Below are positions 1 to 35,177 of a stretch of DNA of 35,177 nucleotides, piece after piece. The notes under the pieces were generated by a model. It did not search any database, was not told where the DNA came from, and worked only from the letters and a program-made list of their open reading frames with translations. A program made the translations under genes and the position numbers. The stretch is taken from positions 1 through 35,177 of the forward strand of contig KZ836127.1 of the NCBI GenBank assembly GCA_003265685.1, in the 5' to 3' direction. The first letter of the stretch is position 1; each line of letters starts with the position of its first letter. The stretch is from Piscinibacter caeni (GTDB taxonomy: Bacteria > Pseudomonadota > Gammaproteobacteria > Burkholderiales > Burkholderiaceae_C).

Positions 1-470
1 GCCGGGCGCACGCAGTGCAGGATCATGCCGCGGATGCGCCGCTCGGCCGGGTGGTAGTAGCCGTCGGTGTGCCACTGGATCGCCCGGTCGGTGTAGGGGA
101 TGTAGGCGCCGGCCGGGCCGGCCCCGGCGCGCACCGTGATCGGCGAGATGCCGTCCTCGTCGGCCAGCCAGTTGGCGTCCAGCCGCTCGAGGCCGAGCTG
201 GCGCCCGAGCGCGCGCGGGAGCGCCGCATCGGCCGGATCGGCCGGCCCGGGCGCTGCGCGGTAGACGGCCATGTTGAAGCGCGCGCAGCGCTCACGCAGC
301 GCCTGCCGTTCGCCCTCGGTCAGCGCGAACGGATCGCGCACCTCCACCATCAGCGCAGCGGCATCGCGCGGCGCGTCGGCCATCTTGGCCGCGCGCCAGG
401 CGCGGTAAGCCCGCTCGTCGTCAGGATCGAACGGGGCTTGTCGAAGCGGCGCCGCGGCGCAGGCCTGCAT
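1..470 (-). CDS. TauD/TfdA-like Fe(II)/2-oxoglutarate dioxygenase, partial (C-terminus beyond window start)
   Basis: The minus-strand reading frame opens with ATG at 470 and stays open to base 1, giving about 156 residues of an unfinished protein. Residues 132-141 read IQWHTDGYYH, the HxD iron-binding pair (His134, Asp136) of the TauD/TfdA and gamma-butyrobetaine dioxygenase fold; the distal His and the 2-oxoglutarate-binding Arg would lie outside the window. A GGAGAG ribosome site sits just upstream, and the gap to the previous gene is only 2 bases, so it is the last visible gene of the minus-strand operon that starts at 2273. The family oxidises small organic substrates such as taurine, which would suit an organosulfur compound here, but the substrate cannot be read from the sequence. 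The family call is fairly secure from the motif; the role is inference. Confidence 0.75.
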   Translation of the reverse strand, partial: MQACAAAPLRQAPFDPDDERAYRAWRAAKMADAPRDAAALMVEVRDPFALTEGERQALRERCARFNMAVYRAAPGPADPADAALPRALGRQLGLERLDANWLADEDGISPITVRAGAGPAGAYIPYTDRAIQWHTDGYYHPAERRIRGMILHCVRP

Positions 471-472
471 GG

Positions 473-1087
473 CTACTCTCCGCCCATCGTCTCGCGCCGC
501 GCGCGCCGCGGCTCGCTGGAGAACACGCCGTCCATGGCCCGCTGCAGCAGGCCGACGGCCTCGGGCACCTCGGCGGCCATCACCTGGTCGAGCACCCAGC
601 GCCGGTCCTTCTCGGGCACCAGCGCCTCGAGGCGGTGGCCGAGATAGCGCGTGAAGGCGAAGTCCGGCCCATCGCGCTCGCCCCAGCCGAACTCGGCGTA
701 GTGCCCCGAGAGCACGTTGAACTGCTCGACGAAGCGATCGGCGTAGCTCGCGCCGCCGGCCAGCGGGCCGAGCAGGTCGGACTCGTTCTCGTCGAGGATC
801 TCCGAGGCACGCAGCACCATCGCGGTGGTGAAGGGCGTGCGGCCTTCCGCGCCCAGCCGCGCATGGGCGATGCGGTCGGCCCCAGCGAGCAGGAACACGA
901 GCAGCTCGCGCAGCACGCCGAAGTAGGCTGCGCCCGCGTCGATGTCGAAGCCCGCCTCGCGCAGCCGCCTGATGGCATGCGTGGCCACGCGCCAGGCGAT
1001 GAACGCGATCGCGCTGCCGGTCTGCGCCGGGTTCTTGGCCTGTTCGGGCTTGAACCAGTGGGCCTTCAGGCGTGGGGGCGTGGCCAT
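473..1087 (-). CDS. Uncharacterised 204-aa helical protein of the dsr-divergent operon
   Basis: This 204-residue protein begins MATPPRLKAHWF. An in-frame extension to 1198 exists, but it would overlap the DsrC-like gene by about 100 bases and has low-complexity composition, so the ATG at 1087 is preferred; it lies 8 bases after the preceding stop. The sequence is rich in Ala, Leu, Glu and Arg and looks all-helical and soluble, with no signal peptide, membrane segment or cysteine pair. Its C-terminal tail is strongly charged (SSEPRRARRETMGGE). I do not recognise a family. Its place between a DsrC-like protein and a dioxygenase in a tight operon suggests a part in the same sulfur-linked pathway. 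It is almost certainly a real gene because of the operon packing and consistent GC-rich third positions. Confidence 0.7.
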   Translation of the reverse strand: MATPPRLKAHWFKPEQAKNPAQTGSAIAFIAWRVATHAIRRLREAGFDIDAGAAYFGVLRELLVFLLAGADRIAHARLGAEGRTPFTTAMVLRASEILDENESDLLGPLAGGASYADRFVEQFNVLSGHYAEFGWGERDGPDFAFTRYLGHRLEALVPEKDRRWVLDQVMAAEVPEAVGLLQRAMDGVFSSEPRRARRETMGGE

Positions 1088-1095
1088 CGTTCTGC

Positions 1096-1425
1096 TCAGT
1101 ACCCGCCTTTGCCCAGCGGCTGCGGCAGGCCGGCCACCTTGGCCGCCTGCTTGGCCGGGCCGAGCGGGAACAGGTCGTAGAGCGACTTGCTGTCGCAACC
1201 GGGCAGGACGTCCGCCAGGCCCTTGAGCATGTTGCGGAAGTTGGGCGTGTGGCCGTGCTCGCGGTACTCGTCGCGCAGGTAGTGGATGACCTTCCAGTGC
1301 GCGTCGCTCAGCGTGAGGTTCTCGGCGGCGGCAATCACCGGCACCACCTCGTCGCTGAAGTCCGCCTCCAGCAGGTAACCCTGCTCGTCGGTCTCGAGTT
1401 CGCGGCCGTCGACGGTGTAGCTCAT
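1096..1425 (-). CDS. DsrC/TusE-family paralogue lacking the C-terminal cysteines (RspA-like)
   Basis: The 109-residue protein is full length for the DsrC/TusE/RspA family and aligns end to end with the dsrC product in this window: DxxGYL near the N-terminus, a central HWKVIHYLRDEY helix, and LFPLGPAKQAAKVAGLP near the C-terminus. DsrC works as a persulfide or trisulfide carrier through two cysteines in its C-terminal arm. Here the first is Ala95 and the second falls at Lys106 in the tail LGKGGY, so it cannot carry sulfur in that way. Its single Cys lies in a loop (LPGCDSK). Family members without these cysteines have been called RspA (regulatory sulfur-related protein). An AGGAGAG ribosome site precedes ATG 1425, and the Cas6-like gene ends 19 bases upstream. 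A regulatory or scaffold role is inference. Confidence 0.88.
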   Translation of the reverse strand: MSYTVDGRELETDEQGYLLEADFSDEVVPVIAAAENLTLSDAHWKVIHYLRDEYREHGHTPNFRNMLKGLADVLPGCDSKSLYDLFPLGPAKQAAKVAGLPQPLGKGGY

Positions 1426-1444
1426 CCCTTCGTCTCTCCTGTGG

Positions 1445-2056
1445 TCATTCGATCTCGCCCACCGCCGCGGCCGACTTGTGCGGCACGAACACGCCGCAGC
1501 CCATCAGGCGGTGCGCGCCCAGGCCATGTTCGAGCACGCGCAGCGCTGCCGCCTCGCGCAGGCCATGCAGCATCAGGCTGTAGCCCTGCAGCGTGTGATC
1601 GGGCCCGCGCAGACGCTGTGCACGGCCGCAGACCCGCTGGCAGCGCACCTCCAGCCGCGCCAGCTCGTCGCCCATGGCGGCCAGGAAGCCCACTTCGTCA
1701 GCCGCGCCGGCGTCCACGAAGTGGGCGTACAGCGTCGTGTGCGGCAACAGCTCGCGCTGCTGCGGCGTACCGAGATGCACCGCGCAGCCGGCCACGTCCA
1801 GCGTGCGGCCGGCCAGCGCCTGCGCCGCGTCGGCCGCGCCGCGCGCCACGCGCAGCACCAGCCGCGCACGCGCCGACAGCAGCGCCGGCTCGCCCGTGCC
1901 GGGCACCAGCCGGACGGGATGCACCGCGGCCAGCGGATCGTCGGCGAGCCCCGGCAGCGCCTCGGTGAGCGCCTGCGCGAGCGCCCAGCGGTGGTCGCGC
2001 GGCAGCGTGCGGCCGTGCAGCGGGAACACGAGGTCGACCATGGCCGCGTCCGTCAC
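1445..2056 (-). CDS. Cas6/RAMP-like protein (type I-MYXAN Cas6/Cmx6-like), no CRISPR array nearby
   Basis: The predicted protein has 203 residues from a GTG at 2056, chosen because AGGGAG lies 9 bases upstream and the GTG abuts the stop of the previous gene; the ATG at 2041 is an alternative. The N-terminus (VDLVFPLHGRTLPRDHRWAL) and the glycine-rich C-terminal segment HRLMGCGVFVPHKSA resemble Cas6-type RAMP proteins, in particular the Cmx6 group as I recall it. Cas6 proteins are two ferredoxin-like folds that bind and usually cut CRISPR repeat RNA. No repeats, spacers or other cas genes are present here. It sits in an operon with a DsrC-like protein beside dsr, so an RNA-related or wholly different job is more likely. 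The family resemblance is moderately secure; function is unknown. Confidence 0.68.
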   Translation of the reverse strand: MTDAAMVDLVFPLHGRTLPRDHRWALAQALTEALPGLADDPLAAVHPVRLVPGTGEPALLSARARLVLRVARGAADAAQALAGRTLDVAGCAVHLGTPQQRELLPHTTLYAHFVDAGAADEVGFLAAMGDELARLEVRCQRVCGRAQRLRGPDHTLQGYSLMLHGLREAAALRVLEHGLGAHRLMGCGVFVPHKSAAAVGEIE

Positions 2057-2057
2057 C

Positions 2058-2273
2058 TCAGCCGACTCCCTGCGAACGCGCCCAGCGCAGCAGCGCCTCG
2101 CCCCATTCGGCGGCGGTCTGCGCATCGACCTCGAACACCGTGAAGCGGCTCTTCTCGCGGATGCGCGTGCGCAGCAGGCTCATGCCGCCGGCGTCGTGGT
2201 CGAACTGCTGCAGCTCGATCTCCTGGCCGCCCAGGGGCACGCGCAGCTTCGCGAGCGGGGTCACGCGGGGCAT
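2058..2273 (-). CDS. Small conserved-looking 71-aa protein, first gene of the dsr-divergent operon
   Basis: This 71-residue soluble protein begins MPRVTPLAKLRVPLGGQEIE, has a core reading GGMSLLRTRIREKSRFTVFE, and ends in an amphipathic helix (AAEWGEALLRWARSQ). It has no cysteine and no signal peptide. The pattern of short beta-strands followed by a helix looks like a single alpha/beta domain. AGGAGAA precedes the ATG. Its TGA is followed after one base by the GTG of the Cas6-like gene, so the two are translationally linked. I do not recognise a named family. It is the promoter-proximal gene of the minus-strand operon and shares its upstream region with dsrA. Confidence 0.65.
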   Translation of the reverse strand: MPRVTPLAKLRVPLGGQEIELQQFDHDAGGMSLLRTRIREKSRFTVFEVDAQTAAEWGEALLRWARSQGVG

Positions 2274-2310
2274 CCGGTTCTCCTGATGCCCGGCATTGGG
2301 CGCGGGCCGG

Positions 2311-2339
2311 TGGCGCAGCGTCTATCACCGCGTCGGGTA
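2311..2339 (-). promoter_or_regulatory. Promoter block of the minus-strand operon shared with the soe promoter
   Basis: Read on the minus strand from 2339, the sequence runs TACCCGACGCGGTG and then ATAGACGCTGC. Upstream of soeA, from 17867 on the plus strand, it runs TACCCGTCCCGGTA and then ATAGACGCTGC. Over these 25 bases 22 are identical, including an exact 11-base run outside the inverted repeat. In both cases the block lies downstream of a second operator 23-24 bp away and points toward the gene. The GATAGA/AATAGA part may be a -10-like element with no good -35, as expected of an activator-dependent promoter. Transcription would start about 40 bases before the ATG at 2273. Confidence 0.55.
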
Positions 2340-2363
2340 AGCGCCGGATAACCCTTTCGGGTA
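2326..2363. promoter_or_regulatory. Tandem TACC-N6-GGTA operator-like inverted repeats in the dsrA divergent promoter
   Basis: Two 14-base sites are seen, CACCGCGTCGGGTA at 2326-2339 and AACCCTTTCGGGTA at 2350-2363, centre to centre 24 bp. Each matches TACC-N6-GGTA at 7 of 8 fixed positions. Both half-sites carry the exact run TCGGGTA. The same pair arrangement, with perfect matches, occurs upstream of soeA. The sites lie between divergent genes, so they could act on dsrA (about 80-115 bp upstream of its ATG) and on the minus-strand operon. The TAC...GTA form recalls NarL/FixJ-family operators (NarL consensus TACYYMT, inverted), although the spacing here is shorter. The binding protein is inferred to be the NarL-type regulator at 15829-16527. 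Confidence 0.6.
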
Positions 2364-2441
2364 GTGCGTCGCACCCAACCGGAGTGATGGCGGGCGCCGG
2401 GAGCGCTCCCTAGGATGCTTTCACCCCAAGGAGACACGACC

Positions 2442-3737
2442 ATGGCCAAGAAGATGCACGAGACGCCGATGCTCGACGAGCTCGAGAGCGGACCCTGGCC
2501 CAGCTTCGTCACCGGCCTGAAGCGGCTGGCGAAGGAGAAGGACTACATGGTCGACCTGATGGGCCAGCTGGAGACCTCCTACCGCACCAAGAGGGGCTAC
2601 TGGAAGGGCGGCACGGTCGGCGTGTTCGGCTACGGCGGCGGCGTGATCCCGCGCTTCACCGAGCTGAAGGACGCGAACGACAAGCCGATGTTTCCCGACG
2701 CGGCCGAGTTCCACACCCTGCGCGTGCAGCCGCCGGCCGGCATGCACTACAACACCGAGGTGCTGCGCAAGATGTGCGACATCTGGGAGAAGCACGGCTC
2801 GGGCCTGATCGCCTTCCACGGCCAGAGCGGCGACATCATGTTCCAGGGCGCCAAGACCGACAAGGTGCAGGACGCCTTCGACGAGCTCAACGAGCTCGGC
2901 TTCGACCTCGGCGGCGCCGGCCCCGCGGTGCGCACCTCGATGAGCTGCGTCGGCGCGGCACGCTGCGAGCAGAGCTGCTACGACGAGGCCAAGGCGCACC
3001 GCCAGGTGATCAACACCTTCCTCGACGACATCCACCGCCCCGCCCTGCCCTACAAGTTCAAGTTCAAGTTCAGCGGCTGCCCGAACGACTGCATGAACTC
3101 GATCCAGCGCTCCGACATGGCCGTGATCGGCACCTGGCGCGACAACATGCGCAGCGACGAGGAACTGGCGCGCAAGTGGTTCGACGTGCACGGCATGAAC
3201 GAGCTGGTCAACAACGTGATCTCGCGTTGCCCGACCAAGACCATCATGCTCAAGGAGGTGAAGGACGTGGCCACCGGCCCGACCATCACCAGCGTGAAGA
3301 TCAGCGACAGCCACGCGCTCGAGATCGACAACAGCAACTGCGTGCGCTGCATGCACTGCATCAACGTGATGACCGGCGCGCTGGCGCACGGCACGGACAC
3401 CGGCGCGACCATCCTGATCGGCGGCAAGCGCACGCTGAAGATCGGCGACCTGATGGGCACCGTGGTCGTGCCCTTCCTGCCGCTGAAGACCGAGGAGGAC
3501 TACGAGGCCCTGGTCGAGCTCGGCCAGAAGGTGATCGACTTCTTCGCCGAGAACGCGCTCGAGCACGAGCGCACCGGCGAGATGATCGAGCGCATCGGCC
3601 TGGTGAACTTCCTCGAGGGCGTGGGCATCGACATCGACCCCAACATGGTCGCCACGCCCCGTACCAACCCCTATGTGCGCACCGACGGCTGGGACGACGA
3701 AGTCGCGCGCATCAACGCCAAGAAGGCCGCGGCCTGA
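2442..3737 (+). CDS. dsrA: Reverse dissimilatory sulfite reductase subunit alpha (DsrA)
   Basis: DsrA pairs with DsrB in the cytoplasmic alpha2-beta2 sirohaem enzyme that, in sulfur oxidisers, oxidises DsrC-bound sulfur to sulfite. The protein has 431 residues, usual for the family. The sirohaem/[4Fe-4S] region shows SCVGAARCEQSC (Cys169, Cys175) and SGCPNDC (Cys213, Cys217); the ferredoxin domain shows CVRCMHC (Cys300, 303, 306). The ATG at 2442 is chosen over an upstream in-frame start at 2415 because AAGGAGA sits 7 bases before it. dsrB follows after 10 bases. That it runs in the oxidative direction is inferred from the neighbouring dsrEFH and dsrL plus soe and sqr genes. Confidence 0.97.
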   Translation: MAKKMHETPMLDELESGPWPSFVTGLKRLAKEKDYMVDLMGQLETSYRTKRGYWKGGTVGVFGYGGGVIPRFTELKDANDKPMFPDAAEFHTLRVQPPAGMHYNTEVLRKMCDIWEKHGSGLIAFHGQSGDIMFQGAKTDKVQDAFDELNELGFDLGGAGPAVRTSMSCVGAARCEQSCYDEAKAHRQVINTFLDDIHRPALPYKFKFKFSGCPNDCMNSIQRSDMAVIGTWRDNMRSDEELARKWFDVHGMNELVNNVISRCPTKTIMLKEVKDVATGPTITSVKISDSHALEIDNSNCVRCMHCINVMTGALAHGTDTGATILIGGKRTLKIGDLMGTVVVPFLPLKTEEDYEALVELGQKVIDFFAENALEHERTGEMIERIGLVNFLEGVGIDIDPNMVATPRTNPYVRTDGWDDEVARINAKKAAA

Positions 3738-3747
3738 GGAGCAAGAG

Positions 3748-4818
3748 ATGGCCCAGATGCGCACCCCGATCGAGAGCGGCGTTCCCGACAACCGCCCCTT
3801 CCTGCACCCGGCGCTGCTGAAGAACTACGGCAACTGGCGCTACCACGACCGGCCGCGGCCCGGCGTGCTGCACCACGTGGCGCACGGCGGTGACGAGGTG
3901 TGGAGCGTGCGCGCCGGCACGCAGCGGCAGATGGACGTGCACACCATCCGCATGCTCTGCGACATCGCCGACCGCTATGCCGAAGGCCATGTGCGCTTCA
4001 CGATCCGCAGCAACATCGAGTTCATGGTCAGCGACCCGGCCAAGGTCGAGCCGCTGGTCGAGGCGCTGACGAAGGCCGGCTTCCCGGTCGGCGGCACCGG
4101 CAACTCGGTCTCGATGATCGCCCACACGCAGGGCTGGCTGCACTGCGACATCCCGGGCACCGACGCCTCGGGCGCAGTGAAGGCGCTGATGGACGAGCTC
4201 TACACCGAGTTCATCCGCGAGGACATGCCCAACCGCGTGCACCTGTCGACCAGCTGCTGCGAGATCAACTGCGGCGGCCAGGCCGACATCGCGATCATCG
4301 TGCAGCACACCAAGCCGCCGAAGATCAACCACGACCTGGTGGCCAACGTCTGCGAGCGACCGGCGGTCGTCGCACGTTGCCCGGTGGCGGCGATCCGGCC
4401 GGCGCTGGTCAACGGCAAGCCCTCGCTGGAAGTGGACGAGAAGAAGTGCATCTGCTGCGGCGCCTGCTACCCCCCGTGCCCGCCGATGCAGATCAACGAC
4501 CCCGAGCATTCGAAGCTGGCGATCTGGGTCGGTGGCAAGAACTCCAATGCCCGCGGCAAGCCGACCTTCATGAAGATGGTCGCCAGCGGCCTGCCCAACA
4601 ACCCGCCGCGCTGGCCCGAGGTGTCGGCCATCGTCAAGAAGATCCTCTACACCTACAAGCAGGACGCCCGCTCCTGGGAGCGTGTGTCCGACTGGGTCGA
4701 GCGCATCGGCTGGCCGCGCTTCTTCGAGAAGTGCGACCTGCCCTTCACCAAGTACCTGATCGACGACTGGCGCGGTTCGCGGGCGAACCTGAACGCGTCG
4801 ACCCACATCCGCTTCTGA
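3748..4818 (+). CDS. dsrB: Reverse dissimilatory sulfite reductase subunit beta (DsrB)
   Basis: This 356-residue subunit carries the functional sirohaem site of DsrAB. The motif TSCCEINCGGQ (Cys170, Cys171, Cys175) and the downstream RCPVAAIRP (Cys211) belong to the cofactor region, and KCICCGACYPPCPP (Cys234, 237, 240, 244) is the [4Fe-4S] ferredoxin insert. GAGGAG directly after the dsrA stop serves as the ribosome site for the ATG at 3748; an in-frame start inside dsrA is ignored. The gene lies in the usual order dsrA-dsrB-dsrE. Residue pattern and length are typical, and nothing suggests a defect. Confidence 0.97.
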   Translation: MAQMRTPIESGVPDNRPFLHPALLKNYGNWRYHDRPRPGVLHHVAHGGDEVWSVRAGTQRQMDVHTIRMLCDIADRYAEGHVRFTIRSNIEFMVSDPAKVEPLVEALTKAGFPVGGTGNSVSMIAHTQGWLHCDIPGTDASGAVKALMDELYTEFIREDMPNRVHLSTSCCEINCGGQADIAIIVQHTKPPKINHDLVANVCERPAVVARCPVAAIRPALVNGKPSLEVDEKKCICCGACYPPCPPMQINDPEHSKLAIWVGGKNSNARGKPTFMKMVASGLPNNPPRWPEVSAIVKKILYTYKQDARSWERVSDWVERIGWPRFFEKCDLPFTKYLIDDWRGSRANLNASTHIRF

Positions 4819-4828
4819 GGACGGCACG

Positions 4829-5188
4829 ATGAAGTTCGGCATCCTCGTCAGCGAGGGCCCCTACACGCACCAGGCGAGCGACAGCGCGTACCAGTTTTGC
4901 GCTGCCGCGCTCGCCAAGGGCCATCAGATCCACCGCGTCTTCTTCTATCACGACGGGGTCTACAACGCGACCAAGCTCACCGAGCCGCCGCAGGACGACC
5001 GCCACGTCGTCAACCGCTGGTCGGCACTGAAGGAGCAGCACGGCGTGGACCTGGTGGTCTGTGTCGCCGCGGCACTGCGGCGCGGCATCAAGGACGAGGT
5101 GCTGGCGCCGGGTTTCCGCATCAGCGGGCTCGGCCAGCTGGTCGACAGCGGCATCAAGGCCGACCGTCTCGTGACCTTCGGGGACTGA
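4829..5188 (+). CDS. dsrE: Sulfur-carrier protein DsrE (TusD-like)
   Basis: DsrE is the active sulfurtransferase subunit of the DsrE2F2H2 hexamer, which receives sulfane sulfur and hands it to DsrC; dsrEFH is a marker for the oxidative type of dsr cluster. The 119-residue protein has the DsrE/TusD alpha/beta fold and keeps the family's active cysteine at position 78 (VDLVVCVAAALRRGI), the same number as in the well-studied Allochromatium protein. A TGAGGA stretch overlapping the dsrB stop acts as ribosome site, 10 bases from dsrB. dsrF begins 3 bases after the stop. Confidence 0.95.
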   Translation: MKFGILVSEGPYTHQASDSAYQFCAAALAKGHQIHRVFFYHDGVYNATKLTEPPQDDRHVVNRWSALKEQHGVDLVVCVAAALRRGIKDEVLAPGFRISGLGQLVDSGIKADRLVTFGD

Positions 5189-5191
5189 GCC

Positions 5192-5548
5192 ATGAAGAAG
5201 TTCATGTTCGTCAACCGCAAGGCGCCCTACGGCACGATCTACGCGCTCGAGAGCCTGGAGGTGGTGCTGATCGCCGCCACCTTCGACCAGGACGTGAGCC
5301 TGGTCTTCCTCGACGACGGCGTGTACGAGCTGGTCAAGGGCCAGGAGACCGCCGGCATCGGCATCAAGAACCACTCCAAGACCTACCGCGCGCTGGACGG
5401 CTACGACGTCGAGAAGCTCTACGTCGAGCGCGAGTCGATGCAGGCGCGCGGCCTGAGCGAGGACGACCTGATCGTCGACGTCGAGGTGCTGTCGTCTGCC
5501 GAGATGGCGGCCTTGATGGCCGAGCAGGACGTGGTGTTGAGTTTCTGA
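5192..5548 (+). CDS. dsrF: Sulfur-relay protein DsrF (TusC-like)
   Basis: The 118-residue protein is the TusC-type partner in the DsrEFH heterohexamer. It begins MKKFMFVNRKAPYGTIYALE, followed by a hydrophobic strand and FLDDGVYELVKGQ, typical of the family. It has no cysteine, so it would be a structural rather than a sulfur-bearing subunit. It is 3 bases downstream of dsrE and 7 bases upstream of dsrH, and translation is likely coupled. Confidence 0.93.
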   Translation: MKKFMFVNRKAPYGTIYALESLEVVLIAATFDQDVSLVFLDDGVYELVKGQETAGIGIKNHSKTYRALDGYDVEKLYVERESMQARGLSEDDLIVDVEVLSSAEMAALMAEQDVVLSF

Positions 5549-5555
5549 GGGCCCC

Positions 5556-5855
5556 ATGCTGCACATCGTCAACAAGTCGCACCGCCAGACCAGCTCGCTG
5601 CAAAGCTGCCTGCGCCTCGCGCAGGACGGCCACGCGCTGCTGCTGACCGAAGACGCCGTCTACGCCGCCACGCGCGGCGGCGCCACCTCGGCCGGCCTGG
5701 CCGAGGCCCTTCAGCGGCTGAAGGTCTACGTGCTGAAACCCGACCTCGACGCACGCGGCGTCGCCGGCTCCCTGGTCGACGGCGTCACCGCCGTCGACTA
5801 CGCCGGCTTCGTCGACCTCGTCGCCGAGCACCCGAACAACCAGACCTGGCTCTGA
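5556..5855 (+). CDS. dsrH: Sulfur-relay protein DsrH (TusB-like)
   Basis: At 99 residues this matches the short TusB/DsrH family. It starts MLHIVNKSHRQTSSLQSCLR; Cys18 is near the position of the DsrH cysteine that can be persulfurated in Allochromatium. A second segment LLLTEDAVYAA is the family's hydrophobic strand and loop. It completes the DsrEFH complex and is followed by dsrC after 18 bases. The family and order are clear, though sequence conservation within TusB is low. Confidence 0.92.
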   Translation: MLHIVNKSHRQTSSLQSCLRLAQDGHALLLTEDAVYAATRGGATSAGLAEALQRLKVYVLKPDLDARGVAGSLVDGVTAVDYAGFVDLVAEHPNNQTWL

Positions 5856-5873
5856 TTCCCCAAGGAGAACGCC

Positions 5874-6206
5874 ATGCCCATCGAAGCCGCCGGCAAGACC
5901 TACGAAACCGACGAGGAGGGCTACCTGGTCAACCTCGCCGAATGGAACGAGGACGTGGCCAACGTCATCGCCAAGAGCGAGAACGTCGAGATGACGCCGA
6001 GCCACTGGGAAGTCGTGAACTTCCTGCGCGACTACTACAACGAGTACCAGATCGCCCCGGCGGTGCGCGTGCTGACCAAGGCGATCGGCAAGCAGCTCGG
6101 GCCGGACAAGGGCAACAGCAAGTACCTCTACGAGCTGTTCCCCTACGGCCCGGCCAAGCAGGCCTGCAAGATCGCCGGCCTGCCCAAGCCCACGGGTTGC
6201 GTCTGA
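5874..6206 (+). CDS. dsrC: Sulfur carrier DsrC with both redox cysteines
   Basis: DsrC is the mobile carrier that delivers sulfur to DsrAB and links it to the DsrMKJOP membrane complex through a trisulfide or disulfide in its C-terminal arm. The 110-residue protein ends QACKIAGLPKPTGCV, so both cysteines are present, Cys98 and the penultimate Cys109, eleven residues apart as in characterised DsrC. The core helix reads HWEVVNFLRDYYNEY. An optimal AAGGAGA ribosome site (5862-5868) suggests strong translation, fitting the high abundance reported for DsrC. It is the only one of the three DsrC-family proteins in this window able to do the carrier chemistry. Confidence 0.97.
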   Translation: MPIEAAGKTYETDEEGYLVNLAEWNEDVANVIAKSENVEMTPSHWEVVNFLRDYYNEYQIAPAVRVLTKAIGKQLGPDKGNSKYLYELFPYGPAKQACKIAGLPKPTGCV

Positions 6207-6237
6207 CCGGCCGGCACGGAGCGCGGAGGCGGTTCGC

Positions 6238-6966
6238 ATGTCGGCTCTCACCATCGCCTACGCGCTGCTGTTCTACGCCGCAGCGGCCGTGCTGGTGGTC
6301 GGCCTGGCGCTGCGCATCCGCCTGTACCTGCGCGCCCCGGCGCCGCTGAAGATCCCCACCACGCCGGCGCCGACCACGGGCACCGGCGTGGCCTTGCGCA
6401 TGGCGCGCGAGGTGCTCTGGTTCGAGAGCCTGTTCAAGTCGAACAAGTGGACCTGGGCCTTCGGCTGGCTGTTCCACGCCGCGCTGCTGCTGGTGCTGCT
6501 GCGCCATGTGCGCTACTTCCAGGAGCCGGTGTGGGGCGCGATCGTCTTCGTGCAGCTCTTCGGCACCTATGCCGGCTTCGCGATGGCCGCGGGCCTGGCC
6601 GGGCTCTGGGCGCGGCGTTTCCTGGTCGACCGCGTGCGCTACATCTCCACGCCGTCGGACCACCTGCACCTGGCGCTGCTGCTGGCCATCGCCGGCTCGG
6701 GCCTGCTGATGCGCTTCGTCGCCCACACCGACATCGTCGCGCTCAAGGCCTTCACGCTCGGCCTGCTGCGCTTCGACTGGCAGCCGCTGCCGGCCGATCC
6801 GCTGCTGCTGCTGCACCTCACGCTCGTCGCGCTGCTGATGATCGTGTTCCCGATCAGCAAGCTGCTGCACGCGCCCGGCCTGTTCTTCAGCCCGACGCGC
6901 TACCAGGTCGACAACCCGCGCGAGGCGCGCCACGTGGCCGCCTGGGCCGCGGCCCTCGAGAAGTGA
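6238..6966 (+). CDS. dsrM: DsrM, cytochrome b subunit of the DsrMKJOP membrane complex
   Basis: DsrM is a NarI-like membrane subunit that binds haem b and exchanges electrons with quinone. The 242-residue product shows about five to six hydrophobic helices: residues 3-26, around 75-90, 102-121, 140-160 and 195-215. Histidines within or at the ends of helices (WLFHAALLL, HLHLALLL, LLHLTLV) are candidate haem ligands. GGAGG lies 8 bases before the ATG. It is separated from dsrC by 31 bases and runs into dsrK after 4 bases. Length is shorter than DsrM of some sulfate reducers but usual for sulfur oxidisers. Confidence 0.93.
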   Translation: MSALTIAYALLFYAAAAVLVVGLALRIRLYLRAPAPLKIPTTPAPTTGTGVALRMAREVLWFESLFKSNKWTWAFGWLFHAALLLVLLRHVRYFQEPVWGAIVFVQLFGTYAGFAMAAGLAGLWARRFLVDRVRYISTPSDHLHLALLLAIAGSGLLMRFVAHTDIVALKAFTLGLLRFDWQPLPADPLLLLHLTLVALLMIVFPISKLLHAPGLFFSPTRYQVDNPREARHVAAWAAALEK

Positions 6967-6970
6967 CGCG

Positions 6971-8503
6971 ATGGCCACCGCCGCCTTCGAGACCCCCAAG
7001 CTCAAGCCCTATCCGGTGATCCCACTGGTCGCCGCGGGGGCGATGGCGCACAGCAAGCCCTACGTGGCCAACGCCGCGATCCAGGCCAACATCGGCTTCC
7101 CCGGCGAGCTGGCCGAGGGCTGGGAGCAGCGCGCCATCGCGAAGATGGGCGAGCTGCTCGGCAAGTACCGCAGCCTGCAGGTCTACATGGACGCCTGCGT
7201 GCACTGCGGCGCCTGCTCCGACAAGTGCCACTACTTCCTCGGCACCGGCGACCCGAAGAACATGCCGGTGGCGCGCCAGGACCTGATGCGCGCCGTCTAC
7301 CGCCGCTACTTCACCTTCGCGGGCAAGCACTTCCCGAAGCTCGTCGGTGCGGTCGACCTCACGAAGGACGTGCTCGACCAGTGGTACGCCTACTACCACC
7401 AGTGCTCCGAGTGCCGCCGCTGCTCGGTGTTCTGCCCCTACGGCATCGACACCGCCGAGATCACCATGGCCGCGCGCGAGATCATGGACTCGGTGGGCAT
7501 GGGCCAGAAGTACAGCAACGAGATCATCGGCAAGGTCCACCGCATCGGCAACAACCTCGGCCTGCCCGGCCCGGCGCTGGAAGACACGCTGCTCGGGCTG
7601 GAGGAAGACGTCAAGGAAGACACCGGCGTCGACGTGCGCTACCCGATGGACGTGCAAGGCGCCGAGGTGCTGCTGGTCACGCCGAGCGCCGACTTCTTCG
7701 CCGAGCCGCATGTGGAGAGCCTGATCGGCTACGGCAAGGTGTTCCATGCCGCGGGCATCAGCTGGACGCTGTCCAGCAAGGCCAGCGAGGCCGGCAACTT
7801 CGGCATGTTCATCGGCAACTACGAGCAGCTGCGCAAGATCGCGCTGCGCATCCGCGAGGCCGCGCTCGAGCTCGGCGTCAAGCGCATCGTGGTGGGCGAA
7901 TGCGGCCACGCCTGGCGCGTGGCCTACAGCTTCTGGAACACGCTGGTGGGCATCGGCGCGGGCGGCAGGGACCCGTTCGCCATCCAGCTGCAGAGCCAGC
8001 TCGACCCGAGCGTCAAGCAGCCGATGCACATCTGCGAGCTGACCTGGGACCTGATCCAGCGCGGCGCGCTGAAGTTCGACAAAGAGAAGAACGACGACCG
8101 CATCGTCACCTTCCACGACTCGTGCAACGTGGCGCGTGCCTCGCGCATGGGCGACGCGCCGGGTGGCCAGTTCACCATCCCGCGCAACATCATCAAGGCG
8201 GTGGCCAACCGGTTCCACGACATGGCGCCGGAGACCATCCACGAGAGCACCTTCTGCTGCGGCGGGGGCGGCGGCCTGCTGACCGACGACCTGATCGAGC
8301 TGCGCGTCAAGGGCGCGCTGCCACGCATGGAGGCGCTGCAGCAGGTGGTCGACCGGCACGGCGTGAACTTCATGGCCACGATCTGCGCCATCTGCAAGGC
8401 GCAGTTCAGCAAGGTGCTGCCGTACTACGGCTTCGACATGAGCATGGTCGGCGGCGTGCACCAGCTGGTGAGCAAGGCCATTCGCCTCGGCGAGCCGCAC
8501 TGA
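6971..8503 (+). CDS. dsrK: DsrK, HdrD-like iron-sulfur subunit of DsrMKJOP
   Basis: DsrK is the cytoplasmic-face catalytic subunit of DsrMKJOP, thought to reduce or oxidise DsrC. The 510-residue protein has two [4Fe-4S] ferredoxin motifs, CVHCGACSDKCHY and CSECRRCSVFCPYG, followed by heterodisulfide-reductase-type CCG domains: HDSCNVARASRMG, FCCGGGGGL and ICAICKAQF. These are the features expected for a noncubane cluster site that acts on disulfides. The ATG is 4 bases after dsrM. Isp2 at 32355 is a paralogue with the same layout. Confidence 0.96.
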   Translation: MATAAFETPKLKPYPVIPLVAAGAMAHSKPYVANAAIQANIGFPGELAEGWEQRAIAKMGELLGKYRSLQVYMDACVHCGACSDKCHYFLGTGDPKNMPVARQDLMRAVYRRYFTFAGKHFPKLVGAVDLTKDVLDQWYAYYHQCSECRRCSVFCPYGIDTAEITMAAREIMDSVGMGQKYSNEIIGKVHRIGNNLGLPGPALEDTLLGLEEDVKEDTGVDVRYPMDVQGAEVLLVTPSADFFAEPHVESLIGYGKVFHAAGISWTLSSKASEAGNFGMFIGNYEQLRKIALRIREAALELGVKRIVVGECGHAWRVAYSFWNTLVGIGAGGRDPFAIQLQSQLDPSVKQPMHICELTWDLIQRGALKFDKEKNDDRIVTFHDSCNVARASRMGDAPGGQFTIPRNIIKAVANRFHDMAPETIHESTFCCGGGGGLLTDDLIELRVKGALPRMEALQQVVDRHGVNFMATICAICKAQFSKVLPYYGFDMSMVGGVHQLVSKAIRLGEPH

Positions 8504-8523
8504 CATCTTTTCGAGGAGACACC

Positions 8524-10482
8524 ATGTCCGGCCCTGCCGATAGCGCGACCGCCAAGCCGCTCACCTTCCGCCGCTTCAAGGACGGCGACGCCAAGGTCAA
8601 GCGCTGGCAGGACGAGATCTTCGACGCCGACCACTCGCACAAGTGCCCGACCTACATCCAGAGCACGCCGCCCTGCCAGGGCTCGTGCCCCTCGGGCGAG
8701 GACATCCGCGGCTACCTCAACATCGTGCGCGGCATCGAGAAGCCGCCCGCCGGCGTGCCCTGGCAGGAGTACGCCTGGCGCCGCCTGACCGAGGCGAACC
8801 CGCTGCCCTCGGTGATGGGCCGCGTGTGCCCGGCGCCCTGCGAATCGGGCTGCAACCGCAACGAGGTGGAAGACTTCGTCGGCATCAACTCGGTCGAGCA
8901 TTTCCTCGGCGAGTACGCGATCGCGAACAAGCTGCAGTTCAGGAAGCCCGAGAAGCAGACAGGCAAGACGGTCGCGGTGATCGGCGGCGGCCCGGCCGGC
9001 CTGTCGGCCGCCTACCAGCTGGCGCGCAAGGGCCACGCGGTGACGATCTTCGACGAGCGCGCCGAACTCGGCGGCATGATGCGCTACGGCATCCCGGGCT
9101 TCCGCACCCCGCGCCCGGTGCTCGACGCCGAGATCCAGCGCATCCTCGACCTCGGCGTCACGGCGCGCATGGGCACGCGCATCGGCACCGACATCACGAT
9201 GGAGCAGATCCGCGCCGAGTTCGACGCGGTGTTCCTCGGCCTCGGGGCGCAGGCCGGCCGGCCGCTGCCGGTGGAAGGCTCGGACGCACCCAACGTCGTC
9301 ACCGCCACCGCGTTCCTCAAGGCCTTCAACGACGGCCGCATGCGCCATGTCGGCAAGCGCGTTGTGGTGGTCGGCGGGGGCGACACCTCGATCGACGTGG
9401 CCACCGTGGCGCGGCGCCTCGGCCACATCGAGAAGGTCAACGAGAGCGACCGGCCGGAGAACGCCATCGCCGGCGTGGTGGCGCACGACGTGGCCGCCGT
9501 GTCGGCGCGCCAGGGCGCCGACGTCACGCTGACCTCGATCTTCGCGATCGACAAGATGCAGGCCAGCCGCCACGAGGTGGAACATGCGCTGGCCGAAGGC
9601 ATCGCGATCCGCGGCGGCTACGCACCGGTGGCGGTGATCCGCGACGCGAGCGGCCGCGCCACCGCGCTGCGCGTGATCCGCTGCGAGGCGAAGGTTGCCG
9701 GCGGCCGGCTCGAAATCAAGAACATCGAGGGCACCGAGGAAGACCTCGAGGCCGACCTGATCGTCTCGGCGATCGGCCAGGCGGTCGACTTCACCGGCCT
9801 GGAGTCGCTGAACAACGGCAAGGGCGGCATCGGCGCCGACAAGAACTACCAGGTGCAGGGCCAGCCGGGCCTGTTCGTCGGCGGCGACGTGGTGCGCCCG
9901 CACCTGCTGACCACCGCGATCGGCCATGGTGCGATCGCGGCCGACGGCATCGACCGCTTCCTCGCCGGCGAACCGCTCGACAAGCGGCCGAAGATCGACG
10001 TGCACACCTGGGATCTCAAGCGCAAGCTGGTCGAGAAGGGGCTGACGCTCAGCGAGGTGCACGAGCCGATCCGCGGCACGGATGCCAGCACGGCGGCGAT
10101 CCACAACTTCGACAACCGCTCCGACCGCTACGTGATCCCGCACGAGGAGCTATTCCTCGGCCACTTCCCGTACTCCGCGCGGCACAAGCGCAAGATCGTC
10201 ACGCTCACGGCCGAGCAGGCACTGAACAACTTCGAGGAGCGTGTGCTGCCGCTCAGCGAAGCCGAGGCGCAGGCCGAGGCCAAGCGCTGCATGAGCTGCG
10301 GGCTGTGTTTCGAGTGCGACAACTGCGTCGTCTACTGCCCGCAGACGGCGGTGTTCAAGGTGCCCAAGTCCAAGGCCACCACCGGCCGCTACGTGGACAC
10401 CGACTACAGCAAGTGCGTCGGCTGCCACATCTGCAAGGACGTGTGCCCCACGGGGTACATCCAGATGGGCCTGGGGGAGTGA
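8524..10482 (+). CDS. dsrL: DsrL, NAD(P)H:acceptor iron-sulfur flavoprotein
   Basis: DsrL passes electrons between DsrAB and NAD(P)+ in the cytoplasm and is essential for sulfur oxidation in Allochromatium. The 652-residue protein is a GltD-like flavoenzyme. It has an N-terminal cysteine-rich cluster domain (CPTYIQSTPPCQGSCPSG; VCPAPCESGCN), an FAD Rossmann motif VIGGGPAGLSAAYQLA, a second nucleotide-binding motif VVGGGDTSIDVA, and a C-terminal extension with two ferredoxin motifs (CMSCGLCFECDNCVVYCP and CVGCHICKDVCPTG). The ATG at 8524 has GAGGAGA just upstream; the frame is open far upstream, but that part lies over dsrK. dsrJ starts 4 bases after the stop. Confidence 0.96.
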   Translation: MSGPADSATAKPLTFRRFKDGDAKVKRWQDEIFDADHSHKCPTYIQSTPPCQGSCPSGEDIRGYLNIVRGIEKPPAGVPWQEYAWRRLTEANPLPSVMGRVCPAPCESGCNRNEVEDFVGINSVEHFLGEYAIANKLQFRKPEKQTGKTVAVIGGGPAGLSAAYQLARKGHAVTIFDERAELGGMMRYGIPGFRTPRPVLDAEIQRILDLGVTARMGTRIGTDITMEQIRAEFDAVFLGLGAQAGRPLPVEGSDAPNVVTATAFLKAFNDGRMRHVGKRVVVVGGGDTSIDVATVARRLGHIEKVNESDRPENAIAGVVAHDVAAVSARQGADVTLTSIFAIDKMQASRHEVEHALAEGIAIRGGYAPVAVIRDASGRATALRVIRCEAKVAGGRLEIKNIEGTEEDLEADLIVSAIGQAVDFTGLESLNNGKGGIGADKNYQVQGQPGLFVGGDVVRPHLLTTAIGHGAIAADGIDRFLAGEPLDKRPKIDVHTWDLKRKLVEKGLTLSEVHEPIRGTDASTAAIHNFDNRSDRYVIPHEELFLGHFPYSARHKRKIVTLTAEQALNNFEERVLPLSEAEAQAEAKRCMSCGLCFECDNCVVYCPQTAVFKVPKSKATTGRYVDTDYSKCVGCHICKDVCPTGYIQMGLGE

Positions 10483-10486
10483 GACG

Positions 10487-10903
10487 GTGCGTTGCAGCCT
10501 GCCATGCCATCTCATGCGCCATCCGCTGGCGCTGGCATTGGCGCTCGTGCTGCTGATCGCCGCCACCGCGGCGCTGGCCGGCGAGCCTGCGGGCCGCACG
10601 CCGCGGCCCGCCATCGAGCCGGCGAAGGCCGGCACGCAGTGCGTGGCGCCGCCCGAGGTGATGCGGCGCGAGCACCCGACCCTGCTCAAGCACCAGCGCG
10701 ACGTGACGGTGCACCGCGGCGTGCGCGAGGCGCGCGACAGCCTGCAGGGCTGCGTGGGCTGCCACGCCAGTGCCGCCACCGGCAGCGTGGCGCAGGCGAA
10801 GACCGATTTCTGCAGCAGCTGCCACGCCTACGCGGCCGTGCAGATCGACTGCTTCGAATGCCACGCCAGCCGCCCGGCGCAGGCGGTGGCGCGCCAGCCA
10901 TGA
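10487..10903 (+). CDS. dsrJ: DsrJ, periplasmic tri-haem cytochrome c
   Basis: DsrJ is the periplasmic cytochrome c of the DsrMKJOP complex. Three CxxCH haem sites are visible: CVGCH, CSSCH and CFECH. The conserved GTQC segment (Cys52 from the GTG start) probably supplies the unusual cysteine axial ligand described for this protein. A signal peptide or anchor (RHPLALALALVLLIAATAALA) precedes the mature part. The GTG at 10487 is chosen because GGGGGAG lies just upstream within the end of dsrL; an ATG at 10514 would give a tidier signal peptide but has no ribosome site. The stop overlaps the ATG of dsrO. Confidence 0.95.
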   Translation: MRCSLPCHLMRHPLALALALVLLIAATAALAGEPAGRTPRPAIEPAKAGTQCVAPPEVMRREHPTLLKHQRDVTVHRGVREARDSLQGCVGCHASAATGSVAQAKTDFCSSCHAYAAVQIDCFECHASRPAQAVARQP

Positions 10904-11640
10904 CCACCGGCTCGACCGAAGCGCTCGCCGGACGGCGCAAGTTCCTCGGCCTGGCCGCCGCCGGTGCAGGCGGCGTGCTGCTCGCGCCGGGCATCCACCT
11001 GATCGAGGTCGCGCAGGCGGCCACGCCGGCCGTCAGCGCGAAGGTGCGCTGGGGCCTGCTGATCGACACCACGAAATGCAGCAGCGGCTGCACCGATTGC
11101 GTGGCCGCCTGCAACGCCGAGAACGGGCTCGACCCGCGCCCCTCACCGACTTCGGCGCAATGGATCCGCAAGGTCGAGATCAAGGAGATCGGCACCGGCC
11201 GCAGCGCCTCGCTGCCGGTGATGTGCCAGCACTGTGCCGAGCCGCCCTGTGTCGACGTCTGCCCGACTGGCGCCTCGTTCAAGCGCGCCGACGGCATCGT
11301 GCTGGTCGACCGGCATGCCTGCATCGGCTGCCGCTACTGCGTGATGGCCTGCCCGTACAAGGCGCGCAGCTTCGTGCACGAGCCGGTGACGAACCAGAAG
11401 CCCGAGGTGCCGCGCGGCAAGGGCTGCGTCGAGGGCTGCACCTTGTGCGTGCACCGCGTCGACCGCGGCGGCTCGCCCGCCTGCGTCGAGGCCTGCGCCA
11501 AGGCCGGCCACCACGCGATGCTGTTCGGCGACCTGAACGATCCGCAGAGTGCGATCTCGACGCGTATCCGCGAGGTCGCGACGCGCCAGCTGCGCGCCGA
11601 CCTGAAGCTCGATCCGGGCGTGCGCTACCAGGGGCTGTGA
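10900..11640 (+). CDS. dsrO: DsrO, Tat-exported ferredoxin-like iron-sulfur subunit
   Basis: DsrO is the periplasmic ferredoxin subunit that connects DsrJ and DsrP. The 246-residue protein has an N-terminal twin-arginine signal (AGRRKFLGLAAAG, Arg12-Arg13) followed by a hydrophobic stretch ending in AQAA. Four cysteine clusters of the NrfC/HybA type follow: CSSGCTDCVAAC, CQHCAEPPCVDVCP, CIGCRYCVMACP and CVEGCTLCVHR. The ATG overlaps the dsrJ stop as ATGA. Nothing is missing compared with the family. Confidence 0.95.
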   Translation: MTTGSTEALAGRRKFLGLAAAGAGGVLLAPGIHLIEVAQAATPAVSAKVRWGLLIDTTKCSSGCTDCVAACNAENGLDPRPSPTSAQWIRKVEIKEIGTGRSASLPVMCQHCAEPPCVDVCPTGASFKRADGIVLVDRHACIGCRYCVMACPYKARSFVHEPVTNQKPEVPRGKGCVEGCTLCVHRVDRGGSPACVEACAKAGHHAMLFGDLNDPQSAISTRIREVATRQLRADLKLDPGVRYQGL

Positions 11641-11642
11641 CC

Positions 11643-12830
11643 ATGCCGGGCGAACACTTTCAGCGCATCGAGCCGCGTGCCTTCTGGGCGCTGTTGGCCC
11701 TCGGCGGCGCGGTCACGCTCGCCGGTCTCTACGCCGCCCACACGATGGAACTGCACGGCCACGCCATCACCGGCATGACGAACCAGGTGGTCTGGGGCCT
11801 GCCGCACGTCTTCGCGATCTTCATGATCGTGGCCGCCTCGGGCGTGCTGAACGTCGCCTCGATCGGCTCGGTGTTCGGCCAGAGCGCCTACAAGCCGCGC
11901 GCGCCGCTGTCGGGCCTGCTGTCGCTCGCGCTGCTGGCCGGCGGCCTGATGGTGCTGATGCTCGACCTCGGCCGCCCGGAGCGCGTGATCGTCGCGGCGA
12001 CGCACTACAACTTCTCGTCGGTGTTCGCCTGGAACGTGTTCCTCTACTCGGGCATGGCGGCCATCGTCGGCATTTACCTGTGGACGATGTTCGAGCGGCG
12101 CATGAACCGCTTCTCGAAGGCGGCCGGCATCGCGGCACTGCTGTGGCGCTTCGCGCTGACCACCGGCACCGGCTCGATCTTCGGCTTCCTCGTGGCGCGC
12201 CAGGCCTACCAGTCGGCCGTGCTCGCGCCGCTGTTCATCGTGCTCTCGTTCGCCTGGGGGCTGGCGGTGTTCCTGATCGTGCAGTCGACCATGTACGCCT
12301 GGAACGGCCAGGCGCTGCCCGAGGTGGTGCGCGCCCGCATGGCGCGGCTGCTCGGCGTGTTCGTCGCCGCGTCGCTCTACCTGGTGGCCGTGTACCACCT
12401 CACCAACCTGTACTTCGCGAAGCAGGGCGCGTTCGAGGCCTTCATCCTGCTCGGCCGCGGCGATGCGCTGGGCCTGTACCCGGCGCTGTTCTGGGGCGGC
12501 TACGTGCTGCTGGGTGCCGTGCTGCCGATGGCGCTGCTGTTCCATCCGCGTGGCGTCGGCCCGAACGCGATGCTGCTGGCCAGCGGCATGGTGGTGGCCG
12601 GTGCGTTCGCGCTGCTGTTCGTCTTCATCGTCGGCGGGCAGTCGTTCCCGCTCGAGATCTTCCCGGGCCACGAGGTGACGAGCAGCTTCGCCGACGGCGC
12701 GGTGGAGCTCTACACCCCGCGCGGGCCCGAGTGGCTGCTCGGCTTCGGCGGCCTGGGCGCGGCCTTCGTGCTGACGCTGATCGGCGTGCGCGCGCTCGAC
12801 GTGCTGCCGCACGACGAGGGGCTGACATGA
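11643..12830 (+). CDS. dsrP: DsrP, NrfD-family quinone-interacting membrane subunit
   Basis: DsrP is the integral membrane subunit with a predicted quinone site. The 395-residue protein has roughly ten hydrophobic helices, beginning FWALLALGGAVTLAGLYAA. The segment LMVLMLDLGRPERV carries the Asp-Leu-Gly-Arg-Pro motif typical of the NrfD/PsrC family. The ATG at 11643 is 2 bases after the dsrO stop; an in-frame frame extends upstream across dsrO but has no coding sense. It ends in an ATGA overlap with dsrN. Confidence 0.95.
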   Translation: MPGEHFQRIEPRAFWALLALGGAVTLAGLYAAHTMELHGHAITGMTNQVVWGLPHVFAIFMIVAASGVLNVASIGSVFGQSAYKPRAPLSGLLSLALLAGGLMVLMLDLGRPERVIVAATHYNFSSVFAWNVFLYSGMAAIVGIYLWTMFERRMNRFSKAAGIAALLWRFALTTGTGSIFGFLVARQAYQSAVLAPLFIVLSFAWGLAVFLIVQSTMYAWNGQALPEVVRARMARLLGVFVAASLYLVAVYHLTNLYFAKQGAFEAFILLGRGDALGLYPALFWGGYVLLGAVLPMALLFHPRGVGPNAMLLASGMVVAGAFALLFVFIVGGQSFPLEIFPGHEVTSSFADGAVELYTPRGPEWLLGFGGLGAAFVLTLIGVRALDVLPHDEGLT

Positions 12831-14272
12831 ACCCGGCGCTGCTCGTTTCCGCCGCCCACAAGAGCTCGGGCAAGACGACGCTGACGCTCGGCCTGGCCGC
12901 TGCGCTGGCCGCGCGTGGCGAGGTGGTGCAGCCGTACAAGAAGGGCCCGGACTACATCGACCCGATGTGGCTCACGCTCGCCGCCGGCCGCGCCTGCGTC
13001 AACCTCGACCCGCAGCTGATGGGCTGGGACGAGATCGCCGCCCTGTTCGCGCAGCGCCTGCGCGGCGCGACGCTCGGCCTGGTGGAGGGCAACAAGGGCC
13101 TGTACGACGGCCTGGCGCTGGACGGCAGCAACAGCAACGCGGCGCTCGCGGCGCGGCTCGGCCTGCCGGTGCTGCTGGTGCTCGACGCACGCGGCATGAC
13201 CCGCGGCATCGCCCCGCTGATCCTCGGCTACCAGGCCTTCGACCGCGACATCCGCATCGGCGGCGTGATCCTGAACCAGGTCGGCGGCAGCCGCCACGAG
13301 GCCAAGCTGCGCAGCGTGATCGAGCACTACACCGACGTGCCGGTGCTCGGCGCGGTGCCGCAGGACGAGGCGCTCGCGCTGCCTGAGCGCCACCTCGGCC
13401 TGATGCCCGAGCGCGAGCTGGGCGACGCCGCGCAGCGCGTTCGTGCGATGGGCGAGCGCATCGCCGGTTGTGTCGACCTGGCGCGGGTGCGCGACCTGGC
13501 CGCCTCGCGCCGCTACGAGGACGTGGCCGCGCCGGTTGCCGACGCCACGCTGCGCCCGGCCGCCGAGCCGCTGCGCATCGGCATCGCGCGCGACAAGGCC
13601 TTCGGCTTCTACTACCCCGACGACCTGGAGGCCCTGCAGGCCGAGGGCGCCGAGCTGGTGCCCTTCGACACGCTGGCCGACCGCCACCTGCCGCCGGCGC
13701 TGGACGGCCTGTTCATCGGCGGCGGCTTCCCCGAGCTGTTCATGGACGAGCTGGAGGCCAACGCGGCGCTGCGCGGCGCGCTGCAGCGCGCCATCGTCGA
13801 CGGGCTGCCGGTCTACGCCGAATGCGGCGGCCTGATGTACCTGGCGCGCTCGATCGACTGGAACGGACGCCGCGCGCAGATGGTCGGCGTGATCCCGGGC
13901 GACGTGGTGATGTGCAAGCGCCCGGTGGGGCGCGGCTACGTGCGCGTGGAGGAGACCGCCGAGTTTCCCTGGCAGAGCGAGCACGACGAGCCGATGCTGC
14001 GCCAGGGGCACGAGTTCCACCACTCGCGGCTCGAGAATCTCGATCCGTCGGTGAGCTTCGCCTACCGCGTGCAGCGCGGCCACGGCATCGACGGCTGGCA
14101 CGACGGCGTGCTGGTGCACCGCGTGCTGGCCAGCTACACCCACCTGCGCCACAGCGGCGGCACCGACTGGCCGCGCCGCTTCGTGGCCCACCTGCGGCGC
14201 CTGCGCGCCGAGGACCGTGCGGCCGAGGCGCCGCGCCAACGTGTCGGAGGAGCGGCATGGTCAACACCCTGA
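12827..14272 (+). CDS. dsrN: DsrN, sirohaem amidase (cobyrinate a,c-diamide synthase-like)
   Basis: DsrN resembles CobB/CbiA and is thought to amidate sirohaem to the sirohaem amide used by DsrAB. The 481-residue protein has an N-terminal ATP-binding P-loop-like segment (SAAHKSSGKTTLTLGLA), a central synthetase domain with EGNKGLYDGL, and a C-terminal class I glutamine amidotransferase domain whose nucleophile region reads VYAECGGLMYLA, with a later candidate His in HEFHHSRLEN. It starts within the dsrP stop (ATGA) and its last 16 bases overlap the next gene. Function is known from family and context. Confidence 0.93.
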   Translation: MNPALLVSAAHKSSGKTTLTLGLAAALAARGEVVQPYKKGPDYIDPMWLTLAAGRACVNLDPQLMGWDEIAALFAQRLRGATLGLVEGNKGLYDGLALDGSNSNAALAARLGLPVLLVLDARGMTRGIAPLILGYQAFDRDIRIGGVILNQVGGSRHEAKLRSVIEHYTDVPVLGAVPQDEALALPERHLGLMPERELGDAAQRVRAMGERIAGCVDLARVRDLAASRRYEDVAAPVADATLRPAAEPLRIGIARDKAFGFYYPDDLEALQAEGAELVPFDTLADRHLPPALDGLFIGGGFPELFMDELEANAALRGALQRAIVDGLPVYAECGGLMYLARSIDWNGRRAQMVGVIPGDVVMCKRPVGRGYVRVEETAEFPWQSEHDEPMLRQGHEFHHSRLENLDPSVSFAYRVQRGHGIDGWHDGVLVHRVLASYTHLRHSGGTDWPRRFVAHLRRLRAEDRAAEAPRQRVGGAAWSTP

Positions 14273-14610
14273 ATGACACCGTGCGCGTCGGCGACCGCCT
14301 GATCAACGTCGATTCGGAAGGTTACCTGCGCCACCTCGGCGACTGGTCGGAGGACTTCGCCCGCGCGCTCGCCGAGCGCGAGGGCCTGGTGCTGACCGAG
14401 GCGCACTGGGAGCTGATCCGCTTCCTGCGCGCGTACTGGGCCGAGCACGGCGTGCAGCCGCAGGTGCGCGTGATGATCCGCCACTTCAGCGAGCGCTGGG
14501 GCGCCGAGCGCGGCAGCAACCACCACCTGCACGAGATGTTCCCGCGCGGCGGGCCGCAGAAGCAGGGCAACCGCCTGGCCGGCCTGCTGCGCACCAAGGG
14601 CGAACACTGA
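14257..14610 (+). CDS. Cysteine-free DsrC/TusE-family paralogue (RspA-like) between dsrN and dsrR
   Basis: The 117-residue protein aligns with DsrC along its length: [20 protein letters not shown] near the N-terminus, a central [17 protein letters not shown] helix, and [19 protein letters not shown] where DsrC has its cysteine arm. It contains no cysteine at all, so it cannot act as a sulfur carrier and fits the RspA type. CGGAGGAG lies 4-5 bases before the ATG, which is inside the end of dsrN (16-base overlap, different frame). It differs clearly from the other cysteine-poor copy at 1096-1425, so they are not a recent duplication. Possible roles are competing with DsrC for DsrAB or DsrK, or regulation; this is inference. 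Confidence 0.9.
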
Positions 14611-14624
14611 AGGAGACCCGGCCC

Positions 14625-14966
14625 ATGTTCACGCTCACTCCTCCTGCCGCGGCACGCATCCGCCAGGCCGCCGTCGAAGGCGACATGGCGGAGCTCGCGC
14701 TGCGCGTGGCCGCGCGCCGCGAGCCCGACGGCTCGATCACCTACGGCATGGGTTTCGACGAGCCCGGCGACGGGGAGCAGCCCGCGCTGCTGAGCGACGG
14801 CGTGACCGTGCTGATCGCGAGCGCCTCCCGGCCGCTGCTGCAGGACACCGAGCTCGATTTTGTCGAGCTCGAGCCCGGCCAGTTCGGATTCGTCTTCGTG
14901 CCCCAGGCGGCACCCCGGCGCGGCGGCTGCGGCAGCTGTGGCGGCGGCAGCTGCGGCACCTGCTGA
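14625..14966 (+). CDS. dsrR: DsrR-like A-type iron-sulfur scaffold with unusual CxxC-x4-CxxC tail
   Basis: DsrR is an IscA/SufA-like protein affecting dsr expression in Allochromatium; that protein lacks the cluster-binding cysteines of IscA. The 113-residue protein here has the A-type start ([15 protein letters not shown]), the [22 protein letters not shown] strand region and [24 protein letters not shown]. The canonical first IscA cysteine is missing. The end carries four cysteines at 102, 105, 110 and 113 in a glycine-rich tail ([14 protein letters not shown]), instead of the usual CGCG. GGAGA precedes the ATG. Its place after dsrN supports the name, but the tail makes it distinct and metal binding is likely. 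Confidence 0.8.
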
Positions 14967-14989
14967 GCCCCCTTCGAGGACGCAACGCC

Positions 14990-15832
14990 ATGAACGCCCG
15001 CATTCGCTTCCCCCGCGCCCTGTTCGACACCGCGCGCGTGCCGCGCCCCGGCAAGGTCTACCTGGTCGGCGCCGGCCCGGGCGACCCGGAGCTGCTCACC
15101 GTGAAGGCGGCGCGCCTGCTCGCCAGCGCGGACGTGGTGGTGATCGACCACCTGGTCTCGCCGCCGGTGCTCGCGCTGATCGGCCCGCAGGCCGAGCGCA
15201 TCCACGCCGGCAAACAGCGCAACCACCACACGCTCAGGCAGCACGAGATCAACGCGCTGCTGGTGACGCTGGCGCGCCAGGGCCGGCAGGTGGTGCGCCT
15301 GAAGGGCGGCGACCCGTTCGTGTTCGGCCGCGGTGGCGAGGAGATGCAGGAGCTGGTGGCCGCAGGCATCGAGTTCGAGGTGGTGCCGGGCATCACCGCC
15401 GCGTGCGGCGTGTCGGCCTACGCCGGCATCCCGCTGACGCACCGCGACCATGCGCAGAGCTGCACGCTCGTCACCGGCCACCTGAAGGACGGCAGCGCCG
15501 AGCTCGACTGGGCCGGCCTGGCCCGGCCGCGCCAGACGGTGGTGATCTACATGGGGCTGACCGCGCTGGCGCAGATCTGCTCGAAGCTGATCGAGCACGG
15601 CCTCGCGCCGACGCACCCGGCCGCGGTGGTGCAGCAGGGAACGACGGCGGCGCAGCGGGTCGTCACCGGCACGCTGGCCGACCTGCCGCAGCGCGTGGCC
15701 GAGGCCGGGCTGGAATCGCCCTGCCTGACGATCGTCGGCGAGGTGGTCAAGCTGCGCGCGATGCTCGACTGGTACGGCGTGCAGCCGGCCACGCTGCCAG
15801 CGCCGGCGTCACTCAGCGCGGCGTACGCCTAG
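14990..15832 (+). CDS. cobA: Uroporphyrinogen-III C-methyltransferase (SUMT)
   Basis: SUMT uses two SAM molecules to make precorrin-2, the first committed step to sirohaem, the cofactor of DsrAB. The 280-residue protein shows the family's [19 protein letters not shown] start, the VVIDHLVS segment, the [16 protein letters not shown] motif and [20 protein letters not shown]. It is the single-domain form, without the dehydrogenase/ferrochelatase half of CysG, so the later steps must be encoded elsewhere. GAGGA lies upstream of ATG 14990. Its final TAG shares bases with the stop of the convergent response regulator. Placed after dsrR, it gives the cluster its own cofactor supply. Confidence 0.94.
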
Positions 15833-16527
15833 CGTCGCCGGGCGCCCTCGACCAGGCTGGTGTGCCCCGGCGCGGCGACACGCTGCTCGACCGCGAACAC
15901 CGCCGCCTCGACGCGCGAGTTCAGGTTCAGCTTGGTGAGGATGTGCCGCACGTGCAGCTTCACGGTGTCGTGGCTGATGTCGAGCGCGCGTGCGATGGTC
16001 TTGTTGCTCTCGCCGCGCGCCAGGTGCTCGAGGATCTCGCGCTCGCGCTCGGTCAGGCTGGCCAGCAGGTCGCGCCGCTCGCCCTCCCCGGCGCCGGCCT
16101 GCAGCATGTGCGCCAGCTTGAGCGTGAGCGCCGGCGCCACCACCAGCTCGCCGCGTGCGGCGCGTCCGATCGAGGCGATCACCTCCTCGGGCTCCATGTC
16201 CTTGAGCAGGTAGCCCTTCACGCCGGCGCGCAGCGCGGCGGCGAGGTCGTCCTGCGCGTCGCTCATGGTCAGGATCACCGCCGGCGTCTGCACACCCTCG
16301 GCGCGGATGTGGCGCAGCAGGCTCAGGCCGTCGGTGGTGGGCATGCGCAGGTCGAGCACCACCAGGTCGGGCTCGTGCTCGCGCAGCAGCCCGACCACCT
16401 GCGTGGGGTCACCCGTCGAGGCGGCCACCCGCATGCCGCCGCGGTGCTGCAGCAGGTCGGTCAGCCCGTTGCGGCACAGCGAATGGTCGTCTACCAGGAT
16501 GACCGTCAGCACGCGCTCGTCAGCCAC
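15829..16527 (-). CDS. NarL/FixJ-family response regulator
   Basis: The 232-residue protein has an N-terminal receiver domain ([14 protein letters not shown]; phosphoacceptor Asp59 in LVVLDLRMP; the conserved Lys in GYLLKD) and a C-terminal LuxR-type helix-turn-helix ([36 protein letters not shown]). The start is a GTG at 16527 with GGGAG 6 bases upstream; it overlaps the kinase stop by 8 bases, so the pair is co-translated. It is placed between dsr and soe and is the best candidate to bind the TACC-N6-GGTA repeats at 2326-2363 and 17844-17880, since members of this family bind TAC...GTA inverted sites. That link is inference. Confidence 0.93.
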
Positions 16528-17716
16528 GGGAAGCTCCCGCGCCGGCGTTCCAGGCCAGGCGCACGCAGGTGCCGCCGCCCGGCCGCGGGCCGATGGTGAA
16601 CTCGCCGCCCACGCGCTGGGCGCGTTCGCTCATGATGCCGATGCCGAAGTGCGAGCCCTCGTCGCACTGCTCGTCGGCCGGGCGCGGGCCGACGCCGTCG
16701 TCCTCGACACGCAGCTCGAAGCCGACCGGGCCGCCGGCGATGCTCAGCCAGGCGTGGCGCGCCTGCGAGTGGCGCTCGATGTTGGCCAGCGCCTCCTGGA
16801 CGATGTGGAACACCTCGGTCTGCACCTCGTCCGACAGGCTCAGCGGCAGGCCCGCGTTGGCGTAGTGCAGCTCGATCGTGCTGCGCTCGCGGAAGCGCGC
16901 CACCAGGGCCTGCAGCGCATGGGCGAGGCCGCGCGGATCGATGCGCTTGCGGAAGTGCGTGACGATCTCGCGCAGGCTGCCGTGCGCCTCGCCCACGGCC
17001 TGGCGCACGTCGGCCAGGTACTTCAGCGCGTGCGCCTCGTCGCACTCGGCCACCGCGTCCTGCAGCAGCGGAAGGCGCATCTTCACGAAGGTCAGCGTCT
17101 GCGCGATCGAGTCGTGGATCTCGGCGGCCATCATCTGGCGCTCCTGCATCACGGTGGCGCGCAGGCTCTCCGCCTCCAGGCGCGCGTTGTCGAGCGCGAG
17201 GCCGAGCAGTTCGCCGACCGAGCGCAGCAGGGCCATCACCGGCGCCGGCGGCTCCGCGTCGTCGGCGAAGAACAGGTTGTAGACGCCGAGTACGCGGCCG
17301 CGGCGCTGCAGCGGCACGGCCAGCAGGCGCAGGCAGGCGCCGCCGAAGAACGCCCCGCCGCCGCGCGCGGCGCAGGCGCGCAGGTCGGACGACCAGACGA
17401 TGCGCTGCGTGTCGGCGGCGTCGCCGCAGCTGCCGCAGTGGCGGTCGACCGTCGCCTCGCAGCGGTGCACCGCGCCGGGCAGGCCGATCTCGCTGACCAG
17501 CTGCAGGCGCTCGCCGGTGTCGCTGAGCAGGCGCACCGCGCCCGCCTGCGCGCCGGCCAGGGCGACCATCGGCTCGAGCAGGCGGTCGAGCAGGCCGCGC
17601 AGATCGCGCCCTTCGGCCAGGCCGGCGGCGAGCTGCACGAACAGATCCGCACCGCCGCCGACCGGCGGCGCGGCTCCCGTGTCGGGCCGAGGCGTGACCA
17701 TGACGCGCGCATCCAT
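16520..17716 (-). CDS. Soluble NarX-like sensor histidine kinase with cysteine-rich GAF domain
   Basis: Taken from ATG 17716 the protein has 398 residues; an in-frame TTG at 17740 and an ATG at 17701 are alternatives, and none has a strong ribosome site. Residues about 25-165 form a GAF domain, followed by a HisKA_3 dimerisation helix with the phosphorylated His201 (MAAEIHDSIAQTL) and an HATPase domain (EALANIERHSQA; VEDDGVG; GIGIMSERA). No membrane segment is present, so the signal is cytoplasmic. The GAF domain carries Cys86, 94, 97, 115 and 128, including CxxxxxxxCxxC, which could bind a metal cluster or respond to redox or persulfide state. It is co-transcribed with the response regulator. 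Confidence 0.9.
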   Translation of the reverse strand: MDARVMVTPRPDTGAAPPVGGGADLFVQLAAGLAEGRDLRGLLDRLLEPMVALAGAQAGAVRLLSDTGERLQLVSEIGLPGAVHRCEATVDRHCGSCGDAADTQRIVWSSDLRACAARGGGAFFGGACLRLLAVPLQRRGRVLGVYNLFFADDAEPPAPVMALLRSVGELLGLALDNARLEAESLRATVMQERQMMAAEIHDSIAQTLTFVKMRLPLLQDAVAECDEAHALKYLADVRQAVGEAHGSLREIVTHFRKRIDPRGLAHALQALVARFRERSTIELHYANAGLPLSLSDEVQTEVFHIVQEALANIERHSQARHAWLSIAGGPVGFELRVEDDGVGPRPADEQCDEGSHFGIGIMSERAQRVGGEFTIGPRPGGGTCVRLAWNAGAGASRG

Positions 17717-17768
17717 CCAGCCGACATTGAAGCGCGTCAAGCGCCGGCTGTCATCGGCATCTACCCCA

Positions 17769-17782
17769 TACCCACCACCGTA
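17769..17782. promoter_or_regulatory. Third operator-like site upstream of the kinase gene
   Basis: TACCCACCACCGTA matches TACC-N6-GGTA at 7 of 8 fixed positions. It lies about 50-80 bases upstream of the likely starts of the kinase gene on the minus strand and about 75 bp from the soe operator pair. If real it would point to autoregulation of the two-component operon. A single imperfect match in a short region could occur by chance. Confidence 0.35.
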
Positions 17783-17843
17783 TCACGTCGCGAGTTGAGG
17801 AATCTCAAACGAAAGCATCGCCGCGGGGCCTGCCGAACCGCAT

Positions 17844-17880
17844 TACCCAGATGGGTAGGTGGTCATTACCCGTCCCGGTA
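17844..17880. promoter_or_regulatory. Tandem TACC-N6-GGTA inverted repeats upstream of soeA
   Basis: Two perfect sites are seen. TACCCAGATGGGTA (17844-17857) is a perfect 5-bp inverted repeat around 4 bases. TACCCGTCCCGGTA (17867-17880) extends to ATTACC-N6-GGTAAT (17865-17882). Centres are 23 bp apart, about two helical turns, so a tandem pair of dimers would bind one face of the DNA. The second site runs straight into ATAGACGCTGC, shared with the minus-strand promoter near dsrA. The repeats lie 84-120 bases upstream of the soeA ATG chosen here and between two divergent transcription units. The regulator is inferred to be the adjacent NarL-type protein. Confidence 0.72.
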
Positions 17881-17963
17881 ATAGACGCTGCCGGGGCGGC
17901 CTGCGCCTAATGAAGTCGCTGTCCGGACCGGGTGAATCCGGTGGGCCGCACGACGCCTCCACG

Positions 17964-20870
17964 ATGCCGCCCACCCCTCTCCACGACCCGACGGCCGCGC
18001 CGGTGCCCGACGCGCGCACCGAGGTGCGCACGACCACCTGCTACATGTGCGCCTGCCGCTGCGGCATCCGCGTGCACCTGCGCAACGGCGAGGTGCGCTA
18101 CATCGAGGGCAACCCGGACCACCCGCTGAACAAGGGCGTGATCTGCGCCAAGGGTTCGTCGGGGATCATGAAGCAGTACTCGCCGGCGCGGCTGACCCTG
18201 CCGCTCAAGCGCAAGCCCGGCAGCGAGCGCGGCGCGGGCGAGTTCGAGGAGATCTCCTGGGACGAGGCCTTCTCGATGCTCGAGGAGCGCCTGCGTCACC
18301 TGCGCGCCACCGACCCGAAGAAGTTCGCCCTGTTCACCGGGCGCGACCAGATGCAGGCGCTGACCGGCCTGTTCGCGCGCCAGTTCGGCACGCCCAACTA
18401 CGCGGCGCACGGCGGCTTCTGCTCGGTGAACATGGCCGCGGGCATGATCTACACGATCGGCGGCTCGTTCTGGGAGTTCGGCGGGCCCGACCTGGATCGC
18501 GCGAAGCTGTTCGTGATGATCGGCACCGCCGAGGACCATCACAGCAACCCGATGAAGGTGGCGCTGGCGAAGTTCAAGCGCCAGGGCGGCAAGTTCATCG
18601 CGATCAACCCGATCCGCACCGGCTACGCGGCGATCGCCGACGAGTGGGTGCCGATCAAGCCGGGCACCGACGGGGCGCTGCTGCTGGCGCTGATCCACGA
18701 GATCGTGGCGCTCGGCCTGTACGACCGCGAGTTCCTGGCGCGCTACACCAACGCCGGCCAGCTGGTGAACCAGGACGACAAGGGCGACGCCTTCGGCCTG
18801 ATGCTGCGCAACGCCGAAGGCGACATGGTCAACCCGCTGCGGCCGCACAACTTCTTCTGGTGGGACCGGCTGACGCACCAGCCGGTGGCCGACCACGCCG
18901 AGGGCGCCGACCCGGCGCTGCTGGGCCGCTACACGATGCCCGACGGAACACCCGCGGCGCCCGCCTTCCAGCTGCTCGAGGAGCGGGTGCGCGAGTACAC
19001 GCCGGAATGGGCCGCCGGCATCACCGGCATCCCGGCCGCCACCATCCGGCGCCTGGCGCACGAGATGGGCATCACCGCGCGCGACCAGAAGATCGAGCTG
19101 CCGATCGCCTGGACCGACTGCTGGGGCCGGCAGCACGACACCGTGACCGGCAACCCGGTCGCCTTCCACGCGATGCGCGGGCTGGCGGCGCACAGCAACG
19201 GCTTCCAGACCATCCGCGCGCTGGCCATCCTGATGAGCCTGCTCGGCACGATCGACCGGCCCGGGGGCTTTCGCCACAAGGCGCCCTACCCGCGCGCGGT
19301 GCCGCCGAACGCGCGCCCGCCGAAAGGACCCGAGGCCGTCAAGCCCGACACGCCCTTGAACGGCGCGCCGCTCGGCTGGCCCGAGAGCCCGGACGACCTG
19401 TTCGTCGATGCGCAGGGCGAGCCGGTGCGCATCGACAAGGGCTTCAGCTGGGAGCACCCACTGTCGGCGCACGGGCTGATGCACAACGTCATCACCAACG
19501 CCTGGCGCGGCGATCCGTACCGCATCGACACGCTGCTGATCTTCATGGCCAACATGGCCTGGAACTCGACGATGAACACGTCCGAGGTCCGGAAGATGCT
19601 CAACGACAAGGACGAGAAGGGCGAATACAAGATCCCGTTCCTGGTCGTCTGCGATGCCTTCCACTCGGAGATGACGGCGTTTGCCGACCTGCTGCTGCCC
19701 GACACCACCTACCTCGAGCGGCACGACTGCATGTCGATGCTGGACCGGCCGATCAGCGAGTTCGACGGGCCGGTCGACTCGGTGCGCATCCCGGTGCTGC
19801 CGCCCACCGGCCAGTGCAAGCCCTTCCAGGAGGTGCTGGTCGAGCTCGCCACGCGGCTGAAGTTCCCGGCCTTCGTCAACGCCGACGGTTCGCGCAAGTT
19901 CCGCGACTACCCCGACTTCATCGTCAACTACGAGACGGCGCCGGGCTCGGGCATCGGCTTCCTCGCGGGCTGGCGCGGCAAGGGCGGCGAGAAGGCGATG
20001 CGCGGCGAGCCCAACCCGCGCCAGTGGGAGATGTACGCGAAGAACAACTGCGTCTTCCAGCACCACCTGCTGCCTTCGCTGCAGTACATGCGCAACTGGA
20101 ACCAGGGCTACATGGACTGGGCGCAGCAGGCCGGCCTGCGGCGCGACCGCGATCCGATCGTCATCCACCTGTACTCGGAGTTCCTGCAGCGCTTCCGCCT
20201 CGCGGCGCAGGGCCGCCACAAGGGCAAGCAGCCGCCCGAGCGGCTGAAGCAGCGCGTGGCGACCTACTTCGACCCGCTGCCCTTCTTCTACGCACCGCTC
20301 GAGCAGCAGGCCACCGACACGCAGACCTACCCGCTCAACGCGGTGACGCAGCGGCCGATGGCGATGTACCACTCGTGGGATTCGCAGAACGCCTGGCTGC
20401 GCCAGATCCACACCCACAACTTCCTGTTCGTCAACACGCGCACGGCGCTGGCCGCGGGCATCGCCGACGGCGCCTGGATGTGGGTCGAGTCGCCCTGGGG
20501 CAAGGTGCGCTGCCTCGCCCGCCACAGCGAGGCCGTCGAGCCCGGCACGGTGTGGACCTGGAACGCGATCGGCAAGCAGCGCGGCGCCTGGCACCTGGAC
20601 GCCGGCGCGAACGAGTCGCGCCGCGGCTTCCTGCTCAACCACCTGATCAGCGAAGAGCTGCCCGACGGTGCGAACGGCAGGCTGTCGAACTCCGACCCGA
20701 TCACCGGCCAGGCCGCCTGGTACGACGTGCGGGTGCGCATCTACCCGGCCTCGCCCGAGGAGCCGGCCGAGAGCTGGCCGCAGTTCGAGGCGATGCAGCC
20801 GGTGCCGGGCATGCCCGCGCAGCCCAGGCGGCGCGGCTGGATGGCGGGGCGCAAGAAGGGGTCGACATGA
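17964..20870 (+). CDS. soeA: Sulfite dehydrogenase (quinone), molybdopterin subunit SoeA
   Basis: SoeA is the catalytic molybdenum subunit of SoeABC, the membrane-bound enzyme that oxidises sulfite to sulfate on the cytoplasmic side. From ATG 17964 the protein has 968 residues. The N-terminus has the [4Fe-4S] motif CYMCACRCGIRV ... GVICAKG of the DMSO-reductase family, with no Tat signal, which fits a cytoplasmic enzyme and separates it from Psr/Phs reductases. Further family segments include GGFCSVNMAAG, VCDAFHSEMTAFADLLLP and a C-terminal dinucleotide-binding domain. An earlier ATG at 17910 is possible, and neither start has a clear ribosome site. It ends in an ATGA overlap with soeB. Confidence 0.93.
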   Translation: MPPTPLHDPTAAPVPDARTEVRTTTCYMCACRCGIRVHLRNGEVRYIEGNPDHPLNKGVICAKGSSGIMKQYSPARLTLPLKRKPGSERGAGEFEEISWDEAFSMLEERLRHLRATDPKKFALFTGRDQMQALTGLFARQFGTPNYAAHGGFCSVNMAAGMIYTIGGSFWEFGGPDLDRAKLFVMIGTAEDHHSNPMKVALAKFKRQGGKFIAINPIRTGYAAIADEWVPIKPGTDGALLLALIHEIVALGLYDREFLARYTNAGQLVNQDDKGDAFGLMLRNAEGDMVNPLRPHNFFWWDRLTHQPVADHAEGADPALLGRYTMPDGTPAAPAFQLLEERVREYTPEWAAGITGIPAATIRRLAHEMGITARDQKIELPIAWTDCWGRQHDTVTGNPVAFHAMRGLAAHSNGFQTIRALAILMSLLGTIDRPGGFRHKAPYPRAVPPNARPPKGPEAVKPDTPLNGAPLGWPESPDDLFVDAQGEPVRIDKGFSWEHPLSAHGLMHNVITNAWRGDPYRIDTLLIFMANMAWNSTMNTSEVRKMLNDKDEKGEYKIPFLVVCDAFHSEMTAFADLLLPDTTYLERHDCMSMLDRPISEFDGPVDSVRIPVLPPTGQCKPFQEVLVELATRLKFPAFVNADGSRKFRDYPDFIVNYETAPGSGIGFLAGWRGKGGEKAMRGEPNPRQWEMYAKNNCVFQHHLLPSLQYMRNWNQGYMDWAQQAGLRRDRDPIVIHLYSEFLQRFRLAAQGRHKGKQPPERLKQRVATYFDPLPFFYAPLEQQATDTQTYPLNAVTQRPMAMYHSWDSQNAWLRQIHTHNFLFVNTRTALAAGIADGAWMWVESPWGKVRCLARHSEAVEPGTVWTWNAIGKQRGAWHLDAGANESRRGFLLNHLISEELPDGANGRLSNSDPITGQAAWYDVRVRIYPASPEEPAESWPQFEAMQPVPGMPAQPRRRGWMAGRKKGST

Positions 20871-21595
20871 CGCAACTGGCGTTGGTCATCGACCTGAACG
20901 TCTGCGTCGGCTGCCATGCCTGCGTGACGAGCTGCAAGCAGTGGAACACCTCGGGTTCGGCCGGCCCGCTGACCGACGACCTGCCCTATGGCGAGGATCC
21001 GACCGGCACCTTCTTCAACCGCGTGCAGACCTTCGAGGTCGGCCAGTTCCCCCACACGCAGACGGTGCACTTCCCGAAAAGCTGCCTGCACTGCGAGGAC
21101 CCGCCCTGCGTGCCGGTGTGCCCGACCGGCGCGAGCTACAAGCGCGCCGAGGACGGCATCGTACTGGTGGACTACGACAAGTGCATCGGCTGCAAGTACT
21201 GCAGCTGGGCCTGCCCCTATGGCGCGCGCGAGCTCGACGAGGAGCGCCAGGTGATGACCAAGTGCACGCTGTGCGTGGACCGCGTCACCGACAAGAGCCT
21301 GCCCGAGGCGCAGCGCAAGCCGGCCTGCGTGCTGGCCTGCCCGTCCAACGCCCGGCTGTTCGGCGACATCCACGACCCCTGCTCGAGCGTCTCGGTGGCG
21401 ATCAACGAACGCGCCGGCTACCAGCTCATGCCCGAATGGGGCACACGCCCGGCCAACCACTACCTGCCGCGCCGCCGCACCCAGATCACGCTGCACGCCG
21501 AGGACCTGCAGCGCCAGGACAACCCGCTCAAGCTCGACGGCAAGCAGCCGGAAGCCCCGCACCTCGAACCCGGGCGCGAGGACTACGCGACATGA
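20867..21595 (+). CDS. soeB: SoeB, four-cluster ferredoxin subunit of sulfite dehydrogenase
   Basis: SoeB carries electrons from SoeA to the membrane subunit. The 242-residue protein has four cysteine clusters of the DmsB/PsrB type: CVGCHACVTSCK, CLHCEDPPCVPVCP, CIGCKYCSWACP and CTLCVDRV with a later CVLACP. No signal peptide is present, so it stays in the cytoplasm with SoeA. Its start overlaps the soeA stop (ATGA) and its stop overlaps the soeC start (ATGA). Confidence 0.95.
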   Translation: MTQLALVIDLNVCVGCHACVTSCKQWNTSGSAGPLTDDLPYGEDPTGTFFNRVQTFEVGQFPHTQTVHFPKSCLHCEDPPCVPVCPTGASYKRAEDGIVLVDYDKCIGCKYCSWACPYGARELDEERQVMTKCTLCVDRVTDKSLPEAQRKPACVLACPSNARLFGDIHDPCSSVSVAINERAGYQLMPEWGTRPANHYLPRRRTQITLHAEDLQRQDNPLKLDGKQPEAPHLEPGREDYAT

Positions 21596-22518
21596 ATCCG
21601 GCCCTGTCGGTGATCTTCCTGACCGTGCTGATCGGCGCCGGCCAGGGCTTGTTCCTCGCGCTCTTCGGCTGCGAGCTGGCGGGCTTCGGCACGAGCGCCG
21701 ACGAGCGGCTCACGCTCGCGCTGGGCGCGGGCCTTGCACTGGTGCTCACCGGCCTGGGCCTGGTGGCCTCGTTCTTCCACCTCGGCCACCCCGAGCGCGC
21801 CTGGCGCGCGGCGGCGATGTGGCGCACCTCCTGGCTGTCGCGCGAGGTGATCGCGCTGCCCGCCGTCATGGCGGCCTGCGCGGCCTGGGGCGGCGCACAG
21901 GCCCTCGGCCTGCCCGGCACGCGGGCCATCGGCGCCGTCGCGGCGCTGCTCTGCCTGGCGCTGTTCGTCTGCACCGGCATGGTCTACGCGTCGATCCGCT
22001 TTCTGCAGGAATGGGCCAGCCCGCTGACCTTGCTGAACTACACGCTGATCGGCTGCGCCTCGGGCAGCACGCTGGCCGCGCTGCTGGCCAGCCTGCGCGC
22101 GCCCGCGCTCGCGCCGACGCTCGCGCTGGCCGCGCTGGGGCTGACGCTGGCGGCACTGGCCGGGCGCGCCGCCGCGCTGCGGCGCAACGCGCGGCTCAAG
22201 CCGCGCTCGACGCTGGGCAGCGCGATCGGCATCAAGCACCCGGCGATCCGCCAGCGCGCGCAGGGCTTCATGGGCGGCTCGTTCAACACACGCGAGTTCT
22301 TCCATGGCCGCAGCGCCGGTGCGCTGCGCAACGTGAAGTGGTTCTTCCTGGCCGCGGGCTTCGCCGCGCCGGCGCTGCTGCTGGCGCTGGCGCCGGCCTC
22401 GCCGGGCGTGCTGCTGCTGGGGGTGGTGCTGCAGTCGGCCGGGCTGCTGGCCGAGCGCTGGTTCTTCTTCGCGCAGGCCAACCACCCGCAGAACCTCTAC
22501 TACCAGGCGGTGTCGTGA
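21592..22518 (+). CDS. soeC: SoeC, membrane anchor of sulfite dehydrogenase
   Basis: SoeC anchors SoeAB and passes electrons to quinone. The 308-residue protein is DmsC/NrfD-like, with about eight hydrophobic helices; the first covers residues 5-28 and later ones include IGAVAALLCLALFVCTGMVY and LALLLALAP-type segments near the C-terminus. The motif FHLGHPERAWRA near residue 65 is the family's conserved polar loop. The C-terminal AERWFFFAQANHPQNLYYQ is also typical. GTGA overlap with the next gene suggests the operon continues. Confidence 0.93.
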   Translation: MNPALSVIFLTVLIGAGQGLFLALFGCELAGFGTSADERLTLALGAGLALVLTGLGLVASFFHLGHPERAWRAAAMWRTSWLSREVIALPAVMAACAAWGGAQALGLPGTRAIGAVAALLCLALFVCTGMVYASIRFLQEWASPLTLLNYTLIGCASGSTLAALLASLRAPALAPTLALAALGLTLAALAGRAAALRRNARLKPRSTLGSAIGIKHPAIRQRAQGFMGGSFNTREFFHGRSAGALRNVKWFFLAAGFAAPALLLALAPASPGVLLLGVVLQSAGLLAERWFFFAQANHPQNLYYQAVS

Positions 22519-23453
22519 CACGCACACGCACCGCCTCACTCGCCGCGCTGCTGCTGGCCCTGGCCGCCGCGCCGGCACATGCCGCTGCCGGCGCGGCCGG
22601 CGCCGGCATGCCCTGGTGGGGCTGGCCGCTGGCGCTGTTCCTGGCCTGCTTCGTGATGGGCATCGTGGCGGTGCCCGCGGGCATCGGCGGCGGCACGCTG
22701 TTCGTGCCGATCGTCGGCGGCTTCTTCCCCTTCCACCTCGACTTCGTGCGCGGCGCCGGCCTGCTGGTGGCGCTGGCCAGCGCGCTGGCCGCCGCGCCGG
22801 TGCTGCTGCGCGGCGGGCTGGCCAGCCTGCGCCTGGCCCTGCCGCTGGCGCTGCTGGCCTCGGCCAGCTCGATCGGCGGTGCCCTGCTCGGGCTGGCGCT
22901 GCCGGTGGCGGTGGTGCAGACCACGCTCGGCCTGATCGTGCTGGGCATCGTGGCGCTGATGGCCGTCTCCCGCAAGGCCGAGTTCCCGGTCGTGGCGGCG
23001 CCGGACCGCCTGTCCGCCGCGCTCGCGCTGCACGGCGTGTTCGTCGACGGCGCCACGCGCAACCGGGTCGACTGGCAGGTGCACCGCACGCTGCCGGGCC
23101 TCGTGGTGTTCCTCGGCATCGGCGTGCTGGCCGGCATGTTCGGCATCGGCGCGGGCTGGGCCAACGTGCCGGCACTCAACCTGCTGATGGGCGCGCCGCT
23201 GAAGGTCTCCGCCGGCACCTCCGGGCTGGTGCTGTCGCTGGTCGATTCGTCGGCCGCCTGGGTGTACGTCAACAAGGGCGCGGTGCTGCCGATGATCGCC
23301 GTGCCCTCGGTGGTGGGCATGATGCTCGGCGCCCGCATCGGCGCGCGCCTGCTGGACGTGCTGCGCGGTGCGGTGATCCGCCGCCTGGTGATCGGCGTGC
23401 TGCTGTTCGCCGGCGCGCGCGCGCTGCTCAAGGGCACGGGGGTGTGGCCGTGA
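22515..23453 (+). CDS. TauE/SafE (TSUP) family sulfur-oxyanion exporter
   Basis: This 312-residue membrane protein of the TauE/SafE/TSUP family begins with a signal-like or first hydrophobic segment (RTASLAALLLALAAAPAHAAA). Two homologous halves follow, each with the glycine-rich motif of the family: VPAGIGGGTLFVPI near residue 55 and GMFGIGAGWANVPAL near residue 215. Members export sulfite, sulfoacetate or related anions. Here it is linked by GTGA overlap to soeC, so sulfite or sulfate export, or protection from sulfite, is the likely role; this is inferred from context. The GTG start at 22515 is supported by the overlap and the good N-terminal hydrophobic segment. Confidence 0.88.
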   Translation: MTRTRTASLAALLLALAAAPAHAAAGAAGAGMPWWGWPLALFLACFVMGIVAVPAGIGGGTLFVPIVGGFFPFHLDFVRGAGLLVALASALAAAPVLLRGGLASLRLALPLALLASASSIGGALLGLALPVAVVQTTLGLIVLGIVALMAVSRKAEFPVVAAPDRLSAALALHGVFVDGATRNRVDWQVHRTLPGLVVFLGIGVLAGMFGIGAGWANVPALNLLMGAPLKVSAGTSGLVLSLVDSSAAWVYVNKGAVLPMIAVPSVVGMMLGARIGARLLDVLRGAVIRRLVIGVLLFAGARALLKGTGVWP

Positions 23454-23896
23454 AGCGGGTCGAGCCCGGCGCGCTGCAGGTCGATCCGCGCAGCGTGGTG
23501 CAGCCGCCGGAGCAGCTGCGCTACGCACGCTGGCTCGAGGCGGGCACAAGGGTCGGCCTGGCCGCGCTGGTGCTGATCTTCCTCGCCTACGGCCTGGGCC
23601 TGAGCGAGCCGCACGTGCCGCATTCGCGCCTGCCCGAGGTGTGGAACCTGCCGGTCTCGCAGTTCCTCGTGGCCACCGGCCTGCCCTCGGGCTGGGGCTG
23701 GGTGGCGCATGCGCACCGCGGCGACATCGCCAACCTGGTCGGCATCGGGCTGCTCACCGGCGCCTCGCTGCTGGCGCTGCTGGCGCTGCTGCCGCTGTAC
23801 CTGCGGCGCGGCGATCGGGTCTACGCCGCGCTGTGCCTGGCCGAGGCCGCGGTGCTGCTGCTGGCCGCGTCCGGCGTTCTCACCGCCGGGCATTGA
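23450..23896 (+). CDS. Small membrane protein paired with the TauE-type exporter
   Basis: The 148-residue protein starts with a GTG that overlaps the stop of the TauE gene (GTGA). An N-terminal cytoplasmic stretch of about 30 residues is followed by three hydrophobic helices: residues about 34-52, 93-115 and 122-144. The loop after the first helix contains HVPHSRLPEVWNLPVSQFL and GWGWVAHAHRGD, with several histidines. I do not assign a family; it could be a partner subunit of the exporter, as small DUF1634-type proteins are for other TSUP transporters. Its strict coupling with the exporter gene supports a joint function. Confidence 0.72.
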   Translation: MKRVEPGALQVDPRSVVQPPEQLRYARWLEAGTRVGLAALVLIFLAYGLGLSEPHVPHSRLPEVWNLPVSQFLVATGLPSGWGWVAHAHRGDIANLVGIGLLTGASLLALLALLPLYLRRGDRVYAALCLAEAAVLLLAASGVLTAGH

Positions 23897-23901
23897 CGGC
23901 C

Positions 23902-24756
23902 ATGGCCCACGCCTTCACCCGGCTGCTGCTGGCCACCGAACATTCGGAGCACGACACCGGCGCCGAGGCGCTCGCCTTCGCACTGGCGTGCCGCTGCAGC
24001 CTGCCGCTGGCCGCGGTGCTGCCCATTCTCAGCAACCCCGAGTACGAGGCGCTCGCCCCGCAGCTCGCAGCGCACGCCGAGGCCCAGGCCGGCGCGCGCC
24101 TGCAGGCGCTGCAGGCGGACGCACAGCGCGCCGGCGTGGCGCTCGAGCTGCAGGCGCGGCGCGGGCCGGAGCCCTGGGTCGAGATCGTCGAGGAGGCGCG
24201 GCGCCTGGCCAGCGAGCTGATCGTGATCCGGCGCCGCGGCCGGCGCGGCCTGCTGGCCAACCTGCTGGTCGGCGAGATGGTGCGCAACGTCGTCGCGCAC
24301 GGCCCCTGCAGCGTGCTGGTGGTGCCGCGCGCCGCGCAGATGTGGCAGCGCCGCGTGCTGGTGTCGCTCGACCCGGCCAGCCCCGACATGACGCCGGTGT
24401 GCACGGCCGCAGCGATCGCCGCCGACTGCGGCCTGCCGCTGTCGGTGCTGGCGGTCGCCGGGCCGGCCGCGGAGGCGATGCAACACGCCGAGCGCGCGCT
24501 GCAGCAGGCCTGGTCGGCGGCGCGCGGCTTCGGCGTCGCAATCGACGCGGCCACGCGCGTCGGCCGGCCGCACGAGCAGGTGGTCGCCGGCGCGAAGCAG
24601 CTCGGCGCCGACCTGCTGGTGATCGGCCGCCACGGCAGCGACAGCCTGGCCCGCGCGTGGCTGGGCGGCGTGGCGCAGAAGGTCATCGGCCTGGCCGAGC
24701 AGCCGGTGCTGGTGTGCGTCACCCCCTCGCCTCCCTCCACAGGACCCCGGACATGA
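23902..24756 (+). CDS. Tandem universal stress protein (two UspA domains)
   Basis: The 284-residue soluble protein contains two UspA-like domains. The first (about 4-145) starts HAFTRLLLATEHSEHD and ends in the ATP-type loop with GRRGLLANLLVGEMVRNVV followed by CSVLVVP. The second (about 150-275) starts RRVLVSLDPASPD and ends VIGRHGSDSLARAWLGG with QPVLVCV. The G-x2-G-x9-G(S/T) nucleotide motif is altered in both halves, so ATP binding is uncertain. The ATG at 23902 is 5 bases after the membrane-protein stop. A universal stress protein in a sulfite-oxidation operon may sense energy state or oxidative load; that is inference. Confidence 0.87.
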   Translation: MAHAFTRLLLATEHSEHDTGAEALAFALACRCSLPLAAVLPILSNPEYEALAPQLAAHAEAQAGARLQALQADAQRAGVALELQARRGPEPWVEIVEEARRLASELIVIRRRGRRGLLANLLVGEMVRNVVAHGPCSVLVVPRAAQMWQRRVLVSLDPASPDMTPVCTAAAIAADCGLPLSVLAVAGPAAEAMQHAERALQQAWSAARGFGVAIDAATRVGRPHEQVVAGAKQLGADLLVIGRHGSDSLARAWLGGVAQKVIGLAEQPVLVCVTPSPPSTGPRT

Positions 24757-25379
24757 GCGACGCCCTCGCCTACCTCGTCAAAGCCCGCCCCGATGCGCTG
24801 GGCCACTACTTCAAGTTCCTGAAGGAGTGCGGCAAGCACCTCGACCCGAAGACCCGCCACCTGATCTCGGTGATCACCAAGGTGCACGCGCAGACCGAGC
24901 GCGGCTTCAAGCAGTACGTCAACCGCGCGCTGCGCGAGGGCTGCACGCCGATGGAGGTGCTGGACGCGCTGCTGATGGCCTTCCCGGCCCTCGGGCTGGC
25001 GAAGATCGTCTGGGCCGCCGACCTGATCCTCGCGATGAACCTGCCGGGCTTCAGCCCGGAGGCGCTGCACGGCGAATCGAGCTGGCACGACCTGCTCGGT
25101 GCCGACGAGCTGGCCCCCGGCCAGACCCGGCGCGTCGAGTGCGACGGGCGCGCCGTGTTCGTGCATCGCGACGGCGAGCAATGGCACGTCTGGGACAGCC
25201 GCTGCCCGCACCAGACCACCGACATCCCGCACCTCGCGCTGCAGGGCACGCGGCTCACCTGCCCGAAGCACGAGTGGGCCTTCGACATCCGCAGCGGCCA
25301 GTGCGTCGCCAAGGGCGACACGCCGCTGACGCGCTGGGAAAGCCGCGTCGAGGGCGGCCGCGTGCAGGCGCGCTGGTAG
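24753..25379 (+). CDS. Carboxymuconolactone-decarboxylase-like/Rieske [2Fe-2S] fusion protein
   Basis: The 208-residue protein joins two domains. Residues about 15-95 resemble the carboxymuconolactone decarboxylase/AhpD fold (KTRHLISVITKVHAQTERGF ... REGCTPMEVLDALLMAFPALG), but without the CxxC pair of AhpD peroxidases. Residues about 112-208 form a Rieske ferredoxin domain with CPH (Cys151, His153) and CPKH (Cys170, His173) motifs, the spacing of dioxygenase-type Rieske ferredoxins. No signal peptide is seen, so it is cytoplasmic. Its ATG overlaps the stop of the Usp gene (ATGA), making it the last gene of the soe run. It may be an electron carrier tied to a small-molecule enzyme; the substrate is unknown. 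Confidence 0.85.
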   Translation: MSDALAYLVKARPDALGHYFKFLKECGKHLDPKTRHLISVITKVHAQTERGFKQYVNRALREGCTPMEVLDALLMAFPALGLAKIVWAADLILAMNLPGFSPEALHGESSWHDLLGADELAPGQTRRVECDGRAVFVHRDGEQWHVWDSRCPHQTTDIPHLALQGTRLTCPKHEWAFDIRSGQCVAKGDTPLTRWESRVEGGRVQARW

Positions 25380-25436
25380 CCCGACCCGATTTCCCGCGAC
25401 CGACCCGACACCGACCACGACAACAGGAGACACACC

Positions 25437-26738
25437 ATGACCCGCCTTCGTTTCGCGCCCGCCGCGCTCGCCCTCGCGGCGGCGCTGGCCGCCGGCCCGG
25501 CACTCGCCACCAACGGCTACTTCCCGCACGGCTACGGCATCCGCGCCAAGGGCATGGGCGGGGCCTCGGTCGCGATGACCGAGGACGCGATGGGCGGCGC
25601 CAACAACCCGGCCAGCATGGTCTGGGCCGGCGCGCGCCTGGACCTCGGCGTCGACCTGTTCTCGCCGCGGCGCGACGCGCAGCGCAGCGGCGCCGGCGTC
25701 GCCTCGCTGAACGGCTCGGTGGACAGCGACAGCCGCTACTTCTACGTGCCCGAGCTCGGCTACAACCACCTGCTCGGCAGCGACCTGTCGCTGGGCGTCA
25801 CGGTGTACGGCAACGGCGGCATGAACACCGACTACCCGCAGGGCCCGTTCCAGTGCCCGAACAGCCCGACCACCGTGGCACCGGGCAACATGCTGTGCGG
25901 CGCCGGCGGGCTCGGGGTGGACCTGATGCAGCTGGTCGTCGCGCCGACCGTGTCGTACAAGCTCAACCCGAACCACTCGGTCGGCGTGTCGCTGCTGCTG
26001 GGTTACCAGCAGTTCGAGGCCCACGGCCTGCAGGCCTTCGAGAACATCCCGAACTTCAGCAGCGCGCCGGGCAGCGTCACCAACCGCGGCTACTCGCGCT
26101 CGCACGGCTTCGGGGTGCGGCTGGGTTACCTGGGCCGGCCGATCGACTCGCTGACGATCGGCGCCGCCTACGCGCCGAAGATGAACATGAGCGCCTTCGA
26201 CGAGTACAAGGGCCTGTTCGCCGGGGGCGGCGACTTCGATATCCCGGCGCATTACGCGATCGGGCTGGCCTTCACGCCGACGCCGGCACTGACCGTCGCG
26301 CTCGACTACCAGCGCATCGAGTACAGCGGCGTGCCCTCGGTGGGCCGCGCCAGCCTGCCGCAAGGCCAGCTGGGCGCCGCCAACGGGCCCGGCTTCGGCT
26401 GGAAGGACATCGACGTGTTCAAGCTCGGCGTGCAGTGGCGCGCCAGCCCGGCCTGGACGCTGCGCGCCGGGGTGAACCACGGCGACAACCCGATCGATGC
26501 CGCCGACGTGACCTTCAACATCCTCGCGCCGGGCGTGATGACCACGCACTACACGGCCGGCTTCAGCTGGGCCATGGACCCGGCCAACGAGCTGACGGCG
26601 GCCTTCATGTATGCGCCACGTCAAAGCGTGAGCGGCACCTCGCTGTTCAATCAGCTCATGGGCGCGGGCGCGGGCGGCGACGAGAAGATCAGCATGCGGC
26701 AGTACTCGATCGGCGTGGCCTGGAGCCGCAAGTTCTGA
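25437..26738 (+). CDS. FadL/OmpP1-family outer membrane channel
   Basis: The 433-residue protein has a clear signal peptide (residues 1-25, ending PALA), then TNGYFPHGYGIRAKGMGGAS and the AMGGANNPASM segment typical of the FadL/TodX family hatch. Alternating hydrophobic strands with many Gly and aromatic residues run to a C-terminal SRKF, the terminal phenylalanine expected for outer membrane beta-barrels. FadL proteins let hydrophobic compounds across the outer membrane. Set between the soe operon and sqr, transport of hydrophobic sulfur species is conceivable. CAGGAGA sits 7 bases before the ATG. The 57 bases upstream are C-rich with short CCGACCCGA repeats and no clear terminator. Confidence 0.9.
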   Translation: MTRLRFAPAALALAAALAAGPALATNGYFPHGYGIRAKGMGGASVAMTEDAMGGANNPASMVWAGARLDLGVDLFSPRRDAQRSGAGVASLNGSVDSDSRYFYVPELGYNHLLGSDLSLGVTVYGNGGMNTDYPQGPFQCPNSPTTVAPGNMLCGAGGLGVDLMQLVVAPTVSYKLNPNHSVGVSLLLGYQQFEAHGLQAFENIPNFSSAPGSVTNRGYSRSHGFGVRLGYLGRPIDSLTIGAAYAPKMNMSAFDEYKGLFAGGGDFDIPAHYAIGLAFTPTPALTVALDYQRIEYSGVPSVGRASLPQGQLGAANGPGFGWKDIDVFKLGVQWRASPAWTLRAGVNHGDNPIDAADVTFNILAPGVMTTHYTAGFSWAMDPANELTAAFMYAPRQSVSGTSLFNQLMGAGAGGDEKISMRQYSIGVAWSRKF

Positions 26739-26772
26739 ACACGCCGCCCGGCAGCGGGCAAGGAGACACCAA

Positions 26773-28053
26773 GTGGCACACATCGTGATCATGGGCGCCG
26801 GCCTGGGCGGCATGCCCGCCGCCTACGAACTGCGGGCCCTGCTGGGCGCGGAACACCAGGTGACGGTGGTGAACCCGAGCGACACCTTCCAGTTCACGCC
26901 GTCCAACCCCTGGGTGGCGGTAGGCTGGCGCGAGCGGTCGGTGGTCACGCTGCCGATCGCGCCGATGCTCGAGCGCAAGGGCATCCGCTTCGTCGCCAGC
27001 GGTGCCTCGGCGATCGACCCGGCGGCCAACCGCGTGACGCTCGAGAACGGCCAGGCGCTGGACTACGACTACCTGGTCATCACCACCGGCCCGAAGCTCT
27101 CGTTCGACGAGGTGCCCGGCGCCGGGCCGCACGGCGGCCACACGCACTCGGTGTGCACGGTCGGCCATGCCGAGGCGTTCTGGGCCGACTACCAGAAGTT
27201 CCTCGAGGCGCCCGGGCCCATCGTCGTCGGCGCGATGCCGGGCGCGAGCTGCTTCGGCCCGGCCTACGAGTTCGCCTTCATCCTCGACGCCGACCTGCGC
27301 CGCCGCAAGCTGCGCCACAAGGTGCCGATGACCTTCGTCACCGCCGAGCCCTACATCGGCCACCTCGGCCTGGGCGGCGTGGGCGACAGCAAGTCGATGC
27401 TCGAGAGCGAGCTGCGCGGCCACGACATCAAGTGGATCACCAGCGCCAAGACGAGCAAGGTCGAGCCCGGCAAGCTGTTCACGACGCAGCTCGACGACCT
27501 CGGCAACGTGGTCAAGGAGCACGAGGTGCCGTTCAAGCTGGCGATGATGCTGCCGGCCTTCAAGGGCGTGGACGCGGTGGCCGCGGTGCCCGAGCTGTGC
27601 AACCCGCGCGGCTTCGTGCTGATCGACGAGTTCCAGCGCAGCAAGAAGTACCGCAACATCTTCTCGGCCGGCGTGTGCGTGGCGATCCCGCCGGTGGAGG
27701 TCACGCCGGTGCCCAGCGGCGCGCCCAAGACCGGCTACATGATCGAGACCATGGTCACGGCGATCGCGCACAACATCGCCGACGAGCTGGCCGGCAAGCC
27801 GGCCACCGCCAAGGGCACCTGGAACGCGATCTGCCTGGCCGACATGGGCGACACCGGCGCGGCCTTCGTCGCGCTGCCGCAGATCCCGCCGCGCAACGTG
27901 AACTGGTTCAAGAAGGGCAAGTGGGTGCACTACGCCAAGATCGCCTTCGAGAAGTACTTCATGCGCAAGATGAAGACCGGCAACTCAGACCCGGTGTACG
28001 AGAAGTACGTGCTCAAGGCGCTGGGCATCGTGCGCCTGGCCGACCGCGGCTAG
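26773..28053 (+). CDS. sqr: Sulfide:quinone oxidoreductase (SQR)
   Basis: SQR oxidises sulfide to polysulfide or sulfur and reduces quinone at the membrane. The 426-residue flavoprotein starts with an FAD Rossmann motif (IVIMGAGLGGMPAAYEL). It has cysteines at 128 (HSVC), 160 (GASCFGPAYE) and 354 (NAICLADMGD), matching the three redox cysteines (128, 160, 356) of the Acidithiobacillus enzyme. The segment FSAGVCVAIPPVEVTPVP and the amphipathic C-terminus (KWVHYAKIAFEKYFMRKMK) that anchors it to the membrane are also present. The start is a GTG with a strong AAGGAGA (26760-26766) 6 bases upstream. It supplies sulfur for the Dsr pathway. Confidence 0.95.
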   Translation: MAHIVIMGAGLGGMPAAYELRALLGAEHQVTVVNPSDTFQFTPSNPWVAVGWRERSVVTLPIAPMLERKGIRFVASGASAIDPAANRVTLENGQALDYDYLVITTGPKLSFDEVPGAGPHGGHTHSVCTVGHAEAFWADYQKFLEAPGPIVVGAMPGASCFGPAYEFAFILDADLRRRKLRHKVPMTFVTAEPYIGHLGLGGVGDSKSMLESELRGHDIKWITSAKTSKVEPGKLFTTQLDDLGNVVKEHEVPFKLAMMLPAFKGVDAVAAVPELCNPRGFVLIDEFQRSKKYRNIFSAGVCVAIPPVEVTPVPSGAPKTGYMIETMVTAIAHNIADELAGKPATAKGTWNAICLADMGDTGAAFVALPQIPPRNVNWFKKGKWVHYAKIAFEKYFMRKMKTGNSDPVYEKYVLKALGIVRLADRG

Positions 28054-28101
28054 ACTGGCCGGCAAGTCGGCAGGCCCGCGGCGGCCTGTGCAGGAGGTTC
28101 G

Positions 28102-28881
28102 ATGTTCCGGCTCGCCCTCGGTGTCGCGCTGCTCGTGTCGGCCCTGGCCGCGCCGGGCGTCCGGGCGGCGGACCTGGGCGTCGACGAGTTGCGCGGCCGG
28201 CTCGCCCGGGCCACGGCCGCCGAACCGCTGGTGCTCGACGGCAAGGACCTGTCCGACCTGGACCTGAGCGGCCTCGACCTGCGTCACACGCGCCTGCGCG
28301 GCACCAGCCTGTTCGGCGCCCGGCTCGTCGAGGCCGACCTGCGCGGCGTCGATCTCGAAGGCGCCAACCTGAACGGCGCCTGGCTGATGGGCACGGACTT
28401 CAGCGGCGCGAACCTGCGCCGCGCCAGCCTGCTGTCGGTGGTGATCCTCGGCGGGGCGGTGAAGAAGATGCCGGTGTTCCGCGCGGCCCGGATGGCCGGG
28501 GCGCGCATCATCGCCGACCTGCCCGGCGCCGACCTTGCCGGCGCCGACCTGAGCGGCGCGACGGTGGGTGTCAACATCCGCAACCAGGGCATGGGCCAGA
28601 TGCGCACCGACCTGTCGGGCGCGCGGCTGGCCGGCGCATCGCTGGCGGGTGCCGACGTCAACCGCACGCTGATGCCCTTCGCCGACCTGCGCGGCGCCGA
28701 CCTGCGCGGGGCGAACTTCTTCCGGGTGAAGCTGGCCGGCGCCGACCTCACCGGCGCCCAGCTCGCCGGCGCGGACTTCACGGAGGCCGATCTCGATGGC
28801 ACGATCCTGCGCGAGGTCACCGGCCTCGACCAGGTCCGCGGCCTCGACCGCGCCGAGAACGCCGAACGCAGCATCCGATGA
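28102..28881 (+). CDS. Exported pentapeptide-repeat protein
   Basis: The 259-residue protein has a signal peptide (MFRLALGVALLVSALAAPGVRA) and then a long run of A(D/N)LxG-type pentapeptides: roughly residues 53-115 and 145-235, for example DLRGVDLEGANLNGAW and GADLAGADLSGAT. These fold into a right-handed quadrilateral beta-helix. The run is broken by a non-repeat segment around LLSVVILGGAVKKMPVFRAA. An ideal AGGAGG (28092-28097) lies 4 bases before the ATG. It sits 48 bases after sqr and overlaps the rhodanese gene by ATGA. The role is unknown; a periplasmic scaffold for sulfur or SQR products is speculation. Confidence 0.88.
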   Translation: MFRLALGVALLVSALAAPGVRAADLGVDELRGRLARATAAEPLVLDGKDLSDLDLSGLDLRHTRLRGTSLFGARLVEADLRGVDLEGANLNGAWLMGTDFSGANLRRASLLSVVILGGAVKKMPVFRAARMAGARIIADLPGADLAGADLSGATVGVNIRNQGMGQMRTDLSGARLAGASLAGADVNRTLMPFADLRGADLRGANFFRVKLAGADLTGAQLAGADFTEADLDGTILREVTGLDQVRGLDRAENAERSIR

Positions 28882-29318
28882 ACGACGCCACACCACCCGC
28901 CACCACCGCCCCCGGCCTGGAGATCAGCCTGGGTTCGGCCCTGGAACTCTGCAGCCTCGGGCTGGCGACGATGATCGACATCCGCCAGTCCTTCGAGATC
29001 GAGCTCAAGGGCGCGATCCCCGGCACCGTGCACGTGCCACTGTTCGAGGTGAAGCGCATGCTCGGCCATGCGCTGAGCGAGGACGAGCAGGACATCCTTG
29101 ACGCCGGCAGGCCCAAGGACATCGACGTCCAGACCTTCTTCACCACCATCAACCGCCTGCACCACGCGCACGACCACCTGCTGCTGTGCGTCTGCAACAG
29201 CGGCCGGCGCAGCCTCGCGGCCGCCGAGCTGCTGCGCTCGCTGGGCTACCCGAAGGCGCTCTCGGTGGCGGGCGGCTTCCTGGCGTGGAAGAAGCTGCAG
29301 ACCGCTCAGCAGCCCTGA
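28878..29318 (+). CDS. Rhodanese-domain sulfurtransferase
   Basis: The 146-residue single-domain rhodanese has the N-terminal strand ATMIDIRQSFEIELKGAIPG and VHVPLFE, and the active loop CNSGRRS with nucleophile Cys106; an extra Cys104 sits two residues before it. The C-terminal GYPKALSVAGGFLAWKK is the typical rhodanese end. Residues about 62-95, before the active site, are longer than in most single-domain rhodaneses. No signal peptide, so it would act in the cytoplasm, moving sulfane sulfur, probably toward DsrE or TusA-type carriers. The start lies in an ATGA overlap with the pentapeptide gene; the end overlaps the convergent hypC-like gene by 13 bases. Confidence 0.9.
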   Translation: MNDATPPATTAPGLEISLGSALELCSLGLATMIDIRQSFEIELKGAIPGTVHVPLFEVKRMLGHALSEDEQDILDAGRPKDIDVQTFFTTINRLHHAHDHLLLCVCNSGRRSLAAAELLRSLGYPKALSVAGGFLAWKKLQTAQQP

Positions 29319-29551
29319 GACGCCGAGGCCTCGGCCGCCAGCATCTCGTCGTACAGCGCCCAGACGGCCAGGGCCTCCTCGGCCGGCAGCACCTGCAGCG
29401 CGGTGCCCAGGTGCACCACGAGGTAGTCGCCCGGGCGCACGCCCTGGTCCTGCAGCAGCAGCAGGCTGACCGAACGCTCGCTGCCGCGCGCGTCGCAGCG
29501 GGCGCTCAAGCCGTCGACCTCCAGCACGCGCATCGGAATGGCCAGGCACAT
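29306..29551 (-). CDS. HypC/HupF-family hydrogenase maturation chaperone
   Basis: The 81-residue protein begins MCLAIPMRVLEVDG, the hallmark of HypC/HupF, with Cys2 as the conserved residue that helps carry the Fe(CN)2CO unit to the large-subunit precursor. The later GDYLVVHLGTALQVL is also typical. GGGAG lies before the ATG. The long upstream minus-strand open frame is a shadow of hydrogenase genes and is rejected. It is transcribed away from the hydrogenase operon and converges on the rhodanese gene. Whether it is HypC or HupF cannot be told by sequence alone. Confidence 0.9.
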   Translation of the reverse strand: MCLAIPMRVLEVDGLSARCDARGSERSVSLLLLQDQGVRPGDYLVVHLGTALQVLPAEEALAVWALYDEMLAAEASASQGC

Positions 29552-29680
29552 CGTCTCGCTCCCTCGGTGGGCCGCTGAACGGTAGTGCGCCCCGGGTGCC
29601 AAGACCCTGAGCAGCGTCAATGCCAGGTCGTCGGCAAGGCATACCCTGCAGGGCATCGGCATCCACCCCGCGGGGAACCC

Positions 29681-30157
29681 ATGGCGCAGCGCACACCGGG
29701 CGTGCTCGTGCTCGGACTCGGCAACCGCCTGCTCGGCGACGACGCGGCCGGGCCGCTGGTGGTGGACGCGCTCGCGGCCGGCGGCGAGCTGCCCGGCGCG
29801 TGGCTGCGCGACGGCGGCACGATCGGCCTGAGCCTGCTGCCGGAGATCGAGGACGCGGCGGCGCTGGTGGCCGTCGACGCCGCCGAGCTGGGCGCCGCGC
29901 CCGGCAGCGTGCGCGTGTTCGAGGGGGCCGCGATGGACCGCCAGCTCGGCGGGCGCAAGCGCAGCGCCCACGAGGTGGCGCTGTTCGACCTCATGGCCGC
30001 GGCCGAGCTGAGCGGCAGCCTGCCGGCGCGCCGCGCGCTGGTGGCGGTGCAGCCGCAGCGCTGCGCGCTGGCACTGGCGCCGACGCCGGCGGTGGCGCAG
30101 GCGATCCCGGCGCTGTGCGCGTCGGTGCGCGAACTGGTGGCGCGATGGAGCCGCTGA
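29681..30157 (+). CDS. [NiFe]-hydrogenase maturation protease (HyaD/HoxM/HynD type)
   Basis: The protease removes the C-terminal peptide of the large subunit after nickel insertion. The 158-residue protein starts with VLVLGLGNRLLGDDAAGP, the family's GNxLxGDDxxG motif whose acidic residue binds nickel. Asp in AVDAAE and His in SAHEVALFDL are the other expected metal ligands. The ATG at 29681 has GGGGAA 4-6 bases upstream; an in-frame open stretch begins at 29585 but lacks family similarity. It is the first gene of the hydrogenase operon and overlaps the next gene by 13 bases. Confidence 0.9.
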   Translation: MAQRTPGVLVLGLGNRLLGDDAAGPLVVDALAAGGELPGAWLRDGGTIGLSLLPEIEDAAALVAVDAAELGAAPGSVRVFEGAAMDRQLGGRKRSAHEVALFDLMAAAELSGSLPARRALVAVQPQRCALALAPTPAVAQAIPALCASVRELVARWSR

Positions 30158-30561
30158 GGCCCGCGCCGCCGGCCGGCCCGGCCGCACTCGCCGTGCTGCG
30201 CGAGGTGGCCCGCCTGCTCGACGGCCTGGCGGCCGACCCGACGCTGGACCACACCATCGACCTGCACAGCCTGCCGCTGGCCGAGGCCGACTGCGCCGCG
30301 CTGCGCACGTGGCTCGGCCGCGGCGAGGTCGACGCACGGCTGCAGGCGGCCGGCACGACACAGGTGCAGGAAACGGCCTACGCCGGCGTGTGGTGGGTGC
30401 GCCACGGCGACGAGGACGCGCCGGGTGCGCTCGAGCAGATCGTCGTCGCGCGCATTCCGGCGCTGCTGCCGGCCCACCCGGAAGACGTTGTCGCGGCAGC
30501 CCGGCGCCTGGCCGACGACCTTCCTGCGCCCACCCCGACCGAGGAGAACGGCGATGGCTGA
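30145..30561 (+). CDS. HyaF/HupH-family hydrogenase expression/maturation protein
   Basis: The 138-residue protein has the family's HTIDLHSLPLAEADCAALRTWLGRGEV core and the QETAYAGVWWVRHGD segment typical of the HupH/HyaF C-terminal domain. These proteins help small-subunit maturation or hydrogenase expression in oxygen. It overlaps the protease gene by 13 bases and the small-subunit gene by 8 bases. It is shorter than E. coli HyaF, corresponding to about one domain of it. Confidence 0.85.
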   Translation: MEPLRPAPPAGPAALAVLREVARLLDGLAADPTLDHTIDLHSLPLAEADCAALRTWLGRGEVDARLQAAGTTQVQETAYAGVWWVRHGDEDAPGALEQIVVARIPALLPAHPEDVVAAARRLADDLPAPTPTEENGDG

Positions 30562-31633
30562 GACACGCGCTCTGGGCGAACTGCTGCGCGAGCGCGGCGT
30601 GTCGCGCCGGGCCCTGCTGAAGTACGCGGGCTGGATCGGCTCGCTGATGGCCCTGCCGCCGGCCCTCGCGCCGGCACTGGCGCAGGGGCTGGCGCAGGCG
30701 CGCCGCCAGGCGGTGATCTGGCTCTCGTTCCAGGAGTGCACCGGCTGCACCGAGTCGCTGACACGCAGCTTCAGCCCGACGCTCGAGGAGCTGATCTTCG
30801 ACTTCATCTCGCTGGACTACCACCACACGCTGCAGGCGGCCTCGGGCGAAGCGGCCGAGGCGGCGCGCCGCCGCTCGATGCAGGAGAACGCGGGCAAGTA
30901 CATCGTCGTGGTCGACGGCTCGGTGCCGGTGGCCGACGGCGGCGTCTACTCGGTGATCGCCGGCCAGAGCAACCTCGACATGCTGGCCGAGACGGTGGCG
31001 CAGGCCGCGGCCGTGGTGGCGGTGGGCACCTGCGCCGCCTACGGCGGGCTGCCCGAGGCCCGACCGAATCCGACCGGCGCGGTGCCGATCGCGCAGCTGG
31101 TCAAGGACAAGCCGGTGGTCAACATCCCGGGCTGCCCGCCGCTGCCGCAGGCGCTGGCCGGCACGCTGGTGCACCTGCTGTCCTTCGGCCGGCTGCCCGA
31201 GCTCGATGCACTCGGCCGGCCGCGTGCCTTCTTCGGCGAGACCATCCACGACCGCTGCTACCGGCGCCCGTTCTACGAGCGCGGCCTGTTCGCGCACCGC
31301 TTCGACGACGAGGGCGCCCGCCAGGGCTGGTGCCTGTACGAGCTGGGCTGCAAGGGCCCGGTGACCTACAACGCCTGCGCCTCGCTGAAGTGGAACGGCG
31401 GCGTGTCGTTCCCCATCCAGTCGGGCCATGGCTGCATCGGCTGCTCCGAGCCGCGCTTCTGGGACCGCGGCGGCCTGTACCGGCCACTGCCCGCCGGCAC
31501 CGCGGACACGCGCAAGGTGATCGGCATTGCCGCGGCGGCCGGCGTCGCGCTCGGTGCCGGCTCGGCGCTGCTGGCGCGCCGGCGCCAGGCGGAACACGCG
31601 CGACAGGCCGCGGCCGAGAAGAAGGAGACCTGA
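30554..31633 (+). CDS. hynS: [NiFe]-hydrogenase small subunit, Isp-type (HynS-like)
   Basis: The 359-residue protein holds three iron-sulfur clusters. It begins with a twin-arginine signal (SRRALLKYAG, residues 17-26). The proximal cluster starts at SFQECTGCTES (Cys62, Cys65), with VGTCAAYGG and IPGCPP supplying further ligands. The later clusters are seen in HDRCYRR ... GWCLYELGCKGP and GHGCIGCSEPRFWD. A C-terminal hydrophobic helix (VIGIAAAAGVALGAGSALLA) anchors it. The gene order small subunit-Isp1-Isp2-large subunit is that of Thiocapsa/Allochromatium hynS-isp1-isp2-hynL (group 1e). Oriented to the periplasm; electrons go to Isp1 and the quinone pool. Confidence 0.94.
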   Translation: MAETRALGELLRERGVSRRALLKYAGWIGSLMALPPALAPALAQGLAQARRQAVIWLSFQECTGCTESLTRSFSPTLEELIFDFISLDYHHTLQAASGEAAEAARRRSMQENAGKYIVVVDGSVPVADGGVYSVIAGQSNLDMLAETVAQAAAVVAVGTCAAYGGLPEARPNPTGAVPIAQLVKDKPVVNIPGCPPLPQALAGTLVHLLSFGRLPELDALGRPRAFFGETIHDRCYRRPFYERGLFAHRFDDEGARQGWCLYELGCKGPVTYNACASLKWNGGVSFPIQSGHGCIGCSEPRFWDRGGLYRPLPAGTADTRKVIGIAAAAGVALGAGSALLARRRQAEHARQAAAEKKET

Positions 31634-31636
31634 GCC

Positions 31637-32296
31637 ATGGACCTGCTCGACTTCGCCCGTGGCCCGGCCCTGACGGCGGCCCTCGCCATCTTCGTGCTCG
31701 GCAGCCTGTGGCGCCTGGCCGGCGTGCTGCTGCTGCCGCGCGTGCGCGACCGCTCGCCCGCCCGCGAGGGCGCGCCGCCGCCCCTGCTGGGCGCGCTGGG
31801 CACGGTGCTGCGCAAGACGTGGCCGCGGCCCGAGTTCGCGCAGGCCACGCGCTTCATGACGCTCAACAGCTACGTCTTCCACCTCGGGCTGGCGGTGGTG
31901 GTGTTCGGGCTCGCGCCGCACATCCTGTTCATCCGCCAGTTGCTCGGGTTGCACTGGCCGGCGCTGCCGAGCAACCTGGTCTACGCCGTGGGCGTGGTGA
32001 CACTCGCCTCGCTGCTGGCGGTGCTGGTGCGGCGCCTCACGCACCCGGTGATGCGCCTGCTCTCGCATGCCGGCGACTACCTCAGCTGGCTGATGACGGC
32101 GCTGCCGGTGGCCACCGGGCTGCTCGCCAGCGCGCACCTCGGCGCGCGCTACGAGACGCTGCTGGCGCTGCACGTGCTGAGCATCGCGGCCTTCCTGATC
32201 TGGTTCCCGTTCGGCAAGCTGATGCACGCGGTCCTGTTCGTGTTCTCGCGCGGTGCCACCGGCATGCGCTTCAGCCACCGCGGGGTGAAGGTATGA
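31637..32296 (+). CDS. isp1: Isp1, cytochrome b subunit of Isp-type hydrogenase (DsrM-like)
   Basis: The 219-residue membrane protein is a NarI/DsrM-like cytochrome b. Hydrophobic helices lie at about residues 12-32, 80-102, 112-135, 150-168 and 176-200. Histidines in LNSYVFHLGL, LLSHAGDYLSW, LALHVLSI and KLMHAVLF are candidates for haem b ligation. It starts 3 bases after the small-subunit stop, with AAGGAGA upstream. It is a distant relative of dsrM in this window. It probably links the periplasmic HynSL to Isp2 and quinone. Confidence 0.9.
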   Translation: MDLLDFARGPALTAALAIFVLGSLWRLAGVLLLPRVRDRSPAREGAPPPLLGALGTVLRKTWPRPEFAQATRFMTLNSYVFHLGLAVVVFGLAPHILFIRQLLGLHWPALPSNLVYAVGVVTLASLLAVLVRRLTHPVMRLLSHAGDYLSWLMTALPVATGLLASAHLGARYETLLALHVLSIAAFLIWFPFGKLMHAVLFVFSRGATGMRFSHRGVKV

Positions 32297-32354
32297 GCAC
32301 GCCGGGCCGCTCCCAAGTGCGAATCCCGCAGTGCGTAGCACGGAGGGTAGTCCA
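32297..32354 (+). other. 58-base noncoding linker between isp1 and isp2
   Basis: In an operon whose genes otherwise overlap or nearly touch, this linker stands out. It contains GTGCGTAGCAC, a small hairpin (GTGC-GTA-GCAC, 32331-32341), followed by the isp2 ribosome site. The start contexts at both ends are similar (ATGAGCACG at 32293, GTGAGCACG at 32355). A 21-codon frame runs from 32293 into the isp2 start, ending at 32358, but has no protein-like features. It may be an intergenic palindromic repeat or a processing site. Confidence 0.35.
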
Positions 32355-33659
32355 GTGAGCACGACCGCCACTGCCAAGCCGGGCTTCGACAGCCAGGGCA
32401 CGCAGAGCGACGAGCAGCGTGTCGACGCGGCGATGCGCAGCTTCGTGCGCGAGTTCGGCGTGACCGCCGCGCTGCACATGGAAAGCTGCGTGCGCTGCGG
32501 CCTGTGCGCCGAGGCCTGCCACTTCCACCTCGTCACGCGCGACCCGAAGTACACGCCGGTGCACAAGCTCGAGCTGTTCCGGCGCGCCTACTTCCGCGAG
32601 GCCTCGCCGTTCGCGCCGCTGGTGCGCGCGCTCGGCCTGGTGAAGAAGCCGACCCTCGCCGAACTGCAGCAATGGCAGGAGCTGATCTACGACTCCTGCA
32701 CGATGTGCGGGCGCTGCACGCTGGCCTGCCCGATGGGCATCGACATCGCCGAGTTGGTGAAGGAGGCGCGCCACGGGCTGTTCAAGGCCGGGCTGATCCC
32801 CGAGCGCCTGGCGCTGATGGACCGCACGGCGCGGCAGTGGGGCAGCCCCGCGACGCCGGCCGAGGACCTGCCCGACATCCTGGCCGAGGTGGCGCAGGAG
32901 CACGGCGTCGCGATCCCCTGCGATTTGCCGCAGGCCGACGTCCTCGTGACGGCCGCGCCGGCCGAGCTGGGCGACCACACCAAGGCGCTGGCCGACGCGG
33001 CGAAGATCCTGAACCGCATCGGCGCGAAATGGACCATGCACCAGGGCGGCTTCGACGCCTCGAACATCGGCTTCAACAACGGCGACCTCGAGCTGCAGGA
33101 ACGGCTGACCCGCGCGATCGTCGACACCGCGCTGAAGATCGGCGCGAAGACCGTGCTGCTGCCCGAGTGCGGCCATGCCTACGGCGCGGCACGCTGGGAG
33201 GCGGCCAGGTGGTACGGCGCCGCGCTGCCGCTGCGCATCATCCACATGACCGAGTTCCTCGACGAGCAGCTCGCGGCCGGCACCATCCGCGTCAAGCCGA
33301 TCGGCGACTCGGCCACCTTCCACGACCCCTGCCAGATCGTGCGGCGCGGCGGGCTGGAGGCCGCGGCGCGGCGCGTGCTCGCGGCGCTCGGCCTGGAGCT
33401 GCGCGAGCTGCAGGACGCCGGCGTGGCTGGCATCTGCTGCGGGGGCGGCGGCGGCGTGGTGTCGAACCTGCGCGCGGCGCCGCTGCGCGCCAAGGTGTTC
33501 GAGCTGAAGAAGGCGCAGGTCGAGGCCACCGGCGCGCAGCGCTTCGTCACCAGCTGCGGGCAATGCCGCATCACGCTCGAGCAGGGCGCCAAGGCGGCGC
33601 ACTGGGAGCGCAAGACCGAGAGCCTGCTCGAGCTCGTCGCCGACAACCTCATCGAGTGA
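32355..33659 (+). CDS. isp2: Isp2, HdrD/DsrK-like iron-sulfur protein
   Basis: The 434-residue protein has two ferredoxin motifs, CVRCGLCAEACHF and CTMCGRCTLACPMG, followed by HdrD-type CCG segments: FHDPCQIVRRGG, ICCGGGGGVVSN and SCGQCRITLEQG. The arrangement is the same as in DsrK at 6971, so it is likely a cytoplasmic disulfide-linked redox subunit that accepts electrons via Isp1. The GTG at 32355 is chosen because GGAGG (32342-32346) lies 8 bases upstream; an in-frame GTG at 32331 is possible. dsrC-type or related thiol carriers could be its substrate, but this has not been shown from sequence. Confidence 0.92.
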   Translation: MSTTATAKPGFDSQGTQSDEQRVDAAMRSFVREFGVTAALHMESCVRCGLCAEACHFHLVTRDPKYTPVHKLELFRRAYFREASPFAPLVRALGLVKKPTLAELQQWQELIYDSCTMCGRCTLACPMGIDIAELVKEARHGLFKAGLIPERLALMDRTARQWGSPATPAEDLPDILAEVAQEHGVAIPCDLPQADVLVTAAPAELGDHTKALADAAKILNRIGAKWTMHQGGFDASNIGFNNGDLELQERLTRAIVDTALKIGAKTVLLPECGHAYGAARWEAARWYGAALPLRIIHMTEFLDEQLAAGTIRVKPIGDSATFHDPCQIVRRGGLEAAARRVLAALGLELRELQDAGVAGICCGGGGGVVSNLRAAPLRAKVFELKKAQVEATGAQRFVTSCGQCRITLEQGAKAAHWERKTESLLELVADNLIE

Positions 33660-33664
33660 GCACC

Positions 33665-35177
33665 ATGAGCAGACGAATCGTCGTCGACCCCGTCACCCGC
33701 ATCGAGGGCCACCTGCGCATCGAGGCCGAGACCGCGGCCGACGGCCGCATCACCGGCGCGTGGAGTTCCGGCACGATGGTGCGCGGCATCGAGCTGATCC
33801 TCAAGGGCCGCGACCCGCGCGAGGCCTGGGCCTTCGCGCAGCGCATCTGCGGCGTCTGCACGCTGGTGCACGGCATGGCCTCGATCCGCGCGGTGGAGGA
33901 CGCTCTGCAGTGGCGCATCCCCGCCAACGCGAACCTGATCCGCAACCTGATGGTGGCCGCGCAGCACGTGCACGACCACGTGATGCACTTCTACCACCTG
34001 CATGCACTCGACTGGGTCGACGTGGTCTCGGCGCTGCAGGCCGACCCGAAGACGACCTCGGCGCTGGCGCAGTCGATCTCCGGCTGGCCGAAGTCCAGCC
34101 CCGGCTACTTCGCCGACACGCAGAAGAAGCTGCGCCAGTTCGTCGAGCAGGGGCAGCTCGGCATCTTCGCCGGCGGCTTCTGGGGCCACCCGGAGTACAA
34201 GCTACCGCCCGAGGCCAACCTGATGGCGGTGGCGCATTACCTCGAGGCGCTGGCCTGGCAGCGCGAGGTGGTCAAGCTGCACGCGATCTTCGGCGGCAAG
34301 AACCCGCACCCGAACTTCCTGGTCGGCGGCGCGGCCAGCCCGATCAGCGCCGCGCCGGGCAGCGGCGGCGCGGCGGCCACCACGCTGAACGTGGTCACGC
34401 TCGGCGAGCTGCGCCAGATCATCCAGTCGATGCGGACCTTCGTCGACCAGGTCTACCTGCCCGACACGCTGGCCATCGCCGGCTTCTACAAGGACTGGTT
34501 CGCACGCGGCGAGGGCCTGGGCAACTTCCTCACCGTCGGCGACTTCCCGTCGGCGGGCGGCAACGACCCGTCGAGCTGGCTGATCCCCTCGGGCGTGATC
34601 CTCGGCCGCGACCTGCAGGCGATCCAGCCGCTCGACCTGCGCGACCCGCAGCAGGTGCAGGAGTTCGTCGCGCACTCCTGGTACGACTACGCGGGCGGCA
34701 AGGCCCAGGGCCTGCACCCGCATGCCGGCGAGACCAAGCTCGCCTACAGCGGGCCCAGGCCGCCCTACGAGCAGCTCGACGTCGAAGGCGGCTACTCGTG
34801 GCTGAAGTCGCCGCGCTGGCGCGGCAAGGCGGTGGAGGTGGGGCCGCTGGCGCGCCTGGCGATGCTCTACGCCAAGGGCCACGAGCCGACCCGCGCGCTC
34901 GCCGACCAGGCGCTGCGCACGCTCGAGCTGCCGCTGGCGGCGATCTTCTCGACGCTCGGCCGCACGGCCGCACGGGCGATCGAGTCCAAGGTGTTCGCGG
35001 ACCAGATGCTCGGCTGGCTCGACCAGCTGATCGCCAACATCAAGGCCGGCGAGCTCTCGGTGCACAACGACGCGCTGTGGGAGCCGTCGAGCTGGCCGCG
35101 CGAGGCCCGGGGCGTGGGCTTCATGGAGGCGCCGCGCGGCGCGCTGTGCCACTACCTGGTCATCAAGGACGGCCTGA
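33665..35177 (+). CDS. hynL: [NiFe]-hydrogenase large subunit (HynL-like), partial at window end
   Basis: The large subunit holds the NiFe active site. 504 complete codons are present before the window ends; the C-terminal DPCxxC motif and the peptide removed by the protease lie outside. The N-terminal cluster of ligands reads QRICGVCTLVHG (Cys62, Cys65, His69). Other family segments include VDPVTRIEGHLRIE and GGFWGHPEYKLPPEANL. The gene starts 5 bases after isp2. The order hynS-isp1-isp2-hynL, with the membrane module inserted between the hydrogenase subunits, is diagnostic of the Isp type. No defect is seen in the visible part. Confidence 0.94.
   Translation, partial: MSRRIVVDPVTRIEGHLRIEAETAADGRITGAWSSGTMVRGIELILKGRDPREAWAFAQRICGVCTLVHGMASIRAVEDALQWRIPANANLIRNLMVAAQHVHDHVMHFYHLHALDWVDVVSALQADPKTTSALAQSISGWPKSSPGYFADTQKKLRQFVEQGQLGIFAGGFWGHPEYKLPPEANLMAVAHYLEALAWQREVVKLHAIFGGKNPHPNFLVGGAASPISAAPGSGGAAATTLNVVTLGELRQIIQSMRTFVDQVYLPDTLAIAGFYKDWFARGEGLGNFLTVGDFPSAGGNDPSSWLIPSGVILGRDLQAIQPLDLRDPQQVQEFVAHSWYDYAGGKAQGLHPHAGETKLAYSGPRPPYEQLDVEGGYSWLKSPRWRGKAVEVGPLARLAMLYAKGHEPTRALADQALRTLELPLAAIFSTLGRTAARAIESKVFADQMLGWLDQLIANIKAGELSVHNDALWEPSSWPREARGVGFMEAPRGALCHYLVIKDGL

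Follow-up and report, generated by a model that had tools for sequence, protein, structure and literature searches.

Gene content of the locus

The window, i.e. the whole 35,177-nucleotide stretch of DNA analysed here, comprises positions 1–35177 of a 35,769-base contig, and at its start lie the five tightly packed minus-strand genes (gaps of 2–19 bp) divergent from dsrA (2415..3737, plus strand; TIGR02064, 519.4 bits) that a sequence-only reading had described. In operon order the intergenic gaps measure 16, 19, 8 and 2 bases, and the fifth gene leaves the contig. The start of dsrA, as judged by eye, is probably at 2442. Gene 1 (2058..2273) encodes a 71-aa DUF6967 protein (PF22295, E 1.8e-29); gene 2 (1445..2041), a 198-aa Cas6/Cmx6-family protein without CRISPR context; gene 3 (1096..1425), a 109-aa DsrC paralogue with no tail Cys and a KGGY C-terminus (PF04358, E 4e-32), referred to below as the DsrC mimic; gene 4 (473..1087), a 204-aa predicted-helical protein (our P0004 family) of no known family; and gene 5 (3..470), the N-terminal 156 aa of a TauD-like Fe(II)/2OG oxygenase with an HTD motif, truncated by the contig start. 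Between the operon and dsrA lie a promoter motif and an operator-like palindrome.

Co-occurrence with dsrA

The operon observation is confirmed and extends far beyond close relatives, with the association found in two samples and synteny kept in three locus sets (the window's order, a class sample and named records). Among 274 genomes of the class sample, 87 carry both a Cas6-family gene and dsrA, 4 carry Cas6 alone and 7 dsrA alone; the corresponding numbers for 250 genomes of the window's order are 46, 0 and 5. In all 45 order loci examined, the Cas6 gene adjoins dsrA/B together with the DsrC paralogue. The gene order there is DUF6967-Cas6-DsrC mimic-[sulfurtransferase]-helical-TauD, and the commonest arrangement outside the order is TauD-c7-(c12)-Cas6-DsrC mimic-c11.

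What of the exceptions? In the four class-sample genomes with Cas6 alone (G067, G093, G127 and G186), the oxygenase lies near the stretch end, at the expected dsrA side, so the missing dsrA may reflect an assembly gap. Five DsrC-family loci from the 12 genomes with dsrA alone were looked at, and their tail is KGGY in G207, G211, G110 and G852 and KAGY in G079; in G123 a contig end interrupts the operon after TauD, c7 and c12. Cas6 was not found in the dsr loci of G726, G772 and G852, where other module genes are present, and judged by these three loci it appears to be dispensable.

A Cas6-family protein outside CRISPR

The Cas6 assignment in the window is based on PF09559 (E 5.2e-56) and TIGR02807 cas6_cmx6 (141.2 bits, cut-off 98.85), and a relative in the PDB is the type I-B Cas6 8fcj_B (profile E 4.8e-26). 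Is this, then, a CRISPR-Cas remnant or a functioning CRISPR processing gene? The TIGR02807 score would favour such a reading; however, a simple exact-repeat script found no array-like repeats in 165 loci, Cas1 is absent in 40 of the 80 Cas6-bearing genomes tested, including the window's own (G000) and a single-contig congener (G506), and three CRISPR-linked Cmx6 proteins have cas3 and cmx8 or cas8a1 as neighbours. On these three lines of evidence we reject a CRISPR function and give either reading almost no probability. In sulfur oxidisers, a gene annotated as 'cas6' does not necessarily signify CRISPR. As for mobile elements, none of 113 pattern matches to viral Cas6 copies was confirmed, and the three plasmid records with Cas6 matches are, every one, cyanobacterial CRISPR Cmx6.

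A rather unlikely alternative is post-transcriptional control, in which the Cas6-like RNase or RNA binder would process or repress dsr (or other) transcripts while the mimic signals sulfur state. Homology to solved Cas6 is consistent with it, as is the conservation of the Cas6-fold His (30/31 dsr-type and 3/3 CRISPR-linked proteins) and of the loop glycines (31/31 dsr-type proteins); because the His and the Gly-rich loop are kept, an RNA role for the protein is conceivable. Set against this, the dsr-type proteins are mostly acidic, with a median net charge of -5 and a median pI of 5.9 over 81 loci (8 of them above pI 8) versus 9.4 for CRISPR-linked Cmx6 (n=3), and this overall charge argues against cleavage of repeat RNA. 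Additionally, the operon gaps contain no consistent stable hairpin (mean z -0.74 to +0.36 over six gap types; z below -2 in 17 of 153 gaps), and some rDsr genomes have other genes of the module but no Cas6. A conserved hairpin as the Cas6 target was rejected, the isolated strong cases resembling local inverted repeats. In view of the acidic proteins and the gap results, the RNA or tRNA thio-modification that had been suggested for the operon is unsupported so far.

The DsrC mimic and the sulfurtransferases

The mimic scores 96 bits against TIGR03342 (cut-off 53.5) and is thus a DsrC-family protein, but its tail reads GLPQPLGKGGY versus GLPKPTGCV in the window's own dsrC product; its single Cys lies outside the tail, and both the penultimate and the second tail Cys are absent. 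One K(G/A)GY tail is encoded on the Cas6 strand in 45/45 order loci, and the penultimate carrier Cys is replaced in all 45 of these mimics. We take the mimic to be, probably, a member of the Cys-less DsrC class that Venceslau et al. reportedly named RspA in 2014. The RspA-type trait, i.e. no conserved tail Cys, is seen in the window but is missing from 5 of the 45 order relatives, which keep the second tail Cys (none does among 65 class-sample mimics or 70 named records), so that not all mimics are certainly carrier-dead; the sequence-only description of a DsrC without carrier cysteines therefore holds for the window but not for these five. Another tail Cys occurs in 4/65 class-sample mimics. 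Distances between mimics correlate poorly with those of the neighbouring gene products (Spearman 0.20 for Cas6, 0.18 for TauD and 0.11 for c7), the TauD and c7 values being within the permutation range. Thirteen viral loci carry a DsrC relative, and a KGGY tail is present in one (L232) of the 12 tails inspected (L233 is the locus left aside).

In the relatives, the operon often includes a sulfurtransferase. Counting genes within 2.5 kb of Cas6 on the same strand, rhodanese occurs in 26/45 order, 4/81 class-sample and 13/80 named-record loci, the latter two amounting to 17 of 161 loci outside the window's order; tandem TusA sits between the mimic and the helical gene in 12/45 order loci, and loci outside the order contain no TusA-like ORF. 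One or the other is found in 37 of the 45 order operons and neither in 8, and in the window the slot between mimic and helical gene is empty, measured in this survey as a 26-bp gap. In G726 and G772, which have no Cas6, TusA stands between DUF6967 and the helical gene; a role for TusA as Cas6 replacement was considered and dropped, as tandem TusA also accompanies Cas6 in the 12 loci above. Could the operon instead serve the maturation or assembly of DsrAB, with the mimic plugging the DsrAB channel during the build, the Cas6-like, DUF6967 and helical proteins acting as chaperones, and the oxygenase modifying? The strict tie to dsrA and a DsrC-family protein with an altered tail would fit, but we saw no homologue of any known assembly factor and the operon sulfurtransferases suit a relay better, and we regard this explanation as improbable.

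DUF6967, the helical protein and the oxygenase

The DUF6967 gene is present in 40/45 order loci; in L206 and L263, which come from two genomes of a single genus, it is continuous with Cas6 as one open frame. Homology between DUF6967 and c7 is unsupported (hhalign probability 0.9%). The helical gene is present in 44/45 order loci; its 204-aa product has no Pfam or NCBIfam match, is helical by structure prediction (pLDDT 85.9) and, with a best PDB match of E 0.25, has no convincing solved relative.

The oxygenase fragment matches TauD PF02668 weakly (16.8 bits, cut-off 27), and three full-length relatives pass at 69–84.5 bits. HTD is invariant across 38 alignment rows and the distal H276 is kept in at least 90%; the window's copy ends upstream of this distal His. 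The call of a TauD-like Fe(II) dioxygenase stands on the HTD motif and the full-length scores. The nearest solved folds are BBOX1/TmpA (3o2g, E 6.4e-14; 6npb, E 6.9e-14), and the sequence profile gives TmpA at E 4.4e-7. Ten of the 45 order loci show no oxygenase gene while retaining Cas6 and the mimic; at least two of the ten are short stretches. That a TauD-like enzyme frees sulfite for Soe in organosulfur catabolism, as had also been put forward, is in keeping with the TauD/TfdA superfamily, the HTD motif and the promoter in common with soe; but with the oxygenase unseen in those 10 loci, BBOX1/TmpA as closest solved relatives and the other operon genes left unexplained, we consider it very unlikely. 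Both this and the tRNA-thiolation reading are weaker than that of a relay or control module.

Promoter motif and palindrome

The operon promoter motif (2315..2340, minus strand) is common to the operon and soe and is found less exactly before tusA-dsrE2. Its copy at 17866..17891 (plus strand), a sequence match to the operon site, precedes a soe-type molybdoenzyme gene, for which NCBIfam points to molybdoenzymes, none above cut-off. The upstream regions of the operon and of this molybdopterin oxidoreductase gene are identical at 35/45 bases, which bears out the earlier remark that the two promoters are nearly alike. As the search pattern was built from these two sites, it matches both perfectly by construction; the exact pattern has no further site in the genome's 6.87 Mb, and its reversed control has none at all; with 3 mismatches allowed one extra site appears, before tusA-dsrE2. 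The congener G506 has an operon site with 2 mismatches and a second site, with 3 mismatches, again before tusA-dsrE2 (identified by Pfam TusA and DrsE_2 in G506 and by eye in the window's genome).

The palindrome in the operon/dsrA interval, TAACCC-TTTC-GGGTA (2349..2363, no strand assigned), has 3 mismatches to the form TATCCC-N3..5-GGGATA. The latter, allowing one mismatch, is present in 34/58 dsrA-TauD regions versus 3 occurrences across 511 kb of flanking sequence (named records, searched alongside a reversed control), and exact TACCC-N3..5-GGGTA is present in 16/44 regions of the window's order and nowhere else in 546 kb; both were picked after inspecting such regions. Of five half-site pairs tried in the window's order, only those containing TACCC/GGGTA are enriched. 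This concentration in the divergent region would suit transcriptional control, in which the operon encodes a local dsr regulator and the mimic binds the palindrome, repressing or activating both sides. Also consistent with that idea are the palindromes in three Cas6-less loci (L308, exact; L309 and L313, one mismatch) and a report, in the excerpted text of PMC5944118, that A. vinosum DsrC binds DNA upstream of dsr. However, G726 has the palindrome and no KGGY mimic beside dsrA in the stretch examined (a second DsrC-family match lies elsewhere in its genome), no typical transcription factor was identified among recurrent neighbours, and the regulator may be encoded elsewhere; we hold this reading to be unlikely, at about one chance in five.

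A proposed sulfur-relay or gating module

For stored-sulfur oxidation, be it in purple sulfur bacteria, in vent symbionts or in many chemolithotrophs, reverse Dsr serves as the reference pathway; to our knowledge, its regulation and sulfur hand-over are only partially understood. As far as sequence can tell, the operon is linked to this pathway by near one-to-one dsrA co-occurrence, its divergent position, an operator-like site and a sulfur-gene promoter; the original suggestion that this is an uncharacterised module accessory to sulfur oxidation is upheld by the co-occurrence, the synteny and the common promoter. Our best explanation, to which we give slightly less than an even chance, makes the operon an accessory unit dedicated to the rDsr pathway, where it would handle or gate sulfane sulfur bound to protein carriers. 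The DsrC mimic would dock at DsrC sites (on DsrEFH, DsrAB or DsrMKJOP) and there block, report or hand over the site. The Cas6-like protein would have been exapted from a family of CRISPR-type RNA processors; it is probably the partner of the mimic and would bind it. DUF6967 and the helical protein may join this complex, and the Fe(II)/2OG oxygenase could use oxygen and 2OG to modify either a partner or a small carrier molecule. The operon and dsr would be co-expressed via a common regulator at the palindrome.

In favour of the relay module are the rhodanese and TusA genes in relatives' operons, the promoter motif before tusA-dsrE2 and the acidic Cas6 (median pI 5.9 vs 9.4). Against it are the poor tracking of Cas6, TauD and c7 by mimic distances, the dsr loci of G726, G772 and G852 in which no Cas6 was found, the absence of a sulfurtransferase in the window and in 8/45 order loci and its rarity outside the order, the second tail Cys of 5/45 mimics, and a Cas6 that keeps its His and Gly-rich loop and exceeds pI 8 in 8/81 loci. 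More broadly, we propose, tentatively and with somewhat less confidence, a domesticated CRISPR RNA-processing protein in energy metabolism: a Cas6/DsrC-mimic complex, coupled in many lineages to an O2-dependent oxygenase and to a sulfur donor, either rhodanese or TusA, would be an unrecognised reverse-Dsr relay or checkpoint in most of the sulfur-oxidising gamma- and betaproteobacteria. If true, this would be an instance of Cas6 exapted for metabolism.

New here are the sulfurtransferases in 37/45 operons and the near promoter copy before tusA-dsrE2. One paper draws cas6 on a dsr gene map, uncommented, and in the open texts searched we found no discussion of the operon. With a Cas6/mimic operon conserved beside dsr in many sulfur oxidisers, this well-studied pathway probably has further, unexplored parts, and a module that comprises five to seven genes, is nearly as invariable as dsrA in both samples and had no assigned function in what we searched makes the questions of rDsr regulation and hand-over testable by gene deletion.

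Comparison with known systems

Relative to the rDsr cluster dsrABEFHCMKLJOPNRS, the operon is a divergent neighbour with a common intergenic region, and its genes lie outside the dsr set as named in the excerpted sources. With the Cas6/Cmx6 proteins of type I-MYXAN CRISPR-Cas, the dsr-type Cas6 shares full-length homology, the Gly-rich loop and an N-terminal His; it differs in having no array, in being mostly acidic, in the missing Cas1 of half of the tested genomes, in a C-terminal HK (28/31 and 30/31) and, in most proteins outside the window's order, in a GNGWxRP insertion. The mimic is of the same family (TIGR03342) and similar length as the DsrC/TusE sulfur carriers, but its penultimate Cys is replaced and its tail ends in K(G/A)GY. 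The oxygenase has a common fold and a related profile with gamma-butyrobetaine hydroxylase/TmpA, from which it differs in length (~310 aa vs ~380 aa) and to which it is 17–20% identical.

Co-occurrence with the reverse Dsr pathway

The module is real and widespread among reverse-Dsr bacteria, and its link to sulfur oxidation is strong; its biochemical mechanism we infer. The five closely packed genes of the sequence-only reading are confirmed on the window's minus strand. Their gaps measure 2–19 bases, and they encode DUF6967 (71 aa), a Cas6 protein of the Cmx6 type (198 aa), the mimic (a 109-aa paralogue of DsrC), a 204-aa protein of no known family and a TauD-like oxygenase that is cut off by the contig start; the divergent neighbour is dsrA. 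In an evenly drawn sample of 274 genomes of the class, the same genomes being searched for both proteins, Cas6 (PF09559) was present in 91 and dsrA in 94 (TIGR02064 at E ≤ 1e-30, the rule also used for the order; 87 above the curated cut-off): 87 genomes had both, 4 Cas6 alone, 7 dsrA alone and 176 neither (Fisher 2e-57, relatedness ignored). Among 250 genomes of the window's order, Cas6 was found in 46 and dsrA in 51 (49 above the cut-off), with 46 having both, 0 Cas6 alone, 5 dsrA alone and 199 neither (Fisher 5e-45). Only 5 of 398 genomes of the phylum sample carried Cas6, every one from the window's order, and none of 14 control genomes did. A scan of GTDB contigs confirmed at least 579 related stretches, the best 80 of which were retained and include Thiohalobacter thiocyanaticus and Leucothrix pacifica. 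Two genomes, G726 and G772, lack Cas6 although dsrA is present; because such exceptions exist, Cas6 is not essential to the pathway.

Gene order

Gene order was compared in three sets of loci. Of the 91 class-sample loci, 80 were taken together with the window, and many of these 81 end at contig ends; they contain DsrC-family proteins (73), TauD (61), dsrA/B (60) and the 204-aa family (28). Clustering placed dsrA upstream of Cas6 on the opposite strand in 60/60, and TauD-family frames on the Cas6 strand in 63/63, 61 of them upstream. The most frequent order has dsrA diverging from TauD, c7, sometimes c12, Cas6, the mimic and c11, where c7, c11 and c12 are neighbour-protein clusters whose single representatives matched no Pfam family above its cut-off. 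The 80 named-record loci hold c7 (75), DsrC-family proteins (70), TauD (66), dsrA/B (61), c12 (39), c11 (36) and the 204-aa family (18). For the window's order, 44 of the 46 Cas6 loci (without G744 and G833) and that of the congener G506 gave 45 loci, with dsrA/B and DsrC-family proteins in all 45, the 204-aa family in 44, DUF6967 in 40 and TauD in 35; the order of the genes present is the window's in every locus but L256. DUF6967 and Cas6 form one open frame in two genomes of one genus, and three class-sample loci (L053, L075, L077) have Cas6 without any recurrent neighbour. Additionally, two Fe(II)/2OG oxygenase families, a PKHD type (c9, 39/81) and 2OG-FeII_Oxy_3 (c15, 22/81), occur near class-sample loci, and DUF6866 (c14) often adjoins the 204-aa family there.

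The predicted model of the T. thiocyanaticus oxygenase (pLDDT 92.5) has BBOX1 and TmpA as its nearest structures. The 204-aa protein is predicted to be helical (pLDDT 85.9), and a search with that model found no convincing solved relative.

The DsrC mimic

We aligned 63 DsrC-family proteins from the Cas6 strand (including L064 and L065, where a further copy ends GCS, and the truncated L088) with 25 from the dsr side (including L048, which has the KGGY tail but is encoded opposite to Cas6). The mimic typically ends GLPESRRKGGY or GLPQSTRKGGY, and GLPQPLGKGGY in the window, versus GLPKPTGCV for DsrC. Among the 123 DsrC-family frames of the class sample, the ending is KGGY in 65, GCx in 53 and something else in 5. 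Every one of the 45 order loci encodes a single K(G/A)GY protein on the Cas6 strand (44 KGGY, 1 KAGY). The claim that the paralogue is without carrier cysteines suits the window's tail but does not extend to the whole group, as five of the 45 order mimics (L206, L253, L263, L271, L272) retain the second tail cysteine; a tail cysteine stands elsewhere in 4/65 KGGY proteins of the class sample, and the 70 KGGY proteins of the named-record set have no tail cysteine at all. Over 43 loci, the distances of the mimic correlate weakly with those of Cas6 (0.20), TauD (0.18), c7 (0.11) and dsrA (0.27); those of Cas6 correlate with TauD (0.54), c7 (0.54) and dsrA (0.47). The mimic probably belongs to the class of DsrC proteins without these cysteines that was reportedly named RspA by Venceslau et al. 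2014.

Several other copies were seen. At eight loci (L048, L146, L152, L158, L162, L177, L185, L195) the KGGY gene is inverted, on the opposite strand downstream of c11, with a tail ...ARKGGY. Downstream of dsrC in the window, the C-terminal part of 13387–14607 (+) is another DsrC-family protein without a tail cysteine, ending in ten residues not shown here. A contig filed as viral (L232, IMGVR_UViG_3300005649_000011) encodes a DsrC relative ending in KGGY, which is either phage-borne or on a misfiled bacterial contig.

Sulfurtransferases and regulation

A tandem TusA lies between the mimic and the 204-aa gene in 12/45 order loci, and a rhodanese-type protein directly follows the mimic in 26/45; since one locus has both, 37/45 have one or the other. 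The best NCBIfam match of the rhodanese is 3-mercaptopyruvate sulfurtransferase, at 147 bits under the model's cut-off of 250. Rhodaneses also occur in 4/81 class-sample and 13/80 named-record loci, and every one found is <2.5 kb from Cas6 on the same strand; neither of these sets has a TusA-like frame. In G726 and G772, the position between DUF6967 and the 204-aa gene is taken by TusA, accompanied in G772 by a DsrC relative with one tail cysteine. In a further genome, G852, TusA and DsrE2 come after DUF6967, the 204-aa gene and TauD. The sulfurtransferase slot is empty in the window and the congener (26- and 27-bp gaps).

The operon's promoter motif, also found before soe (17866–17891, +), is repeated, less exactly, before tusA-dsrE2 in the window's genome (G000:C89:16249-16274) and the congener (G506:C1:1913469-1913494), an architecture suggestive of a small sulfur regulon within the genus. 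Our interpretation of the module as a component of sulfur transfer rests mainly on the sulfurtransferase genes in the operons of relatives and on this motif before tusA-dsrE2. The mimic's weak distance correlations, the dispensability of Cas6 and the tail cysteine of five mimics count against it.

Two palindromes, both picked after inspection of such regions, mark the space between dsrA and the module. In the named-record set, TATCCC-N3..5-GGGATA was found in 34/58 dsrA-TauD regions at ≤1 mismatch (exact 12; ≤2 mismatches 48), with 3 sites at ≤1 mismatch and 36 at ≤2 across 511 kb from these loci, and a reversed-halves control gave 2/58 and, at ≤2 mismatches, 8/58. Of 17 whole genomes, 7 have an exact copy, each in the dsrA-TauD region, and two more exact sites lie elsewhere in this set. 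For the window's order (44 regions after exclusion of an over-long one), TACCC-N3..5-GGGTA is exact in 16/44 and nowhere else in 546 kb, and at ≤1 mismatch occurs in 36/44 (49/62 sites); the window has TAACCC-TTTC-GGGTA at 2349–2363. Given this concentration between dsr and the module, both are probably under a common regulator. Of the two exact sites away from dsr (G080:C1:1761001 and G034:C1:498560), judged by eye, one precedes the gene for a predicted outer-membrane-like protein and the other lies between parB-like and ATP-synthase-region genes.

Earlier reports

In the open PMC text searched, we found no function for the module. A figure legend names cas6 as one of the genes on dsr maps of mangrove MAGs (PMC10989796); it is the sole mention of cas6 in that article's text, and the adjacency is therefore already in print there, without comment. 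According to passages of other articles, Thiodictyon carries additional DsrC-like genes, one of which (THSYN_22565) has a number close to those of dsr, and the DsrC of A. vinosum reportedly binds DNA upstream of the dsr genes (PMC5944118); a Solemya symbiont carries dsrC homologues that lack both cysteines (PMC4287430); and for a Thiohalobacter genome, DsrC1 and DsrC2 are given alongside DsrA2B2 (PMC6504805). Where cas6 appears in such passages, it concerns CRISPR systems (PMC5728499, PMC8889020, PMC7540712) or stands within a gene list (PMC10952691), and those of PMC4164917, PMC3397948, PMC11406059, PMC10504309, PMC3150331 and PMC6382920 do not mention the operon.

Relation to CRISPR-linked Cas6

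The operon's Cas6 is a homologue of true Cas6; a profile of 27 members found 8fcj_B, a type I-B Cas6, at 4.8e-26. A simple exact-repeat script found no array-like repeats in 165 loci, no hairpin is common to the operon gaps, and Cas1 is absent from 40/80 Cas6-bearing genomes (80 of the 95 known), including the window's genome and the single-contig congener. Three plasmid-borne cyanobacterial Cmx6 proteins, about 30% identical to the window's Cas6, adjoin cas3 and cmx8 or cas8a1. Their median pI is 9.4, with 7.0 for five members of the window's order and 5.9 for the 81 class-sample loci (8/81 above 8). Like CRISPR-linked Cmx6, the dsr-type proteins have the N-terminal histidine (30/31) and the loop glycines (31/31); unlike it, they have conserved residues of their own, for example a C-terminal HK, and most have lost its positive charge.
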